Below, piece by piece: positions 1-64,000 of a stretch of DNA of 64,000 nucleotides. Position numbers and translations under genes: made by a program. Under the pieces are notes generated by a model. The model was given only the letters and a program-made list of their open reading frames with translations, was not told where the DNA came from and did not search any database. How positions within the stretch are numbered: position 1 is the stretch's first letter; each line of letters begins with the position of its first letter. The stretch comes from Devosia soli (GTDB taxonomy: Bacteria > Pseudomonadota > Alphaproteobacteria > Rhizobiales > Devosiaceae). The stretch covers positions 434,001 to 498,000 of the forward strand of contig NZ_LAJG01000005.1 of NCBI RefSeq assembly GCF_000970455.1, read 5' to 3'.

Positions 1-530
1 CAGCGGTCGCTTCGCTGATCCTCAACCAAGCGAGTTTTGCGGTAGAGGATGGATTGGCCGCATCACTTGCAGGCATGCTGAGGGAAAAGGCGCCAGAGGT
101 GCTCATCGGCGTGCCAACGCTCGGCCTGCCGCTCGCGTCTAACGTTGCGCGCCGGCTAGGGCATACGCGCATGGTGCCGCTCGGCACATCGCGAAAATTC
201 TGGTATCGCGACGATCTTTCTGAGCCGATGAAATCGATCACCAGCCCGACGGCGGCGAAGACGCTTTACGTCGATCCTCGCATGTTGCCGCTTCTGCGCG
301 GCAAGCGGGTAGCGGTAATCGACGATGTGATCAGTTCCGGCCAATCGATGGGTGCCGTGCTGCGACTGCTGACGAAGGCTGAGATCGAGCCCATCGCGAT
401 TGGCTGCGCCATGCTGCAAGGAGCGGCGTGGCAAGAGTCGTTGGCGGCTTGGCGCGATCAGATCGTCGCGCCACTCGCCTCGCCGCAGTTTTTCCTCAAC
501 GAGCTTGGGCGCTGGTCCCCTGTCACCTGA
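1..530 (+). CDS. Phosphoribosyltransferase-family protein (5' partial)
   Basis: The reading frame is open from base 3, so the true start lies before the window. About 175 C-terminal residues are visible. A PRPP-binding loop (VIDDVISSGQS, around bases 315-350) is preceded by two hydrophobic residues and followed by a beta strand, as in type I phosphoribosyltransferases such as adenine PRTase. Such enzymes join a nucleobase to PRPP to make a nucleotide. It lies 108 bp upstream of a BMP-type ABC transporter and a CodA-like deaminase on the same strand, which fits a nucleobase salvage role. The acceptor base cannot be told from this fragment. The family call is firm; the substrate is inferred. 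Confidence 0.8.
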   Translation, partial: AVASLILNQASFAVEDGLAASLAGMLREKAPEVLIGVPTLGLPLASNVARRLGHTRMVPLGTSRKFWYRDDLSEPMKSITSPTAAKTLYVDPRMLPLLRGKRVAVIDDVISSGQSMGAVLRLLTKAEIEPIAIGCAMLQGAAWQESLAAWRDQIVAPLASPQFFLNELGRWSPVT

Positions 531-638
531 CAAGACAGTCCGGTGAAAAACCTTATGCCGCGCTTGCCAACGGCGCGGATTTTGCCCACAGAATGGGCAC
601 GCGGGATGCCTGGGTTAGATTTTCGACACGAGGGACAA

Positions 639-1634
639 ATGACTGAGAAATTCGTAGCCGGACGACGTGTGTTCGTTGGTGTTTTGGCCGCAGGCGTCGC
701 CCTGGCGATGAGCGGTGTGAGCTTGGCGCAGGACCTGACCAAGGTTGCCGCGATCTGGACAGTACCGGTGGAGCAGCAGTGGGCAAGCCGGTTGCACAAT
801 GCGCTGACCGCAGCCGACGAGCGCGGCGAGATCGAGTATGTCTATTCGGAAAATATCTCCAACACGGACTATGAGCGCGTGATGCGTGAATATGCCGAGC
901 AGGGCGTGAGCCTGATCGTCGGCGAGGCGTTCGGGGTCGAGCAGCCGGCGCGCGCTGTGGCTTCGGAATATCCCGAGATTTCGTTCCTGATGGGGTCGAG
1001 CCTGCCGCCGGCAGAGCCGAACTTTGCGACCTTCGACAACTTCATCCACGAGCCGAGCTACCTCACCGGTATTGTTGCGGGCATGAAGACCGAGAGCAAC
1101 AAGATCGGCATGGTGGGTGGCTATGCCATTCCGGAAGTGAACCGGCTGATGAATGCCTTCAAAGCTGGTGCGCTCTCGGTCAATCCGGACGTGACCTTCT
1201 CGGTCAGCTTCATCAACTCCTGGTATGATCCGCCGAAAGCCAAGGAAGCCGCCTTCGCCATGGTCGATGCGGGCGCGGATATTCTTTATGCGGAGCGCTT
1301 CGGCGTTTCGGATGCGGCCAAGGAACGCGGCATTCTGGCGATCGGCAATGTGATCGATACGGCGGCGGATTATCCGGGCACGATCCTTGCGAGCGCGCTT
1401 TGGCATGGTGAGCCGATGATCGATAAGGCGATTGCCGATGTGAAGGCGGGTTCGTTCACCGCCTCGGATTACGGTATCTATGCCTTTATGGAATATGGCG
1501 GTTCGAGCGTCGTGATTGACGAGGCGCTGGCTGGGCCGGAAGCGGTTGCGGCGGCCAAGGCGAAGGAAGAAGAGATTTTGGCCAAGACGTTTACGGTCGA
1601 GATCGACGATAGCGAGCCGACTTCGTCGCAGTAA
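639..1634 (+). CDS. BMP-family ABC transporter periplasmic binding protein
   Basis: A 331-residue protein of the basic membrane protein (PnrA/Med-like) family, which binds nucleosides or related ligands outside the inner membrane. The N-terminus is a Sec-type signal peptide (basic GRR, hydrophobic stretch, cleavage near SLAQ). There is no lipobox cysteine, so it should be a soluble periplasmic protein rather than a lipoprotein. An upstream extension to 543 is open, but ATG 639 has a close GAGGGA ribosome site and begins directly with the signal peptide. The body shows the expected ADILYAERFGVSDAAKERG-type segment and a conserved C-terminal GGSSVVI region. The ATPase and permeases follow. Confidence 0.9.
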   Translation: MTEKFVAGRRVFVGVLAAGVALAMSGVSLAQDLTKVAAIWTVPVEQQWASRLHNALTAADERGEIEYVYSENISNTDYERVMREYAEQGVSLIVGEAFGVEQPARAVASEYPEISFLMGSSLPPAEPNFATFDNFIHEPSYLTGIVAGMKTESNKIGMVGGYAIPEVNRLMNAFKAGALSVNPDVTFSVSFINSWYDPPKAKEAAFAMVDAGADILYAERFGVSDAAKERGILAIGNVIDTAADYPGTILASALWHGEPMIDKAIADVKAGSFTASDYGIYAFMEYGGSSVVIDEALAGPEAVAAAKAKEEEILAKTFTVEIDDSEPTSSQ

Positions 1635-1650
1635 GCTTTTAAGGGAACAA

Positions 1651-1687
1651 CCCCCACCTAGCCCCCCCCTGGTAGGGGGAGGAATAG
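1651..1687. repeat. Extragenic palindrome, CCTCCCCC-type
   Basis: C-rich and G-rich arms (CCCCCCCCTGG / TAGGGGGAGG) flanked by CCCCCACCTAG. The same unit recurs at 9584, 9659 (inverted) and 22097. It lies between the binding-protein gene and the ATPase gene, where it could form a hairpin in the mRNA. Confidence 0.6.
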
Positions 1688-1756
1688 CATCGAGTTTTGG
1701 GGCGGGCTTGGGCTCGCCTCAGGCTTATCTGGACGCCAATGCGGAGCACCCCGACC

Positions 1757-3298
1757 ATGACCGACGCCCCAGTGCTCCTTTCGCTCCAGAACATCACCAA
1801 GCGGTTTGGCGCCTTGACGGCGAATGATGGGATTTCGCTCGATCTGCATCGCGGAGAAATCCTCGCGCTGCTGGGGGAGAATGGGGCGGGCAAGACAACG
1901 CTGATGAATATCCTTTTCGGGCACTATGTGCAGGACGAGGGGGATGTGCGGGTTTTGGGCGATGGTGGGCTGACCGCCCTGCCCCCCGGTTCGCCCGGCG
2001 CGGCGCTGAAGGCCGGGATAGGCATGGTGCATCAGCATTTTACGCTGGCGGAGAACCTTTCGGGGCTCGCCAATATTCGGCTCGGGACCGAGCCGCTTTT
2101 GTCGTTCGGGCGCGAGGGTGCGGCGCGGGCAAAAGTGCAGAAAATCATTGCTGAGAGTGGGCTGGACGTCGATCTCGATCGGCGCGTGGCCGATCTGACG
2201 GTGGGCGAAAAGCAGCGGATCGAGATTTTGAAGGCGCTTTATCGCGATGCGAAAGTGCTCATTCTCGATGAACCGACGGCCGTGTTGACACCGCAGGAGG
2301 CCGATGGGCTGTTTGTGGTCTTGCGGCGGCTGGCGGCCAATGGGCTCGGGGTGATTTTCATTTCGCATAAGCTCGGCGAGGTCCTGGCCGTGTCGCATCG
2401 CATTCTGGTGCTGCGCGGCGGCAAGAAGGCGGGCGAGCTGGTGACGGCGGATGCCGATCGGCGGGCGATTGCCGATTTGATGGTGGGCAAGGCTGTGGCC
2501 GCGGTGGTGCGGACGCCGGCGAGCCCGGGCGACGTGTTGTTGGCGCTGGAAAATGTGTCGCTGCATGGGGCGAGTGGCCGATCGCTGAGCGGGGTCGATC
2601 TCAAATTGCGCGCGGGCGAGGTCGTTGGACTCGCGGGCGTTTCGGGCAATGGACAATCGGGGATTGCAGGGCTGATTTCGGGGCTGGCGGTGCCGACGAG
2701 CGGGACCATGCGTCTCTATGGTGAGACGGTGACGCGGGCCGATCCGCGGGCGCTGGTGGCCAATGGTGTGGCGCGCATGCCGGAGGATCGCCAGCATGAT
2801 GGCGTGGTGGGCACGATGAGCGTAGCCGACAATATCGCCATCGAAGAAGTGCGCAGCGCTGCCTTTTCCAAAATGGGTTTTCTCGATCGCAAGGCGATGC
2901 GCGAGCGGGCGACGGCGGCGATCGCGGGCTATGATGTGCGCTGCCAAGGGCCGGACGCAGAGGCACGGCTGCTGTCGGGCGGCAATGTGCAAAAGCTAAT
3001 CCTGGCACGCGTGCTTGAGCGCGGACCGCGGGTGATCCTTGCCAATCAGCCGACGCGCGGGCTCGATGTCGGCGCGCAGGCAGAAGTGCATCGGCGCATT
3101 CTCGCGGCGCGGGATCGTGGCGCGGCGGTGCTGGTGATTTCGGAAGATCTGGACGAGCTTTTCGCGCTCGCCGACCGGTTTGTCGTGGTCCATGCGGGCG
3201 AGTTGCATGATGCGGGGCCGAGCGAAGGGCTCGATCGCGGCACGATCGGTTTGATGATGGCGGGGCAGAGCCACGCGCGGGCGGAGATGGCGTCATGA
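1757..3298 (+). CDS. ABC transporter ATP-binding protein, duplicated domain, nucleoside/sugar type
   Basis: A 513-residue protein with two fused ABC ATPase domains, as in the NupA/YufO/RbsA class that powers BMP-type importers. Domain 1 has Walker A GENGAGKTT, signature LTVGEKQR and Walker B VLILDEP. Domain 2 has the degenerate P-loop typical of the family (GVSGNGQS), signature LSGGNVQK and a Walker B-like VILANQP with no catalytic glutamate. Only the first site is therefore expected to be fully hydrolytic. ATG 1757 was chosen because it starts the conserved sequence and has GGAG upstream; ATG 1739 is possible. The stop overlaps the start of the next permease by 4 bases. Confidence 0.92.
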   Translation: MTDAPVLLSLQNITKRFGALTANDGISLDLHRGEILALLGENGAGKTTLMNILFGHYVQDEGDVRVLGDGGLTALPPGSPGAALKAGIGMVHQHFTLAENLSGLANIRLGTEPLLSFGREGAARAKVQKIIAESGLDVDLDRRVADLTVGEKQRIEILKALYRDAKVLILDEPTAVLTPQEADGLFVVLRRLAANGLGVIFISHKLGEVLAVSHRILVLRGGKKAGELVTADADRRAIADLMVGKAVAAVVRTPASPGDVLLALENVSLHGASGRSLSGVDLKLRAGEVVGLAGVSGNGQSGIAGLISGLAVPTSGTMRLYGETVTRADPRALVANGVARMPEDRQHDGVVGTMSVADNIAIEEVRSAAFSKMGFLDRKAMRERATAAIAGYDVRCQGPDAEARLLSGGNVQKLILARVLERGPRVILANQPTRGLDVGAQAEVHRRILAARDRGAAVLVISEDLDELFALADRFVVVHAGELHDAGPSEGLDRGTIGLMMAGQSHARAEMAS

Positions 3299-4368
3299 CT
3301 ATTCGGCTTGAACCGCGCGAGGATGCTGGGCTGGGTCTGAAAATCGGGGTGTCGCTGGCGGCGGGCCTCGTGGCACTGCTGCTGGTCGCCATTCCGGTGC
3401 TGTTTGCCGGCGGGTCGCCGCTGACGGCCTATGGTCTGATGATCCAGGGGGCCTTCGGCTCGATGTTCGCGTTCAGCGAGACGCTGAACAGGGCGACGCC
3501 GCTGATTTTGACGGGCCTTGCTTGTGCCGTCGCGTTTCGCGCCAAACTTTGGAATATCGGGGCCGAGGGGCAGCTTTATATTGGGGCGCTCGCGGCGGTC
3601 TGCATTGGCAGTGGGCTCCTGCAATTGCCCCCTGCCCTGATGATCCCGACAGTAATGATCGCCGGATTTTTGGCCGGCGGGCTGATGATGGTCATTCCGA
3701 CCGTGATCAAGCAGCGGTTCGGGGCCGATGAAGTGGTCATCACGCTGCTGCTCAACTTCGTTGTCATTCTCTTCATTCAGATGCTCGTTGAGGGGCCGCT
3801 CAAGGACCCGCTCTCGATGGGCTGGCCGCAATCGGTGCCACTGCTTGCCGAGGCAAAACTGCCGAAACTTTTACCGCGGCTGCGGATGCATTGGGGGCTG
3901 ATCGTTGGGCTCGTGGCGGCGCTGGTGCTTTGGCTGATGGTGCGCAAGACCGTGCTTGGCTTTGAAATCCGCGCGGTCGGCGAGAACAAGGCGGCGGCGC
4001 GGTTTGCCGGAATTCCTGTGGATGCAACCATGCTGAAGGTGGCGCTGATATCGGGTGGGCTCGCTGGGCTGGCGGGCGTCGGTGAAGTGGCCGGGGTGAA
4101 GGGCTATCTTTCGTCGGACCTGTCGCCGGGATTTGGCTATTCGGGGATTGTCGTTGCCATGCTCGCGGGGCTCTCACCCATCGGGACGGTGATTGCGGCG
4201 CTGTTTGTGGCGGCCGTTTTCGTGGGGGCGGATTCGATGAGCCGGGCGACGGGGATTTCGAGCTATATCGCCGATCTCGTCGTGGCGCTGTCGCTGCTCT
4301 GCGTGCTGGTTGGCAGTTTTTTCCTGCGGTTCCGCGTGAAGTGGGACCGCCAGAGCGTGGTGGCCTGA
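3295..4368 (+). CDS. ABC transporter permease (nucleoside-type, first subunit)
   Basis: A 357-residue inner-membrane permease of the branched-chain/ribose/BMP permease superfamily. It has about 8-10 hydrophobic segments and the family's coupling region (TPLILTGLACAVAFRAKLWNIGAEGQ near residues 65-90, and EIRAVGENKAAARFAGI). It should form the transmembrane channel with the next gene product. The ATGA overlap with the ATPase gene indicates translational coupling. Confidence 0.9.
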   Translation: MTIRLEPREDAGLGLKIGVSLAAGLVALLLVAIPVLFAGGSPLTAYGLMIQGAFGSMFAFSETLNRATPLILTGLACAVAFRAKLWNIGAEGQLYIGALAAVCIGSGLLQLPPALMIPTVMIAGFLAGGLMMVIPTVIKQRFGADEVVITLLLNFVVILFIQMLVEGPLKDPLSMGWPQSVPLLAEAKLPKLLPRLRMHWGLIVGLVAALVLWLMVRKTVLGFEIRAVGENKAAARFAGIPVDATMLKVALISGGLAGLAGVGEVAGVKGYLSSDLSPGFGYSGIVVAMLAGLSPIGTVIAALFVAAVFVGADSMSRATGISSYIADLVVALSLLCVLVGSFFLRFRVKWDRQSVVA

Positions 4369-4369
4369 G

Positions 4370-5317
4370 ATGGACGTTTTGTTCGACATTTTGGGCTCGG
4401 CCAATTTCTGGGCAGCCGCCATCCGCATCGCGACGCCGCTGATCTTTGGCGTTTTGGGCGCGCTGATCTGCGAGCGCGCGGGCGTGCTCAACCTTGGAAT
4501 CGAAGGGATTTTCGTCGCCGGGGCCATGACGGGTTGGCTCGCGGTTTATCTCGGTGCAGGGCTGTGGGGCGGCGTGCTGATTGCGGCGTTTGCCGGAGCG
4601 CTGTTTGGGCTGCTGCATGCGTTTCTGACGGTCATCTTGGGGCTGTCGCAGCATGTGTCGGGGATCGGGATTACGCTTCTAGCGACAAGCGTCAGCTATT
4701 TCACCTATCGTACGGCCCTGCCAGATGTGAGTTCGCCGCCGCGGATTGCCGCCTTTCAGCCGGTGTCGATACCGGGGCTCTCGGACCTGCCGTTTATCGG
4801 GCCAGCGCTGTTTCAGCAGACGCCGCTGACGTTTTTGGCGCTGGTGTTTGTCGCACTGGTAGCACTTGTTCTCTATCGGACGCCGCTGGGGCTCGCCATT
4901 CGGGCAGTCGGGGACAATCCGGCTTCGGTCGAGGCGCAGGGGCTTTCTGTGGTGGGGCTGCGCGTCGGTGCGGTGGTTGTTGGCTCGGCGCTGATGGCGT
5001 TGGGTGGAGCGTTTCTCACCATGTCGGCGTTCGATGCGTTCTTCTTTGGCATGGTCAATGGGCGCGGCTGGATCTGTATCGCGCTCGTGGTGTTTGCGTC
5101 TTGGCAGCCGGGCAAGGCGCTGTTAGGCGCGCTGCTGTTTGGAGCGTTCGATGCGTTTCAGATCCGGTTGCAGGCGCAGATTGGGCAGGTGGTGCCGGGT
5201 CAGGTGTTCCTGATGATGCCGTATTTGCTCTCGATCGTGGCGCTGATCCTGGTGGCAAGACGGGCGGATTATCCGAGGGCACTGTTGCAGCCTTGGACGA
5301 AGGGACAGCGCCATTAG
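4370..5317 (+). CDS. ABC transporter permease (nucleoside-type, second subunit)
   Basis: A 315-residue membrane protein of the same superfamily as the preceding permease. It has the diagnostic N-terminal RIATPLIFGVLGALICERAG region with NLGIEG following, and a central LAIRAVGDNPASVEAQG loop that should contact the ATPase. The start codon lies one base after the preceding TGA, so the genes are coupled. Pairing of two unlike permeases with a double ATPase and a BMP binding protein matches the NupP/NupQ arrangement. Confidence 0.9.
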   Translation: MDVLFDILGSANFWAAAIRIATPLIFGVLGALICERAGVLNLGIEGIFVAGAMTGWLAVYLGAGLWGGVLIAAFAGALFGLLHAFLTVILGLSQHVSGIGITLLATSVSYFTYRTALPDVSSPPRIAAFQPVSIPGLSDLPFIGPALFQQTPLTFLALVFVALVALVLYRTPLGLAIRAVGDNPASVEAQGLSVVGLRVGAVVVGSALMALGGAFLTMSAFDAFFFGMVNGRGWICIALVVFASWQPGKALLGALLFGAFDAFQIRLQAQIGQVVPGQVFLMMPYLLSIVALILVARRADYPRALLQPWTKGQRH

Positions 5318-5344
5318 TGGCATCCATTCTGAAATTTCAGGATA

Positions 5345-5370
5345 GGCCCCGGCTTTCGCCGGGGTGACAA
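5345..5370. repeat. Extragenic palindrome, GGTGAC-type REP
   Basis: Stem CCCCGGC, loop TTTC, stem GCCGGGG, followed by TGACAA. This is the common alphaproteobacterial REP-like unit. It sits between the second permease and the deaminase gene and may stabilise or shorten the upstream mRNA. Confidence 0.6.
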
Positions 5371-5420
5371 TCGGATTTTGTTTTAGCATCACAGCTAGTA
5401 CGCGACTTTAAGGACCAAAA

Positions 5421-6716
5421 ATGTTCGAGCTGAAAATCACCAATGCGACGCTGACGGATGGGCGGAAGGGTGTCGATATCGGCGTCCGTGACGGCAAGAT
5501 CGCAGCGATCGAAGCCAATCTTGGGGGCGAGGGCGGCGAGGTGATCGATGCGGATGGGCAATTGGTTTCGCCGCCCTTTGTCGACTGCCATTTTCATATG
5601 GATGCGACGCTGTCGCTGGGGCAGCCGCGGTTCAATGAAAGCGGGCGGCTGCTTGAGGGCATTCAGATCTGGGGAGAGCTAAAGCCGCTTCTTACTCATG
5701 AAGCCGTGGTCGACAGGGCTCTGGACTATTGCGACCTCGCGGTGGCGCAGGGGCTGCTGGCGATCCGGACGCATGTCGATATTTGCGATGATCGGTTGCT
5801 GGGCGTCGAGGCGCTGCTCGAGGTCAAGAAGCGCGTCGCGCCCTATATCGACCTGCAGCTCGTGGCCTTTCCGCAGGATGGGTATTATCGCTATCCGGGC
5901 GCGATCGAGCTGCTGGAGCGGGCGCTCGACATGGGCGTCGATGTCGTTGGCGGCATTCCGCATTTCGAGCGGACCATGGCGGATGGCGCGGCGAGCGTGA
6001 AGGCGCTGTGCGAGATTGCCGAGAAGCGCGGGCTCCTGGTCGACTTGCACTGCGATGAGACGGACGATCCGCTGAGCCGGCATATCGAGACGCTGACCTA
6101 TGAGGCGCAGCGGCTGGGTCTACAGGGCCGGGTCAACGGCTCGCACCTGACCTCGATGCATTCGATGGACAATTATTATGTCTCAAAGCTCCTGCCGCTG
6201 ATGGCGGAGGCAGACGTTTCGGCGACGGCGAACCCCAACATCAATATCGGCATTCAGGGGCGGCACGACACCTACCCCAAGCGGCGCGGGATGACGCGGA
6301 TTCCGGAGATGCTGACCTATGGGATCACTTGCGCCTTTGGGCAGGATTGCATGATGGACCCCTGGTATTCGCTCGGGCAGGCGGACATGCTCGATGTCGC
6401 CTCGATGGGGCTGCATGTGGCGCAGATGACGAGCCGCGATGCGATGCGGCAGTGCTTCGAGGCGGTGACATCAGGGCCGGCCAAGGTGATGCATCTTGAA
6501 GGCTATGGCATCGAGGTCGGCAAAAAGGCGGATATGGTGCTGCTGCAGGCGACGGATACGATCGAGGCCATTCGGCTGCGGGCGACGCGGATTGCGGTGA
6601 TCAAGGGCGGGCGGGTGATCGCGCGGACGGCGCCGCGGCAGACGGCATTGGCCCTTACGGACCGGCCGACGCGGCTCGATCCGGCGAGGGTCGGCCCCAG
6701 CGCCAATCAGGGTTAA
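5421..6716 (+). CDS. CodA-like cytosine deaminase / amidohydrolase with an altered active-site residue
   Basis: A 431-residue protein aligning along its length with E. coli cytosine deaminase (427 aa), with a constant 4-residue offset. Metal and catalytic residues are visible: H57/H59 in HFHMD, H210 and E213 in HCDETDD, H242, and D309. Q152, matching substrate-binding Q156, and W315 are also kept. At the E. coli D314 position this protein has C310, and H312 is Q308. The enzyme should hydrolytically deaminate an amino-nucleobase in the cytosol, but the substrate may differ from cytosine. An AAGGA site precedes ATG 5421. It closes the transporter operon. Confidence 0.82.
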   Translation: MFELKITNATLTDGRKGVDIGVRDGKIAAIEANLGGEGGEVIDADGQLVSPPFVDCHFHMDATLSLGQPRFNESGRLLEGIQIWGELKPLLTHEAVVDRALDYCDLAVAQGLLAIRTHVDICDDRLLGVEALLEVKKRVAPYIDLQLVAFPQDGYYRYPGAIELLERALDMGVDVVGGIPHFERTMADGAASVKALCEIAEKRGLLVDLHCDETDDPLSRHIETLTYEAQRLGLQGRVNGSHLTSMHSMDNYYVSKLLPLMAEADVSATANPNINIGIQGRHDTYPKRRGMTRIPEMLTYGITCAFGQDCMMDPWYSLGQADMLDVASMGLHVAQMTSRDAMRQCFEAVTSGPAKVMHLEGYGIEVGKKADMVLLQATDTIEAIRLRATRIAVIKGGRVIARTAPRQTALALTDRPTRLDPARVGPSANQG

Positions 6717-6724
6717 CCCACTGT

Positions 6725-7534
6725 TCAGGCGGGGTTCTTGGGCGGCGTGCCTCGAAGGTGTTCGAGAAGGTAAGCGTGGGTCGCAGGATTGGCGACGATG
6801 AGGCAACCGGTGCGTTCGAACACGTCCGGACCCCTGCCCCACCAGTCGGTAACGACGCCGCCCGCTTCTTCGACAAGGAGAATGCCGGCGGCGGTGTCGA
6901 CGAAGCCGGTTTCCTCGAAATAGCCGGTGAGGCGACCGCAAGCGACCCAGGCGCAGGAATTGGCGGCGCTTCCGACGATGCGGACGGCGCCGATGGGTGC
7001 CCGGATGGCGTCGAGGCGGGCGTAAGCTCCTGGATGCAATGACAGATTAGGCGTCGGCAGGCCTGTGCCGACGCACATCATGGCGATGTCGGTAGAGCGG
7101 CTGACATGGAGACGCTCACCGTTAAGGAAGGCGCCGTGGCCTTTGACGGCCGTGAACATCTCATCGGCGACCGGATCGTAGACCAGCCCGCACATGGTTT
7201 CATTGCCCCGGCGAAGGGCGATGGTGATGGTATAATGCTGGCCATTCAAGAAGTTAGTGGTTCCATCGATGGGGTCGACAAGCCAGCGATGGGTCTGGTC
7301 GTCGCGCTCGGCGGGGGCGAATTCTTCGCCGGTCAGACCCCAGGGATAGCGCGACAAGAGGCGGTCGCGGATCAGGGTTTCGGATTCGCGGTCGGCGTCG
7401 GAGACAAAGTCGCCAGGGCCTTTGACGCCGATTTCCAGATCGCGGAAACGCTTGAAGTGCTTGAGGGTGAGCGCGCCGGCTTCGCGGGTTGTAGCGGCCA
7501 TGTCTTCGAGGATGGCGTGATAATCGTAAGTCAT
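6725..7534 (-). CDS. Inositol monophosphatase family protein
   Basis: A 269-residue Mg-dependent phosphatase of the IMPase/CysQ/FBPase-like superfamily. Motifs: GEEF (metal-binding glutamate), DPIDGTTNF, and VDTAAG followed by EEAGG. The usual tryptophan before the last aspartate is valine here. Family members remove phosphate from inositol phosphate, histidinol phosphate, PAP or similar small molecules, so the substrate is open. The start overlaps the stop of the phosphodiesterase gene by 4 bases, and the gene ends an ABC-transporter operon. This suggests it dephosphorylates the product of the upstream phosphodiesterase. Confidence 0.88.
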   Translation of the reverse strand: MTYDYHAILEDMAATTREAGALTLKHFKRFRDLEIGVKGPGDFVSDADRESETLIRDRLLSRYPWGLTGEEFAPAERDDQTHRWLVDPIDGTTNFLNGQHYTITIALRRGNETMCGLVYDPVADEMFTAVKGHGAFLNGERLHVSRSTDIAMMCVGTGLPTPNLSLHPGAYARLDAIRAPIGAVRIVGSAANSCAWVACGRLTGYFEETGFVDTAAGILLVEEAGGVVTDWWGRGPDVFERTGCLIVANPATHAYLLEHLRGTPPKNPA

Positions 7535-8367
7535 TGTTTCAAAGCCGCTTTCAGGCGTTCCGGATCGTCTGTGGTGATCTGGTCGACCTTAAGATCGAGC
7601 AGGCGGTGAATGGACGGTATCGTGGTGTCGTCGACCGTTCGAATGGTCCAGGCGTCGATGCGTTTGCCGGCGGCGTGGATGGGGGCGACGATGTCGAAGC
7701 CGGCCTTGTCCGCAGCGAGGACGATGTCGTAGGCGAGGTAGATCATTTCCGCCTTCGGCGCAGTGGCGAGGGCTTCGGAAACGAAGGTTTGGTAGTCGCC
7801 GGTCGCTTGCAACCTGGCGAGGGATTCGCCGTAACAGGGGTCATAACCGCTGCGCAGTTTCGGAGCCGAATCCGTTAGCATTCCGATAGCATCGAAGTCG
7901 CCCCCGGAGAGAATAAGGTAATCGGCGACGGGCGCGACACTCGCGCCGAAATTGGCGACGACCGCGGGCGTGAGGGCCGCGTGGCTTTCCTTGAAGTCGA
8001 GTTGAAGGAGCGCGTTGGGATGCGGCGTCTCTTTGGCGAGCAGCGCGCAGAGGTCTTCGAGCAGCATGACCTTATCGGTGATCGGCTGGCCGTCGTTGCC
8101 GCGCAAGTTCAATTCACGAAGCACCGAGGCCGGTGTTTCGCGCACGAGGCCGGTGCCGGTCGTTTCGGCGTCGAGCTCGAAGTTGTGAAGGATAGCGCAG
8201 CCGTGGTCGGCGTGGATAACCAGGTCTACCTCGACGCTAGCGCCGAGGCGCATGGCTTCAAGAATGCGGCTGCCTGTGAACACAGGATCGGACGCCTTGC
8301 GGCGGCCGCGATGCCATTTGAGCCAGGTACGATGGCCGTCCCGCTCGATATAGAGAGGATCGCTCAT
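7531..8367 (-). CDS. Glycerophosphodiester phosphodiesterase family protein
   Basis: A 278-residue TIM-barrel phosphodiesterase. Visible motifs: HRG near residue 19, EVD near 46, and the second catalytic His in LHNFELDAETTG, followed by the C-terminal WTI/ITTDDPE region. There is no signal peptide, so it is cytosolic, like UgpQ. It should cut a glycerophosphodiester to glycerol-3-phosphate plus an alcohol. The region after HRG is divergent (no PENT motif), so the leaving group may be unusual. It overlaps the ATPase gene upstream and the phosphatase gene downstream by 4 bases each. Confidence 0.85.
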   Translation of the reverse strand: MSDPLYIERDGHRTWLKWHRGRRKASDPVFTGSRILEAMRLGASVEVDLVIHADHGCAILHNFELDAETTGTGLVRETPASVLRELNLRGNDGQPITDKVMLLEDLCALLAKETPHPNALLQLDFKESHAALTPAVVANFGASVAPVADYLILSGGDFDAIGMLTDSAPKLRSGYDPCYGESLARLQATGDYQTFVSEALATAPKAEMIYLAYDIVLAADKAGFDIVAPIHAAGKRIDAWTIRTVDDTTIPSIHRLLDLKVDQITTDDPERLKAALKQ

Positions 8368-9404
8368 GCAGCGCTCCGGAAGACCTGGATGTCGTTGCGA
8401 TAGGCGGCGACGGCGCGGGGCATGAGATTGACACCCTGACCGGGCTGGAACTGGCTGGGCTGATTGACCATGGCTTTTAGGCGCTTGCCATCGGGCAGGT
8501 CGAAATCGACAAGGCCATGGGTGCCGTAATCAGTGACGCGATGGACTTTGCCAGCGCCGGGCTCGGCCGGGACGATATCGAGCGCTTCGGGGCGAACGGC
8601 GAGGGTGGCCGGACCGTCGCCGATAGCGAGGGGATGGGAGAAACCGGCGCGGGTGAACTGGCCGTTGCTGACCGTGCCTTCGATCAGGTTCATCGTGCCG
8701 ATGAAGCCGGCGACGAATGGCGTCTGCGGATTGCGATAGACGACATCGGGGCGATCGATCTGCTCGGTGCGCCCATCGCGCATGACGACGATGCGATCGG
8801 CCATGGAAAGGGCTTCGTCCTGGCCGTGGGTGACAAAGAGCGTCGTGATGCCGACGCGCTGCTGGATGTCGCGGACTTCTTCGCGCAGCCGTTCGCGCAG
8901 GTGCTGGTCGAGACTGGCGAAAGGTTCGTCGAGAAGCAGGATTTTGGGTTCGAGCACGAGCGAGCGGGCGAGGGCAACGCGCTGCTGCTGGCCGCCTGAA
9001 AGCTGGGTGACGCGGCGCGAGCCATAGCCGCCGAGACCGACGAGTTCGAGCACGGCTTCGACGCGACGCTTGATCTCGTCTGCCGGCAGGCGACGGAGCT
9101 TTAGGCCGAAGGCGAGGTTTTTGGCGACATCCATATGGGTCCAAAGCGCGTGGCTCTGGAATACCATGCCGGTCGGGCGCTTTTCCGGCGGGGTGCGGGT
9201 GATATCTTCGCCGTCGATGGCGATGAGGCCTGAAGTCGGGGTTTCGAAGCCGCCGACCATGCGGAGGAGCGTCGACTTGCCAGAGCCCGATGGGCCAAGG
9301 AGGCAGACGAGTTCGCCGTCAGCGACTTCGAGGGAGAAGGAGTCGACAGCCTTGGTGCCGCCGGGGAAAAGCTTTGTGACGTCTTTTATGGTGAGGACGG
9401 ACAT
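8364..9404 (-). CDS. ABC transporter ATP-binding protein (UgpC/PotA/FbpC-like)
   Basis: A 346-residue importer ATPase. Walker A GPSGSGKST, Q-loop FQSHALWTH, signature LSGGQQQR, Walker B LLLDEP, and a switch His in FVTHGQDEA are all present. A C-terminal TOBE-type regulatory domain (about residues 235-346) is typical of the CUT1/MOI classes. A GGGAGT site precedes ATG 9404. It serves the two permeases encoded upstream, from which it is separated by about 300 bp of repeats, and its stop overlaps the phosphodiesterase gene. Confidence 0.92.
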   Translation of the reverse strand: MSVLTIKDVTKLFPGGTKAVDSFSLEVADGELVCLLGPSGSGKSTLLRMVGGFETPTSGLIAIDGEDITRTPPEKRPTGMVFQSHALWTHMDVAKNLAFGLKLRRLPADEIKRRVEAVLELVGLGGYGSRRVTQLSGGQQQRVALARSLVLEPKILLLDEPFASLDQHLRERLREEVRDIQQRVGITTLFVTHGQDEALSMADRIVVMRDGRTEQIDRPDVVYRNPQTPFVAGFIGTMNLIEGTVSNGQFTRAGFSHPLAIGDGPATLAVRPEALDIVPAEPGAGKVHRVTDYGTHGLVDFDLPDGKRLKAMVNQPSQFQPGQGVNLMPRAVAAYRNDIQVFRSAA

Positions 9405-9500
9405 TTTTTATTACTCCCGGTCCAGTTGGATCGGTTGGGAATTTACGGAGATCGCCGTTGCTGGGCCTGGTCCGGCAATCCACGGCAGGCGCGGCGGCAT

Positions 9501-9533
9501 GGACCACCGGGACAAGCCCGGTGGTGACGATAG
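9501..9533. repeat. Extragenic palindrome, GGTGAC-type REP
   Basis: CCACCGGG-ACAA-CCCGGTGG followed by TGACGATAG. It lies in the 308-bp gap (9405-9712) between permease and ATPase genes of one operon. That gap otherwise holds two copies of the other repeat family. Confidence 0.65.
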
Positions 9534-9583
9534 AGACGATGGGGAGGTGGCGCAGGAGTGAGCGGCCGGTGCTGGCCGCAAGG

Positions 9584-9617
9584 CCCCCCACCTAGCCTCC
9601 CCCTGGGAGGGGGACGG
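9584..9617. repeat. Extragenic palindrome, CCTCCCCC-type (copy 1 of an inverted pair)
   Basis: CCCCCCACCTAGCCTCCCCC followed by TGGGAGGGGGACGG. It is the same unit as at 1651 and is inverted relative to the copy at 9659. The pair could fold into a large stem inside the polycistronic mRNA. Confidence 0.6.
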
Positions 9618-9658
9618 ACGCATCGGGGATGCCGAACCGTTAATCGGCCACTGATAGA

Positions 9659-9692
9659 CCCCTCCGCCTATCAGGGGGAGGTTGGGTGGGGG
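9659..9692. repeat. Extragenic palindrome, CCTCCCCC-type (copy 2, inverted)
   Basis: CCCCTCCGCCTATCAGGGGG followed by AGGTTGGGTGGGGGT. Its reverse complement matches the copy at 9584. It lies just after the end of the second permease gene. Confidence 0.6.
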
Positions 9693-9712
9693 TGCTGCAA
9701 GGTCGAAAACCA

Positions 9713-10540
9713 TCAAGCCCCGAACCCCTTGGCAAACGAGCCGGAATTGACCACTCGGCGGGCGAACAGCAGGGCAATGAAGCTTGGGACCCAGAGGAGG
9801 ACCGAGAGCACGGCGCCGTATTGGATGACGGGCTGGTTGTTGATGAAGGAGATCATCAGGACCGGCAGGGTGCGGACTTGCGGGGCGCCGATGAGCCAGG
9901 CGCCTTCGGTTTCGTAGAAAGTGCCGACAAAGCTCAGGAGAATGGCAGCGGCGATGGTCGGGCCGGCCTGAGGCAGGGTGATCGACCAGAAGACACGCAA
10001 AGGCGAGGCGCCGACGTCTCGTGCGGCTTCCTCCATGCGCCGATCAACCGATTGGAAAGCGGCGACGGGGATCCAGATCATGAACAGCAGCGTGCCGACC
10101 AGCTGGATGAGGACGACGCCCCAGAACGTGCCGATGAGATTGAGCTGCAGGAAGATACCTGCGATCGCGACCAGAAGGCCGAACTTTGGAAAGGCGTGCC
10201 CGGCAAGGAATGAAAAGAACAATATATCGCGGCCGGGGAAGTCGAGGCGGGCAAAGGCGTAGGCCGCCGGAAGGCAGATGACGGCGGAAAGCACCGTCAC
10301 CGTGGTGGCGAGCGTCAGGCTCATGGTGATCGAGGACCAGACATCGGCGCGGGCGAGGGTCTGGTACCAGAATTTCAGGCCAAATTCCTGCGGGATGACC
10401 GAGGGAAAGCGCCAGACATTGGTGAAGGCCCAGGTGCCGACGACGAGAAGCGGGGCGACGATGACGAGGGTCAGGACGACGGCAAAGAAGATGCCGGTCC
10501 AATCGATCGGCTCTCTGATTTTTACGGCTGTAGTGCTCAT
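9713..10540 (-). CDS. ABC transporter permease (second subunit)
   Basis: A 275-residue inner-membrane permease with about six transmembrane segments. The cytoplasmic EAA loop reads EEAARDVGASPLRVFWSITLPQAGP. It belongs to the MalG/PotC/FbpB-like superfamily. An upstream extension to 10576 is open, but ATG 10540 lies one base after the stop of the preceding permease, giving a coupled arrangement. It forms the importer channel with its neighbour. Confidence 0.9.
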   Translation of the reverse strand: MSTTAVKIREPIDWTGIFFAVVLTLVIVAPLLVVGTWAFTNVWRFPSVIPQEFGLKFWYQTLARADVWSSITMSLTLATTVTVLSAVICLPAAYAFARLDFPGRDILFFSFLAGHAFPKFGLLVAIAGIFLQLNLIGTFWGVVLIQLVGTLLFMIWIPVAAFQSVDRRMEEAARDVGASPLRVFWSITLPQAGPTIAAAILLSFVGTFYETEGAWLIGAPQVRTLPVLMISFINNQPVIQYGAVLSVLLWVPSFIALLFARRVVNSGSFAKGFGA

Positions 10541-10541
10541 G

Positions 10542-11420
10542 TCAGGGCGTCCTGTTCTTGGCGACGGAGCGCACATAAAAGAGCCCGAAGACGATGCAGA
10601 AGCCGAAGGTGATCACCGCCTGGGTGATGGCATTGGTCGGATCGAAGAGATCGCGGAACGTGCGCTGCATGAAGGGGCCCATCATTTCCGGAGCGGCAGG
10701 ACCAAGCACATAGGGTAAGGTAAAAGCCGAGAAGATGCCGAGGACGGCAAAGGAAATGGCGACGAGGATGGAATTGGAAATGCGCGGCAGGATGATGTGC
10801 CAGAGGAGGGCGAAGCGCCCGGCGCCGACATCGCGCGCGGCTTCGATCGCCTGGTTCGACACGTTGCCGAGGCCTGAAAGAAGTATGAGGACGGTCAGCG
10901 GGATATTGTCCCACACGAGGCCGATCACCGGCCCCCACGGGGTGAGGTAGGGCGACTTGATCTTGGGGAGGCCTACGGAATTGAGCAGAAGATCGACGGT
11001 GCCATTCGGACCGAGCACGCGGATGAAAGCAAAGCTCAGGATGATCGAGGGCACGAACATCGGGAAGATGGCGAGGCCCTGGACATAGGCGGCGATCTTG
11101 GAATTGGAGAAGCGCAGGTAAAGTGCGATGGGCAGGCAAATCACGAGGAGCAGCACGGCGCAGACGCCGGTGGTCCAGAGCGTGATCGCGAGGTTCGCCC
11201 GGCTATAGGGATCGCTGACGAAGAACTCGTAGCTCGAGACCGAAAGGGTGCGCCCGCCATCGGGGGCCGGCAGCCAGAGGGTCTGGATCACCGCCGAAAT
11301 GATCGGCCAGATGATGAGCCAGAGAACGAGAAGAACGGGCACGGCCACGAGCAAGAGGCCGATCGGCCTCTTGCGTTGCGTGGGTGCGGGCGCCAGAGCG
11401 CCCGCTTCTATCGATGTCAC
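10542..11420 (-). CDS. ABC transporter permease (first subunit)
   Basis: A 292-residue permease with a cytosolic N-terminus, about six membrane segments and the EAA loop EAARDVGAGRFALLWHIILPRI. The start is GTG, overlapping the TGA of the binding-protein gene by 4 bases. Family: MalF/PotB-like subunits of periplasmic-binding-protein-dependent importers. Confidence 0.9.
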   Translation of the reverse strand: MTSIEAGALAPAPTQRKRPIGLLLVAVPVLLVLWLIIWPIISAVIQTLWLPAPDGGRTLSVSSYEFFVSDPYSRANLAITLWTTGVCAVLLLVICLPIALYLRFSNSKIAAYVQGLAIFPMFVPSIILSFAFIRVLGPNGTVDLLLNSVGLPKIKSPYLTPWGPVIGLVWDNIPLTVLILLSGLGNVSNQAIEAARDVGAGRFALLWHIILPRISNSILVAISFAVLGIFSAFTLPYVLGPAAPEMMGPFMQRTFRDLFDPTNAITQAVITFGFCIVFGLFYVRSVAKNRTP

Positions 11421-12568
11421 GAGGCAGGGTCCACGTTTGGTGCAACGGCGCGGTACCAGCCATCATTGATGGCGGTTTCCCACTTGCCGCCCGGGAAGGT
11501 CGGGATTGATTCCGGGATGATGTCGGCAAAGCGTTCGCGAAGGTCAGCTGCCACATAGTCCCAGGAAACGCCGGGGAAGCCGCCGAGTTCGGTGAGAATG
11601 GCGGACTGGATTTCCTCGGTGAGAAGGAAGTCGGCGAGCTTGAGAGCGGCGTCCTTGTTGGCGCCGTTCGAAAGCACGGCGATATAGGTGAAGCCGCCGG
11701 GCAGGCCGAGATCCTGAAGCTGGACGAGGCCTGTGGTTTCCGGAAGCACGCCCTGCTGGATGGCCGAGAGCGCCTGATCGGACCAGGCCGGGATCATGGT
11801 GACGGCGGACTGGCCGAGCAGCTGCAGCGACTGTGTATTGCCCGAAGTATAGGCGCCGCTTTCAAAAAGCGACGGGGCGAGATCGTTGAGCATGGCCCAG
11901 GCTGGGGTCAGGGCTTCTTCGGCAAATTCAGGGGTGAAGTTGTCGACGGTGAATTTCTTGGGGTCGTTGCCATTGGCTTCGAAAATGGCGCGGCGGACGA
12001 AATTGCCACCCGAACCGCCCTTGTTGGGACGATTGTAGATGAACTGGCCCGGATTGGCCTTGATCCAGGCGACGAGATCGGCCCAGGTCTTGGGCACATT
12101 GGCCGGATCGAGCTTGGTCGTGTCATAGGCAAGGAGCACCTGCGAACCGCGGTAGGGCAAGCGGGTCGGGATGTCGTTGGCGAGCGGGTTGATCTTGGAG
12201 TAGTTGGAAAGGCCTGCGGCCGAGAAATCGACGAAAAGGCCCTTGTCGATGGCGCCGGCGTTGACGCGGGTGTCGTAGCCTTCGAAGACGTCAGCCTGCG
12301 GGTCGGCGCCGCTCGCGAGGGCGGCAAGGGCGCGGTCGCCGATGGCGGCAACGCCGGGGCCATCGCCACCGTCAACAAGGTTGAGTGTGATGCCGGAATT
12401 GGCGGCTTCGAATTTTGGCTTCACCACATTGGTCCAGAAGTCGATGACGTTCTGGTCCGAGGTGAAATAGACGTCGATCACGCCTTCGGCGGCGAAGGTC
12501 ATGCGCGGCATCAGGGTGACGCCAGCCGAAATGGCGGCGGCTGAAATGAGGAAATTGCGGCGTTTCAT
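11417..12568 (-). CDS. ABC transporter extracellular solute-binding protein, Tat-type signal
   Basis: A 383-residue type II periplasmic binding protein (SBP_bac_6/YnjB/AfuA-like). The N-terminus MKRRNFLISAAAISAG has a twin-arginine motif and ends near MTFAAEG, so export of a folded protein by the Tat route is likely. A GGGAGAA site precedes ATG 12568. It is the first gene of the transport operon that also carries a phosphodiesterase and a phosphatase. The ligand cannot be read from the sequence. A glycerophosphodiester or sugar/polyol phosphate is the inference from context. Confidence 0.88.
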   Translation of the reverse strand: MKRRNFLISAAAISAGVTLMPRMTFAAEGVIDVYFTSDQNVIDFWTNVVKPKFEAANSGITLNLVDGGDGPGVAAIGDRALAALASGADPQADVFEGYDTRVNAGAIDKGLFVDFSAAGLSNYSKINPLANDIPTRLPYRGSQVLLAYDTTKLDPANVPKTWADLVAWIKANPGQFIYNRPNKGGSGGNFVRRAIFEANGNDPKKFTVDNFTPEFAEEALTPAWAMLNDLAPSLFESGAYTSGNTQSLQLLGQSAVTMIPAWSDQALSAIQQGVLPETTGLVQLQDLGLPGGFTYIAVLSNGANKDAALKLADFLLTEEIQSAILTELGGFPGVSWDYVAADLRERFADIIPESIPTFPGGKWETAINDGWYRAVAPNVDPAS

Positions 12569-12787
12569 CTTATTCTCCCATGGGGGCGGCCTGGGGCTAC
12601 CCTAGCTGTGCTGATGACGGAGTCCATGCACCGGCTGACGCCGACAGGCAGATGCGCACCAGCCCGCATCCGCAAACTTTTGGGAACTCCCCTCCTCGTT
12701 GCGGCAGAACGCGGAGGACAATCCCAATCTTTTGTCGGGTATTGCCGTCAGCGCGACCGCACGGACAAGACAACACCGAATGCCGCT

Positions 12788-12801
12788 TGCACACAAGTGC
12801 A
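12788..12801. promoter_or_regulatory. Candidate operator, TGCAC-N4-GTGCA
   Basis: A perfect 5-bp inverted repeat TGCAC-ACAA-GTGCA in the 350-bp gene-free region (12569-12918) between the LacI-type regulator and the transport operon. A related repeat lies at 12876. Binding by the adjacent LacI protein is inferred. Confidence 0.4.
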
Positions 12802-12875
12802 TAAGCGACATTTTCGACGACGCTAGTTATGAGGCTTCGATAACGCTTTGATGACAGAGAAGGCATTGCGCACGT

Positions 12876-12891
12876 GTGCAGCGCTTTGCAC
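12876..12891. promoter_or_regulatory. Candidate LacI-family operator, GTGCA-GCGCTT-TGCAC
   Basis: An inverted repeat with perfect GTGCA/TGCAC arms around GCGCTT, close to the AAGCGCTT-type core common among LacI operators. An overlapping near-palindrome TGCGCACGTGTGCA lies immediately to its left (about 12866-12880). It is located just downstream of the lacI-type gene and upstream of the binding-protein gene. Confidence 0.45.
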
Positions 12892-12918
12892 TCAGGGCTT
12901 CTACTTGCGCGACGCTCT

Positions 12919-13932
12919 CTAGCCGGCTGATGGCCTTACGCTTTTGCGCCAGACGGGCACCGGCTCGAAAATACGGCGCTCGGCGCCAGCCATGCCCGGA
13001 TCAAGAACCAGGGCGACGACGTGATCGGCCATTTCATCGAGCGGCTGGGAGAAGGTCGTCAGGCGATAGGATTGCCAAGCTGCTTCCTCGATATCGTCAA
13101 AACCGACGATGCAGAGGTCTTCGGGGACATGGAGATCGAACTCGAATCGCGCGGTATCCATGAAGCCCATGGCGAGAAGATCGGTGACGCAAAAGACGCC
13201 ATCGGGGGCGCGGGAGCGGCCGAAGATGCGCCGGGCAGCTTCACTGCCGGAGGCGTAGCTCGTGGGTCCTGCGGCGATAACGGAAACTTCGACGCCTGCC
13301 TTCGCGGCGACTTCGAGAAAAACGCGCTCGCGTTCGAGTAGGCTTGCGGTGCCGGCCGTCGAGGTGACGAGGCCGAGGCGCTTGCAGCCGGCGCGATGGA
13401 GCAGGAAGAATGCTTCGCGCCCGGCCATGGCGTTATCGACGCCGAGATTATGGCTGCCAGAAAGACGATCGTCGCGATTGATCAGGACGACCTGCTGGCC
13501 ATTGGCAAGGCAGGTTTCGATGAGCGAGGCCGGCGGGGTGCCGGACAGGACGACGGTGGCATCGGCGCGATAATTCAGCGTCTGGCGCAGGGCGGCAGCG
13601 ACACTTTCGGTCTGCGACTCGGTGTTGATCACCATGATGATCTTATCGGCCGCCTGCAGCTTGCGGCTCAGGATATCGACCATGCGGGCGCGGATCGGCG
13701 TCGTCATATCGGCGACGACGAGGCAGACGATGTTGCTGCGCTCGCGCAGGCCACGGGCAAGATGGTTGACGTGATAGCCGAGGGCGGTTGCGGCTTCGAG
13801 CACCTTGCGGCGCGTGGGTTCGGAGACGCTGGCGCCATCGGTGAAAGTGCGTGACACGGCCGAGCGCGACACCCCTGCCCTTTCGGCCACCATCTGTGCG
13901 CTGACAAAGGATTTCGGTTTTGCCGCGTCCAT
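12919..13932 (-). CDS. LacI-family transcriptional regulator
   Basis: A 337-residue regulator. The N-terminal helix-turn-helix reads VSAQMVAERAGVSRSAVSRTF, followed by the hinge-helix region (GYHVNHLARGLRERSN). A periplasmic-binding-protein-like effector domain ends with the typical GFDDIEEAAWQSYRLTTFSQP. A strong GGAGGA site precedes ATG 13932. It lies on the same strand, 350 bp upstream of the binding-protein gene, and probably controls that transport operon in response to the imported substrate or a product. Confidence 0.9.
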   Translation of the reverse strand: MDAAKPKSFVSAQMVAERAGVSRSAVSRTFTDGASVSEPTRRKVLEAATALGYHVNHLARGLRERSNIVCLVVADMTTPIRARMVDILSRKLQAADKIIMVINTESQTESVAAALRQTLNYRADATVVLSGTPPASLIETCLANGQQVVLINRDDRLSGSHNLGVDNAMAGREAFFLLHRAGCKRLGLVTSTAGTASLLERERVFLEVAAKAGVEVSVIAAGPTSYASGSEAARRIFGRSRAPDGVFCVTDLLAMGFMDTARFEFDLHVPEDLCIVGFDDIEEAAWQSYRLTTFSQPLDEMADHVVALVLDPGMAGAERRIFEPVPVWRKSVRPSAG

Positions 13933-14018
13933 GCTGGTCCTCCCCGGAAGGGGGATATTGACGGCGGCGGGGCTTGCGTCAAGCGTCAGAGGCGTGTCTG
14001 AAGAGGGTAAGCCGGTGA

Positions 14019-15167
<1,149 letters not shown>

Positions 15168-15168
15168 T

Positions 15169-15465
15169 CTATTCGAAAGAGCGGCCGAGATGACCTGTCT
15201 CGGCCGCAGCTGCGACCGTTTCGCGACCGACGACCACCGGCAGACCATGGCGCTCGGCCATCACGCGGCGGCCGAAGCGGGTGAGCTTGAGGCCGCGGGG
15301 CGTGATCTCAGCGACATTGTGGAAGCACAGCGCCCGCTGGATGATCCACTCGACATCCTTTTGCGGTCCGGCCGTCATGGCCAGCATCACCAGTTGTTCG
15401 GGCATTTTAAACTGGTTCCAGGCGATCTGCCCTGCCCTCTTCGAGAATAGCACTTCAGCCTCCAA
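15169..15465 (-). CDS. Small hypothetical protein
   Basis: An open frame of up to 98 residues, convergent with frmA and one base from its stop. It contains a plausible folded segment (HNVAEITPRGLKLTRFGRRVMAERHG) resembling a winged-helix end, but I do not recognise a family. The longest form starts with TTG; ATG 15405 would give 79 residues. No strong ribosome site is visible. Its 3' end overlaps a perfect 10-bp inverted repeat that could be the frmA terminator, so the gene may be spurious. Confidence 0.4.
   Translation of the reverse strand: MEAEVLFSKRAGQIAWNQFKMPEQLVMLAMTAGPQKDVEWIIQRALCFHNVAEITPRGLKLTRFGRRVMAERHGLPVVVGRETVAAAAETGHLGRSFE
15181..15207 (+). terminator. Hairpin after frmA
   Basis: A perfect 10-bp stem GCGGCCGAGA / TCTCGGCCGC with a 7-base loop, 14 bases after the frmA stop. 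No T run follows, so it could be a 3'-end-protecting hairpin rather than a classical intrinsic terminator. Confidence 0.4.
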
Positions 15466-15644
15466 GCCTGAATTTCGGAGGTCTTAACGCAGGCGTCTCG
15501 ACGTGGTTGCGAGTGACGCCGATCACGAAATCGGTGAAGGCTTAGGCGTCGAGACCGGCGGCCGGGACGATGCATGGCATCGATCGAGATTGATTTGGCA
15601 ACTAGACTAGCCGCCTGCCGTTCCACCGCAAACTTGAGGTGGAC

Positions 15645-16784
15645 ATGCGCAAAGAACATCGGAACGACGGAAAGAAGCGTGGCCGCAACGCGGACGGCCC
15701 GCAGGATATTCCGCCCGCAGGCTGGAAGGATATCGTCTGGCGCGCCTATCGCGAGATCGGCGATGATCGCGTGACGATGATAGCGGCGGCGGTGACCTAT
15801 TATCTGCTACTGTCGCTATTCCCGATGCTGACGGCATTCATCTCGATCTACGGTCTTTTCGTCGACGCGCAGACCGTGTCGGATCATCTCAACCTTCTGT
15901 CATCCATCGTCCCGCAAGGGGGGATGGATATCGTCAACGAGCAACTTACCAAGTTGTCCGAAACCGGGACGAGCACACTTGGGGTCGCTCTCGTGATCTC
16001 GACGGGCCTGGCGATCTGGAGCGCCAGCTCGGGCGTCAAGACAATGTTCGAGGCCATGAACATTGCCTATGACGAACGCGAAGACCGCAATTTCTTTGCT
16101 CTCAACGCGATCGCACTAGCCTTCACCTTCGGGTCGATCATCGGTGCGATCGTTCTGCTGGGCGCAGCCCTGCTGGTGCCGGCCGCACTCAATCTCATGG
16201 GGCTGGGGACTGGCCTTGAATGGCTCCTGCGGATCGGCTCCTACGCTCTCCTGACGGCGGTGCTGTTGCTTGGGCTCGCGCTGCTCTATCGGTTTGGTCC
16301 AAGCCGCCAGCAGGCGAAATGGCGCTGGATTTCGCCTGGCGCTCTGCTTGCCACGGTGATTATCCTCATCCTGTCGCTGCTCTTTTCCTGGTACGCGGCA
16401 AATTTTGGGAACTACGACAAGACCTATGGATCGCTTGGCGGCTTGATCGCGCTTTTGACCTGGATCTGGATCAGCGTCACCGCCGTCATCGTCGGCGCCG
16501 AACTCAATTCCGAAGCCGAACGGCAAACCCGGCGCGACTCGACGACGGGAGAAGATGCGCCACTGGGCTTCCGCGACGCGGTGGTAGCAGACACGGTGGG
16601 ACAATCGATCGATGACAAGGACGAAGACGATCCATTCGCCGGAAAAAGTGCTGAGTGGATCGAAGGTTACCGGGCTGCAAGCGTCGCCGCGCGACCGGCC
16701 AAGCGGCCTAATCTTGGCTTCGTCGCCGCGGCCATTCCTCTCTCCCTCGCGCTTGCCGCAGCGCGTTCGCGCCGCCGCTCCTGA
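15645..16784 (+). CDS. YihY/BrkB-family inner-membrane protein
   Basis: A 379-residue membrane protein. A hydrophilic 25-residue N-terminus precedes the family signature (DDRVTMIAAAVTYYLLLSLFP), followed by about six transmembrane segments including YGSLGGLIALLTWIWISVTAVIVGAELN. The cytosolic C-terminal tail is acidic and low in complexity and ends in an Arg-rich stretch. ATG 15645 has GAGGTG 5-6 bases upstream; GTG 15639 is an alternative. The molecular function of the family is not established; older names such as ribonuclease BN are erroneous. Confidence 0.9.
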   Translation: MRKEHRNDGKKRGRNADGPQDIPPAGWKDIVWRAYREIGDDRVTMIAAAVTYYLLLSLFPMLTAFISIYGLFVDAQTVSDHLNLLSSIVPQGGMDIVNEQLTKLSETGTSTLGVALVISTGLAIWSASSGVKTMFEAMNIAYDEREDRNFFALNAIALAFTFGSIIGAIVLLGAALLVPAALNLMGLGTGLEWLLRIGSYALLTAVLLLGLALLYRFGPSRQQAKWRWISPGALLATVIILILSLLFSWYAANFGNYDKTYGSLGGLIALLTWIWISVTAVIVGAELNSEAERQTRRDSTTGEDAPLGFRDAVVADTVGQSIDDKDEDDPFAGKSAEWIEGYRAASVAARPAKRPNLGFVAAAIPLSLALAAARSRRRS

Positions 16785-16863
16785 AACACTGGATCTCCCC
16801 GGAACATAGCGCCGGCCATGCCGTTGGCCGCATGCCGACACAACCAACCCAACGGAGTACCGC

Positions 16864-17328
16864 ATGACCGACCTGACCGATTTGGAACGCGAACACATGC
16901 GGCAGGCTGTCGATCGTGCGCTGCAGGCAAGGAAAGAATCGGGGAAGGCTGGGATTGCAGCGGCCATTCTGCTTGATGGACAAGAGATCGGCCGGGGCGA
17001 AAATGAGGTGCGGCTGCAATCGGACCCAACAAAGCATGCCGAAATGGTGGCGCTGACAGAAGCTGCGCAAAAGCTCGGCACGACGGATCTATCGTCCTGC
17101 GTAATGATCTCGACGCTGCAGCCTTGCGAAATGTGCCTTTCGGCCATGCGCTTTGCCGGCATCAAGCGGGTGATTTTTGGCGCAACGCAAGCCAAGGTCG
17201 ACGGAAAGTACTTTGTGTTTCCACGGCTCACTCTTGAGGATTTCCAATCCTCTGGTGAAGCATTCGACGCAATTGGCGGCGTCTTCGAAGAAGAGCTTTT
17301 GCCGCTTTATGAGGATGGAGACGAGTAG
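16864..17328 (+). CDS. Nucleoside/nucleobase deaminase (CMP/dCMP deaminase fold)
   Basis: A 154-residue zinc deaminase. Zinc and catalytic residues are H58 and E60 (HAEM) and C88/C91 (PCEMC), typical of the guanine deaminase/TadA-like group. It should deaminate a purine or pyrimidine base or nucleoside in the cytosol. It is shorter and more divergent than TadA and lacks an obvious tRNA-binding C-terminus, so a free-base substrate is more likely. A CGGAG site precedes ATG 16864. Confidence 0.85.
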   Translation: MTDLTDLEREHMRQAVDRALQARKESGKAGIAAAILLDGQEIGRGENEVRLQSDPTKHAEMVALTEAAQKLGTTDLSSCVMISTLQPCEMCLSAMRFAGIKRVIFGATQAKVDGKYFVFPRLTLEDFQSSGEAFDAIGGVFEEELLPLYEDGDE

Positions 17329-17340
17329 GGTTGGTTTGCC

Positions 17341-17502
17341 TCAAGTCGGCTGCTTGATGGTGCCTCGTTGACCGCGGCAGGCGTCCGAGCAATAGCGAAC
17401 CTCATGCCAATCCTTCGCCCACTTCTTTCGCCAGGTGAATGGCCGCCCGCAGACGGCGCAAAGCTTGGTGGGCAAGTCCTTCTTGGCGACGCGCTTGGGC
17501 AT
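17341..17502 (-). CDS. DUF2256 small zinc-ribbon-like protein
   Basis: A 53-residue protein beginning [20 protein letters not shown]. Its four cysteines are in two pairs ([14 protein letters not shown] and RYCSDACRG), the pattern of the DUF2256 family. A metal-binding knuckle is likely; function unknown. It starts 6 bases after the stop of the DUF427 gene, so the two are co-transcribed. Length and composition match known family members. Confidence 0.85.
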
Positions 17503-17508
17503 CTTCGC

Positions 17509-18006
17509 CTACCAACCCATCGATCCTTCAATGCCCTTGAAGGGCCCCACAATGTCGGGCGTGATCCAACCGCCATAAAACCCGCCCGGCTGCGGCGTTA
17601 CGACTACACCATCGATCGTGCAGGAATCCATGGGCCCGGCATAGAAGGCGACATGGTTGGCTATGGCGGCAAAAGCGCTGGTTGGCTCTGGATAAGTCCA
17701 GGCGGCTTTGTCGGCGCGTTTGCTCTTGGCGATGACGTCGAAATAAGCGGCCCTTCCCTTCCACTCGCAGACGCTGCTCCCCGTAGCTGGCTCCAAGGCA
17801 CCGGGCGCTATGAAATCCGGTGAAATATAGTAGACCGGCGGATGGCTGGTTTCGAGGACACGATGGCAGTGTGGCGCATCGACGATGCGTAGGCCAGCAA
17901 ACACGATCTCGATGCGTTTTCCGACGTATTCGAGCCGCGGCGGGCGCGGATAATCCCACACGCTCTCCTGTCCGGGTTTTGGCAAAATTCGTTTCGGGCT
18001 CGGCAT
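17509..18006 (-). CDS. DUF427 domain-containing protein
   Basis: A 165-residue cytosolic protein of the DUF427 beta-barrel-like family. Recognisable segments: RIEIVFAGLRIVDAPHCHRVLETSHPPVYYIP-type strand region near 35-65, CEWKGRAAYFDV near 80-92, WTYPEPTSAFAAIANHVAFY, and the C-terminal GGFYGGWITPDIVGPFKG. The biochemical role of the family is unknown. It forms a two-gene unit with the DUF2256 protein. Confidence 0.88.
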   Translation of the reverse strand: MPSPKRILPKPGQESVWDYPRPPRLEYVGKRIEIVFAGLRIVDAPHCHRVLETSHPPVYYISPDFIAPGALEPATGSSVCEWKGRAAYFDVIAKSKRADKAAWTYPEPTSAFAAIANHVAFYAGPMDSCTIDGVVVTPQPGGFYGGWITPDIVGPFKGIEGSMGW

Positions 18007-18174
18007 ATCGATCTCACAATCTCGAACGCGCTTTGCTTAGATACGAAAGAGCGGCGATGATAGATCGGCGCTGTGCTGCCAAACTTGCGCTGATCTCTGC
18101 CTCTATGCCGGAACCGTGATGACGGGTCAGAGTTGCTGAAGGGCGAGGCCTTCCTCGCGGAAATGAGGTCGACA

Positions 18175-20379
18175 ATGTCCAATAGACTAAACGTGGAAAC
18201 TATTTTCCGCCGTCGACCCTCCACTTTTGAGAGTGTGGCGACCTTTGCCATCATCGCCGCCCTTCTCTATCTGGGCGCAGGCATCCTCGTTCCGCTCACC
18301 TTGGCCGTTCTCCTGGCCTTTGCGCTCAGTCCGGTTGTTTCGATGCTCAATCGCAAACTCGGGCTGCCGGACCCCGTGGCAGTGATTGTCGCCGTAGGGC
18401 TGGCCTTCTTCGTACTGGCCGGCTTTGCAGGAATCGCCGGCTATCAGATTGCAAGCCTCGCCGCAGAGCTTCCGGGGTATCAGCAGACTGTTATGACCAA
18501 AGTCACAGCCTTGCAGACGCAGTTCGGCGGCTTTACCTGGCTCGACCAGATCAATTCGACCATAGCCAATCTCGGCAATTCCATGGGCGCCGAGCGGCCG
18601 ACCAATGGAGAAAACACTCCCCTTCCGGTGACGATCTCGAACGAATTGGGTCCCCTGACGCTGCTGACGTCCGTCATGGGCTCGGTGCTGGGGCCGGTCG
18701 CGACCGTCGCGATCGTGACGGTCTTCCTGATCTTTTTGCTGATGGGCCGCGCCGATCTGCAAGATCGGTTCATCCGTCTGGTGAGTGCCGGCAAATATTC
18801 GCTGACCAATCTCGCCATCTCGGACGCCAGCCGCCGGGTGGGGCGCTATCTTATCGTCCAATTGATGGTCAACACCGTTTATGGCGCAATTTTCGGGATC
18901 GGACTTTGGCTCATCGGGGTACCGAGTGCCCTGCTTTGGGGCATGCTGATCGTGCTCTTCCGCTACATTCCCTTTGTCGGCGCGCTCATCATCGCGGTGG
19001 TTCCGTTCACGCTGGCCTTCGCGGTCGATCCCGGCTGGGGCATGCTTTTGAAGTCGGTCGGGCTGTTTCTTCTGCTCGATCTTACCACTGCCAACGTCAT
19101 CGAGCCGCGGCTTTATGGATCAAGCACGGGCGTTTCGGCGCTCGCCATTTTGCTTTCGGCCATGTTCTGGGCGACCCTCTGGGGGCCGGTTGGTCTTATT
19201 CTTTCAACGCCGATGACTGTCTGCCTGGTCGTCATCGGGCGGCATCTGCCGCAATTCCAGTTCCTTGAAACCCTATTGGGCAGCGAGCCGGTGCTGTTGC
19301 CAGCGGAACGGCTCTACCAGCGCATGCTCAAGGGCGACAGTGAAGCCGCCATCGAAATCAGCGAAGACCATATCGAGGAATTCGGCAAACCACATTTCAT
19401 CGGCGAATTGATGCTGCCGGCATTGCAGATGGCCAATGTGGAGCTGCAAACGGGCCCCGAGGCCGTGCCGCAGCGGCGCGAATTAATGCGATCTTTCGAG
19501 ACGGTGCTCGATACGACGCTGATGCCGCGCTGGTCGGACGCGGCCGATGTCTTGCTGATCGGGGGGCGGAGCGAAATCGACGAGGCCGCGGCACAACTGC
19601 TCGGCACGGCGCTGACCGACAGCGGCGCAGCAGTCGATGTCTTGCCTCCAGGAGCCATCCGGCAGGAGGCGATCGGCCGGCTCGATCTGACCAATGTCGA
19701 GACGCTGGTCCTGGTGTTCATGGGCGACGATGTGCGAGCCCAATGCCGCTATGTGGCGCGTCGCGTTCGCCGGATGGCACCGAACATCCGGATCGTTGCC
19801 TGCATCCTCAATGATCTCGTGCTCAATGAAACAGCGGAGACGCTGCATGTCGACCATGTCGCCCACGATCTCGACGCGGCCGCCGAAATCATTGTGCAGG
19901 ATACCCCAGCAAAGCGCGCGCCCGAAGATGTCACCAGCGCCAATCCCTTTGCCGGTGGCGGACGCGGCAGCGATGCGCTGGGGCGCGCGCTCGACGCCGT
20001 CGCCGAGCGCTTTCACGTTCCTGCCGCCATCATCAACCTCGTGGACGACCAACGTCATCTCGAAGACGAGGAAGCGGCCAAGCTTACCCTATTGGTGGCC
20101 GAACACCGCAAACCGCTGATCGTCCATTCCGACCAGCCCAATCCGCTTGTCGGCGACAACGCCTATCTCCAGACCAACGGCATCGACCTCTATGCCGGGG
20201 CACCGCTCCTGATGCCCGACGGCACCTGCCCCGCCGTCCTTGCGCTGATCGATTACGAAGAGCACGCATTTTCGCCGGCAGACAGCCAAGCGCTGATGTT
20301 GGCGGCCAAAGAACTGGTCAGCAAATTCGGCATGAAACCCGCGCCAGCACCACGACCGCAACGGCTTTCGGTGGCTTGA
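18175..20379 (+). CDS. AI-2E family membrane exporter with long C-terminal helical/Rossmann-like and GAF-like extension
   Basis: A 734-residue protein. Residues about 20-360 form an AI-2E/PerM-type transporter with seven to eight membrane segments, including LRYIPFVGALIIAVVP-like and STPMTVCLVVIGRHLP. Residues about 365-450 are a soluble helical linker and 450-600 a Rossmann-like alpha/beta region (DVLLIGGRSEIDEAAAQLLG). Residues about 600-725 resemble a GAF sensor domain (GRALDAVAERFHVPAAIINLVDD ... FSPADSQALMLAAKEL). ATG 18175 has GAGG six bases upstream; TTG 18133 and ATG 18163 are less likely. The transported compound is unknown; the tail suggests cytosolic sensing. Confidence 0.88.
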   Translation: MSNRLNVETIFRRRPSTFESVATFAIIAALLYLGAGILVPLTLAVLLAFALSPVVSMLNRKLGLPDPVAVIVAVGLAFFVLAGFAGIAGYQIASLAAELPGYQQTVMTKVTALQTQFGGFTWLDQINSTIANLGNSMGAERPTNGENTPLPVTISNELGPLTLLTSVMGSVLGPVATVAIVTVFLIFLLMGRADLQDRFIRLVSAGKYSLTNLAISDASRRVGRYLIVQLMVNTVYGAIFGIGLWLIGVPSALLWGMLIVLFRYIPFVGALIIAVVPFTLAFAVDPGWGMLLKSVGLFLLLDLTTANVIEPRLYGSSTGVSALAILLSAMFWATLWGPVGLILSTPMTVCLVVIGRHLPQFQFLETLLGSEPVLLPAERLYQRMLKGDSEAAIEISEDHIEEFGKPHFIGELMLPALQMANVELQTGPEAVPQRRELMRSFETVLDTTLMPRWSDAADVLLIGGRSEIDEAAAQLLGTALTDSGAAVDVLPPGAIRQEAIGRLDLTNVETLVLVFMGDDVRAQCRYVARRVRRMAPNIRIVACILNDLVLNETAETLHVDHVAHDLDAAAEIIVQDTPAKRAPEDVTSANPFAGGGRGSDALGRALDAVAERFHVPAAIINLVDDQRHLEDEEAAKLTLLVAEHRKPLIVHSDQPNPLVGDNAYLQTNGIDLYAGAPLLMPDGTCPAVLALIDYEEHAFSPADSQALMLAAKELVSKFGMKPAPAPRPQRLSVA

Positions 20380-20399
20380 GCCGACAATGAGGGGGAACG

Positions 20400-20489
20400 T
20401 GGCGGAGAGGAAGGGATTCGAACCCTCGAGGCCCTTCCGGACCTGCACCCTTAGCAGGGGTGTGCCTTCGACCACTCGGCCACCTCTCC
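20400..20489 (-). tRNA. tRNA-Ser (anticodon GCU)
   Basis: Read on the minus strand, a 90-base class II tRNA. The acceptor stem is GGAGAGG paired with CCTCTCC, discriminator G, and CCA is encoded. The anticodon stem is CACCC/GGGTG with loop CTGCTAA (anticodon GCT). A long variable arm is followed by the T arm GAGGG-TTCGAAT-CCCTT. It decodes AGC/AGU serine codons. No integrase or att-like repeat is seen beside it. Confidence 0.95.
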
Positions 20490-20685
20490 AACGGGGTCGG
20501 GTCTAGCGGGAGGGACCAGGGATGGCAAGCGGTTTTTGGCGCGCCTCCCTGATTGGGCGGGAAATCGGCGAATGCCAGCGGGGCTAGGTTTCGATTGGTG
20601 TTCCTGCCCAGCGCCGCTAGGCTAGTGCCAGCGGCGGATCGGCTCGAATCACGACGCTGGCGGTTCGAATTTCAAGGCGGCGGCG

Positions 20686-21237
20686 ATGGTACTTCGTGGC
20701 ACGGCAAATGGCGTTCTGGCTTTGGCGGCTTGGCTGGGCTTTGCGGGGGCAGCTCTCGCTCAAGTCGAGGCGCCGCAATTTCCTTTTCCGCCCTCGCCCA
20801 TCGAAGGGGTTTGGCGGGCGCAGCTCCTCTCGGAAGTGACGATCGAGGTTTGCGAATTGGGCTATTGCGGGTTCCTGACGAAGATCGTCGTGCCCAGCGA
20901 GGGTCTTAGCGCAGAAGAAGCGGCGGCGGCGGCGCAAATGTCGCCCGATCATTTCTTCGACCAGCGCAACGAAGATCCGGCGCTGCGAAGCCGACCGATG
21001 CAGGACCTGCAGCTCCTGACCCTGCGGCCGAGCGACAAGCCGACCATCTTTGACGGCGAAATTTACAATCCGCAGGATGGCAAGACGTATTCGGGCTATG
21101 TCGAGCTGACGGGGCCCGACACCATGCGGCTCAATGGCTGCGTGCTTTACAATGTCATTTGCCGGGGCGAGGATTGGGTACGGGTACCGCAGGCGGAGCT
21201 GGAAGCTCGGGCGGCGGAAGACGCTACCGCCCAATAG
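20686..21237 (+). CDS. Secreted DUF2147 protein
   Basis: A 183-residue protein with a Sec signal peptide (cleavage near GAALAQV). The DUF2147 pattern follows: GVWRAQ, VTIEVCELGYCGFLTKIV, DPALRSRPMQDLQLL, FDGEIYNPQDGKTYSGYVEL and LNGCVLYNVICRGEDWVRV. The four cysteines may form disulfides in the periplasm. The family is usually periplasmic and of unknown function. It stands alone between tRNA-Ser and a convergent GST gene. Confidence 0.82.
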   Translation: MVLRGTANGVLALAAWLGFAGAALAQVEAPQFPFPPSPIEGVWRAQLLSEVTIEVCELGYCGFLTKIVVPSEGLSAEEAAAAAQMSPDHFFDQRNEDPALRSRPMQDLQLLTLRPSDKPTIFDGEIYNPQDGKTYSGYVELTGPDTMRLNGCVLYNVICRGEDWVRVPQAELEARAAEDATAQ

Positions 21238-21297
21238 GGGTGCACCGCGCGTCACCAGGGGATAAAGCCCAAGGATGACGAGCGGCGCGTTCGGGGA

Positions 21298-22002
21298 TCA
21301 GCGGGCGCGCTGGTTGAAGAGGATTTTCTGGGCTTCCTTATCGTCGGCAAGGCTCTTGCCCTGGGCTTCCTTGCCCCAGTTGAGGCCGCTCTGGACGGCA
21401 GAACGGGCGCCGACGCGATCGATCCAGGCGAGCGCGTTGGGGAATTCTTCGCGCGTGATGCCATAGCGTTCCCAGGATTGGGCCCAGCCGATGGAGGCGA
21501 TATCGGCGATGGAATAATCACCAGCGATATAGTCCTGGCCTTCGAGCTGCTTGTTGAGGACGCCGAAGAGACGGTGGGTCTCGTCGCTGTAGCGCTTGAT
21601 GGCATAGGGGATCTTTTCGGGCGCATAGACGGAGAAGTGGTTGTTCTGGCCCAGCATGGGCCCGAAGCCGCCGACTTGCCAGAAGAGCCATTCATCGACC
21701 TTGACCTGGGCACGGGTATCCGTCGGGTAGAACTGGCCGAATTTCAGGCCGAGATATTTGAGGATCGCGCCGGATTCAAAGATCGAGATCGGTTCGCCGC
21801 CCGGGCCTTCGGGATCGACGATGGCCGGGATTTTGTTATTAGGAGAAATGGCCAGGAACTCGGGCGTGAACTGCTCACCCTTGCCGATATCGATGCGATG
21901 ATAGTTCCACGGCACGCAAAGCTCTTCGAGCATGATGTGGACCTTCTGCCCGTTTGGCGTGGGCAGGGAGAATGCTTCGATCGGCTTGGTCTGGGTGGTC
22001 AT
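21298..22002 (-). CDS. Glutathione S-transferase, Nu/YfcG-like
   Basis: A 234-residue cytosolic GST. The N-terminal thioredoxin-like domain (LPTPNGQKVHIMLEEL, NNKIPAIVDPEGPGGEPISIFESGAIL) has the TPNG...K pattern of YfcG/YghU-type disulfide-bond reductases. The helical C-terminal domain contains GGFGPMLGQNNHF and YSIADIASIGW. Activity on organic disulfides or peroxides is expected from the family. No operon partner is visible. Confidence 0.9.
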   Translation of the reverse strand: MTTQTKPIEAFSLPTPNGQKVHIMLEELCVPWNYHRIDIGKGEQFTPEFLAISPNNKIPAIVDPEGPGGEPISIFESGAILKYLGLKFGQFYPTDTRAQVKVDEWLFWQVGGFGPMLGQNNHFSVYAPEKIPYAIKRYSDETHRLFGVLNKQLEGQDYIAGDYSIADIASIGWAQSWERYGITREEFPNALAWIDRVGARSAVQSGLNWGKEAQGKSLADDKEAQKILFNQRAR

Positions 22003-22096
22003 AAGGCACCGTCCTGTTTCTGGATGAGCTAGATATATCGGTGTTTTACGATGATGAGCAAGGTGGGGCTGTGTTTGTGGCGCCAGTCCCTCCCGG

Positions 22097-22122
22097 CCTC
22101 CCCCACAAAGGGGGAGGTGGGG
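22097..22122. repeat. Extragenic palindrome, CCTCCCCC-type
   Basis: CCTCCCCC-ACAAA-GGGGGAGG followed by TGGGG. A further copy of the family seen at 1651, 9584 and 9659, here between two minus-strand genes. Confidence 0.6.
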
Positions 22123-22155
22123 CGCTGCGGCTGCGGAGGGGTCGGAGGTCGGCTG

Positions 22156-22596
22156 CTATTCCCGCATCAGGCGCATCTGGGGGGCGCCGTTGCCCCGCAG
22201 GGCGGGCGAGATGCCGTGGATGTCGACGGTGGCGGTGACGCGCTGACGGGTGGCGGCGAACATGAAGTGCGGGGTGACATTGACCGGTTCATCGAACTGA
22301 ATGGTCACCTTGTGGTGCTGCATGTCGCTTGAGAGCTGAAGACCGATCAGGAGGCCGCGGAAGGGCTGCTCGAGATAATAGCCTTTGACGCGCATCCCGA
22401 CCTGGAACGGGACGGCGACGCGATCGGGCAAGGTGGCGCGCGCGGTGTTCCAATCGCGAAAGCCATGCGCGCGGGCAGTCTCTTCGAGAGCGGCGCTGTG
22501 GGTGATCGGTTGGCCGGATCTGGCGCGCTCTTCGCGCAGGTTCTTCGCCTCGGACTTCAAAGTCTGGGCGGATGGGGTATCGAGGGAAAAAGCCAT
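22156..22596 (-). CDS. Glyoxalase-superfamily-related protein
   Basis: A 146-residue protein. Residues 10-50 (LKSEAKNLREERARSGQPIT and HGFRDWNTA) match the helical module of the glyoxalase-related family (Pfam Glyoxalase_8, from memory). This module also occurs alone. The C-terminal half is a beta-rich domain of unknown role. ATG 22596 was chosen for its AGGAG site and the start of conserved sequence; the frame is open further upstream but without support. Confidence 0.7.
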   Translation of the reverse strand: MAFSLDTPSAQTLKSEAKNLREERARSGQPITHSAALEETARAHGFRDWNTARATLPDRVAVPFQVGMRVKGYYLEQPFRGLLIGLQLSSDMQHHKVTIQFDEPVNVTPHFMFAATRQRVTATVDIHGISPALRGNGAPQMRLMRE

Positions 22597-22853
22597 CGGG
22601 TCATCTCCTTGGGGAGGCGACTGGTGCATGGGTGCCCGCTTTGCCATGATGCGCCTCGGAGGAACCGAAGGGTCGTCAGGTCTTCTCAGGCTGGACTTCA
22701 CCATGGACACGTGTCCGCGAGCGGCGGGCGCCAGCAACCGGAGGCGTCAATGCGCTCTCCCGATCGGGAAGTCAAGATGGGCGGATCACCGAGCGTGATG
22801 GCGAGGATCAGACAATTGCGTTGGGCGAATGTCTGCGTTCGGTCTAGGAACAC

Positions 22854-23642
22854 ATGTTTCCCTTTCGCGGAATTGTCATGACCGAACTTCTGCTTTTCAT
22901 CGCCGGCCTTCTGGGCGGCGCCGTCAATTCGCTGGCCGGCGGGGGATCGTTCATTGTCTTTCCGGCGCTGCTCTTTGCCGGGGTGCCGCCGGTGCTCGCC
23001 AATGCGTCGAATACCTATGCCGCCCTCCCCGGCTATGTCAGCGGCGCAGCAGGCTATTGGAAGTCCGTGGCGCCTTATAGGGACAGGCTGCTGATCTACG
23101 GGATCATTGCGGCGGTGTTCGGCTTTGTCGGCGCGGAACTGCTGCTGGTGGTTTCGGATGCACAGTTTTCGCTGGTCGTGCCGTGGCTGATGGCTTTTGC
23201 CGTGGCGCTGTTCATCTTCGGCAATCGCATCAACGGGGCACTGCGTTCGCGCGGTGGCGGACGGTCGGGGATGAAGGCGCTGGGGGCGGTGCTGATCCTC
23301 GTGCTGCTCGCCGGGGTTTCGGTCTATGGCGGGTTCTTCAATGCCGGGCTCGGTATCCTGCTGCTGGCGTTCCTGGCGCTGGCGGGGATGAGCGACATGC
23401 ATGCGATGAATGGGCTGAAGCTGTTCATCTCGTCCACCATCGCGCTGGTGGCGGTGGTGCGCTTCGTCTTTAATGGCACGATAGACTGGTATCATGGCTC
23501 GATCGCGCTGGTTGGCGTGACGATCGGTGGCTATATCGCGGCGCGGCTGGCGCAGCATATTCCGGCGCAGTGGATCCGCGTCGGCGTGATCATCTATGGC
23601 ATTGCGATGACGGGCTATTTTTTCTGGCGGGCTTATGCCTGA
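22854..23642 (+). CDS. TauE/SafE (TSUP) family anion exporter
   Basis: A 262-residue inner-membrane protein with about eight transmembrane segments. The two family repeats are visible (GGAVNSLAGGGSFIVFPALL near residue 20, and GGFFNAGLGILLLAFLAL near residue 165). TSUP proteins export sulfite, sulfoacetate or related organic anions. ATG 22854 has AGGA five bases upstream; ATG 22878 is possible. The stop overlaps by 10 bases the 3' end of the convergent molybdoenzyme gene. Confidence 0.9.
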   Translation: MFPFRGIVMTELLLFIAGLLGGAVNSLAGGGSFIVFPALLFAGVPPVLANASNTYAALPGYVSGAAGYWKSVAPYRDRLLIYGIIAAVFGFVGAELLLVVSDAQFSLVVPWLMAFAVALFIFGNRINGALRSRGGGRSGMKALGAVLILVLLAGVSVYGGFFNAGLGILLLAFLALAGMSDMHAMNGLKLFISSTIALVAVVRFVFNGTIDWYHGSIALVGVTIGGYIAARLAQHIPAQWIRVGVIIYGIAMTGYFFWRAYA

Positions 23643-25738
23643 GTCAGAGCCGACTTCCTGATCCAGACCGCTGCGTCGTGGAAGGGGACGCCGCCGAAGG
23701 GAGGGGCGGGTTGGGCTGAGGTGAGCATGTTGATGCCTTGGCCGCCGCGATGGGCTTTGTTGCGATGCAGACCCTCGGCGATGAGGGTGCCGGTGGGCAG
23801 GCCCGAAAAGACGCGGGCGGTGAGCTGGACCTGGCCGCGGTGATTGCCGACGGTCACGGCGTCGCCATCGGATATCGCAAGACGGGCGGCGTCTTCGGGG
23901 TGAATGAAGACGGAGGGTTCACCCTCGCGCTTGAGGCTGCCGGCGGTCTGGTTGAAGGACGAGTTGAGGAAGGCACGGGCCGGGCTGGTCGCGAGCTTGA
24001 ACGGGTGCTCGGCGTCGGTCTTTTCGGTGATGTCCCAATGGTCAGCGAAGCGGGGCATGATCGATGGGTCACAGACCCAGCGATAGCCTTTCCTGCGGGC
24101 GACTTCGTCCCAATCAGGCGCGAAGCGATAGCGGCCATCGGGCCAGCCGAAACCCTTGGCGAAGCGCGCGACGTCGTCCGGGCGTTCCTTGTCGATGAAG
24201 CCGGTCTTTTCGACTTCTTCGAGCGTGGGCAGGCCTGAGCGGGCAAAGGTTTCGGCGACCACTTCGCGGTCGGTGGTCGAAAAGGTTGGGTCGGTACTGC
24301 CAAGACGGAGGGCCAAGGCGTTGATGACGTCGTGATTGGAGCGCGCTTCGCCGGGCGCATCGACAACTGCGGGGCCATAGAGAATCCGGGTATGGCCACC
24401 GCGGGTGTAATAATCGTTGTGTTCGAGGAACATGGTGGCGGGCAGGACGATATCGGCCAGTTCGGCCGTTTCGGTCATGAACTGCTCGTGGACGACGAGA
24501 AAGAGATCGTCGCGCAGCAGACCCTGGCGCACCAGAGCCTGATCGGGGGCGACGCAGGCGGGGTTGGTATTTTGCACGATCATGGCATGGACCGGGGCGC
24601 CATTTTGCAGCGCAGCGGCATTGCCGGTCAGGATCGGGCCGATCTCTGACATGTCGAGGACGCGCGGTGTGCCCTTTTGCAGATGCGTGCCTTCGAGGCG
24701 GGACTTGTCGAGGTTCCACGTGCCGGAATTGGAATGGAACGCGCCACCGCCGCGATGCTGCCAGGAGCCGAGCATGGCGGGGAGAGACAGCGCGGCGTGC
24801 ATGGCTGTGGCGCCATTGGTCTGGCGGGAGAAGCCGTAGCCGAGACGGAAGAAGGTTTTAGGCGTCTTGCCGATGAGGTGGGCAAAGGTTTCGATTTCGG
24901 CGACGGTGAGGCCGGTTATCCCGGCGGCCCATTCGGGGGTGCGGGTAGCGAGATGGGCCTCGAACTCGGGCGAGAAATCGGTGAATTCGGCCATATAGGC
25001 GCGATCGGCGAGGCCATCGCGGAGGAGCACGTGCATGGTGGCGACGGCGAGGGCGCCGTCGGTGCCGGGGCGAAGGACGAGGCCGAGATCGGCCTGTTCC
25101 ATGGTGGCATTGCGATAAATGTCGACGACCAAGATTTTTGCCGCACGGGTTTTGCGGGCGCGCATGGCGTGGGTCATGACGTTGACCTGAGTGTGCACCG
25201 CGTTGGTGCCCCAGATCACGACGCAATCGCTCTCGGCCATCTGTTCGGGATTGACGCCCCCGAGAAGGCCGGTGCCCGCAATATAGCCGGGCCAGGCAAG
25301 GCCGGTGCAGATGGTGTCGTATTGGTGGGAATAGCCACGGACGGCGCGAAGGCGCTCGATGCCGTCGCGATGCACATGGCCCATGGTGCCAGCGTAGAAG
25401 TAGGGCCAGATGGCTTCGGGGCCGTGCTTTTCTTCGATCTCCAGGAAGCGGGCGGCGATCTCGTCGAGGGCTTCATCCCAGGAAATGCGCCGCCACTGCC
25501 CTGCCCCCTTGGGGCCGGTGCGGCGCATGGGGTGGGTCAGACGCTCGGGGTGATGGATGCGCTCGGCATAGCGGGCGACTTTTTCGCAGATGACGCCGGC
25601 GGTGTAGGGATCGTCCTTGGCGCCACGGACGCGGCCGACCGTGCCATCGGGAAGGATATCGACATCGAGGGCGCAGACCGAGGGACAGTCATGTGGGCAA
25701 ACGGAGCGGATGGTGCGCTGGGGGATCGGGGCGTTCAT
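23633..25738 (-). CDS. Molybdopterin oxidoreductase, single-subunit DMSO-reductase family
   Basis: A 701-residue molybdenum enzyme. Four cysteines C14, C18, C22 and C51 form an N-terminal [4Fe-4S] site. Conserved cofactor regions follow (WDEALDEIA, GTNAVHTQ, GYGFSRQTNG, IVQNTNPACVAPDQ, HEQFMTETAELADIVLP). A C-terminal molybdopterin-dinucleotide-binding domain carries the HPEDAARLAISDGDAVTV pattern. C144 in TICTGLAWPGY is a candidate Mo ligand. No Tat signal is seen, so it is probably cytosolic. No Fe-S, cytochrome or chaperone partner gene is adjacent. Substrate unknown. Confidence 0.88.
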   Translation of the reverse strand: MNAPIPQRTIRSVCPHDCPSVCALDVDILPDGTVGRVRGAKDDPYTAGVICEKVARYAERIHHPERLTHPMRRTGPKGAGQWRRISWDEALDEIAARFLEIEEKHGPEAIWPYFYAGTMGHVHRDGIERLRAVRGYSHQYDTICTGLAWPGYIAGTGLLGGVNPEQMAESDCVVIWGTNAVHTQVNVMTHAMRARKTRAAKILVVDIYRNATMEQADLGLVLRPGTDGALAVATMHVLLRDGLADRAYMAEFTDFSPEFEAHLATRTPEWAAGITGLTVAEIETFAHLIGKTPKTFFRLGYGFSRQTNGATAMHAALSLPAMLGSWQHRGGGAFHSNSGTWNLDKSRLEGTHLQKGTPRVLDMSEIGPILTGNAAALQNGAPVHAMIVQNTNPACVAPDQALVRQGLLRDDLFLVVHEQFMTETAELADIVLPATMFLEHNDYYTRGGHTRILYGPAVVDAPGEARSNHDVINALALRLGSTDPTFSTTDREVVAETFARSGLPTLEEVEKTGFIDKERPDDVARFAKGFGWPDGRYRFAPDWDEVARRKGYRWVCDPSIMPRFADHWDITEKTDAEHPFKLATSPARAFLNSSFNQTAGSLKREGEPSVFIHPEDAARLAISDGDAVTVGNHRGQVQLTARVFSGLPTGTLIAEGLHRNKAHRGGQGINMLTSAQPAPPFGGVPFHDAAVWIRKSALTQA

Positions 25739-25875
25739 GGCGCCAAAGTATTAGAGGCCGCGCGCCGGGACAATCGCATTGTGGTTATGGGCGGGATTTT
25801 CGCGCGTGATGGGAGGCCCACCTCGCTTGTCATGGCAAGGGTACTTCGCACGCCTCTACCCAGACACTCGGCTTC

Positions 25876-25960
25876 CTTCGGGCTTGACCCGAGGGTCACT
25901 CGCCTAGGCCCACACTCTTGTGGCTCCCACACTGGCCCTCGGGTCAAGCCCGAGGGAAGC
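25876..25960. repeat. Inverted pair of REP units with nested hairpin
   Basis: CTTCGGGCTTGACCCGAGGG (25876-25895) and its inverted copy CCCTCGGGTCAAGCCCGAGGG (25936-25956) flank a small CCACA-CTCT-TGTGG hairpin. This fills the centre of the 324-bp gene-free stretch 25739-26062, in which I see no other feature. Confidence 0.65.
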
Positions 25961-26062
25961 GCGGTGGTTTAGGAGAAGGCGAAGGATGACGAAAAACGCC
26001 TCACACTTCAGAAGTGCAGATTGAACAGCACCCCAACAAGCGGAGGGACCTGTTGGTGGCTC

Positions 26063-26680
26063 TCAGGCGGCGAAGGCCTTGGTGGCGGTTTCGGCGTTGC
26101 GGATGGCGCGGGTGGCAGCGTGCTTGGCAAGCTGAGAGGCGCCACCATGGAACTGGGAGAAAGTGATGCGGCCGGTGGTGCCGGTGATGGTGATACCGCG
26201 CCAGTTGGGACGGACGGAGCGGACTTCGGACCAATCGAGCGTGGTCTCACGGCCCATGGCCGTGCGGTGGGTCACCTGACGATTGTCCCAGCGGGTGTTG
26301 GTGAAGAGGCCCACCATGCCGATGCCAGCGGCGCCGGCGCCGAGGAGAAGGACGGCGATATAAGTAGCAATAAGCTGGGTCGTGTCGGCGGCGCTGCTCA
26401 TGAAGATGACGGCAAAGAGTAGAACGGCGGCGAGCGCGGCAGCACCGTAGCAGGCAAAATATTCAACCAGCGACGGGCGGAGCTCGGCCCAGCCGCCCTC
26501 GACCATGATGCCATCTTCCGGCTGTATGAGACGAAGCGCGAGAAAGGCAGCATAGCCAAAAGCCACAACGCCAGCTGCGCGGGAGAGCGGCAGATGGGCG
26601 GTCATCGGCAGGTATTTGAGGGCTATGAGCACGGTAATCACGAACAGTGGCAAAGCCACTTCCTGCCAACGCAAAGGCAC
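26063..26680 (-). CDS. Membrane protein of unknown function with C-terminal PH-like segment
   Basis: A 205-residue protein starting GTG 26680, six bases after a GGAGAA site. The frame is open far upstream without coding character. Hydrophobic segments lie at roughly residues 8-22, 30-48, 75-95 and 103-125. The C-terminal cytosolic part (LDWSEVRSVRPNWRGITITG) resembles the start of a bacterial PH domain. I do not recognise a named family. It stands alone between the molybdoenzyme and MFS genes. Confidence 0.65.
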   Translation of the reverse strand: MPLRWQEVALPLFVITVLIALKYLPMTAHLPLSRAAGVVAFGYAAFLALRLIQPEDGIMVEGGWAELRPSLVEYFACYGAAALAAVLLFAVIFMSSAADTTQLIATYIAVLLLGAGAAGIGMVGLFTNTRWDNRQVTHRTAMGRETTLDWSEVRSVRPNWRGITITGTTGRITFSQFHGGASQLAKHAATRAIRNAETATKAFAA

Positions 26681-26869
26681 GCTTGATTCTCCAGGGGTGC
26701 GAGGCCGGTGACGCAATTCCAGCGGGTTAACACTGACAGAGGTTACAGGGATAACGTGATTTGACCATTCACAAATCCGCAAGGAGCCGCTGCGTCGAGC
26801 AAGGCTCGACAGAGTGTTGCCAAAGCGCCACCTCGCCTTTCCCGACAGGCGCCTCGCAAAATGAATCAA

Positions 26870-26897
26870 GGGCATGCGGAAACGAATCCGCATGCCC
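26870..26897 (-). terminator. Intrinsic terminator of the MFS gene
   Basis: An 11-bp perfect stem GGGCATGCGGA / TCCGCATGCCC with a 6-base loop, about 45 bases after the stop of the minus-strand MFS gene. The following minus-strand sequence is T-rich (TTGATTCATTTTG). Confidence 0.6.
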
Positions 26898-26942
26898 CGC
26901 CAAGCCGTTCTATTGATTTGTTTTTTGACCGATCGCAGTTGT

Positions 26943-28517
26943 TTAGCGCGTAGCCATGGCCGGAGCACCGACCATGGAGGCCGTTGCGGCTTCTTCAGCG
27001 TCGATCTCTGCCTCAGGCTCCTGGCGAAGCGTATTTGCCAAGGGCCGTTCTTCAAGGAGCCAGGCCAGAGCGAAGGCAAGAATGGCAGCGCCGGCGGCGG
27101 TGTAGAATACCGGATGGAGGGCGCTGGCGAACGCTTCGAGGACACGGCTGCGGACTTCCGGCGGGAGTATCGCGACGGCGCTGGGGCTGAAGCTCGTACC
27201 GCTGCCTTCGGGCATCACATCGCCGAGACGGGCGGCAAGGCCACTCGAAAAGATGGCGCCGAAGACCGAAACACCAATCGAGCCGCCGATCTGGCGGAAG
27301 AGCGTGACGCCGGCTGTAGCGGCACCGACGATGTCGCGCGAGACGGCATTTTGCGTCGCGGTAACGCTGACGCTGTTGACCGGGCCGATGCCGGCGCCAA
27401 CGAGCAGCATGTAGGCAGCGATCTGAATCGAAGGCGTATCGAGCTGCATATTGGCGAGCGCCAGGAGACCGATGACAAGCACGAAGGTCGAGACAAGCGG
27501 CAGCATCTTGTAGCGGCCGGTGCGGGTCATGAAGAAGCCCGAGGCGGTCGAGGCGCCGATAAGGCCGATCATCATGGGGACAAGCTGCAGAGCTGAATCC
27601 GTGGGCGAAACACCCTTGGCGAGCTGCAGATACATGGGCAGGAAGGTTATCGAGCCGAACATGGCCATGCCGACGAGGAAGCCGACGGCACTGGTCACCG
27701 CAAAAGTGTTGTTGCGGAAAAGATCGAGCGGGAGGACAGGCTCGGCGGCGCGGCTTTCCACCCAGACGAAGGCGGCGAGAAAGGCGACGGCGCCTACGAT
27801 GAGGCCGATGATCTGCGGCGAGAACCAGCCCCAGGTGTTGCCGCCCAGAGAGGTGGCGAGCACGAAGGCAGTGAGGCCGCCTGAGAGCAGCACAAAGCCG
27901 GCATAGTCGATCGAGTGCTTGACCCGTTCGGCCCGCGGCTTAAGGGCCACGGCGATGACGGCGAGCGCCAGAATGCCCACCGGCAGGTTGATGAGGAAAA
28001 TCCACTGCCAGGAGAGGTGTTCAACGATGAAACCGCCAAGGAGCGGGCCGACGACGGTGGCTACACCGAAGACGGCGCCGAAGAGGCCCTGGACCTTGCC
28101 GCGCTGACGCGGGGGAATGATATCGGCGACGACGGTCATGGCGACCACCATGAGACCGCCACCGCCGAGACCCTGAATGGCGCGGGCGGCGATGAGGAAG
28201 GTCATGGAAGTGGCCATGGCCGAGAGCACGGCGCCGCCGAGGAAGATGACGATGGCGGCTTGCAGCACGATCTTGCGGCCGAAAAGGTCGCCGAGCTTGC
28301 CGTAAATGGGAGCAACGACGGTGGAGCTCAGAAGATATGCGATGACCACCCAGGTGAGGTGATCAAGGCCGCCGAGCTGGCCGACGATCGAGGGAAGAGC
28401 TGTTGAAACAATGGTTTGACCGAGAGAGGCCAAGAGAAGAGTGACAGCGACGGCACCGATGACCAGCTTGGTCGACGGGTCTTGCATCGCATCGTCCGGT
28501 TGAACGGGGTCCGACAT
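26943..28517 (-). CDS. MFS multidrug transporter, 14-TM EmrB/QacA family
   Basis: A 524-residue drug:proton antiporter. Motifs: LGQTIVSTALPSIVGQLGG (DHA2 motif D1-like), GKLGDLFGRK (motif A), RAIQGLGGGGLMVVAMTVV (motif B), and GPLLGGFIVEHLSWQWIFLINLPVG (motif C). About 14 transmembrane segments are expected. ATG 28517 has GAGGA upstream and matches the usual N-terminus; 28601 is an unsupported extension. It diverges from a MarR-type gene across a palindrome, the usual layout of a repressor-controlled efflux pump. Confidence 0.92.
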   Translation of the reverse strand: MSDPVQPDDAMQDPSTKLVIGAVAVTLLLASLGQTIVSTALPSIVGQLGGLDHLTWVVIAYLLSSTVVAPIYGKLGDLFGRKIVLQAAIVIFLGGAVLSAMATSMTFLIAARAIQGLGGGGLMVVAMTVVADIIPPRQRGKVQGLFGAVFGVATVVGPLLGGFIVEHLSWQWIFLINLPVGILALAVIAVALKPRAERVKHSIDYAGFVLLSGGLTAFVLATSLGGNTWGWFSPQIIGLIVGAVAFLAAFVWVESRAAEPVLPLDLFRNNTFAVTSAVGFLVGMAMFGSITFLPMYLQLAKGVSPTDSALQLVPMMIGLIGASTASGFFMTRTGRYKMLPLVSTFVLVIGLLALANMQLDTPSIQIAAYMLLVGAGIGPVNSVSVTATQNAVSRDIVGAATAGVTLFRQIGGSIGVSVFGAIFSSGLAARLGDVMPEGSGTSFSPSAVAILPPEVRSRVLEAFASALHPVFYTAAGAAILAFALAWLLEERPLANTLRQEPEAEIDAEEAATASMVGAPAMATR

Positions 28518-28615
28518 TGGGGCAATCCTCAAAACAAGTGGGGCCGGGATGAGCCGGCCCTTGCGAAATGAATTCCGACGGCATACATGTGCCTCACGCA
28601 ATTACATGTCAATAG

Positions 28616-28629
28616 CATGCAATTGCATG
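28616..28629. promoter_or_regulatory. Candidate MarR operator (14-bp palindrome)
   Basis: The perfect palindrome CATGCAATTGCATG lies 27 bases before the MarR start and about 100 bases from the divergent MFS start. Two ACATGT hexamers (28585 and 28604) lie to its left, 19 bases apart. Autoregulation and repression of the pump are inferred. Confidence 0.55.
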
Positions 28630-28655
28630 AAGCATGCGATTTTGTGGAAGCTGCC

Positions 28656-29264
28656 ATGCCCTTGAGCGCCAAGACAGAACTGAACGCCCTGCTGCTACGG
28701 GCCGGCATTGCCCATGACACCGCGGAGGCGGTTATGGATATCGACGCATTGATGCAGAAATGGCGGCGCCGCGCGATGAAACGCGAGCTAGGCAACCGGG
28801 CCTTGGCGGATTTGCGGATCGGGATTGATCTGGCGCAGCTCGATGTGCTGTTCGCGATCGACGGCCCCTCCTCAGAATTCGAGGGCGAAGCTTTGGGCGA
28901 AACGATGGTCGCGACCGTGGCCGACCGGCTCAATATCGATCCATCGCGGGCAAGCCGGCTGGTGGGCGATATGGTCGACGAGGGATTTGCGCGGCGGGCG
29001 GTGAGCCAGGCTGACGCGCGGCGAACAATCATCGAACTGACGCCGAAGGGCAAGGCCGTGGTCGATGCAGTACGGGCTTACAAATATCTGATCATGGGCG
29101 ACTTCCTCGCCAGCTGGGAAAAGGCGGAGGTTGACGCCTTCGTGCCGCTGCTCAAGCGGTTCGGTAGCTGGATGGACAGTATAGAGCCGGCGACGGAAAA
29201 GCATGCCGACGAAATCGCGGCTATTGCCGAGACGATCGGCAAGACCGAAGCGCAACTGGCCTGA
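28656..29264 (+). CDS. MarR-family transcriptional regulator
   Basis: A 202-residue protein with a winged helix-turn-helix (TVADRLNIDPSRASRLVGDMVDEGFARRAVSQADARRTIIELTPKG). An N-terminal helical region of about 60 residues is longer than in typical MarR proteins. ATG 28656 has GGAAG five bases upstream and leaves the 28616 palindrome in the leader. ATG 28587 or 28617 would put the palindrome inside the gene. It probably represses the divergent MFS pump. Confidence 0.88.
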   Translation: MPLSAKTELNALLLRAGIAHDTAEAVMDIDALMQKWRRRAMKRELGNRALADLRIGIDLAQLDVLFAIDGPSSEFEGEALGETMVATVADRLNIDPSRASRLVGDMVDEGFARRAVSQADARRTIIELTPKGKAVVDAVRAYKYLIMGDFLASWEKAEVDAFVPLLKRFGSWMDSIEPATEKHADEIAAIAETIGKTEAQLA

Positions 29265-29288
29265 ACTTTTTTGACCCAAAGAATAATT

Positions 29289-29306
29289 CCCCGCCCGAAG
29301 GCGGGG
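29289..29306 (-). terminator. Hairpin between convergent marR and DEAD-box genes
   Basis: Stem CCCCGCC / GGCGGGG with a tetraloop (UUCG on the minus strand), followed on the minus strand by AATTATTCTTT. It lies 24 bases after the helicase stop and probably ends both transcripts. Confidence 0.6.
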
Positions 29307-29330
29307 ATAGATTGGCGATGGGCTTGAGGA

Positions 29331-31235
29331 TCAGTCCTGAGCGCGGACCTTTTTGTGGTCTTTGACCTTGGGGCGCTTGGGAGCCGGCGCGTCGCCCTCA
29401 AGGGTTGGCTTGGACCATTTTGGCTTGCCCTTGTTCTTGTCGAAGGGTTTGGCTTCCTTGGGCTTTCGCGGCTTTGGGGCGCTTTCGGTTGCCGGGGCAA
29501 AGTCGTCGGGACGCAGGTTGGACGAGCCATAGCGCTGCTTGCGGTCGGCCTTTTCGGGGCGCGGCGCGGCGGGATCGTAGGCGACCGGGGGGCCGGGCGG
29601 GCCACGCTTGGACTGCGGGCGTTCCGAGCGTTCGCCGGGGCCATCTACCGCCGAGATATAAACGCCCTTTTCGCCGGTGCCGTTCTTGCCCACGCTCTTG
29701 ACGAAGCTATCGACTTTATCAGCTGCGACTTCGAAAATCGTTTCGGTATCGAAGATGCGGATCGAGCCGATGGCACCCTTGGTGACGCCGCCGGCCTTGC
29801 AAATCATCGGCAGGAGCCAGCGCGGCTCGGCGCGCTGCTTGCGACCGACAGTGACCTTGAACCAGCTGCCGCCGGCGAAGGATTCACGGGTGCGCGGCTC
29901 GCGCTTGTCGAAATCGGTAACGGGGATAGATGAGACGTCCTCGGGGATCGGACGGGCGGCCAGCTGCAGGCGGAGGTAGGCCGCAGCGAGGGCGTCCGGG
30001 GTCCATTTGGTTAGCAGTCCGTTAACGCTGACCTGCTCGTCTTCGGTGATCGGGTCACTGAGAAGGGAATTGGTGAGGATTGACTCGCGATAACGCGCAT
30101 CGATGGCCTCGGCGGTCGGCGGCGCTGTGAACTCGGCTTCGATTTTTGCGGTGCGCAGGATCGACTGGGCGACGCGCTTGCGATGGGCCGGCGAGATGAT
30201 GACGCAGGTACCCTGGCGCCCTGCCCGGCCGGTGCGGCCCGAACGGTGCAGCAGCGTTTCGGCGTTCATCGGCAGCTCGGCATGAATGACGAGATCGAGA
30301 TTGGGCAGGTCGATGCCGCGGGCAGCGACGTCAGTCGCGACGCAAATGCGGGCGCGGCCATCGCGCATGGCCTGGAGGGCATTGGTGCGCTCGGCCTGGG
30401 TCAATTCGCCCGAGAGGGTGACGACGTCGAAGCCGCGATTGTGGAGGCGGGCCGAAAGGTGCTTCACCGCCTCGCGGGTCGAGGCGAAGACGATGGTGTT
30501 GGTGCTTTCGTACCAAAGGAGCGTGTTGATGACGGCGTTTTCGCGCTCGTCGGCGGGCACGACCATGAGCTTGTAGTCGATATCGGCATGCTGCTCGCCG
30601 GACGAGGTGGCGGTGATGCGCAGCGCATTGCGCTGGAAGGTTTCGGCAAGCTTGGCGATAGGCTTGGCGACCGTGGCCGAGAACAGCAGCGTGCGGCGTT
30701 CTTCGGGAGCGGCGGCGAGGATGAATTCGAGGTCTTCGCGGAAGCCAAGATCGAGCATCTCGTCGGCTTCGTCGAGGACCACGGCGCGGAGCGAGGACAT
30801 ATCGAGGGCGCCGCGGGTGATGTGGTCGCGGAGGCGGCCTGGCGTGCCGACGACGATATGGGCGCCATGCTGCAGCGCGCGGCGCTCGGTGCGTGCATCC
30901 ATGCCGCCGACGCAGGAGACGATGCGGGCGCCCATCTGGGCATAGAGCCATTCGAGTTCGCGCTGCACCTGCAGGGCCAGTTCGCGCGTCGGCGCAATGA
31001 CGAGGCCAAGGGGCAGTTCGGCGCGCGGCAGGGTTTCGGCGCCATCGAGAAGAGTCGGCGCGATCGCCATGCCGAAGGCGACGGTCTTGCCCGAGCCGGT
31101 CTGGGCGGAGACCAAGAGATCGCGGCCTTCGGCTTCGTCTTCGATGACTGCGGACTGGACGGGGGTGAGGTTCTCATAGCCCTTGGCCGCAAGGGTCGCG
31201 GCGATCGGGGCAAAAATCGTTTCGGGAAGGGACAT
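29331..31235 (-). CDS. DEAD-box RNA helicase with DbpA-type RNA-binding domain
   Basis: A 634-residue ATP-dependent RNA helicase. Motifs in order: Q motif (YENLTPVQSAVI), AQTGSGKT, PTRELA, VGTPGRL, DEAD (VLDEADEMLDLGF), SAT, RICVATDVAARGID and HRSGRTGRAGR. A C-terminal domain (SWFKVTVGRKQRAEPRWLLP and IRIFDTETIFEVA) matches the DbpA/CsdA RRM-like fold. A basic, Pro/Lys-rich tail follows. Expected role: ribosome assembly or cold-adapted RNA remodelling. ATG 31235 starts the conserved sequence; its ribosome site is weak. Confidence 0.92.
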   Translation of the reverse strand: MSLPETIFAPIAATLAAKGYENLTPVQSAVIEDEAEGRDLLVSAQTGSGKTVAFGMAIAPTLLDGAETLPRAELPLGLVIAPTRELALQVQRELEWLYAQMGARIVSCVGGMDARTERRALQHGAHIVVGTPGRLRDHITRGALDMSSLRAVVLDEADEMLDLGFREDLEFILAAAPEERRTLLFSATVAKPIAKLAETFQRNALRITATSSGEQHADIDYKLMVVPADERENAVINTLLWYESTNTIVFASTREAVKHLSARLHNRGFDVVTLSGELTQAERTNALQAMRDGRARICVATDVAARGIDLPNLDLVIHAELPMNAETLLHRSGRTGRAGRQGTCVIISPAHRKRVAQSILRTAKIEAEFTAPPTAEAIDARYRESILTNSLLSDPITEDEQVSVNGLLTKWTPDALAAAYLRLQLAARPIPEDVSSIPVTDFDKREPRTRESFAGGSWFKVTVGRKQRAEPRWLLPMICKAGGVTKGAIGSIRIFDTETIFEVAADKVDSFVKSVGKNGTGEKGVYISAVDGPGERSERPQSKRGPPGPPVAYDPAAPRPEKADRKQRYGSSNLRPDDFAPATESAPKPRKPKEAKPFDKNKGKPKWSKPTLEGDAPAPKRPKVKDHKKVRAQD

Positions 31236-31375
31236 CTTTGGCTTTCGCAAAATCAGCCAAAGAGCGGTCGTTCCCCACTAAGTCGGAACATTCCCGTTCG
31301 TGACGGCTGGCAATTTCTGGGTTCCCGCTTTCGCGGGGGGCGGTCCGTGAGGTGGTGGAGCAAAACACGGAATGC

Positions 31376-31399
31376 AAAAGGCCGCCTCGCGAGGCGGCC
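31376..31399 (-). terminator. Intrinsic terminator of the ndk-tautomerase operon
   Basis: The perfect palindrome GGCCGCCTCGCGAGGCGGCC (31380-31399) is followed on the minus strand by TTTTGC. It lies about 90 bases after the tautomerase stop. The remaining spacer to the helicase start (31236-31375) shows only a weak GC hairpin. Confidence 0.7.
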
Positions 31400-31487
31400 T
31401 CGATAATGGTTCTCTAGCGGCATGAGGCGCGCGGCGCAAGGCCGGCGGCTGCATGAGGGGCACGGGCGCCCCGCATGGCTTTGGCCT

Positions 31488-31694
31488 TCAAGCCTTTGGC
31501 TGCTTGCGCAGCTCCGAGACTGGCTTGCCCTTGAAACCCCAGTTGTCGAGCGGCACTTCGTCGATGACGACAAAGGTACTCTCGGGGTTCTTGTTGAGCA
31601 CGCGGACCATGATCTCGGTAATGCCCGCAATCACCTCGGCCTTTTGCTCGGCTGTGACACCGTCATCGAGAATGCGGACATTGACGTAGGGCAC
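31488..31694 (-). CDS. 4-oxalocrotonate tautomerase family protein
   Basis: A 68-residue small tautomerase. After removal of the initiator Met, Pro1 (MPYVNVRI) is the catalytic base; Arg residues at positions 7-8 and about 31 also fit the family. The DDGVTAEQKAEVIAGITEIM and TFVVIDEVPLDNWG segments are conserved. Such proteins keto-enol tautomerise unsaturated keto acids; the physiological substrate here is unknown. The start is GTG, two bases after the ndk stop. Confidence 0.87.
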   Translation of the reverse strand: MPYVNVRILDDGVTAEQKAEVIAGITEIMVRVLNKNPESTFVVIDEVPLDNWGFKGKPVSELRKQPKA

Positions 31695-31696
31695 TT

Positions 31697-32119
31697 TTAA
31701 CCGACCAATTCTTCGTCGGTGAAGAAGTACTTGATTTCCTGGGCAGCGGTTTCCGGGGCGTCGGAGCCGTGGACCGAGTTTTCGCCGACGGAGAGGGCGA
31801 ATTCCTTGCGGATGGTGCCTTCAGCAGCGTTGGCTGGGTTGGTTGCGCCCATGATTTCGCGGTTCTTGAGGATCGCGCCTTCGCCTTCGAGGACCTGGAC
31901 GACGACCGGGGAAGCGATCATCTGCTCGACGAGTTCGCCGAAGAAGGGGCGTTCCTTGTGAACCGCGTAGAAGCCTTCGGCCTGGGCGCGGGTCATGTGG
32001 ATCTTCTTGAGGGCGATCGGGCGAAGACCGGCTTCTTCGAACTTGGTCAGGATCTTGCCGATGAGGTTACGACGGACGGCATCGGGCTTGATGATGGAGA
32101 AGGTGCGTTCAATCGCCAT
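31697..32119 (-). CDS. ndk: Nucleoside diphosphate kinase
   Basis: A 140-residue enzyme that moves the gamma-phosphate from ATP to NDPs through phospho-His117 (NSVHGSD). The N-terminus [15 protein letters not shown] and the segment [11 protein letters not shown] are typical. ATG 32119 gives the normal family length; the upstream open frame is not coding. It forms a two-gene operon with the tautomerase. Confidence 0.97.
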
Positions 32120-32279
32120 GGCGGAAAAGATCCTGCTTGTGCTTGGAAAGGTGGCGCCTTTTAGCGGGAGAGTTTGACGGAGGCAAGACGGGGATGGCGA
32201 CCGAAACGGCCGTCCCCCTGCTGACATGTTCAGACGCTAGGCTGTGGAAGCTTAGCCCTAACAAAACTGGAGACTTGCC

Positions 32280-32684
32280 ATGACCACGACGATCACGCGC
32301 ATCAATCCCGCCAGCCTGCCGGACGCTTCACGAGCCGGCTATTCGCAGATTTCGGTGGTCGAACCGGGGCGGCTGGCTTTTGTTTCGGGCCAGGTGGCAT
32401 GGCGCGCGGATGGCGGGGCGGCGCCGGGCTCGCTGGCCGAGCAGGTCGAGATCGTCGCGCAAAACCTGACAGCGGCGCTGGCGGAACTCAAGGCGACGCC
32501 GCACGATATTGCGCAGATGCGGATCTATGTCGTGGGGCTCAATGACGAGAGCATGGGCATCGGCATGGCGGCGATCGGGAAGTTTCTGCAGGGGGCGCAA
32601 CCGAGCCTGACGGGGATCGGGGTCAGTGCGCTCGCCGCACCTGGGCTGCTGATTGAGGTCGAGATGGTTGTCCGGGTGGATTGA
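32280..32684 (+). CDS. RidA/YjgF-family protein
   Basis: A 134-residue RidA-like protein. Family segments: FVSGQVAWRADGG, LAEQVEIVAQNLTAALAE, QMRIYVVGL and ALAAPGLLIEVEMVVRV. The last contains VEMVVRVD in place of the IEAVA consensus, and the arginine of the archetypal RidA active site is not obvious. It may therefore belong to a non-deaminating Rid subgroup. Expected cytosolic role: handling reactive enamine/imine intermediates. TGGAGA precedes the start. Confidence 0.88.
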   Translation: MTTTITRINPASLPDASRAGYSQISVVEPGRLAFVSGQVAWRADGGAAPGSLAEQVEIVAQNLTAALAELKATPHDIAQMRIYVVGLNDESMGIGMAAIGKFLQGAQPSLTGIGVSALAAPGLLIEVEMVVRVD

Positions 32685-32783
32685 GGCAGCTTTTTGGGCC
32701 TAAGGTGTCACTCAATCCGGCTCCATCAACATAGCCCTTTAAACAGACAGAATGACGTCGAAGCGTTCGAACGCTGACGGATC

Positions 32784-32815
32784 GTCACCACCCGGCTTGT
32801 CCGGGTGGTCATACC
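32784..32815. repeat. Extragenic palindrome, GGTGAC-type REP
   Basis: GTCACCACCCGG-CTTGT-CCGGGTGGTCATACC. It lies between the convergent RidA and secreted-protein genes and is followed by a second unit at 32834. Confidence 0.65.
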
Positions 32816-32833
32816 GTAGTGAGATGGATTACC

Positions 32834-32872
32834 CCATCCTCGGATCAAGTCCGAGGATGGCCGGGCAATGAC
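32834..32872. repeat. Extragenic palindrome, second adjacent REP unit
   Basis: CCATCCTCGG-ATCAAGT-CCGAGGATGG followed by CCGGGCAATGAC. The two units fill most of the 228-bp gap 32685-32912. Confidence 0.65.
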
Positions 32873-32912
32873 GGCGATTGCCTGGTTCTTCGCACAGCCT
32901 AGATAAAACACG

Positions 32913-33332
32913 TTAGTCGTGATCGACATCCGTCGAGCCGGTGGCGATCACTTCGCCGTCCGGGCCGGTGAGCGTCACGTCGATCTTGGAAATGATGTGC
33001 TCGGCCTCGATGGTCTGTTCGACCTCGATCTCCTGCACCTGCATGGTGCAGACTTCGGCTGTGGAAATGGTTGGGAAGGTGACGGCGAGGGTGCCGTTGT
33101 TGAGTTCGCCGACTTCGGCGGGGCTCACCTGTTCGCAGGCACTACCCTGATATTCAAAATCGATGGTGATTTGGTTGGGATTGATGCGCTTTGCATCGAG
33201 GTCGTCGAGCTGGACGGCCTGAGTGGTGGCGGCAGGCGCTGCGGCGGCGTCCTTGGGCGCATCCTGGGCCAAGGCAGGCGCGGAAATGCCGATGGCGGCA
33301 ACGAGGGCGAGGGTGATACGGGCGTCTAGCAT
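32913..33332 (-). CDS. Small secreted protein of unknown function
   Basis: A 139-residue protein with a clear Sec signal peptide (cleavage near APALAQD), then an Ala/Pro-rich stretch. The beta-rich body has two cysteines (SACEQVS, AEVCTMQV) that could pair in the periplasm. The end is acidic (STDVDHD). ATG 33332 has AGGA upstream. I do not recognise a family. Confidence 0.75.
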   Translation of the reverse strand: MLDARITLALVAAIGISAPALAQDAPKDAAAAPAATTQAVQLDDLDAKRINPNQITIDFEYQGSACEQVSPAEVGELNNGTLAVTFPTISTAEVCTMQVQEIEVEQTIEAEHIISKIDVTLTGPDGEVIATGSTDVDHD

Positions 33333-33580
33333 GGGGCGTCCTTTCAGGCTCGGGATGCGGCAGGAATGCGCGTCCAAACCCAAAGGATGCATCAAATCGG
33401 GCGACAGAAGGACGCAACCGGGGCTGTTTGCTGGCAGCTTGGGGCCCAGCCAGGCTGGTTTGCGGTTGCCATGACCGATCCTTAACTTTATCGAACAGCC
33501 AACACTTCGCCGCGGGTCCCCTGCTCTTTCAGGGACAATTCGACCCGCGTGCCACACTGCTCGAAACGATATTTTCCGCC

Positions 33581-35455
33581 ATGCTGACCATTTCGAACCT
33601 CACCTATCGCATCCAGGGCCGCGAGCTTTTCGACGATGCTTCGCTGGTTTTGCCAACGGGGTCGAAGGCCGGTTTCGTCGGCAAGAACGGGACGGGCAAG
33701 ACGACGCTTTTCCACATCATCCAGGGCCATATCGGCGCGGATGCCGGCACCGTGGAACTGGTGCGCAAGGCCCGGATCGGGGCAGTGGCACAGGAAGCCC
33801 CGGCCGGGGAAGAAACCGTGCTCGACGTTGTGCTGGCGGCCGACAAGGAGCGCACGGCGCTGATGGCGGAAGCCGAGACGGCGACGGACCCGGACCGGAT
33901 CGGGGAAATCTATACGCGGCTCGCCGATATCGAGGCGCATACGGCCGAAGCGCGCGCTTCATCCATTTTGAAGGGGCTCGGGTTCGAGCAGGATCGGCAG
34001 AACGCGCCGACGCGGGAGCTGTCGGGCGGCTGGCGCATGCGCGTGGCGCTGGCAGCGGTATTGTTTTCGCAGCCCGATCTGTTGCTACTCGACGAGCCAA
34101 CGAACTATCTCGATCTCGAAGGCACGTTGTGGCTCGAAAAGTATCTTGCCACTTATCCCTATACCGTCTTCATGATCAGCCACGACCGGGACCTCCTCAA
34201 CAAGGCAGTGACCTCGATCGTGCACCTCGAGCACAAGAAGCTGACCTTCTATAAGGGCAATTACGACACCTTCGAAACGACGCGCCGCATGCAGATGGAG
34301 CTCAACAACAAGAGCCGCGAGAAGACGCTCGACCAGATCGCGCACCTGCAAAAATTCGTGGATCGCTTCAAGGCCAAGGCGACCAAGGCCAAGCAGGCCC
34401 AGGCGCGCGTCAAGATGATCGAAAAGCTTCGGCCACCCGAGGCTATGTTCGACGAATATGCGGCGCCATTCCGCTTCCAGCAGCCCAACGTCGACCTGCC
34501 GACGCCGATGGTGAACCTCGAAAAGGTTTCGACCGGCTATGGCGACAAAGTCATCTTGCGCAATGTGACGATGCGGATCGACCCTGAGGATCGGATTGCG
34601 CTCGTCGGTGTCAACGGCAATGGCAAATCGACATTCGCCAAGCTGCTGGCCGGGGACATTCCCGCGATGGACGGTCATCTGCGCGTGGGCAAGAAGCTCG
34701 AGATCGCCCATTTCGCCCAGCACCAGATGGACAAGCTCAAACCCGAATGGACCCCGCTCGAGCATGTGGCGGAGCTGATGCCGCTCGACAACGAGGCCAA
34801 GAGGCGGAGCCGGCTGGCGCAAATGGGGCTGACGACCAGCCGCATGGACACCAAGGCCAAGAACCTCTCGGGCGGCGAACGCGCGCGGCTTCTGATGGGG
34901 CTTATCACCTTCAGCGGCCCGGGGATGATGATCCTCGACGAGCCGACCAACCATCTCGACATCGACAGCCGCGATGCGCTCGTGCATGCGCTCAACGAAT
35001 ATGAAGGCGCGGTCCTGATTATTTCGCACGACCGGCACCTGATCGAAGCCACTTGCGACCGGCTCTGGATCGCCGAGGGGGGCACGATCCACGAACTCGA
35101 CGAGGATCTTGACAGCTACCAGCGCTCGATCACTTCAGCCAAGGATACAGGCAAAGGCGGCGGGGCGGCCAAGACAGGCGAGCGCAAGCTTTCCAAACAG
35201 GAAGCGGCGGCACGGCGGGCGGAACTGGCGCCACTCAAGGGGCGCATCAAGGACGCGGAAACAAAGATCAGCCGGCTGCAGACGGAAATCGAAAAGATTG
35301 ATGCGCAGCTGGCCGACCCCAAGGTCTATAATAGTGCGCCGGAGCGGCTGATTACACTGGGCAAGGACAAGGCACGGTTCAGCGCCGACCTGGAGACGAC
35401 CGAAGAGCAGTGGCTGGCGCTGAGCGCCGAGCTGGAAGAGGCGGAGCGCGCATGA
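33581..35455 (+). CDS. ABC-F family ATPase (ribosome-associated type)
   Basis: A 624-residue protein with two ABC domains and no membrane segment. Site 1: GKNGTGKTT, LSGGWRMRVALAAVLF, LLLLDEPTNYLD. Site 2: GVNGNGKST, LSGGERARLLMGLITF, MILDEPTNHLD. A helical interdomain linker (residues about 225-300) carries the P-site tRNA-interaction motif region. A C-terminal coiled coil (about 555-624) completes the architecture. Closest in layout to YheS/Uup. It probably acts on stalled or translating ribosomes. ATG 33581 begins the conserved sequence. Confidence 0.92.
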   Translation: MLTISNLTYRIQGRELFDDASLVLPTGSKAGFVGKNGTGKTTLFHIIQGHIGADAGTVELVRKARIGAVAQEAPAGEETVLDVVLAADKERTALMAEAETATDPDRIGEIYTRLADIEAHTAEARASSILKGLGFEQDRQNAPTRELSGGWRMRVALAAVLFSQPDLLLLDEPTNYLDLEGTLWLEKYLATYPYTVFMISHDRDLLNKAVTSIVHLEHKKLTFYKGNYDTFETTRRMQMELNNKSREKTLDQIAHLQKFVDRFKAKATKAKQAQARVKMIEKLRPPEAMFDEYAAPFRFQQPNVDLPTPMVNLEKVSTGYGDKVILRNVTMRIDPEDRIALVGVNGNGKSTFAKLLAGDIPAMDGHLRVGKKLEIAHFAQHQMDKLKPEWTPLEHVAELMPLDNEAKRRSRLAQMGLTTSRMDTKAKNLSGGERARLLMGLITFSGPGMMILDEPTNHLDIDSRDALVHALNEYEGAVLIISHDRHLIEATCDRLWIAEGGTIHELDEDLDSYQRSITSAKDTGKGGGAAKTGERKLSKQEAAARRAELAPLKGRIKDAETKISRLQTEIEKIDAQLADPKVYNSAPERLITLGKDKARFSADLETTEEQWLALSAELEEAERA

Positions 35456-35880
35456 GCCAGCCGACAGCGGCAGAGATCATCGCGACGCTCGGGATGGCGC
35501 GCCACCCCGAGGGCGGGTGGTATGTCGAGACCTTCGGCGATGACGAAGGGATCGATGGCCGGGCGCATTCGACGGCGATCTATTATCTGCTCGAGGCCGG
35601 GGATCGATCGCACTGGCACCGGGTCGATGCGGTCGAGGTCTGGCATTATTACGCCGGAGCGCCGCTGGCGCTGGAGCTCTCCGACGGGGAGAGTGTGGAC
35701 CGGCATGTGCTGGGACCCAACATTCTCGAAGGGCAGCGGCCGCAGGTAGTGGTGCCGCGGCATGGCTGGCAATCGGCGCGCTCGCTTGGCGGCTGGACGC
35801 TCGTGGGATGCACAGTGGCGCCGGGCTTCCGTTTTTCCGGGTTCGAGCTGGCGCCGCCCGATTGGGCGCCGGCGCGATAG
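35452..35880 (+). CDS. Cupin family protein (DUF985)
   Basis: A 142-residue cupin. Typical segments: LGMARHPEGGWYVETF, STAIYYLLEAGDRSHWHRVDAVEVWHYYAGAPL and GWTLVGCTVAPGFRFSGFELA. The family is a double-stranded beta-helix of unknown function, probably binding a metal or small ligand. The start overlaps the ABC-F stop by 4 bases (ATGA), so the two proteins are co-expressed. Confidence 0.9.
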   Translation: MSQPTAAEIIATLGMARHPEGGWYVETFGDDEGIDGRAHSTAIYYLLEAGDRSHWHRVDAVEVWHYYAGAPLALELSDGESVDRHVLGPNILEGQRPQVVVPRHGWQSARSLGGWTLVGCTVAPGFRFSGFELAPPDWAPAR

Positions 35881-36040
35881 CAGCCATCAAAATGCCGCTG
35901 TGGCCCGATCTGGTCGGCTGAAATTGTCCGTGGGGCGGGCAAATGAGCTTGATCGATGCCGTTAACGACGGGCCCTTGGGCGCGTTGACAGTGAAACGGC
36001 ATTGGCATCTGCTTGCCCGATCAAAGGCCGAAGGCTGTCC

Positions 36041-36874
36041 ATGCGTCGCTTGTTCGTTTCGATTTTGACCGCCCTGGCCTTCGTCGCGCCAGCTTGGGCG
36101 CAGGATATGACCGGCTTTACCAAGGCCGAGCGCAACGACATCATTCGCTTTGCCGCCAACAACAGCCTCTTCGTGCTATACCACGAAATGGCGCATCTTC
36201 TGGTCGACCAGCTGCGCCTGCCCGTTCTGGGGCGGGAGGAGGATGCGGCGGACAATGTCGCGACCTGGACGCTGCTCAACAAGCGCTCGCCGGAGGCGGA
36301 CAAAGCGCTGGAGGATGCAGCCCAAGGTTGGGTATTGACCGGGGTCGCCTATGACAGCGGCAAGTATGAAGAAGATTTTGCCGCAGCCCATAGCCTCGAC
36401 AAGCAGCGGGCCTATCAGATCGTCTGCATGATGGTGGGCAGCGACGATACCGCGTTCAAGCCGATCGCCAACGAATATGCCATCGCCACCGACCGGCAGG
36501 ACTCGTGCTACTGGGATTATGAGCTGGTCAATCGCAGCCTTGAAAATGTGCTCGAAGAGCACCGAGGGACCGGCGGCACCAAGGTCGACGTGACCTATCA
36601 CGATGCTGGCGGGCGGCTGAGGTTCGCCGCCGACGCTTTCCGCTCGAGCGGGGTGTTCGACGAAGTCGCCGAGGAAATCCGCAAGAGCTACAATCTGCGC
36701 CGGCCGGTGCGGTTCAACGCCAAGCGCTGTGGCGAGGCCAATGCCTATTATGATCCGGACACGACCGAAATCATCTTCTGCTATGAGCTGATGAAGGATT
36801 TCATGGAACTTTATGCAGCAGAAATCACCGAGCCAAGCACAGGCGGCAAGGTAAAGCACGTGTCGCGGCCCTGA
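36041..36874 (+). CDS. DUF4344 putative secreted metallopeptidase (copy 1)
   Basis: A 277-residue protein with a Sec signal peptide (cleavage near AWAQD). The zinc-peptidase motif H48-E49-x-x-H52 (YHEMAHLL) is followed by PVLGREEDAADNVA, which may supply the third ligand. Conserved cysteines occur in IVCMMVG, SCYWDY, KRCGEANAYY and IFCYEL. The architecture matches DUF4344 across its length. A periplasmic or surface location is expected; the substrate is unknown. The next gene is a paralogue. Confidence 0.85.
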   Translation: MRRLFVSILTALAFVAPAWAQDMTGFTKAERNDIIRFAANNSLFVLYHEMAHLLVDQLRLPVLGREEDAADNVATWTLLNKRSPEADKALEDAAQGWVLTGVAYDSGKYEEDFAAAHSLDKQRAYQIVCMMVGSDDTAFKPIANEYAIATDRQDSCYWDYELVNRSLENVLEEHRGTGGTKVDVTYHDAGGRLRFAADAFRSSGVFDEVAEEIRKSYNLRRPVRFNAKRCGEANAYYDPDTTEIIFCYELMKDFMELYAAEITEPSTGGKVKHVSRP

Positions 36875-36990
36875 CGTATTTTGCCGCTTAGCACGGCGAT
36901 GAAAATGCTTTAAATTCCGACCTGTCGCGCTTGGCTGTGAGGGTGTCCCGAGCGTGCGGGGATGAATCACACTCTCTCGGAGCCTTTCGA

Positions 36991-37812
36991 ATGATCTCGC
37001 TGCGCAAGCTCGCGGCCGCCACGGCGTGCCTCGCTTTGCTCGTGGCTCCAACGATGGCGAAGGACAAGGTGGCCAAGTGGCGCGCCGACTCGATGGACTT
37101 CGCCATGCACGACGCCAGTTTCAGCATGTATCACGAAATCGGCCATATGCTGGTCGACGCCTTCGAGCTGCCTGTGCTGGGCAAGGAAGAAGACGCGGTC
37201 GACGCGCTGGCCACTATCTGGCTCCTTACCGATGACAGCGACGATGACAGCTGGAATGCCCTGATCGATGCGGCGGATGGTTGGTATTATAACGCGGTCA
37301 AATCGACCGGGTTGGGCATCGACGACCTTTCCTATTCCTCGGACCATAGTCTGGATATCCAGCGTGCCTACGCCATGGTCTGCATGATGGTGGGCGCCGT
37401 GCCAGACGTGTTCGGCGACACCGCCGACAATTACAATATCGGCGAGGACCGGCAGGAGGAATGCGGCTACACTTTCGCGCAGGCCTACAACTCCTGGCAG
37501 AAGCTGCTGCAACCGCATGTGGTGAGCAAGAAGCGCGGGGCGGAGATCAGCGTCGTCTATGAAGACGCGGGGGACTTCGAGGACTACGCGCGCGCCCTCA
37601 GGAAACGCAAGATCCTGGAGCACGCGGCGGAGCTCGTTTCCAAGCAATATGTGTTGCCCGAGCCCATGACCTTCCGGGCCAAGCAATGCGGCGAGCCCAA
37701 TGCCTTCTATTATCCCGGCGCGAACGAGGTGGTCTATTGCTACGAGATGGCCGACAGCATGTTCTCGCTCTACCTCTACGACATCCTGGGCTGGAGCGGC
37801 ACGGCCAACTAG
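36991..37812 (+). CDS. DUF4344 putative secreted metallopeptidase (copy 2)
   Basis: A 273-residue paralogue of the preceding protein. The signal peptide ends near PTMAKD. H48-E49-x-x-H52 (YHEIGHML) and PVLGKEEDAVDALA are at the same residue numbers as in copy 1. Shared cysteine blocks are VCMMVG, ECGYTF, KQCGEPNAFYYP and VYCYEM. The copies have clearly diverged, so the duplication is not recent. A 116-bp spacer separates them. Confidence 0.85.
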   Translation: MISLRKLAAATACLALLVAPTMAKDKVAKWRADSMDFAMHDASFSMYHEIGHMLVDAFELPVLGKEEDAVDALATIWLLTDDSDDDSWNALIDAADGWYYNAVKSTGLGIDDLSYSSDHSLDIQRAYAMVCMMVGAVPDVFGDTADNYNIGEDRQEECGYTFAQAYNSWQKLLQPHVVSKKRGAEISVVYEDAGDFEDYARALRKRKILEHAAELVSKQYVLPEPMTFRAKQCGEPNAFYYPGANEVVYCYEMADSMFSLYLYDILGWSGTAN

Positions 37813-37818
37813 CGGAGG

Positions 37819-38436
37819 TCAGCTGAAGCCGACATAGCGGCCGGGCTTGTGATTGAGCGCGACGATGAGATTGAGCACCAATGCGCCGAGCACGGAATAG
37901 ATGACGCGATCGAGCGGCAGGATGAAGAAGGCGGCAAGTAGGATCGCCGCATCGACGCCGAGCTGAAAGTAGCCGGCGCGGATGCCGAAGTTTTCCTGCA
38001 GATAGAGCGCCAGGATATTGATGCCGCCGACGCTCGCCTTGTGTCGGAAGAGCGAGAGAATGCCGAGGCCGATGAGGCCGCCGCCGACCAGGGCGGCAAA
38101 AAGCGGATTGATGTTGTCGATGCCGATCCAGAGCGGGAACTGCCCGGAAAAATAAGACACCAGCGCCACGCAGACGATGGTCTTGAGCGCAAAGGGCCAG
38201 CCCATGCGCCAGAAGGCGAGCGCGTAGAATGGCAAGTTTATGCAAAAGAACAGAACGCCGAAAGGAATGCCCGTCGCGTATTGGAGAAGGAGCGCGAGGC
38301 CGGCGCTGCTGCCGGTGGTCAACTGCACTTCGGCATAAAAGGCGATGCCGAGCGAAACGAGTACAGTGCCGATCAGTATGGCGAAGATGTCTTCGGGCAG
38401 CGTGTGGCGGCTCGGGGTGGCGAGATCGGGCGTCAT
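37819..38436 (-). CDS. YitT-family membrane protein
   Basis: A 205-residue protein with about five to six transmembrane segments. Conserved pieces: IGTVLVSLGIAFYAEVQLTTGSSAGLA, CINLPFYALAFWRMG and RHKASVGGINILALYLQENFGIRAG. The function of YitT proteins is not established. The start overlaps the holC stop by 4 bases, and the gene ends 6 bases from the stop of the convergent DUF4344 gene. Confidence 0.87.
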   Translation of the reverse strand: MTPDLATPSRHTLPEDIFAILIGTVLVSLGIAFYAEVQLTTGSSAGLALLLQYATGIPFGVLFFCINLPFYALAFWRMGWPFALKTIVCVALVSYFSGQFPLWIGIDNINPLFAALVGGGLIGLGILSLFRHKASVGGINILALYLQENFGIRAGYFQLGVDAAILLAAFFILPLDRVIYSVLGALVLNLIVALNHKPGRYVGFS

Positions 38437-38879
38437 GCCTTTTTCACCCAGCGGCCATCTGCTTCCTGCTGCCAATAGGTAACGTCATTGCCATCGCGCA
38501 GCGTCCGCCAGGCCTGGCGCGCCTCGGCGACGGCTTCGGGATCAAGGCCCGAGAACATATAGACGATCCGATTATAGCCTTCGGTCGATTGCGGCACGGC
38601 CCGATCGACGAAAAAGCGGACGGTCGCGCCGTTGGGATTGCTTTCGTCCGTCGCGAGGAGAATGGGCTGGTGCCCGTCGGTCTCTTCGCCGGCAAGCCCA
38701 TGGGGCAGGAAGGAATCGTCGCGATAGGTCCACAAGAGCGTATCGAGGTTCTCGGCGCGTTCGCGCGATCCGGTTTCGACGACGGCGCGCCACCCGCGCT
38801 CGATGGTCTTTTCAAGCAATTGCGGCAGCACCGATTCAAGCGGGCGGACTTCGAGATGATAGAAGAGAACTTCAGCCAT
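38433..38879 (-). CDS. holC: DNA polymerase III chi subunit
   Basis: A 148-residue protein of the HolC family. Segments: EVLFYHLEVRPLESVLPQLLEKTIERGWRAVV, LDTLLWTYRDDSFLPHGLAG, QPILLATDESNPNGA and RIVYMFSGLDPEAVAEARQAWR. Chi links the clamp loader to SSB during replication. In related genomes holC is usually beside pepA; here its upstream neighbour across 170 bp is lptF, divergently transcribed. Confidence 0.93.
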   Translation of the reverse strand: MAEVLFYHLEVRPLESVLPQLLEKTIERGWRAVVETGSRERAENLDTLLWTYRDDSFLPHGLAGEETDGHQPILLATDESNPNGATVRFFVDRAVPQSTEGYNRIVYMFSGLDPEAVAEARQAWRTLRDGNDVTYWQQEADGRWVKKA

Positions 38880-39049
38880 AGTTGCACTTTAGCCGCCCCC
38901 GCCGACGGGCGCCAGCGCGGCACAGGCGCAACAGCCCTGCCAGAATATGCATGGGAAAAACCTGCGCAATTGTATCGGTTTGCGGTTTCGCTCATGGTGC
39001 CGCCGTCGCTGGCCCAACTTGCGACTCATGGGGATGATTGAACGGGCGC

Positions 39050-40120
39050 ATGAGACGACTGACCACCTATCTCGCGCGGCTTTTTGCCACCGACGCCATC
39101 ATACTCATGGGAATCGTGTGCTTTCTCCTCTGGATGGTGAACTGCCTGCGATCGTTCGAGATCGTGTCGATCAAGGGGCAAGGCTTCGGCACGCTGGCGG
39201 TGCAGGCGCTCTATACGATGCCGCCGCTGCTTCTGGCCTTCTTCTATATCTGCGTCGGAATCGGCATGGTGCGCGCGCTCAATGGGCTGCAGCAGAGCCG
39301 GGAGCTACACATCATCCACGCCACGCGCGGCTTGAATGGGCTCTGGCGGGCGGCGGTGCTGGTGATCGGTGGGGCGGTGGCCGTGGTGATGCTGCTGGCC
39401 CATGTGGTGGAGCCACTGGCCAATCGCAAATATTCCGAACTTGCCGCGAGTGTTGCCGCCGACCTCGTCAGCTCAACCCTGCGGCCCGGGCGCTTTACGC
39501 AGGTCACGCCCGGCGTGATCCTGCTGATCGGCGGGCGGCAGGCAGGCGGCGAGATCGTCGACTTCTTTGCCGATGACCGACGCAATCCCGAATCGCGCCG
39601 GACCTATATCGCCCAGACGGCACGGGTTTCGAGCGACGGGGACAACTACATTCTCGAACTGCGCAATGGCACGCTGCAATATGTGCAGGATGACGGGCGC
39701 TATTCCGAGGTGCGCTTCAGCCGCTACGACATCAGCGTCGAGAGCTTGTCGCAGCCCCTGGCGGCGGGCAATGCGATGGCGGAGATGACGAGCTTCGAGA
39801 TCGTGGCCGATGCCATGACGACGGGCGTGATTTCGGAGGATGCGGCGAGCCGGCTGCTCAATCGCACGGCCGAAGCCTTGCGCGTGATCGGCATAGCGCT
39901 CTTTACCCTGGCCATTGCGGGCTTTCCGAGCGGCAAGCGCGCCCGCATACCGCTACCGCTCGAGGCCATCGTCTTGCTGGTGGGGTTCGCCGAGCGCGGC
40001 ATCGGCACCTATAGCCCGCTTGGTCCGGGCACGGGCTCCATCCTGCTGATCGCGATGTCGGGTTTCATCCTCCTCAGGAAATCCTGGCCGCGGCGCCCTA
40101 TCGCCATGGTGCCGGCATGA
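39050..40120 (+). CDS. lptF: LPS export ABC transporter permease LptF
   Basis: A 356-residue YjgP/YjgQ-family inner-membrane protein. Two N-terminal helices and a region near residue 65 (FFYICVGIGMVRALNGLQQSRELHIIHATRG) are followed by a periplasmic jellyroll (about 130-260) and C-terminal helices. With LptG and the LptB ATPase (not in this window) it extracts LPS from the inner membrane. ATG 39050 was chosen; its ribosome site is weak. The stop overlaps lptG by 4 bases. Confidence 0.93.
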   Translation: MRRLTTYLARLFATDAIILMGIVCFLLWMVNCLRSFEIVSIKGQGFGTLAVQALYTMPPLLLAFFYICVGIGMVRALNGLQQSRELHIIHATRGLNGLWRAAVLVIGGAVAVVMLLAHVVEPLANRKYSELAASVAADLVSSTLRPGRFTQVTPGVILLIGGRQAGGEIVDFFADDRRNPESRRTYIAQTARVSSDGDNYILELRNGTLQYVQDDGRYSEVRFSRYDISVESLSQPLAAGNAMAEMTSFEIVADAMTTGVISEDAASRLLNRTAEALRVIGIALFTLAIAGFPSGKRARIPLPLEAIVLLVGFAERGIGTYSPLGPGTGSILLIAMSGFILLRKSWPRRPIAMVPA

Positions 40121-41187
40121 CCCGGATTGACTGGCTGGTTCTAAAACGCCTGTCGAGCCGGATCGGGGCGACGGTCTTCATTTTCTATGGGCTGATCGCG
40201 CTTGTGGAATCGCTCGACACCTGGCGCTTCACCGTCGTTTCCGAACAGGCCGGCACCTTGATGGCGATCGTGATGGTGGCAATGAGCGCGGTGCGCTGGA
40301 CCATCAAAACGCTGCCGGTGACGGTCTTGATGGGCGCCATCCTCGGCCTTGCCGATCTCAAGGCGCGGCACGAGCTGACCGTGATCAAGGCCAGCGGGAT
40401 CTCGATCTGGCGGGCGGTGCGCGCGCCGACCATTGCGGTGATCTGCATCAGCTTCGTCATCGCGCTTGGCGCTGAAACGGCCAGCACGCAGATCAATCGC
40501 GGGCTTTATCCAACGCCGCCGGGACAGGCAGCGCTGCTGACGCCGCCGGGGGAAATCTGGCTCGAGCAGGAAGGCGAAGGCCAGCGCTATGTCATGCTCG
40601 CGCGCTCGATGGCGCCGGGCGGCACGCAATTGGGCGATGTCACGATCTTTAGAAGTGGGGGCGATGAAGCGCCACGGATCGAGGCGCCGGAAGCGCTGCT
40701 CGAAAATGGGCATTGGCGGCTGCCGATCGCCACGGCGCGGACGGCGAGCGCGCCGCCGGAAACACTGCGCGACTATCAGTTGCCCACGAGCTCGACGCCG
40801 GGGGAAATCAGCCTCAAGCTCGCTTCGACCGAAGACATGACCTTTTTCGATCTCGCAAGGCTTTTGCAGTCGGGCGTGGCGGATCCGTCGGTGCGGGCCG
40901 CGGCAAATATGCGACTGCTCAAACTTCTTGCACTGCCGCTTGTGCTCTCCGGGTCCCTGTTCATTGCCTTTGCGTTTACCGCAGGTTATCGAAGGGACAC
41001 TAGTCTAGGTCCGGCCGTGCTCTACGGCATCGTGCTCGGATTTGTTGTGTTCGTGATTACCGAGATGGCCGACCGAGCCGGGTCGACCGGCGTTCTCGAT
41101 CCAACTTTTGCGGCAGTCGGACCGGCATTGGTAGCCATGGTGATTGGTGTAACGGTGCTGCTGCACAAGGAAGACGGACGAACGTGA
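40117..41187 (+). CDS. lptG: LPS export ABC transporter permease LptG
   Basis: A 356-residue partner of LptF with the same layout. The conserved cytosolic coupling region reads ADLKARHELTVIKASGISIWRAV. The periplasmic domain spans about residues 130-260. The C-terminal helices contain GTVIAALF-like small residues and IGVTVLLHKE. It completes the LptB2FG core. ATGA overlap with lptF and GTGA overlap with lptD show tight translational coupling. Confidence 0.93.
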   Translation: MTRIDWLVLKRLSSRIGATVFIFYGLIALVESLDTWRFTVVSEQAGTLMAIVMVAMSAVRWTIKTLPVTVLMGAILGLADLKARHELTVIKASGISIWRAVRAPTIAVICISFVIALGAETASTQINRGLYPTPPGQAALLTPPGEIWLEQEGEGQRYVMLARSMAPGGTQLGDVTIFRSGGDEAPRIEAPEALLENGHWRLPIATARTASAPPETLRDYQLPTSSTPGEISLKLASTEDMTFFDLARLLQSGVADPSVRAAANMRLLKLLALPLVLSGSLFIAFAFTAGYRRDTSLGPAVLYGIVLGFVVFVITEMADRAGSTGVLDPTFAAVGPALVAMVIGVTVLLHKEDGRT

Positions 41188-43484
41188 GGCGATCGGGGGC
41201 AGACAGGAAAGGGCTGATGCGCGCGCTGTTGCTTGGCGCCGCCCTCTGCTTTGCCGCGCTGCCGGCCCAGGCCCAAAACCTCGTCCCGCCCGACTTTTTC
41301 AATGCGCCTATCGATCCGGCTGCGCCCACGGGAGTCGATGCAGCAACCCTGACGTTCGATTCGGTGAAAAACCTCATCGAGGCTTCAGGCGACGTGGTGC
41401 TGACCTCGAGCGGCTATACGGTCAAGGGGCAAACCCTTGTCTATGACCGCGCGGCGAACTCGGTGAAGATGACGGGCGCCGTGACGGTGATCGATCCATC
41501 GGGCAATGTGCTCGAAACCACCGATCTCGATATTACCGGCGGGCTCAAGCAGGCTTTCCTCAATGCCCTGACGATCACCTCCTATGACGGCTCGCGCATT
41601 ACGGCGGATAGCGCCGATTACGACTCGGTGTTGCAGAGCATTTACACCAACGCGTCCTATGCCCCTTGCGGCGATTGCATCGACGACAAGGGCCGCAGGA
41701 TCGGCTGGTCGGTGAACGCCTCCCGCATCGTGCACAATTCGGTCGACAACTCGGTTACTCTCGAGAATGCGACGCTGTCATTGCTCGGATTGCCCGTCGC
41801 CTGGCTGCCCTATCTGTGGTTGCCCGACCTTAGCAATTCGGCGCTTTCGCGCGCGCCACGCCCGACCTTCAGCTATGGCGACAAGACAGGCTTTGGCGTC
41901 GGCGTTTCGGTCAATGCCTATTCGACGCAATGGACCGACATCTATTTCAATCCCAAATTCTTTAGCCGCCAGGGGTTGCTGCTCGGCCTCGAGTGGGTGC
42001 AGCGGTTCGACGCCGGCACGATTCAAGTCAAGGCGACCGGTATCAGGCAATGGGATCCGGGTGCTTTCGGGGCGGCCAACGGCAACCGCGAATGGCGTGG
42101 GGCACTGCAGACATCGGGCACCTTCACGCCGATGGCGAATTGGGAAGCTGGCTGGTCGTATACGGCGTTCAGCGACGCAGGCTATCTCGAAGACTATGAG
42201 CTGACGACGGCGAAATCGACCACCAACCAGGTCTACGCCACCCATGTCAGCGAGCAGACCTATTTCGACATCCGCCTGCAGCACTTCAATCAGCTCGGCA
42301 CCTCAATCACCGAGACGGACCAGAACCGCCAGGGCGCGAACCTGCCGGTGACGCGGTTCGAGCATATCGTCGATCTCGACGATGATATGGGGCGGCTCGC
42401 CTTTGAAGGCCAATTGCGCAATGTGGTGCGCCAGGCCGACAGCGTCGCAAGCGTCAACGGCGCCAATTACGTCTATGGGTATCAGGGCACCAAGACCCAT
42501 GCGCTGTTGCAGGCAAGCTGGCAGAAGCAGTTTATCGGCGGGGGCGGACTGGTGTTCACGCCCTATGCAGGTGGCCGCGTCGACCTCAGCTACTATGACG
42601 GCAGCAGCCCTCTCCTGCCCGGCCAGACGAGCCTGATCAGCGCTACGCCCATCGCCGCGCTCGATATCCGCTATCCGCTGGTCGCCAACAATGGCGCCGA
42701 TGTGCATATTATCGAGCCGATTGCCCAACTCGTCTATCGCGGGTCCGACACGACCACAGTCGGCATCACCAATGACGATGCGCAAAGCTTCGTCTTCGAT
42801 GACACGAACCTTTTCAGCTACAACCGCTTCTCTGGCTCGGATCGCCAGGAAACAGGGCTGCGCGCCAATATCGGCGGGCGCTACATGGCCAATTTCGGCG
42901 ACGGCAGCTATTTCGAGGTCGTCGGCGGACAATCGTTCCAGCTGGCCGGGACCAATGCCTTCGCTACGCCCGGACAGGCCAATACCGGCGTCGGCAGCGG
43001 ACTTTCCAAGACCAATTCCTATGCCGTGCTCGGCGCCTATGGGTCATTCACGCCCGGCGTGGCGCTCGGGGCCAAGGCACAGGTCGACACCGACGCCTGG
43101 AAACTTGCCCGCTTCTCGGCGGGTGGCAGCTATAGTGCGAGCGGCTATGCGGCAAGCGTCGACTATCGCTTCATCGGCGCCAATCCGGGCCAAGGACAGA
43201 TCAAGGACCAGCACGAGATCGTTGGCGAATTGACGATCCCCGTCGCCGACTACTGGAGCCTCAGGGCCAATACCGGTTGGGACATTTCGGGCAATACCTG
43301 GCTGCAGGTGGGTGGCGGCATTGTCTATGACGACGGCTATCTCACCATCGGCGCCAATGCCCGGCGCACCGGTTCGACGCACACTTCGCCGAACAGCACA
43401 TCCGTGCTCGCGACCTTTGCGATCAAGGCGCCGGCCGGACTCAACCTCGGCTATAACGGCGCCGTGCCCGTTCCGAACTTCTGA
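41184..43484 (+). CDS. lptD: LPS-assembly outer-membrane protein LptD
   Basis: A 766-residue protein that inserts LPS into the outer leaflet. After a signal peptide (cleavage near PAQAQN) there is an OstA-type beta-jellyroll (about 50-160, VKNLIEASGDVVLTSSGYTVKGQTLVYDR). It is followed by a cysteine pair in APCGDC and the large beta-barrel to the C-terminus. The start GTG overlaps the lptG stop; ATG 41217 would shorten the N-terminus to a more usual signal peptide. Order lptF-lptG-lptD is normal for Hyphomicrobiales. Confidence 0.93.
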   Translation: MRRSGADRKGLMRALLLGAALCFAALPAQAQNLVPPDFFNAPIDPAAPTGVDAATLTFDSVKNLIEASGDVVLTSSGYTVKGQTLVYDRAANSVKMTGAVTVIDPSGNVLETTDLDITGGLKQAFLNALTITSYDGSRITADSADYDSVLQSIYTNASYAPCGDCIDDKGRRIGWSVNASRIVHNSVDNSVTLENATLSLLGLPVAWLPYLWLPDLSNSALSRAPRPTFSYGDKTGFGVGVSVNAYSTQWTDIYFNPKFFSRQGLLLGLEWVQRFDAGTIQVKATGIRQWDPGAFGAANGNREWRGALQTSGTFTPMANWEAGWSYTAFSDAGYLEDYELTTAKSTTNQVYATHVSEQTYFDIRLQHFNQLGTSITETDQNRQGANLPVTRFEHIVDLDDDMGRLAFEGQLRNVVRQADSVASVNGANYVYGYQGTKTHALLQASWQKQFIGGGGLVFTPYAGGRVDLSYYDGSSPLLPGQTSLISATPIAALDIRYPLVANNGADVHIIEPIAQLVYRGSDTTTVGITNDDAQSFVFDDTNLFSYNRFSGSDRQETGLRANIGGRYMANFGDGSYFEVVGGQSFQLAGTNAFATPGQANTGVGSGLSKTNSYAVLGAYGSFTPGVALGAKAQVDTDAWKLARFSAGGSYSASGYAASVDYRFIGANPGQGQIKDQHEIVGELTIPVADYWSLRANTGWDISGNTWLQVGGGIVYDDGYLTIGANARRTGSTHTSPNSTSVLATFAIKAPAGLNLGYNGAVPVPNF

Positions 43485-43582
43485 CCTTCGCTCAATCGGA
43501 TTTTGGCCGTATTTTTTCGGCAATTGACAGGGCGCCAATCGGGCCGCATTGATGCGGCACAAGCAAAAGCGGACACTTGACC

Positions 43583-44479
43583 ATGACGTTTGCACCTCTG
43601 CGGCGCGCTTTCGGCGCCATGATCCTCGGCCTTGCGGTGGCGGGAGCGGCGACCCTGCCTAGCTTTGCGGCAACGGTCGTGACGGTCAACGGGTTGACCA
43701 TCTCGGACGTGCAGGTCGATCAGCGGCTGCGCCTTTTCCGCATGGAAGGCAATAAAGGCGGCCGCAACGGCGCGCTCGACCAGCTGATCACCGAAGCCAT
43801 CCAGATGAGCGAGGCGAAGCGCCTCAACATCACCGTGTCCGACGCGCAGGTGGATGAAGCGCTGTTGCAGATCGCCCGCAACCTCAAGGTCAGCCAGGAT
43901 CGGCTCGTGCAGATGCTGAGCCAGGGTGGCGTCAGCACCGACACGCTCAAGGATCGCCTGCGCGCTTCGATTGCCTGGAATGCGGTCGGCGAACGCGCCG
44001 TGGCGCCGAACGTGCAGATTTCCGACCTCGAACTCGACCAGCGCGCTGCCCAGAAGGTGTCGGACTACCAGAAGTTCGACTATATCCTGAAAGAGATCAT
44101 CTTCGTGGGCTCGGGCGCCAGCGGCCGCAGCTCGCAAGCGAGCAATTATCGCTCCAAATTTAGCGGCTGCGACGGCGCGGTGCAGCTTTCGCTCGCCTAT
44201 ACTGACGCTGCCGTCGTCGATATCGGCCGCCGCCACGCCACACAGCTTCCTGAAGCCATGGCCAAGGAACTCGCTGGCATGAATGTTGGCGGAATCACCA
44301 AGCCGCGCGTCGTCGAGAACGGCGTTTCGATGCTGGCGATCTGCGAAAAGACGCAGGCCGAAGACCTGACCTTCGTGAAGGACGATCTTCGCGCCGAAGT
44401 GGGCGGCGATAGCATGAAGGCGCAGGTCGACGCGTATCTCGCGCAGCTGCGCAAGGACGCCAAGATCGTCTACAACTGA
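43583..44479 (+). CDS. SurA-like periplasmic chaperone / peptidyl-prolyl isomerase homologue
   Basis: A 298-residue secreted protein. Signal peptide (cleavage near PSFAAT), SurA N-terminal chaperone domain (VVTVNGLTISDVQVDQRLRLF, ALDQLITEAIQMSEAKRLNI), then a parvulin-like region about residues 165-275. That region shows few catalytic parvulin residues, so isomerase activity is doubtful and holdase function more likely. It lies between lptD and pdxA, the usual alphaproteobacterial location, and probably assists barrel proteins such as LptD. Confidence 0.87.
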   Translation: MTFAPLRRAFGAMILGLAVAGAATLPSFAATVVTVNGLTISDVQVDQRLRLFRMEGNKGGRNGALDQLITEAIQMSEAKRLNITVSDAQVDEALLQIARNLKVSQDRLVQMLSQGGVSTDTLKDRLRASIAWNAVGERAVAPNVQISDLELDQRAAQKVSDYQKFDYILKEIIFVGSGASGRSSQASNYRSKFSGCDGAVQLSLAYTDAAVVDIGRRHATQLPEAMAKELAGMNVGGITKPRVVENGVSMLAICEKTQAEDLTFVKDDLRAEVGGDSMKAQVDAYLAQLRKDAKIVYN

Positions 44480-44529
44480 CGCTCGCTCTAAGGCGACCTG
44501 ACTTCTTTTGCGGAGCCGCATCCTGACCG

Positions 44530-45558
44530 ATGCGCCTCCGCATTGCTTTGGGGGCAAGCATGGCGCCATTGGCGATCAGCATGGGCGAACCGGCCGGGAT
44601 CGGGCCGGATATTATCCTGTCGCTTTACGAGCAGCGGGCGGCGCTGGGCCTGAAGCCATTCGTTGTCTTTGGGCATGCCGGTTTTCTCAAGGAGCGGGCA
44701 CGGCGGCTGGGGCTGGACACCGAGATTGCTGCAGTTTCGCCTCATGAGGCCGAGGGTGCTTTTGGGACTGCCCTGCCCGTGATGGATATCGCCGGGGACG
44801 TGCCGGATCAGCCGGGGCGGCCGAATGGTGGCGCGGCGCCCGTGGTGATCGGGGCCATCGAGGAGGCGGTGGCGGCAGTCACGGCCGGAACCTGCAGCGG
44901 GTTGGTGACGGCCCCGATCCATAAGGGTGCGCTTTACGAGGCAGGGTTCCGGCATCCTGGGCACACCGAATTTCTGGCGGCGCTTTGTGCGGAAAATGGC
45001 GTCGAACCGCTGCCGGTGATGATGCTGGCGCATGAGGATTTGCGGACGGTGCCGCTGACCATCCATGTGCCGATCAAGGATGTGCCGGGGCTGATCTCGG
45101 TCGAGTTGATCCTTGAGACGCTGCGGGTGATGGACCGGGATCTCAAGGCGCGGTTCGGCATAGTACGGCCGCGCATTGCGGTGGCGGGGCTTAATCCGCA
45201 TGCGGGCGAAGGCGGGGCGATCGGGCGGGAGGAGATCGAGACGATCATTCCAGCGCTGGAAGCGGCGCGCAATGAGGGTCTCGACGTGGTGGGCCCCCTG
45301 CCCGGCGATACGCTGTTTTTCCCCAGGCACTGGCGGCAATATGATGCGGTGCTCGCCATGTATCACGACCAGGCGCTGATCCCGATCAAGACGGTGGCCT
45401 TCGATGCCGGGGTCAATGTGACGCTGGGCCTGCCGATCGTGCGGACCTCGCCGGACCATGGCACGGCATTTGACCTGGCGGGGACGGGAAAGGCCTCGAC
45501 ATCGAGCTTTCTCGCGGCCATAGCCATGGCGCACCAGATGACGGCCGGGACACCATGA
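44530..45558 (+). CDS. pdxA: 4-hydroxythreonine-4-phosphate dehydrogenase
   Basis: A 342-residue enzyme of pyridoxal 5'-phosphate synthesis that oxidises 4-phosphohydroxy-threonine. Segments: [60 protein letters not shown], and the metal-binding [11 protein letters not shown] followed by [14 protein letters not shown] 44560 (residue 11) is an alternative start closer to conserved sequence. The stop overlaps rsmA by 4 bases. Confidence 0.95.
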
Positions 45559-46400
45559 GCCAGATCGACAACCTTCCACCGCTCCGCGAAGTCATCGCGA
45601 CTCATGGCCTTCGCGCCAAGAAGGAGCTTGGGCAGAATTTCCTGTTCGACCTCAACCTTACGGCGCGCATTGCGCGGGTGGGCGGATCGCTCGAGGGCGT
45701 GCGGGTGATCGAGGTAGGACCGGGGCCAGGCGGATTGACGCGGGCGCTCTTGGCGGAGGGTGCGCGAGAAGTGATCGCCATCGAGCGGGACGCGCGAGCG
45801 CTGCCGGCGCTGGCGGAGATTTCCGAGGCTTATCCGGGGCGGCTGACGGTGATCGCGGGCGATGCCATGGACATCGACTATCGGACGCTGGCTGACGGGC
45901 CGACGCGGCTCGTGGCCAACCTCCCCTATAATATCGGCACGCAACTGCTCACCGCCTGGCTGACGATGGAACCGTGGCCGCCGTTCTTCGAGAGCCTGAC
46001 GCTGATGTTCCAGCGCGAAGTGGCGGAACGGATCTGCGCGCGGCCGGGCGAAGACGCCTATGGGCGGCTCGGCGTCCTGGCCGGGTGGCGGACCGACGCG
46101 CGGATCGCGTTCAATGTGGGCAAGCAGGCCTTTGTCCCGCCGCCGAATGTGACCTCGGCGGTGGTGCATCTGGTGCCAAAGCCGGTTGAAGACGGTTTGC
46201 CGGTTCGCCACGTCGAGCAGGTTACCAAGGCTGCGTTCGGGCAGCGGCGGAAGATGGTGCGGCAATCGCTGAAATCGCTCGGGGTGCCGGTTGAAGGTCT
46301 GCTGGCGGCGGCCGAACTCAAGGGCGATGAGCGGGCCGAGGACCTTCCCATCGAGGCTTTCCTGGCGATGGCGCGGGCGCTTCCGGGGTTGAGAAGCTAG
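45555..46400 (+). CDS. rsmA: 16S rRNA dimethyladenosine transferase
   Basis: A 281-residue SAM-dependent methyltransferase (KsgA) that dimethylates two adjacent adenines in the 3'-terminal hairpin of 16S rRNA. Motifs: [13 protein letters not shown] motif [22 protein letters not shown], catalytic NLPYNIGT and the C-terminal [20 protein letters not shown]. It is coupled to pdxA through an ATGA overlap. Confidence 0.96.
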
Positions 46401-46436
46401 GCCCAGAGCCAGGTTAGGTTTTGGCGTAAGACGGCA

Positions 46437-46444
46437 TTAACCAT
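46437..46444. promoter_or_regulatory. CtrA-type half site TTAACCAT
   Basis: An exact match to the TTAACCAT element known for the cell-cycle regulator CtrA in alphaproteobacteria, 41 bases before the start of the beta-barrel gene. A single 8-mer can occur by chance. Confidence 0.3.
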
Positions 46445-46458
46445 GTTCGTTCAGATTT

Positions 46459-46477
46459 CCCTCACCATAAATGAGGG
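46459..46477 (+). promoter_or_regulatory. Leader hairpin sequestering the ribosome site
   Basis: CCCTCA and TGAGGG pair over a 7-base loop. The 3' arm contains the GAGGG ribosome site of the beta-barrel gene starting at 46486. Opening of the stem could therefore control translation. Confidence 0.45.
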
Positions 46478-46485
46478 CAGCTTCA

Positions 46486-47124
46486 ATGAACCGTCACACC
46501 GTCGCTTTGGCAGCAGCCCTGTTTGCCGCTGGCAGTTCGTCTCTTGCCCTGGCGGCTGATGTTGATGTCGATGCGTCGATTCCAGACGTGAATTACGGCC
46601 TCCAGGTCCGGAACTGGGATGGCCCGTTTGTCGGCGTCTTCGGTGGATATGAGCACGGCACCGTCACATCCCCTATCACCTTCGATCTCAATGGTGCGAT
46701 GTTGGGCGTCAATGCCGGTACTAACTTCACGCTTGAGAATGGCGTGGTGCTGGGCGTCGTCGGCGATATCGCGTGGTCGAATGCTAGTGACCCCGACGTA
46801 ATCGCTCCGCCCGGTGCGTTCGATGTGAACTGGTTCGGCAGCGTGCGCGGCAAGGTCGGCTACGATGCGGGCGCCTTCATGCCTTACCTCACGGGTGGTC
46901 TGGCGATCGCTGGCGGCAAGCTGACGGCGTCGACGGGTGATGTCGTTGCCTCGAACGCGCACTATGGCTGGACCTTGGGCGCGGGCGTCGAGGTCAAGGC
47001 GACCGAAAATATCGGGATCGATGTGTCCTATCGCTACTCCGACTATGGGGCGCGCGCCTATGGCGTGACCGACTGGAAGTTTGCGACGCATCAGATCACG
47101 GCGGGCGTGAACTGGCATTTCTGA
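46486..47124 (+). CDS. Outer-membrane beta-barrel protein (OmpA/Omp25-like)
   Basis: A 212-residue protein. Signal peptide cleaved near SLALAAD, then eight predicted amphipathic strands with aromatic girdles (WDGPFVGVFGGYEHG, LGVVGDIAWS, GSVRGKVGYDAGAFMPYLTGGLAIAGG, WTLGAGVEVKATENIGIDVSYRYSDYG). It ends in the terminal aromatic VNWHF motif recognised by BamA. Family: the Omp25/RopB-type porin-like barrels of Hyphomicrobiales. Start ATG 46486 follows GAGGG. The gene interrupts the usual rsmA-gmk junction. Confidence 0.9.
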   Translation: MNRHTVALAAALFAAGSSSLALAADVDVDASIPDVNYGLQVRNWDGPFVGVFGGYEHGTVTSPITFDLNGAMLGVNAGTNFTLENGVVLGVVGDIAWSNASDPDVIAPPGAFDVNWFGSVRGKVGYDAGAFMPYLTGGLAIAGGKLTASTGDVVASNAHYGWTLGAGVEVKATENIGIDVSYRYSDYGARAYGVTDWKFATHQITAGVNWHF

Positions 47125-47141
47125 ACGTCTATCGCCTGAGC

Positions 47142-47183
47142 AAACCAAAAGCCTGCCCTTTCGCTAGGGCAGGCTTTTGGTTT
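47142..47183. terminator. Bidirectional intrinsic terminator
   Basis: A perfect 18-bp stem (AAACCAAAAGCCTGCCCT and its complement) with loop TTCGCT. The stem itself ends in an A run on one side and a T run on the other. It lies between the stops of the convergent beta-barrel and MFS genes and should end both transcripts. Confidence 0.9.
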
Positions 47184-47189
47184 TGAAGG

Positions 47190-48422
47190 TTATTGCGCCA
47201 AGGGACCTTGCGCCGGCTGTTCGGCTTCGGGGAGTGGCGCGATGAAGGCTAGCCGGATGGCGACCAGCACTGCAAGGACAGTCGCCGTGCCGCAGACGAA
47301 GAGGACGCCGGGCCAGTTCCAGGCGGTCCAGGCATAGCCACCGAGCGTGCCGAGGGACGAGGCGCCGAGATAATAGGCGACCAGATAGAGGGCGGAAGCC
47401 TGGGCCTTGCCGGTGCGGGCGCGGCGGGTGACCCAGGCGCTGGCAACGCCATGGGCGGCGAAGAAGCCCATGGTGGCGATGGCGAGGCCGAGGATGGTGA
47501 TGGCGGTGTTCTCGAAGGCGGTCAGCGCCATGCCGGAACCCATCAGCGTGACAAGCGCCCAGAAGACCTTGCGGCGGCCGAGACGTTGGGAGAGGCCACC
47601 GGCCCAAGTGGAGCTGAGGCTGCCCAACAAATAGACGAGGAAGATGGCAGCGATGGCCGAATGGCTGAGAAGGAAGGGCGGCAGGGCCAGACGGAAGCCG
47701 GCATAGTTGTAGAGCGTGACGAAGGCGCCCATGAGCAAGAAGGAGCTAGCGAAGAGCCAGGGGAGCGCGGCATCGGCAAAGCTCGCGCGGCAACGGCGCC
47801 AGAGTTCGGGCAGGCGAATGGGATCCCGAACCGAACGGCGCGGCTGGGGCAAAAGCACGATGACGGCGAGGACCGCTGCCATGATGAGCGCGGCGAGAAT
47901 GCCGGTGCCGAGGCGCCAGCCGAGCAGGTCGGAGAGAATGCCGGAAATGACGCGGCCGGCCATGCCGCCGATGGCGGTGCCGCCGATGTAAAGGCCCATG
48001 GAAAAGCCGAGGCCATCGGCGTCCATTTCCTCGGAGAGATAGACCATGGCGACGGCGGGAATACCGGCGAGGGAAAGGCCCATGGCGGTGCGGAGGGCGA
48101 TGAGCTGCCACCAGGTTTGCGCGAGCGGCAGGAGGAGGCCCAGAAGAGCGGTGATGGCAAGGGCGCCGACCATGAGGCGACGGCGGCCGAGGCGATCGGA
48201 GACGAAGCTGGCGGGGATCAGCGCAACGGCCATGGTGGCCGTGGTGACTGACAGCGCCAGGGAAGCAGTGCCGGCGTCACGCACCCAGTATTGGGCGAAC
48301 ATGGGCAGCAAGGGCTGCACCGAATAGAGCGACGCGAAGACCGAAAAGGCCGAGAGGAAGAAGGCGACGTTTGCGCGCAGAAATTCAGGCGTGCCGCGAC
48401 GGATGCCCGGCACTGCCGGCAT
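47190..48422 (-). CDS. MFS transporter, YnfM-like
   Basis: A 410-residue, 12-TM major facilitator. Motifs: SVQPLLPMFAQYW, SFVSDRLGRRRLMVGAL (motif A), RTAMGLSLAGIPAVAMVYLSEEM and GGTAIGGMAGRVISGILSDLLGWR. The last two are characteristic of the YnfM/arabinose-efflux-like subgroup. The substrate is unknown. It starts two bases after the gmk stop, so it is the last gene of the fab-mltG-yicC-gmk transcription unit. Confidence 0.9.
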   Translation of the reverse strand: MPAVPGIRRGTPEFLRANVAFFLSAFSVFASLYSVQPLLPMFAQYWVRDAGTASLALSVTTATMAVALIPASFVSDRLGRRRLMVGALAITALLGLLLPLAQTWWQLIALRTAMGLSLAGIPAVAMVYLSEEMDADGLGFSMGLYIGGTAIGGMAGRVISGILSDLLGWRLGTGILAALIMAAVLAVIVLLPQPRRSVRDPIRLPELWRRCRASFADAALPWLFASSFLLMGAFVTLYNYAGFRLALPPFLLSHSAIAAIFLVYLLGSLSSTWAGGLSQRLGRRKVFWALVTLMGSGMALTAFENTAITILGLAIATMGFFAAHGVASAWVTRRARTGKAQASALYLVAYYLGASSLGTLGGYAWTAWNWPGVLFVCGTATVLAVLVAIRLAFIAPLPEAEQPAQGPLAQ

Positions 48423-48424
48423 GG

Positions 48425-49063
48425 TCAGGCGGGGCCGATCTGGTTTTGCAGATCGCGCACGAAACCATCGAGGTCGCGCTGGCGCTTACGTTCCAGACGG
48501 GCCGAGGCCAAGATGGCGCGGACGCGGGCGACGGAAAGTTCGAGGTCTTCGTTGACGAGGACATAGTCGTATTCGTTGTAATGATCCATCTCGCGGCGCG
48601 CGTTCTTGAGGCGCTTTTCGATGGTGCCGACGCTGTCCTGAGCGCGGCGTTCGAGACGGGCGCGCAGTTCCTTGATCGAGGGCGGCAGGATGAAGACCGT
48701 GACCATGTCGGCGCGGCACTTTTCATAAAGCTGCAGCGTGCCCTGATAATCGATGTCGAAGAGGATGTCGTTGCCGGCGGAGAGCTGTTCTTCGACGCGG
48801 GCGCGCGGGGTGCCGTAGAAATTGCCGTGGACTTCAGCCGATTCAAGCAGACCGCCGTCGCGGCGCATCTGCTCGAAGGTCGGCACATCGATGAAATGAT
48901 AATGCTTGCCATCGATCTCGTCGGTACGGCGGGCGCGGGTCGTGACCGAAACGGAAAGCTTGATATTGGGATCGGCGCCGAAAAGGGCGCGCGAGATCGA
49001 GGATTTTCCGGCGCCCGAAGGCGAGGCGAGGACGAGCATGACGCCGCGGCGCTGAAAATCCAT
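48425..49063 (-). CDS. gmk: Guanylate kinase
   Basis: A 212-residue P-loop kinase (SPSGAGKSS near residue 14) that converts GMP to GDP. Other motifs: VSVTTRARRTDEIDGKHYHF, the GMP-binding ESAEVHGNFYGTPR and ILFDIDYQG. It lies downstream of yicC and mltG in the same direction. Confidence 0.96.
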   Translation of the reverse strand: MDFQRRGVMLVLASPSGAGKSSISRALFGADPNIKLSVSVTTRARRTDEIDGKHYHFIDVPTFEQMRRDGGLLESAEVHGNFYGTPRARVEEQLSAGNDILFDIDYQGTLQLYEKCRADMVTVFILPPSIKELRARLERRAQDSVGTIEKRLKNARREMDHYNEYDYVLVNEDLELSVARVRAILASARLERKRQRDLDGFVRDLQNQIGPA

Positions 49064-49074
49064 GAGAAGCTACT

Positions 49075-49959
49075 CTACTCGATGTTTTGGACTTGCTCGC
49101 GTAGTTGATCGATCGCTGCCTTGAGGTCAAGGCCGATGGCGGTCAGCTCCACTGCGTTCGATTTCGAGCAAAGCGTATTGGCTTCGCGATTGAACTCCTG
49201 AGCGAGAAAATCGAGGCGGCGGCCCACTGGGCCGGCGCTGGCGAGAAGCGCGCGGGCGCCGGCAATGTGGGCGCGGAGGCGATCGATCTCTTCCTGGATA
49301 TCGGCCTTGGTCGCGAGCACAAGGGCTTCCTGGGCAAGGCGCTCGGGGGAGATGTCGGCCTCCTGACGAAGGGAGGCGACCTGCTGGCTGAGGCGGGCAG
49401 CTATGGTTTCGCGCGAACGGGCAGGATGAGCATCGGCCTGATTGACCAGCCCGGCGATAACGTCGATCTGTGCGGCGAGAATTTCGGCGATGCGGGCGCC
49501 TTCCTGAAGGCGCGATTGAAGAAGGCCGGCGATCGCTTCGCGGGCAGCGCCCATAAGGATGGGTTCAAGACCTTCTTCGTCGAGTCCCCTGCCCTCTTCG
49601 ACGGTGAGGACGCCGGGAAGGGCGAGAATGCCATCGAGCGTGGGTCGCTGTGCATCAAGATGCATGGCCAGCGAATCCATTGCGGCAAGTACGATCTTGA
49701 GCGCGGCCTCATTGACCGTCACGGCACCGGAGGGCCCCTGCCGCTCGATGGAGACAGCCAGATTGACCGATCCGCGCGAAAGCGACTGGCCAACGAGCTG
49801 GCGCAACGGGATATCAAAGGCATCAAGGCCCGGGGCGAGGCGCGTGCGAATATCGAGGCCGCGGCCATTGACCGACTTGAGCTCGACGCGGAGACGCCCG
49901 GCGCCAAAGGCGGCGTCTGACCGGGCATAGCCGGTCATGCTCGCAAGGCGGGATGTCAC
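49075..49959 (-). CDS. yicC: YicC/YloC-family endoribonuclease
   Basis: A 294-residue protein. The N-terminal half (SMTGYARSDAAFGAGRLRVELKSVNGRGLDIRTRLAP) and the C-terminal domain (GRRLDFLAQEFNREANTLCSKSNAVELT) are both characteristic. E. coli YicC is an endoribonuclease that promotes decay of small RNAs. The start overlaps the mltG stop by 4 bases. Confidence 0.93.
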   Translation of the reverse strand: MTSRLASMTGYARSDAAFGAGRLRVELKSVNGRGLDIRTRLAPGLDAFDIPLRQLVGQSLSRGSVNLAVSIERQGPSGAVTVNEAALKIVLAAMDSLAMHLDAQRPTLDGILALPGVLTVEEGRGLDEEGLEPILMGAAREAIAGLLQSRLQEGARIAEILAAQIDVIAGLVNQADAHPARSRETIAARLSQQVASLRQEADISPERLAQEALVLATKADIQEEIDRLRAHIAGARALLASAGPVGRRLDFLAQEFNREANTLCSKSNAVELTAIGLDLKAAIDQLREQVQNIE

Positions 49960-51077
49960 TGACCGGTGCCCTGGGCGTCAGTCGCCTGTTGCGCTTCTTC
50001 TGCTTCCAGGGCCTGGCGGGCGGCTTCCGCCTCTTGGGCGGCCTGCTCGGCAGACTGGCGCTCGATCTCCCGATACCGCGCGACATTTTCCTGATGCTCG
50101 GCATAAGTCTCGGCAAAGACGTGGCCATCGCGCGGGGATGCGCCCTTGGCGACGAAATAGAGATAGTTGTGGTCATCCGGATGGGCGACGGCTTCCAGCG
50201 CATCAATGCCGGGGTTGGCGATCGGCGTCGGGGGAAGACCATCGATCTGGTAGGTATTGTAGGGCGTTTCTTCCTGAATTTCGGAACGGCGCAGGCCGCG
50301 TTCGAGCTGTGACTGGCCCTTGGTGATGCCATAGATGATCGTCGGATCGGACTGGAGGCGCATGCCTTCACGCAGGCGATTGACAAAAACGGCGGCGACC
50401 TGGGGACGTTCTTCGGGAACGCCGGTTTCACGCTCGACGATGGACGCGAGGATGAGAAGCTGCGCGGGTGACTCGAGCGGCAGATCCGCCTCGCGACCCT
50501 CCCACACTTCGTTTAGCGCCGTGGTCATCGCCGCCTGCATGCGGTCGATCACGGACTGGCGGGTATCGCCGGGAATATAATCGTAGCTGCCGGGAAGGAT
50601 CGATCCTTCCGGTGGCAGGGTGTCGATGGTTCCGGTCAGGCGATCATCAGCGTTGACGCGCTGCACGACCTGCCAGGAGGTCCAGCCTTCCGGAATGGTG
50701 ACGGCATAACGGATCGGCGTGCCGGTCGTCAGCTCGTTGAGGATTTCGGACATGCTTGCGTGCGCAGGGATGGTGAAATCGCCAGCCTTGACGGTGGTGT
50801 TTTCGGCGACGCGGCTGCCGAACTGGCTGAAGATCAGCGCATTGGAAATAAAACCCTGCTCTTCGAGGCGGCTGGCCGTGGTCGACAGCGCATTGCCGGT
50901 CTCGACGCGGAAGACGCGTTCTTCGGGCAGCGGACCATCGCCATAATATTGCGAAGCGACGAAGAGGAAACCACCGCCAACGACGACGAGGCCGATTACC
51001 AGCAAGGTAAGGAGTGCATTGAGCACATCGACGAGACCATTGGACGAGCGGCGGCGGCGTTTACGTCGTTCGTTCAT
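49956..51077 (-). CDS. mltG: Endolytic murein transglycosylase MltG
   Basis: A 373-residue inner-membrane enzyme that cleaves nascent peptidoglycan strands. An Arg/Lys-rich cytosolic N-terminus (1-12), one membrane helix (about 15-42), then a periplasmic YceG domain. The catalytic region is LASIVERETGVPEERPQVAAVF with the acidic ERE at 215-217, followed by MRLQSDPTIIYG. The C-terminal tail (about 335-373) is Glu/Gln/Ala-rich and probably a coiled coil, longer than in E. coli. Confidence 0.94.
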   Translation of the reverse strand: MNERRKRRRRSSNGLVDVLNALLTLLVIGLVVVGGGFLFVASQYYGDGPLPEERVFRVETGNALSTTASRLEEQGFISNALIFSQFGSRVAENTTVKAGDFTIPAHASMSEILNELTTGTPIRYAVTIPEGWTSWQVVQRVNADDRLTGTIDTLPPEGSILPGSYDYIPGDTRQSVIDRMQAAMTTALNEVWEGREADLPLESPAQLLILASIVERETGVPEERPQVAAVFVNRLREGMRLQSDPTIIYGITKGQSQLERGLRRSEIQEETPYNTYQIDGLPPTPIANPGIDALEAVAHPDDHNYLYFVAKGASPRDGHVFAETYAEHQENVARYREIERQSAEQAAQEAEAARQALEAEEAQQATDAQGTGQ

Positions 51078-51173
51078 CGTTGGGAATCACCTCTGGCCCG
51101 TTTCGGCATCTTATTAGCCGCCACAGAGTGGCGAAGCGGCGGCATTGTTTGCAATGGATTTGAATAAAAACAA

Positions 51174-51205
51174 GGGGCACGTTGCCTGGTCTGGCAACGT
51201 GCCCC
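51174..51205 (-). terminator. Intrinsic terminator downstream of fabF
   Basis: A 13-bp perfect stem GGGGCACGTTGCC / GGCAACGTGCCCC with a 6-base loop. On the minus strand it is followed by TTGTTTTTATT. It separates the fab genes from mltG-yicC-gmk, so the latter need read-through or their own promoter in 51078-51170. Confidence 0.85.
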
Positions 51206-51223
51206 TCTTGATCATCGAAAAAA

Positions 51224-52492
51224 TCAGGCGACCTTGCGCATGACCAGCGTCGCATTGGTGCCGCCAAAGCCGAAGCTATTGGACAGCGCCACGTTGATTT
51301 CCTTCTTGAGCGCCACCTTGGGGACAAGGTTGATCGGCGTTTCGACGGAGGGATTATCAAGGTTGAGCGTCGGCGGGGCGATGCCGTCGCGCATGGCGAG
51401 AAGGCAGAAGATGGCTTCGACCGAACCTGCAGCACCAAGAAGGTGACCGATGGCCGACTTGGTCGAGCTCATCACGCGGCCTTCGGCGGCAGCGCCCAAG
51501 ACGCGGGTGACGGCGCCGAGTTCGATTTCGTCGCCAAGCGGCGTCGAGGTGCCGTGGGCGTTGATATAATCGATTTCGGAAGCCGAAATACCGGCGCGCT
51601 TGACAGCGGCGCTCATGGCGCGGAAGCCACCATCGCCATCCGGCGCGGGCGCCGTGATGTGATAGGCGTCGCCCGAGAGGCCATAGCCGATGATTTCGCC
51701 ATAGATCTTGGCGCCGCGGGCCTTGGCGCGCTCATAGTCTTCGAGCACGACGATGCCGGCGCCTTCACCCATAACGAAGCCGTCGCGATCCTTATCATAA
51801 GGACGGGACGCGGCGGTCGGATTGTCGTTGAAGCCAGTCGAAAGCGCGCGCGCGGCAGCGAAGCCAGCGAGCGACAGACGATTGACGCAGCTTTCGGCGC
51901 CACCGGCCACCATCACATCGGCATCGCCGAGCGCGATCAGCCGGGCCGCATCGCCGATGGCGTGGGCGCCGGTCGAACAGGCGGTGACGACGGAATGGTT
52001 CGGCCCCTTGAGGCCGAAGCGGATCGACACGTGGCCGGAGGCCAGGTTGATCAGACGGCCCGGAATAAAGAACGGGCTGATGCGGCGCGGACCCTTTTCG
52101 TGCAGCGTGACGGAGGCATCATAGATGCCGCCGATGCCGCCAATGCCAGAGCCGATCAGGACGCCAGTGCGCTCCTGTTCTTCCTGGGTCTTGGGTTCTA
52201 CACCCGCATTCTGGATGGCCTGGGTGGCAGCAGCCATGGCATAGACGATGAAATCGTCGACCTTGCGCTGTTCCTTGGCTTCCATCCACTCGTCGGGATT
52301 GTATTTGCCCTCGGCATAATCCCCGAGGGGTAGCCGATGGGCGATTTGGCAGGCGATATCATCGACCTGGAAGTCGTCGATACGCTTGGCTCCACTCTTG
52401 CCTGCGATAATATTGGCCCAGGTGGCCTCCACTCCGCAACCAAGGGGCGTGACAAGCCCCATTCCGGTGACGACGACTCGGCGCAGTTCCAT
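51224..52492 (-). CDS. fabF: Beta-ketoacyl-ACP synthase II
   Basis: A 422-residue condensing enzyme that elongates acyl-ACP with malonyl-ACP. Catalytic C172 lies in VVTACSTGAHAIG; the two histidines lie in INAHGTSTPLGD and TKSAIGHLLGAAG. It is encoded directly downstream of acpP (21-bp gap) and upstream of a strong terminator. Confidence 0.97.
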   Translation of the reverse strand: MELRRVVVTGMGLVTPLGCGVEATWANIIAGKSGAKRIDDFQVDDIACQIAHRLPLGDYAEGKYNPDEWMEAKEQRKVDDFIVYAMAAATQAIQNAGVEPKTQEEQERTGVLIGSGIGGIGGIYDASVTLHEKGPRRISPFFIPGRLINLASGHVSIRFGLKGPNHSVVTACSTGAHAIGDAARLIALGDADVMVAGGAESCVNRLSLAGFAAARALSTGFNDNPTAASRPYDKDRDGFVMGEGAGIVVLEDYERAKARGAKIYGEIIGYGLSGDAYHITAPAPDGDGGFRAMSAAVKRAGISASEIDYINAHGTSTPLGDEIELGAVTRVLGAAAEGRVMSSTKSAIGHLLGAAGSVEAIFCLLAMRDGIAPPTLNLDNPSVETPINLVPKVALKKEINVALSNSFGFGGTNATLVMRKVA

Positions 52493-52513
52493 GTCTATCC
52501 CTGCCCGGCCAGC

Positions 52514-52750
52514 TTAGCTGGTGGCCTTGGTCAGGAAAGCCACGGCGTCGCCGAACGTCTGGATCGACTCGGCAGCGTCGTCGGGGATCTCGACCGAGAA
52601 TTCTTCCTCGAAAGCCATCACCAGCTCGACCTGATCGAGCGAGTCGGCGCCCAGATCGTCGATGAAGCTGGCCTTTTCGGTGACCTTCTCGGCGTCCACA
52701 TTGAGGTGTTCCACAACGATCTTGCGGACCCGATCAGCGACATCGCTCAT
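52514..52750 (-). CDS. acpP: Acyl carrier protein
   Basis: A 78-residue acidic protein. Ser37 in [12 protein letters not shown] carries the phosphopantetheine arm that holds growing acyl chains. Typical family length. An A/T-rich leader (AAAAAGGGAAGTC on the minus strand) provides a strong ribosome site. Confidence 0.98.
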
Positions 52751-52943
52751 ATTTGACTTCCCTTTTTAGAAATCGACGTTTCGTTTCGCTTCTTATTGGC
52801 GATGCGCCAATTCAGCAAGCTCGGTTTTGACTTTGCCGGGGCGCAATGTAAGCGGCCTTTCAGGCGCTCGCAAGGGAACCGGCAAGAGTTAACGCGGCGG
52901 CGAGTAACACGTTTCAAAATGCTTTGCCAGCCGCGCGAACCTT

Positions 52944-52972
52944 GGTTTCCAAGGGTTTTGGACCCTTGAAAC
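52944..52972 (-). promoter_or_regulatory. Hairpin just after fabG
   Basis: GGTTTC-CAAGGGT / ACCCTTGAAACC stem of about 12 bp with one bulge, 6 bases after the fabG stop on the minus strand. No T run follows, so it may be a processing or attenuation site that uncouples acpP from fabG. Confidence 0.4.
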
Positions 52973-52978
52973 CGCGAT

Positions 52979-53716
52979 TTAGATCATTGCCATGCCGCCA
53001 TTGACGTTAAGAGTATGGCCCGTGATGTAGGCCGCAGCGTCGCTGGCGAGGAAGACGGCGCAGGCGGCAACTTCCTGTGCAGTGCCGAGGCGATTGGCCG
53101 GAATGGTCGACAGGATGGTCTCGCGCTGCTTGTCGTTGAGTTCGTCAGTCATGGCCGAGGCGATGAAGCCAGGCGCGATGGAATTGACGGTGATGTTACG
53201 GCTCGCGACTTCATGGGCGAGCGCCTTGTTCATGCCGATAAGGCCGGCCTTGGAGGCAGCGTAGTTGCCCTGCCCCGGATTGCCCATGACCCCGACAACA
53301 GAGGAGATGCCGATGATGCGGCCCCAGCGTTGCTTCATCATGCCCCGCAGGACTGCGCGGTTGAGGTGAAAAGCGGCGGTGAGATTGACCGCGATGACCT
53401 CGTCCCACTCTTCATCCTTCATCCGCATAAAGAGATTGTCGCGCGTCATGCCGGCATTGTTGACAAGGATATCGAGGCCGCCCATGGCCGCTTCGGCAGA
53501 GGGCACGAGCTTGTCGACGTCATCAAGCTTGGAGAGATTGCAGGGCAGGATCGGGCAATCCTCGCCGATTTCCTTGGCTGTATCCTCAAGCGCGCCAACG
53601 CGAGTGCCCGAGAGCGCGACAGTGGCGCCCGCTGCGGCCAAGGCTTTGGCGATTTCGCGGCCGATGCCGCCGCTGGCGCCGGTAACGAGGGCGCGCTTGC
53701 CGGTCAAATCGAACAT
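52979..53716 (-). CDS. fabG: 3-oxoacyl-ACP reductase
   Basis: A 245-residue short-chain dehydrogenase that reduces 3-oxoacyl-ACP with NADPH. Cofactor motif TGASGGIG (12-19), NNAG (87-90), catalytic serine about S139, Y152 and K156 (NYAASK). ATG 53716 has GAGGAA upstream; the frame extends to 53749 without support. It lies between fabD and acpP, the standard order. Confidence 0.96.
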   Translation of the reverse strand: MFDLTGKRALVTGASGGIGREIAKALAAAGATVALSGTRVGALEDTAKEIGEDCPILPCNLSKLDDVDKLVPSAEAAMGGLDILVNNAGMTRDNLFMRMKDEEWDEVIAVNLTAAFHLNRAVLRGMMKQRWGRIIGISSVVGVMGNPGQGNYAASKAGLIGMNKALAHEVASRNITVNSIAPGFIASAMTDELNDKQRETILSTIPANRLGTAQEVAACAVFLASDAAAYITGHTLNVNGGMAMI

Positions 53717-53745
53717 TTTTATTCCTCGGGTCAGGCTATCTGGGG

Positions 53746-54696
53746 TCAAGCGGTGACGACAGTGACGAAGGCGTCGATATCGGACGGGGTGCCGACAGAC
53801 TGGGTCGCGACATCGGGGGCGATGCGTTTGGCAAGGCCGGAGAGCACCTTGCCGGTGCCCAATTCGACAAGCTGGGTGACGCCACCTTCGCCGGCAAGCC
53901 AGGTGACGGTCTCGGTCCAGCGGACGACGCCGGTGACCTGCTCGACGAGGCGCTGGCGGATTTCGGCAGGATCGGTGATGGGGGCGGCCAGAACGTTGGC
54001 GACGAGCGGAACCACCGGAGCTTTCATCTCGACTTCAGCGAGCGCGGCGGCCATGGCTTCAGCGGCAGGCTGCATGAGAGAGCAATGGAATGGCGCGCTG
54101 ACCGGGAGCATGAGCGCGCGCTTGGCGCCTTTGCCCTTGGCGATTTCGAGCGCCCGTTCAATGGCTGAAACGGCTCCGGAAACGACGACCTGGCCGGGGG
54201 CATTGTCATTGGCGACCTGGCAGACTTCTCCCTGAGCGGCTTCCCCGGCGACGGCGCGGGCAGTTTCAAGATCAAGGCCAAGAAGCGCTGCCATAGCGCC
54301 ATGGCCGACCGGGACAGCCTTTTGCATCGCCTGGCCGCGGGTGCGCAGGAGACGGGCGGTATCCGACAGGGAAAACGTGCCAGCTGCGCAAAGAGCCGAA
54401 TATTCGCCGAGCGAATGGCCTGCTACGAACCTGGCATGATCGGCAAGGCGAACACCACGACTTTCAAGAACGCGCAGGACGGCAATGCTCGAGGCCATCA
54501 GCGCCGGCTGCGCATTTTCAGTGAGGCGCAGGACGTCTTCGGGGCCTTCGAACATGATGGCCGACAGTTTTTGACCGAGCGCATCGTCCACCTCGTCGAA
54601 GACGGCGCGCGCTTCGGGATAAGCGTCAGCCAGTTCCTTGCCCATGCCGACGGCCTGGCTGCCCTGGCCTGGAAAGGTGAAAGCTGAACTCGTCAT
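53746..54696 (-). CDS. fabD: Malonyl-CoA-ACP transacylase
   Basis: A 316-residue transacylase that loads malonate onto ACP. Oxyanion segment FPGQGSQ (8-14), nucleophile S95 in GHSLGE, catalytic H204 in APFHCSLM. First gene of the fab operon. The 123-bp region to the divergent diguanylate-cyclase gene should hold its promoter. Confidence 0.96.
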   Translation of the reverse strand: MTSSAFTFPGQGSQAVGMGKELADAYPEARAVFDEVDDALGQKLSAIMFEGPEDVLRLTENAQPALMASSIAVLRVLESRGVRLADHARFVAGHSLGEYSALCAAGTFSLSDTARLLRTRGQAMQKAVPVGHGAMAALLGLDLETARAVAGEAAQGEVCQVANDNAPGQVVVSGAVSAIERALEIAKGKGAKRALMLPVSAPFHCSLMQPAAEAMAAALAEVEMKAPVVPLVANVLAAPITDPAEIRQRLVEQVTGVVRWTETVTWLAGEGGVTQLVELGTGKVLSGLAKRIAPDVATQSVGTPSDIDAFVTVVTA

Positions 54697-54819
54697 GGCA
54701 TATCTCCGGAAATGCGGGCGGTTGCGAGGCTTTGCCGAGTGAATTTGGCGAAGTCAAGCAATCTCTATTTAGGAATTTGAGGCAAGAATTGCGCGCAAAA
54801 GCGATTTTTCGGAGACGCC

Positions 54820-56268
54820 ATGGATAATTTTAGCCCAGCGGCATCCCGCAACCCGCTGTTCCGAAATCCCGCGATTGCCGCGGTGGTGACGGCTTGCCTT
54901 GTTTTCATCTCGAGCCTTGCCGGCTTCTGGGCCGAGGCGGTGGCGCCTCATGTCGGGCTTTGGCCGGCCAATGCCATATTGCTGGGGATATTGGCGATCC
55001 ATCCGCGCGCCAACAATCCGCTAAGCTGGGCGCTGATCGTTGCCGGCTATGTTTTGCCCTGGCTTCTCGTGGGCGACGATCTGACAAGCGCGCTCTGGCA
55101 TAGTGGGGTCAATATCGTCACGGTAGCCTTCGGGGTGATGCTGTTCCGTTTTTCTGAGCCGCGTATCTCGCCGATCACCAATCCATCGGGGCTCGTGACG
55201 CTTTTTGCGATCATGATCGCCACGGCTGCGCTTGCGGGACTGGTCGGTGGGCTCTCGCCCCTGCCGAGCATGGATGCCGCTTGGATCGGACGGATCTTAA
55301 GCCGGGGTGCGACCGAATTTGCCAATCTCACGATCTTCCTACCGCTTGTGGTGGCGGGCGTGATGATACAGGGACCGCCGCGCCTGCGCACGCCGCGCGA
55401 TCGGGGCAAGCTCATTCGCCACGGCGCCGCGCTGGGCACGCTGGCCGTCTCCTGCATGCTGATGGTGGTGATCGGCGGGCCGGGCGCATTCGTTTTTTAT
55501 CTTCCGGCGCTCATCTGGTGCTCGACGCGCATTCGCTCCCGCTTTGCCTTCATGCTCTCGGGGGCAACGGCGGTCTGGACGCTGGCGACGGTGCCGGCCG
55601 GGCTGGTGCTGCTCGGCGAAGGGCACAATCACATCACGACGAGCCTCGACATGGCGTCGTTCCGGCTGGGCGTCGGCTTCGTAACCCTCGGGGCCATTGC
55701 CGTGGTGGCGCTCAACGCTTTCTGGCGACGCGAGCATCACGAGCGCATGCAGCGGGCCAATTTCGACGAACTGACCGGCCTGCTCATGCGCAAGGATTTT
55801 TACGAGAGCGCCGAATTCATGCTCAAGCGGCTGAAACCGGGCGCGACGAGCGTTGCCATCGCCATCGACATCGACCGGTTCCGCAATATTAACGACCGGC
55901 ATGGGCAGCCGGCGGGCGACCAGGTGTTGCAGACGGTTGCGGACCTGCTGACGGCCAATATCAGGCGGGGCGATATCGTCGGGCGCCTGGGCGGAGAGGA
56001 ATTCGCCATCGTGCTGCCGGGCGCGGGGCTGGAAGAGGGCAACAGGGTTGCCGAGCGCATGCGTGAAGCGATCGCCGATGAACCGTTCCGCACGAGCGAG
56101 ACCGAGTTCAGCGCCAGCGTCAGTATCGGGCTGGTCGAATTCCGCGCGCCGGCCGATCTTTCGCGCATGCTCAGCCTAGCCGACGAAGCGCTCTATGAGG
56201 CAAAGAGCGCGGGGCGCAATCGCGTCGTCGCACACACGAGCGAGACGATCGCCGGCAGCGCTGCCTAG
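54820..56268 (+). CDS. Diguanylate cyclase with MASE1-like membrane sensor
   Basis: A 482-residue inner-membrane protein. About eight hydrophobic segments (20-310) resemble MASE1 (APHVGLWPANAILLGILAI, GATEFANLTIFLPLVVAGVM). A GGDEF domain follows (about 320-470). The active site is GGEEF (391-395), and an inhibitory c-di-GMP site RRGD (382-385) stands exactly five residues before it. Both suggest active, product-inhibited c-di-GMP synthesis. The gene is inserted between fabD and rpsF. Confidence 0.9.
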   Translation: MDNFSPAASRNPLFRNPAIAAVVTACLVFISSLAGFWAEAVAPHVGLWPANAILLGILAIHPRANNPLSWALIVAGYVLPWLLVGDDLTSALWHSGVNIVTVAFGVMLFRFSEPRISPITNPSGLVTLFAIMIATAALAGLVGGLSPLPSMDAAWIGRILSRGATEFANLTIFLPLVVAGVMIQGPPRLRTPRDRGKLIRHGAALGTLAVSCMLMVVIGGPGAFVFYLPALIWCSTRIRSRFAFMLSGATAVWTLATVPAGLVLLGEGHNHITTSLDMASFRLGVGFVTLGAIAVVALNAFWRREHHERMQRANFDELTGLLMRKDFYESAEFMLKRLKPGATSVAIAIDIDRFRNINDRHGQPAGDQVLQTVADLLTANIRRGDIVGRLGGEEFAIVLPGAGLEEGNRVAERMREAIADEPFRTSETEFSASVSIGLVEFRAPADLSRMLSLADEALYEAKSAGRNRVVAHTSETIAGSAA

Positions 56269-56490
56269 GCCCAAGCCTTGCAATAGGGCTGCATCTGCTT
56301 TATAGCGCGCCCAGCAATTCGTTTGGCCGGGGGCTGAACGGAGGGTTTTTCCTTTTGGAAGAACAGGATCCTGAACGAGTCCGGCCTCCCGTGTTCCCGC
56401 TCTTTGCAAGACTGCTTTGACGCCTTTCCGGCTTCGAAGGGGCTCCGCGCCAGCGAAACGCTTATGACAACTGAAAGGAAGGCGCACTCA

Positions 56491-56889
56491 ATGGCCCTTT
56501 ACGAACACATCTTCCTGGCGCGCCAGGACGTTTCCCAGCAGCAGGTCGAAGAACTGACCGCGCAGCTGACCGAAATCCTGTCCCAGGGTGGCGGTAAGGT
56601 TACCAAGAACGAATATTGGGGCCTCAAGGGTCTCTCCTACCGCATCCGCAAGAACCGCAAGGCTCACTACACGCTGCTCAACATCGACGCTTCGGCTCCG
56701 GCCGTTGCCGAAATGGAACGCCAGATGCGCATCAATGAAGACGTTCTGCGCTTCATGACCGTGCGCGTCGACGAGCTGGAAGAAGGCCCGTCCGCGATGA
56801 TGCAGAAGCGCGATCGTGACGATCGTGATGGCGGTGGCCGTGGCGATCGTGGTGGCCCGTCGGGCGACCGTCGTCCGCGCCGCTTCTAA
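56491..56889 (+). CDS. rpsF: 30S ribosomal protein S6
   Basis: A 132-residue ribosomal protein ([40 protein letters not shown]). It has a low-complexity C-terminal tail of Asp/Arg/Gly (about residues 108-132), as in many alphaproteobacteria. ATG 56491 follows AAGGAAGG; the open frame back to 56404 is leader. First gene of rpsF-rpsR. Confidence 0.97.
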
Positions 56890-56907
56890 GATAAGGAACG
56901 CATAGCC

Positions 56908-57162
56908 ATGGCTATTAAAGACCTCACCACTTCCCAGGCCCGTCGTCCGTTCCAGCGTCGTCGCAAGACCTGCCCGTTCTCGGGCGAAGGCGCACCGAAG
57001 ATCGACTACAAGGACGTCCGCCTGCTCTCGCGTTACGTTTCCGAGCGCGGCAAGATCGTCCCGAGCCGCATCACCGCCGTTTCTGCAAAGAAGCAGCGTG
57101 AACTAGCTCGCGCGATCAAGCGCGCCCGCTTCATCGGCATCATGCCGTATGCGGTCAAGTAA
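56908..57162 (+). CDS. rpsR: 30S ribosomal protein S18
   Basis: An 84-residue basic protein. The conserved core reads [37 protein letters not shown]-type sequence and ends with [14 protein letters not shown]. It heterodimerises with S6 on the ribosome. It starts 18 bases after rpsF, behind an AAGGA site. Confidence 0.97.
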
Positions 57163-57188
57163 GCTCGCTGGGCAGGCGATCTAGCGGC

Positions 57189-57249
57189 GGTTCGCTGCGC
57201 TTCCGGTGCTCACGTACTCATGTACGCTCCGCTCCGGTTCTCGCGAACC
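57189..57249 (+). promoter_or_regulatory. Long imperfect hairpin in the rpsR-rplI spacer
   Basis: Outer arms GGTTCGC / GCGAACC, inner arms CCGG / CCGG and CGTAC / GTACG around TCAT. The whole 61-base element lies in the 218-bp gap between rpsR and rplI. It could attenuate or process the mRNA, or be a mobile palindromic element. Confidence 0.5.
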
Positions 57250-57380
57250 ACCACTATCTCATCCAGCCCAACGGCTTCCTTTCGGCATACCAGTGCCGGA
57301 CAAAACAATACCCGCTGGGGTTGCGGATGGTCCGCGGCTCCTAACCGTCTTAAAGACGGGACAGCCAAAGGAATAAAAGA

Positions 57381-57947
57381 ATGAAGGTCATTCTGCTCGA
57401 GCGGATCGGTCGCACCGGCACCATCGGCGACGAAGTCAATGTGAAGGACGGCTTTGCCCGTAACTTCCTCCTGCCCCAGGGCAAGGCTCTTCGCGCCACC
57501 GAAGCCAACCGCAAGCGTTTCGAAAACGAACGCGCCCATATCGAACAGCGCAACGAAGAGCGCCGTAACGCCGCTGCCGGTATCGCCGAAGGCCTTAATG
57601 GCCGTACCGTCGTGATCATCCGCCAGGCCGGCGAAACCGGTCAGCTTTACGGTTCGGTCGCCGCTCGCGACGTCGTCGAGGCCCTGGCCAATGACGGCTT
57701 CACCGTGCAGCGCAACCAGGTCGATCTCGCCGATCCGATCAAGTCGGTCGGCGTGCACACCGTGCCGCTCGCTCTCCACCCGGAAGTTGCCGTTTCGATC
57801 ACCGTCAACGTCGCTCGCTCGGCTGATGAAGCCGAACGTCAGGCACAGGGTGAAGACGTCACCGTCCACACCTTTGAAGACGACGAAAACAGCGACTTCG
57901 CCGCCGGCCAGAAGGACGCTGCTTCGGACGACCGTTTCGAAGAGTAG
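57381..57947 (+). CDS. rplI: 50S ribosomal protein L9
   Basis: A 188-residue ribosomal protein. N-terminal RNA-binding domain [36 protein letters not shown], long connecting helix (about 40-75), C-terminal domain, and an acidic tail rich in Asp and Glu (about 150-188) common in this order. AAGGAATAAAAG precedes the start. Confidence 0.97.
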
Positions 57948-57969
57948 TCGCTTCTTATCGACGACTTTG

Positions 57970-57993
57970 AAAAGGCCGGGAAACCGGCCTTTT
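57970..57993 (+). terminator. Intrinsic terminator of rplI
   Basis: A 10-bp stem AAAAGGCCGG / CCGGCCTTTT capped by a GAAA tetraloop, followed by TCTTTG. It lies 22 bases after the rplI stop. Confidence 0.9.
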
Positions 57994-58107
57994 TCTTTGC
58001 CTTGGCGCAGGAAGCGGCTTCTGGGGCGAGCCTGTGTAATCCAGGGCTGGGGGCTTTTGGCTGCGCCGATATCTCACTATGATCGCGCCGTATTCAGGGA
58101 GCCCATC

Positions 58108-58701
58108 ATGCGTATTGTTTTCGCCGCACTTGCAGCCGTGATACTGGCCGCTCCCGCCATGGCGCAGGATGGACGGACCTTCGTCGACCGCTTGCCGCTC
58201 GATACGCCTCAAGGTGCCGCGACGGCCTTTCTCGACGCTTTCAATGCAGAGGATTATGCCGCGGCCTATTATATGCTCTCGCCAGAGGCGAAGCAGACAT
58301 TTGTCGACAGCTATTACACCTACACGGCGGGGCGCTATTTCACCGTTGGCGAAGGGGCGTTCATCGAAGGATCGCTGATGTCCGAAGCCGATATTGCGGA
58401 CGAGGAAATCGCCGAAGTCGGCAGCGATACGGCGCTCATTTTCGACAACCTCGTCTTTCATGCACATGAGAACGGCGAGATGCCGTTTGACCTGACCGAT
58501 GCGAAAGTCGCGTCAGTGGAAGAGACCGGCGACGAGAACAAGGCAGTGGTGATCGTCGAGGGCGGCAAGCCGAGCCCGATCAGGATCGAGGCAGTGCATC
58601 TTTACAATGGCGACTGGCGGATCGACCGAATTCATTGGGCAGGCTCGGACGCGGCGCTCAAGCCTTGGGGCCCGGGCCACGGCAAGGTCAAGAATCGCTA
58701 G
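58108..58701 (+). CDS. Secreted NTF2-like / DUF4864-type protein of unknown function
   Basis: A 197-residue protein with a Sec signal peptide (cleavage near PAMAQD). The first helix of an NTF2-like fold follows (TPQGAATAFLDAFNAEDYAAAYYMLSPEAK). The curved sheet region ends in LYNGDWRIDRIHW. AGGGAG precedes ATG 58108; the frame is open upstream through rplI but is not coding. The exact family is uncertain. It sits between rplI and dnaB, with its own leader. Confidence 0.75.
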   Translation: MRIVFAALAAVILAAPAMAQDGRTFVDRLPLDTPQGAATAFLDAFNAEDYAAAYYMLSPEAKQTFVDSYYTYTAGRYFTVGEGAFIEGSLMSEADIADEEIAEVGSDTALIFDNLVFHAHENGEMPFDLTDAKVASVEETGDENKAVVIVEGGKPSPIRIEAVHLYNGDWRIDRIHWAGSDAALKPWGPGHGKVKNR

Positions 58702-58763
58702 GGAGCGTTCACGTCTTGTTCGCATGACAAGAAAGCGCTAGAACTATCCCCGTTGTTCACAGT

Positions 58764-58848
58764 GTTAACAGGCTGTGGAATTTGTTAACCGCTGACCCGG
58801 TACGTGACTTGGGACTCTTGCCACGCCTGCGTGGTTTAAAAGGTTAAC
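58764..58848 (+). promoter_or_regulatory. dnaB upstream region with three GTTAAC sites
   Basis: GTTAAC occurs at 58764, 58784 (exactly 20 bp apart) and 58843. The first two are the arms of GTTAACA-N13-TGTTAAC. A GACTC (GANTC, CcrM methylation) site lies at 58813. Together these could be a regulator-binding region for dnaB. Confidence 0.35.
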
Positions 58849-58863
58849 ACACCCGAGGACACA

Positions 58864-60348
58864 ATGGCTGAGATCGCACGGCTTCATCCGGTCGAAGACA
58901 AGTCGTTTCGCGTCGCCCCACACAATGTGGAGGCCGAGCAGGCGCTGCTGGGCGCTATCCTCATCAACAACGAAGCGTTTTACCGGGTCTCGGATTTCCT
59001 CGAACCCGAGCATTTCTACGAACCGGTGCATCGCGACATCTATGACATCACCAGCAAGGTGATCCGGGCCGGCAAATCGGCGGATCCTACGACGATCAAG
59101 ATCCACCTTCCCGATCAACTACTGCCTGAAGTGACCATGTCGCAATATCTGGCGCGGCTTGCGGCTGAAGCGACGACGGTCATCAATGCCGGTGACTACG
59201 GGCAGGCGATTTACGATCTCGCCATCCGCCGCAACCTGATCCTCGTCGGCGAGGAGATGGTTTCGGTCGCCTATGAATCCGACGTCGAGATGACGCCGAC
59301 CAAGCAGATCGAAAAGGTCGAAGGCGAACTCTTCCAGCTGGCTGAAAAAGGCCGCTACGATGGGGGTTTTCAGGCTTTCGGAACGGCGCTCAATGCCTCG
59401 ATCCGCATGGCCGGGGAGGCCTTCCAGCGCGATGGCGGCCTTTCGGGCGTCGCGACGGCACTGCATGACCTCGACCGGCAGATGGGCGGCTTGCAGCGCT
59501 CGGACTTGATCATCCTGGCCGGCCGCCCGGCCATGGGCAAGACCTCGCTCGTGACCAATATCGCCTACAATGTCGCCAAGGCCTGGCGGGGCGATGTGAC
59601 GCCGGACGGACACAATAAAACGATCGATGGCGGTGTCGTCGGCTTTTTCAGCCTCGAAATGAGCTCGGAGCAGCTGGCGACGCGTATTCTTGCCGAGCAG
59701 GCAGAAATCTCGTCGTCGGACATCCGCCGCGGCCGCATCCACGATAGCCAGTTTTCAAAGCTGGTGGACGTCTCCAACATGATGAGCCGGGTGCCGCTTT
59801 ATATCGACGATACCGGCGGCATCTCCGTCGCGCAGCTTGCGGCGCGTGCCCGCCGCCTGAAACGGCAGAAGGGGCTCGACCTGCTGATCGTCGACTACCT
59901 GCAGCTCCTTTCCGGCTCGTCCAAGTCTTCGAGCCAAAACCGCGTGCAGGAACTGACCGAAATCACGACGACGCTCAAGGCGCTGGCCAAGGAGCTCGAA
60001 GTTCCGGTGATCGCGCTTTCCCAGCTTTCCCGTCAGGTGGAAGCGCGTGACGACAAGCATCCACAGCTAGCGGATTTGCGCGAATCGGGTTCTATCGAGC
60101 AGGACGCCGACGTGGTGCTGTTCGTTTATCGCGAAGAGTACTATCTCAAGAACAAGGAACCCAAAGAGGGCACGCCGGAGCATATCGCCTGGCAAGGGGA
60201 AATGGAGAAGGTGCATGGCAAGGCGGAAGTCATCATTGCCAAGCAGCGCCATGGCCCGACCGGTACGGTGCAGCTGAGCTTCGAGGCGCAGTTCACCCGT
60301 TTCGGTAACCTCGCAAGGGCAGACTACCTGCCCGAACGCATGGAATAG
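58864..60348 (+). CDS. dnaB: Replicative DNA helicase
   Basis: A 494-residue hexameric helicase. N-terminal DnaG-interaction domain (PHNVEAEQALLGAILINNEAFYRV), linker helix, RecA-like domain with Walker A GRPAMGKTS, Walker B LLIVDYLQLL, FFSLEMSSEQL and ALSQLSRQVE. No intein is present. A PEDT-like GAGGA site precedes ATG 58864. Confidence 0.97.
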   Translation: MAEIARLHPVEDKSFRVAPHNVEAEQALLGAILINNEAFYRVSDFLEPEHFYEPVHRDIYDITSKVIRAGKSADPTTIKIHLPDQLLPEVTMSQYLARLAAEATTVINAGDYGQAIYDLAIRRNLILVGEEMVSVAYESDVEMTPTKQIEKVEGELFQLAEKGRYDGGFQAFGTALNASIRMAGEAFQRDGGLSGVATALHDLDRQMGGLQRSDLIILAGRPAMGKTSLVTNIAYNVAKAWRGDVTPDGHNKTIDGGVVGFFSLEMSSEQLATRILAEQAEISSSDIRRGRIHDSQFSKLVDVSNMMSRVPLYIDDTGGISVAQLAARARRLKRQKGLDLLIVDYLQLLSGSSKSSSQNRVQELTEITTTLKALAKELEVPVIALSQLSRQVEARDDKHPQLADLRESGSIEQDADVVLFVYREEYYLKNKEPKEGTPEHIAWQGEMEKVHGKAEVIIAKQRHGPTGTVQLSFEAQFTRFGNLARADYLPERME

Positions 60349-60350
60349 GC

Positions 60351-61481
60351 ATGAAGCTGACGTCTGGCCTTGGCGGCCAACTGACTGTCGACCTGGGGGC
60401 GCTGGCCCGCAACTGGCGCGCGCTCGACAAGGTAAGCCAGGGCGCGCTGACGGCTGCCGTGGTCAAGGCGGATGCCTATGGGACCGGCATCGAAATGGCG
60501 GCGACGGCGCTTTATGCGGCCGGGGCGCGCTTTTTTTTCGTTGCGACACCGGATGAGGGCGTTGCGGTGCGCACGGCGCTGCCCAATGCCCATATCTTCG
60601 TGCTAGACGGGCTCTATCCCGGGGCATCCAATCTTTACATCCGGCAGAACCTGATGCCGGTGATCTCCTCGATGGAGATGCTCGAAGAGTGGCTCGCCAA
60701 GTGCGTCGAGCGTAATGAAGCCTATCCCAGCGCCTTCCACTTCGACACCGGCATGAACCGGCTCGGCTTTCGGCTGAACGAGGCGGTGGTGGTGCGCGAG
60801 CGCATCGCGCGGCTGAGCTATGCGCCGCAGATGGTGATGAGTCACCTGGCCTGCGCCGATGTGCCGAACCACGAAAAGAACCGCACGCAGCTGGCGCTTT
60901 TCAGTTCGGTGATGAACCAGTTTCCGGGCATTCCGGCGTCCCTGGCCAATTCGGCGGGCCTGATGACGGGACGCGACTATCACTTCCAGATGGTGCGGCC
61001 GGGCATCGCGCTCTACGGCGGCCGGGCGGTCGTCGGGCGGCGCAACCCGATGGCCAATGTGGTGACGCTGCACGCCCCTGTCCTGCAGGTGCGAGAAGCG
61101 CGAACCGGGGAAACGGTCGGCTATGGCGCCGCCTATTCACTCTCGCGCGATAGCCGGCTGGCGGTTGTCGGCATCGGCTATGCCGATGGATTCCAGCGCG
61201 CACTTTCTTCGAACAATGCGCGGCCGGGCGGCAAGATGTTCGTCAATGGCCGGCTGTGTCCGGTGCTCGGCAAGATTTCGATGGACATGACCATCGTCGA
61301 TGTCACCGATCTGGGGCCCAACTTGCCAAGGCCCGGCGAGGGCGTCGAGGTTTTTGGGCCGAATGTGAATATCGACGATCAGGCGGACGTGGCCGGCACG
61401 ATCGGCTATGAAATGCTGACCTCTCTCAAGGGACGCTATTCGCGCAATTATGTCGGCACGGGCTATCTGCCCGAGCAGTAG
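60351..61481 (+). CDS. alr: Alanine racemase
   Basis: A 376-residue PLP enzyme that makes D-alanine for peptidoglycan. The PLP lysine is K39 in VVKADAYG. Other family segments: HFDTGMNRLGF, SHLACAD, NSAGL, the catalytic tyrosine region GYGAAYSLSRDSRLAVVGIGYADG and GKISMDMTIVDVTD. It starts two bases after the dnaB stop, so the genes are co-transcribed. Confidence 0.96.
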   Translation: MKLTSGLGGQLTVDLGALARNWRALDKVSQGALTAAVVKADAYGTGIEMAATALYAAGARFFFVATPDEGVAVRTALPNAHIFVLDGLYPGASNLYIRQNLMPVISSMEMLEEWLAKCVERNEAYPSAFHFDTGMNRLGFRLNEAVVVRERIARLSYAPQMVMSHLACADVPNHEKNRTQLALFSSVMNQFPGIPASLANSAGLMTGRDYHFQMVRPGIALYGGRAVVGRRNPMANVVTLHAPVLQVREARTGETVGYGAAYSLSRDSRLAVVGIGYADGFQRALSSNNARPGGKMFVNGRLCPVLGKISMDMTIVDVTDLGPNLPRPGEGVEVFGPNVNIDDQADVAGTIGYEMLTSLKGRYSRNYVGTGYLPEQ

Positions 61482-61543
61482 GGACCGCCCCAGTTTTTGC
61501 GCAGCTGGCGCCGATCGGCTAGCGTGAGGCGGGGAGCGGATAA

Positions 61544-62131
61544 ATGGCGACCAAGCCGAGCACTTATGTGATCTTGCTGCGCGCCATCGGCCCGGTGACG
61601 CACAGGCTAATGTCCATGGCGGCATGGCGGGAGGCTTCGGCTGTTGCGGGTTTCGAGGCCCCGGAAACGCTCGTCAATACGGGCAACATGATTGCCGGCT
61701 TCGATGGGTCGGCAATCAGGGCTTCCTTGGTGATGGCTGACCTACTGCAGGGCTTCGGGCTGGGCGAGAATGTCGTGCCAATCGTGCGGAAGCCAAGCGT
61801 CTTGCAGCGGCTTATCAAGGCCGATCCGATCGGCGAAGCGGCAATAAACCGGTCGAACCAGACCGGGGTCTATTTCTTTGCAGCCAGCAAGCCCGACTTT
61901 TCCTGGCTTGCCGCTTATGACGGACCAGAGGCCGTGCATGTGGTGCAGGATCATCTTGTCATCGACTTCAGGGGCGACGTGGCGCAGTCGGGTCGGCTGA
62001 TCCGGCTCATCGACAAGCAATGCGGGGTCAATACCGCCCGGAACTGGAACAGCGTGCGTCGCATCGCCGAGCGGTGTGGGATGCGGGACAATTCGATGAG
62101 GTCCGCGAGCCGCTCGACCGGCGGTCCATGA
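61544..62131 (+). CDS. DUF1697 domain-containing protein
   Basis: A 195-residue cytosolic protein. DUF1697 pattern: YVILLRAIGPVTHRLMSMAAWREA, LVNTGNMIAGFDGS (family consensus Y-SGN), and the C-terminal VNTARNWNSVRRIAE. Function unknown. GGGGAGCGG lies upstream of ATG 61544. The C-terminal 20 residues are Ser/Arg-rich and may be unstructured. Confidence 0.82.
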   Translation: MATKPSTYVILLRAIGPVTHRLMSMAAWREASAVAGFEAPETLVNTGNMIAGFDGSAIRASLVMADLLQGFGLGENVVPIVRKPSVLQRLIKADPIGEAAINRSNQTGVYFFAASKPDFSWLAAYDGPEAVHVVQDHLVIDFRGDVAQSGRLIRLIDKQCGVNTARNWNSVRRIAERCGMRDNSMRSASRSTGGP

Positions 62132-62255
62132 TCTGGGCGGTCGCCCTCCCGTCTCGCCATATCACGACGCTTCCATTAGCAGTTCGCTATTTGTTCTTGC
62201 CTGAAAAGCTGCATATGGCTAAATCGGAAAAGCGTTTCCTGTTGCGAGCAATCCA

Positions 62256-63656
62256 TTGGCCAAGAGCAAATCCAATTTCGTATGCCAGGCCTGTGGTGCG
62301 GTAACAACCCGCTGGCAGGGGCGTTGCGATGCGTGCGGAGAATGGAACACCATTGTCGAAGAGATGGTGGACAGCGGCATCGGGGCGGGACCGAAGGCGG
62401 CAAAATCTGGCGGACGGCCCACCAATCTGCAGCCCCTTGCCGGTGAAACCGAAAGTGCGGCGCGGGTCGTCACGGGCATTGCAGAGCTCGATCGCGTGAC
62501 CGGCGGCGGGTTCGTGAAGGGCTCGGCGCTGCTGGTCGGGGGCGATCCGGGAATCGGCAAATCGACGCTGCTGCTGCAATCGGCCGCCGCGCTCGCGAAC
62601 AAAGGCAAACGCGTCATCTACGTTTCGGGCGAAGAAGCCGTGGCGCAGGTGCGGTTGCGGGCACAACGTCTAGGGCTCGGCGAGGCGGGCGTGTTGCTGG
62701 CGGCGGAGACTAATGTCGAGATCATTCTCGCCACGCTCGAAAATGGGCCGGCGCCGGACCTTGTCATCATCGATTCCATCCAGACGCTCTGGACCGACCG
62801 AGTGGAGAGCGCGCCGGGGACGGTGACGCAGGTGCGCACCTCTGCCCAAGCGCTGACGCGGCTGGCAAAAAAGACCGGCGCGGCAGTGGTGCTGGTGGGC
62901 CACGTGACCAAGGATGGACAAATCGCCGGACCGCGCGTCGTCGAGCACATGGTCGATGCGGTGCTCTATTTCGAGGGCGATTCGAGCCACACCTTCCGCA
63001 TCCTGCGCGGGGTCAAGAACCGCTATGGCGCAACCGACGAGATCGGCGTCTTCGCCATGACCGAGCGCGGGCTCGAACAGGTGGCTAATCCCTCGGCGCT
63101 GTTTCTCGATCAGCGCGATGAAGACGCGGCGGGGTCAGCGGTTTTTGCCGGCATGGAGGGGACGCGACCGCTGTTGATCGAAATTCAGGCGCTGGTGGCC
63201 CCCTCCCCGCTGGGCACGCCCCGAAGGGCCGTGGTGGGCTGGGATTCCCAGCGCCTTTCGATGGTTCTAGCCGTGCTGGAGACACGCTGCGGTGTGCGGA
63301 TCGGGGCGAACGACATCTATCTCAACGTCGCTGGCGGGCTAAAAATCTCCGAGCCGGCGGCGGATCTCGCGGTCGCTGCGGCGCTTATCTCCTCTTTGAC
63401 CGGAGCACCGCTGCCCAAGGAAGCGGTTTACTTCGGCGAAATCTCCCTCGCTGGTGGGGTGCGGCCAGTGTCGCATGCGGGATTGCGGCTGCGGGAGGCG
63501 CAAAAGCTCGGCTTCCAATCGGTGGTCACCGGACGGGTCAATACCGTCGACAAAACGGCAGGGTTCGAGGTCACGGAGTTTTCGCAATTGTCGGAAATGG
63601 TTGGGCGGATCGCGGCCAATGGCAAGAAGCCGGTGGCCGAGCCGGAGCAATGGTAG
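62256..63656 (+). CDS. radA: DNA repair protein RadA
   Basis: A 466-residue recombination helicase that promotes branch migration. Zinc finger CQACGAVTTRWQGRCDACGEW (residues about 10-30), RecA-like core with Walker A GGDPGIGKST, the RadA motif KNRYG (a KNRFG variant) in RGVKNRYGATDE, and a C-terminal Lon-protease-like domain (FAGMEGTRPLLIEIQALV ... LAVAAALISS). The start is TTG with only a weak ribosome site; no in-frame ATG lies nearby upstream. Confidence 0.95.
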   Translation: MAKSKSNFVCQACGAVTTRWQGRCDACGEWNTIVEEMVDSGIGAGPKAAKSGGRPTNLQPLAGETESAARVVTGIAELDRVTGGGFVKGSALLVGGDPGIGKSTLLLQSAAALANKGKRVIYVSGEEAVAQVRLRAQRLGLGEAGVLLAAETNVEIILATLENGPAPDLVIIDSIQTLWTDRVESAPGTVTQVRTSAQALTRLAKKTGAAVVLVGHVTKDGQIAGPRVVEHMVDAVLYFEGDSSHTFRILRGVKNRYGATDEIGVFAMTERGLEQVANPSALFLDQRDEDAAGSAVFAGMEGTRPLLIEIQALVAPSPLGTPRRAVVGWDSQRLSMVLAVLETRCGVRIGANDIYLNVAGGLKISEPAADLAVAAALISSLTGAPLPKEAVYFGEISLAGGVRPVSHAGLRLREAQKLGFQSVVTGRVNTVDKTAGFEVTEFSQLSEMVGRIAANGKKPVAEPEQW

Positions 63657-63844
63657 CCGGGCGCGGATCGCTTTGCTCCGCAGTCGACGCGCCTCTTGCC
63701 TTCCAACCGGAACCCGCTTTGGGCCGACATGTTAAGAATATCTGAAAGTTCACGACCTTACGCGGCTCGTGGCTTGGCAGGGGCGACCAAAGTCGTTAAA
63801 GGTCGCGGCAACGAGCCGGGCGGCAACTGGAGACAGGCAGACAT

Positions 63845-64000
63845 ATGCTGACAGCGTTTGACGTTGGTGTGGGCGTGCTGGTGTTGATCTCGGCAATCCT
63901 GGCAACCGCCAGGGGCCTGACGCGCGAGGTGCTTTCGCTGGCGACCTGGGCCGGCTCTGCGGCCATCGCCATCTACATGTATCTCTATCATCCCGATATC
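63845..64000 (+). CDS. CvpA-family membrane protein (3' partial)
   Basis: The first 52 residues are inside the window (MLTAFDVGVGVLVLISAILA, then TARGLTREVLSLATWAGSAA). This is the N-terminus of the CvpA/colicin V production family, with two membrane helices. In related genomes cvpA precedes purF. GGAG precedes ATG 63845. The 188-bp gap after radA has no clear terminator. Confidence 0.85.
   Translation, partial: MLTAFDVGVGVLVLISAILATARGLTREVLSLATWAGSAAIAIYMYLYHPDI

Follow-up and report, generated by a model that had tools for sequence, protein, structure and literature searches.

A CodA-type deaminase with cysteine at the specificity position, encoded beside a BMP-type ABC importer

The window (the whole stretch of 64,000 nucleotides that was analysed) carries, at positions 5421-6716 of the plus strand, a single open frame of 431 amino acids encoding a CodA-like deaminase of the NF005748/PRK07572 subfamily (amidohydrolase superfamily). 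The enzyme is a member of the already known CodA-type kind and its conspicuous residue, a cysteine (C310) in place of Asp314 of Escherichia coli CodA, is already explained: cysteine at this position is the rule of a clade and is tied to a known specificity residue, rather than being an oddity. Quite probably, the protein is a metal-dependent CodA-family deaminase of the cytosine type, in its cysteine variant, which lies in an apparent single operon beside a nucleobase/nucleoside importer and accepts 5-methylcytosine as well; its most likely role is that of a scavenging cytosine deaminase that also takes 5-methylcytosine. A modest new lead comes from the conserved association between this deaminase and a BMP-type ABC importer, to which URC-type uracil genes are added in some Betaproteobacteria. 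This pairing suggests a cargo for an importer that falls below every curated NCBIfam cut-off listed. Furthermore, a Cys-bearing deaminase of 5-methylcytosine or 5-fluorocytosine could be of interest for enzyme-prodrug work.

Family, active site and fold of the deaminase

The best subfamily model for the protein is NCBIfam NF005748/PRK07572 ('cytosine deaminase'), matched over the full length with 763.1 bits against a cut-off of 438; as a control, this model scored above its cut-off in one of 14 well-known genomes and gave a below-cut-off signal in 10 others. No difference from the subfamily was found: wherever the 167-row clade of the query is conserved to at least 95%, the query agrees with it. 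With E. coli CodA (from NC_000913), the protein shares 44% identity over 419 aligned positions and, among PDB chains, wild-type CodA (1k6w) covers almost the entire open frame with an E of 3.8e-111, too low for a chance match.

Residue pairs are given here in the crystal numbering of CodA, which equals gene numbering minus one. In this numbering, the constant four-residue shift from CodA claimed in the original prediction holds upon alignment with the protein of the K-12 genome, as do the residue pairs that were read from it. H210 and D309 correspond to the metal ligands H214 and D313, while E213, H242 and Q152 correspond to the catalytic residues E217, H246 and Q156; the remaining metal ligands, H61 and H63, are matched by H57 and H59. 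All of these residues are invariant in 164 close relatives. The adjoining codons for Q308 and D309 (6342-6347, plus strand; computed from the start of the open frame) and for C310 (6348-6350, plus strand; computed from the same start and the alignment) encode the stretch of most interest. Here, Q308 stands opposite H312 as had been proposed, and C310 takes the place of D314, the second Asp of the G-H-D-D motif of CodA, with no Asp in the query at this position. The placement is confirmed by the mutant PDB entries D314G, D314A and D314S, which are changed in exactly that column.

An AlphaFold2 model of the deaminase (30 aligned family members as input; pLDDT 86.3, pTM 0.89) superimposes best on CodA 1k6w, with a Z of 54.5 and an rmsd of 2.2 Å for 420 aligned residues of a 423-residue target. 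Next come the D314G/A/S mutant structures of CodA (Z 54.1-54.4). The Klebsiella 5-methylcytosine deaminase 4r7w_A reaches a Z of 53.2, at an rmsd of 1.9 for 402 aligned residues, and the structures of AtzC a Z of 50.4-50.7; a Foldseek search placed the same families on top. The top eight structural matches span 1.4 Z, and CodA and the 5-methylcytosine enzyme are not distinguished by fold. CodA and the query are therefore alike in fold, in their metal ligands and in the equivalents of Gln156, Glu217, His246 and Asp313, but differ at Asp314 (Cys310) and, when the 11 rows of the CodA clade are set against the 167 rows of the Cys clade, in 42 further columns where either side is conserved to 90% or more but with different residues.

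The structural ranking also bears on the natural substrate, for which another amino-nucleobase, such as something isoguanine-like or a damaged base, had been suggested. Cytosine and 5-methylcytosine deaminases head the ranking. The isocytosine deaminase Vcz is far lower (Z 33.4), and the Sargasso Sea amidohydrolase 3hpa, which we take to be an 8-oxoguanine deaminase, reaches a Z of 35.0 as against 54.5 for CodA. E. coli CodA keeps its Asp and yet is itself annotated as a 'cytosine/isoguanine deaminase', so that lacking this residue does not indicate specificity for isoguanine. In addition, no purine-metabolism family was detected in the 20 selected neighbour proteins scanned, and those neighbouring genes that can be named point to pyrimidines. 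Although the position of D314 does change substrate choice (PMC6186785), an isoguanine or damaged-base deaminase is hence a very improbable reading. What stands of the suggestion is that the change at D314 points beyond plain cytosine, while the particular substrates proposed find no support.

Of the other solved members of this fold, AtzC (N-isopropylammelide isopropylaminohydrolase; 2qt3, 4cqb) shares about 30% identity with the query, and a sampled atzC gene encodes Asn in place of D314. Of the rows sampled below 36% identity, which are part of those that exist in the search results, nine of ten are devoid of the Glu217 equivalent, whereas the query keeps this Glu. An AtzC-like function was rejected in view of the Cys at the D314 position and the Glu217 equivalent.

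Position 314 among the relatives

Relatives were collected from 80 genome contigs, retrieved with six peptide patterns, as well as by genome searches. The query's own locus (L001, L006) and its distant paralogue (L002, retained as L210) were excluded from the counts, and three further loci (L003-L005) gave no match. At 60% identity or more, 160 of 164 loci have Cys at the D314 position, four have Ser and none has Asp; these loci represent 160 distinct proteins (156 Cys, 4 Ser). The 80 loci derived from the patterns are possibly biased, since one of the six patterns included the Cys; the 84 loci from outside this set comprise 82 with Cys and two with Ser. Nine further loci of at least 60% identity all have Cys, which brings the totals to 169 Cys and 4 Ser in 173. 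The view of C310 as an oddity therefore fails, cysteine being the norm of a large clade. The H312 column is variable in the same 164 loci (H in 111, Q in 43, S in 8, M and N in one each), and Q308 was rejected as a marker.

Among more distant relatives, the picture is mixed. The 29 loci of 35-60% identity have Ser (15), Asp (11), Cys (2) or Asn (1) at the D314 position, while 20 added loci of 40-45% identity are divided between Asp (11) and Ser (9). In the latter, Asp is paired with H at the H312 column in all 11 cases and Ser is accompanied by Q or E in all nine.

A quick maximum-likelihood tree with a midpoint root was built from 85 of 205 aligned rows (all loci below 60% identity, the four rows with Ser at 60% or more, one in every four Cys rows, the query and CodA), leaving out the trait column; it has several long branches, and 29 later-added loci are not in it. 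The query falls in a main clade with an SH-aLRT of 100, in which 42 of the 47 rows have Cys and 5 have Ser. Next to it stands a group made up of Asp enzymes, namely CodA and its kin, and of Ser enzymes. The Cys state requires five changes on the tree, and one Cys row (L193) is placed outside the main clade. Cys310 thus nearly marks a clade, as had been asked of it, apart from rows that lost it to Ser and a single row that has Cys elsewhere. In this 85-row tree, the query does not share with the Klebsiella enzyme a clade apart from CodA, the Cys clade being separate. Rather, the Ser clade with L167, a close match (836 bits) to the solved Klebsiella 5-methylcytosine deaminase, groups with the Asp clade of CodA (SH-aLRT 87, inside a starred fork of 96).

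As a separate observation, one genome (G196, contig C114) has two adjacent, distant CodA-like genes, of which one has Ser and the other Cys at the D314 position (L191 and L193); both fall outside the main Cys clade.

Substrate range implied by position 314

The significance of this position has a precedent. The 2014 study of Hitchcock reportedly sought CodA homologues without this Asp; three of them, which came from Klebsiella, Rhodobacter and Corynebacterium, are reported to be active on 5-methylcytosine. Rsp0341 and NCgl0075 are presumably enzymes of that study; a literature search for these two names and for Kpn00632 retrieved only the last. Kpn00632 is the Klebsiella 5-methylcytosine deaminase, the residue Asp315 (gene numbering) is Ser in it and is critical for specificity, and CodA is essentially inactive on 5-methylcytosine while its Asp-to-Ala mutant is active (PMC6186785, citing Hitchcock 2014). 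The claim that the D314 position governs substrate choice is thereby borne out by a published effect, and the idea of a substrate change upon loss of D314 has already been published. Since Cys is the rule throughout the branch and D314 is a known discriminating residue, novelty of C310 is unsupported. The Cys variant itself is not discussed in the passages covered of PMC13054789, PMC12828455 and PMC11898903.

The query, being a CodA homologue without Asp at 314, shares the sequence hallmark of the 5-methylcytosine deaminases. The K. pneumoniae enzyme (4r7w, 4r85, 4r88) belongs to the same family and is likewise devoid of Asp at the discriminating position; it differs in having Ser instead of Cys, in its identity of about 41% to the query and in its placement, its near relative L167 lying in the Ser clade beside the CodA clade and hence nearer to CodA.

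In the proposed mechanism, the BMP-type ABC importer would bring a base or nucleoside into the cell, where the His/His/His/Asp metal centre, aided by Glu and His as acid-base residues, would release the exocyclic amine as ammonia. Such metal-centre deamination is known for this enzyme family. The small Cys replacing Asp314 would free space at C5 of the pyrimidine; 5-methylcytosine should be accepted besides cytosine because of this room. Deamination would yield uracil from cytosine or thymine from 5-methylcytosine, and both products may then be degraded for nitrogen by Rut-type and reductive-type genes of the same genome.

The importer and its conservation beside the deaminase

Directly upstream of the deaminase and on the same (plus) strand lie the genes of an ABC importer, recognised by domain matches and by the loci of relatives. 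These encode a BMP/PnrA-type substrate-binding protein (PF02608; 543-1634), which is kept beside the deaminase in relatives, a two-domain ATPase of the same importer (1697-3298) and two permeases, both PF02653 (permease 1 at 3295-4368 and permease 2 at 4370-5317). Only 103 bp separate the stop of permease 2 from the start of the deaminase, and the genes may well be co-transcribed. None of the importer parts reaches the curated cut-off of any NCBIfam model listed, one of these models being named 'putative B6'. E. coli codA, in contrast, follows the cytosine transporter gene codB. The ten other window genes considered revealed nothing bearing on the deaminase question.

The pairing is kept in many alpha- and betaproteobacteria. 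All four importer genes occur in 48 of 80 related loci (upstream of the deaminase in 45, downstream in three), at least one of the ATPase and permeases in 54, and a permease 2 that starts at most 1.2 kb upstream in 47; in 21 of the 80, the stretch covered shows no importer ATPase or permease and no URC gene, although some stretches are short. Across 61 genomes (the window's own and 60 relatives, with the 30%-identity match of G705 counted as without deaminase), permease 2 is found in 24 of 26 genomes with the deaminase versus 2 of 35 without it (Fisher p 1.6e-12, uncorrected for shared ancestry). Within the genus set, the corresponding figures are 17 of 19 and 0 of 18, i.e. two of the 19 genomes with the deaminase lack permease 2. 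The gap between the two genes is at most 200 bp in 20 of the 24 genomes and about 5 kb in the other four. Among the matches listed by a literature search, no paper title was clearly on the pairing of a BMP importer with a cytosine deaminase; the pairing is not claimed to be unpublished.

On the other side of the deaminase, a convergent minus-strand cluster (6725-11420) comprises inositol-monophosphatase-like and glycerophosphodiester-phosphodiesterase-like genes as well as ABC importer genes (one ATPase, two permeases); it looks like a cluster for the uptake of a phosphodiester compound.

A sister layout of Cys deaminase, BMP binding protein, Amidase and ABC ATPase was observed in L213 (genome G683, 3969-11515), which also holds a GntR regulator and, just upstream of the deaminase, a hydantoinase-like amidohydrolase that stays below the cut-off with 173.6 bits. 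The layout recurs in L099 and L107 (Amidase by Pfam) and in L075 and L089 (by sequence clustering). This amidase-bearing sister operon may serve a different substrate. It also lends some colour to the reading that the query itself acts on another compound with an N-C(NH2)=N group, such as creatinine or a compound of a hydantoin pathway, since the Cys deaminase and the BMP importer are accompanied there by an Amidase, and in L213 by a hydantoinase-like gene too; CodA-like creatinine deaminases are known as well. The window, however, has a different layout, with neither an amidase nor a hydantoinase among its importer and deaminase genes, and such a substrate appears quite improbable.

URC-type genes and the fate of the product

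In a subset of the related loci, the deaminase is accompanied by a URC-type set, i.e. a GTP cyclohydrolase N-terminal protein, DUF1688 and a uracil phosphoribosyltransferase, which we take to represent the URC pathway of uracil degradation, acting on uracil. At least one of these genes occurs in 13 of the 80 loci and all three in 10 (L052, L064, L066, L067, L070, L078, L079, L092, L094 and L114), of which eight also have a TetR regulator with a YcdC-like C-terminal domain and seven have the BMP importer. Loci that combine the URC-type set, the importer and the deaminase hold an apparent gene set for pyrimidines from uptake to degradation. Twelve of the 13 presumably belong to Betaproteobacteria, L052 being labelled 'Proteobacteria' only.

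The neighbours and the residue carry different messages on the main natural substrate: the URC genes favour cytosine, while the residue favours both cytosine and 5-methylcytosine. A plain cytosine deaminase, in which the Cys is merely tolerated, activity on 5-methylcytosine is not biologically meaningful and the uracil formed is fed to degradation, would suit the presumed uracil-acting URC1/URC4/UPRT-type genes near the deaminase in those 10 loci, as well as the name 'cytosine deaminase' of NF005748. Such a reading overlaps with the preferred one and is a real possibility, though we hold it to be somewhat short of probable: Asp is absent from all 173 loci of at least 60% identity, and its loss in CodA suffices for activity on 5-methylcytosine (PMC6186785).

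At the other end stands a dedicated 5-methylcytosine scavenger, whose importer and deaminase are tuned to the methylated base of environmental DNA and give thymine; this, too, overlaps with the preferred reading. The clade-wide presence of Cys, rarely Ser, at the discriminating position would fit it, as would the deposition of a homologous Ser enzyme as '5-methylcytosine deaminase', and a methylmalonate-semialdehyde dehydrogenase beside the dihydropyrimidinase of the window's own genome would suit thymine. That dehydrogenase family, however, also serves the breakdown of uracil and valine, and the URC neighbours point to uracil, making the dedicated scavenger rather unlikely. A still wider picture would make the Cys branch a common means of scavenging cytosines that are methylated or otherwise substituted at C5: importer and deaminase would travel together and allow soil and marine bacteria to live on 5-methylcytosine from environmental DNA, with the amidase-bearing sister operon devoted to a different substrate. 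This picture is speculative and unlikely to hold.

For the preferred reading, i.e. cytosine together with 5-methylcytosine, the genome that harbours the window offers candidate routes for both products. DUF1688 gave no match in this genome, and uracil degradation of the DUF1688 type was therefore rejected there. Instead, three tandem RutA genes, each over the cut-off, lie on the minus strand of another region (L211, C44:532000-550000) at 8334-11891, the second and third copies being 75% and 69% identical to the first. Neighbouring genes encode, at the Pfam level, an isochorismatase, a flavin reductase and an alpha/beta-hydrolase; these RutB/D/F-like neighbours matched no NCBIfam model at 1e-40 and their names rest on the Pfam domains. 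A second cluster of the genome consists of a dihydropyrimidinase, a hydantoinase/carbamoylase-family amidase, an omega-aminotransferase and the above-mentioned methylmalonate-semialdehyde dehydrogenase. Given the RutA and dihydropyrimidinase clusters, uracil and thymine can probably be degraded via Rut-type and reductive-type genes of the same genome. RutA does not regularly accompany the deaminase, being over its cut-off in only 4 of the 61 related genomes; besides the window's own genome, these are G663, with a similar array of four copies, and G680 and G682, with three copies each. For the carbamoyl-hydrolase of the dihydropyrimidinase cluster, the best-scoring model is the one named 'allantoate amidohydrolase'.
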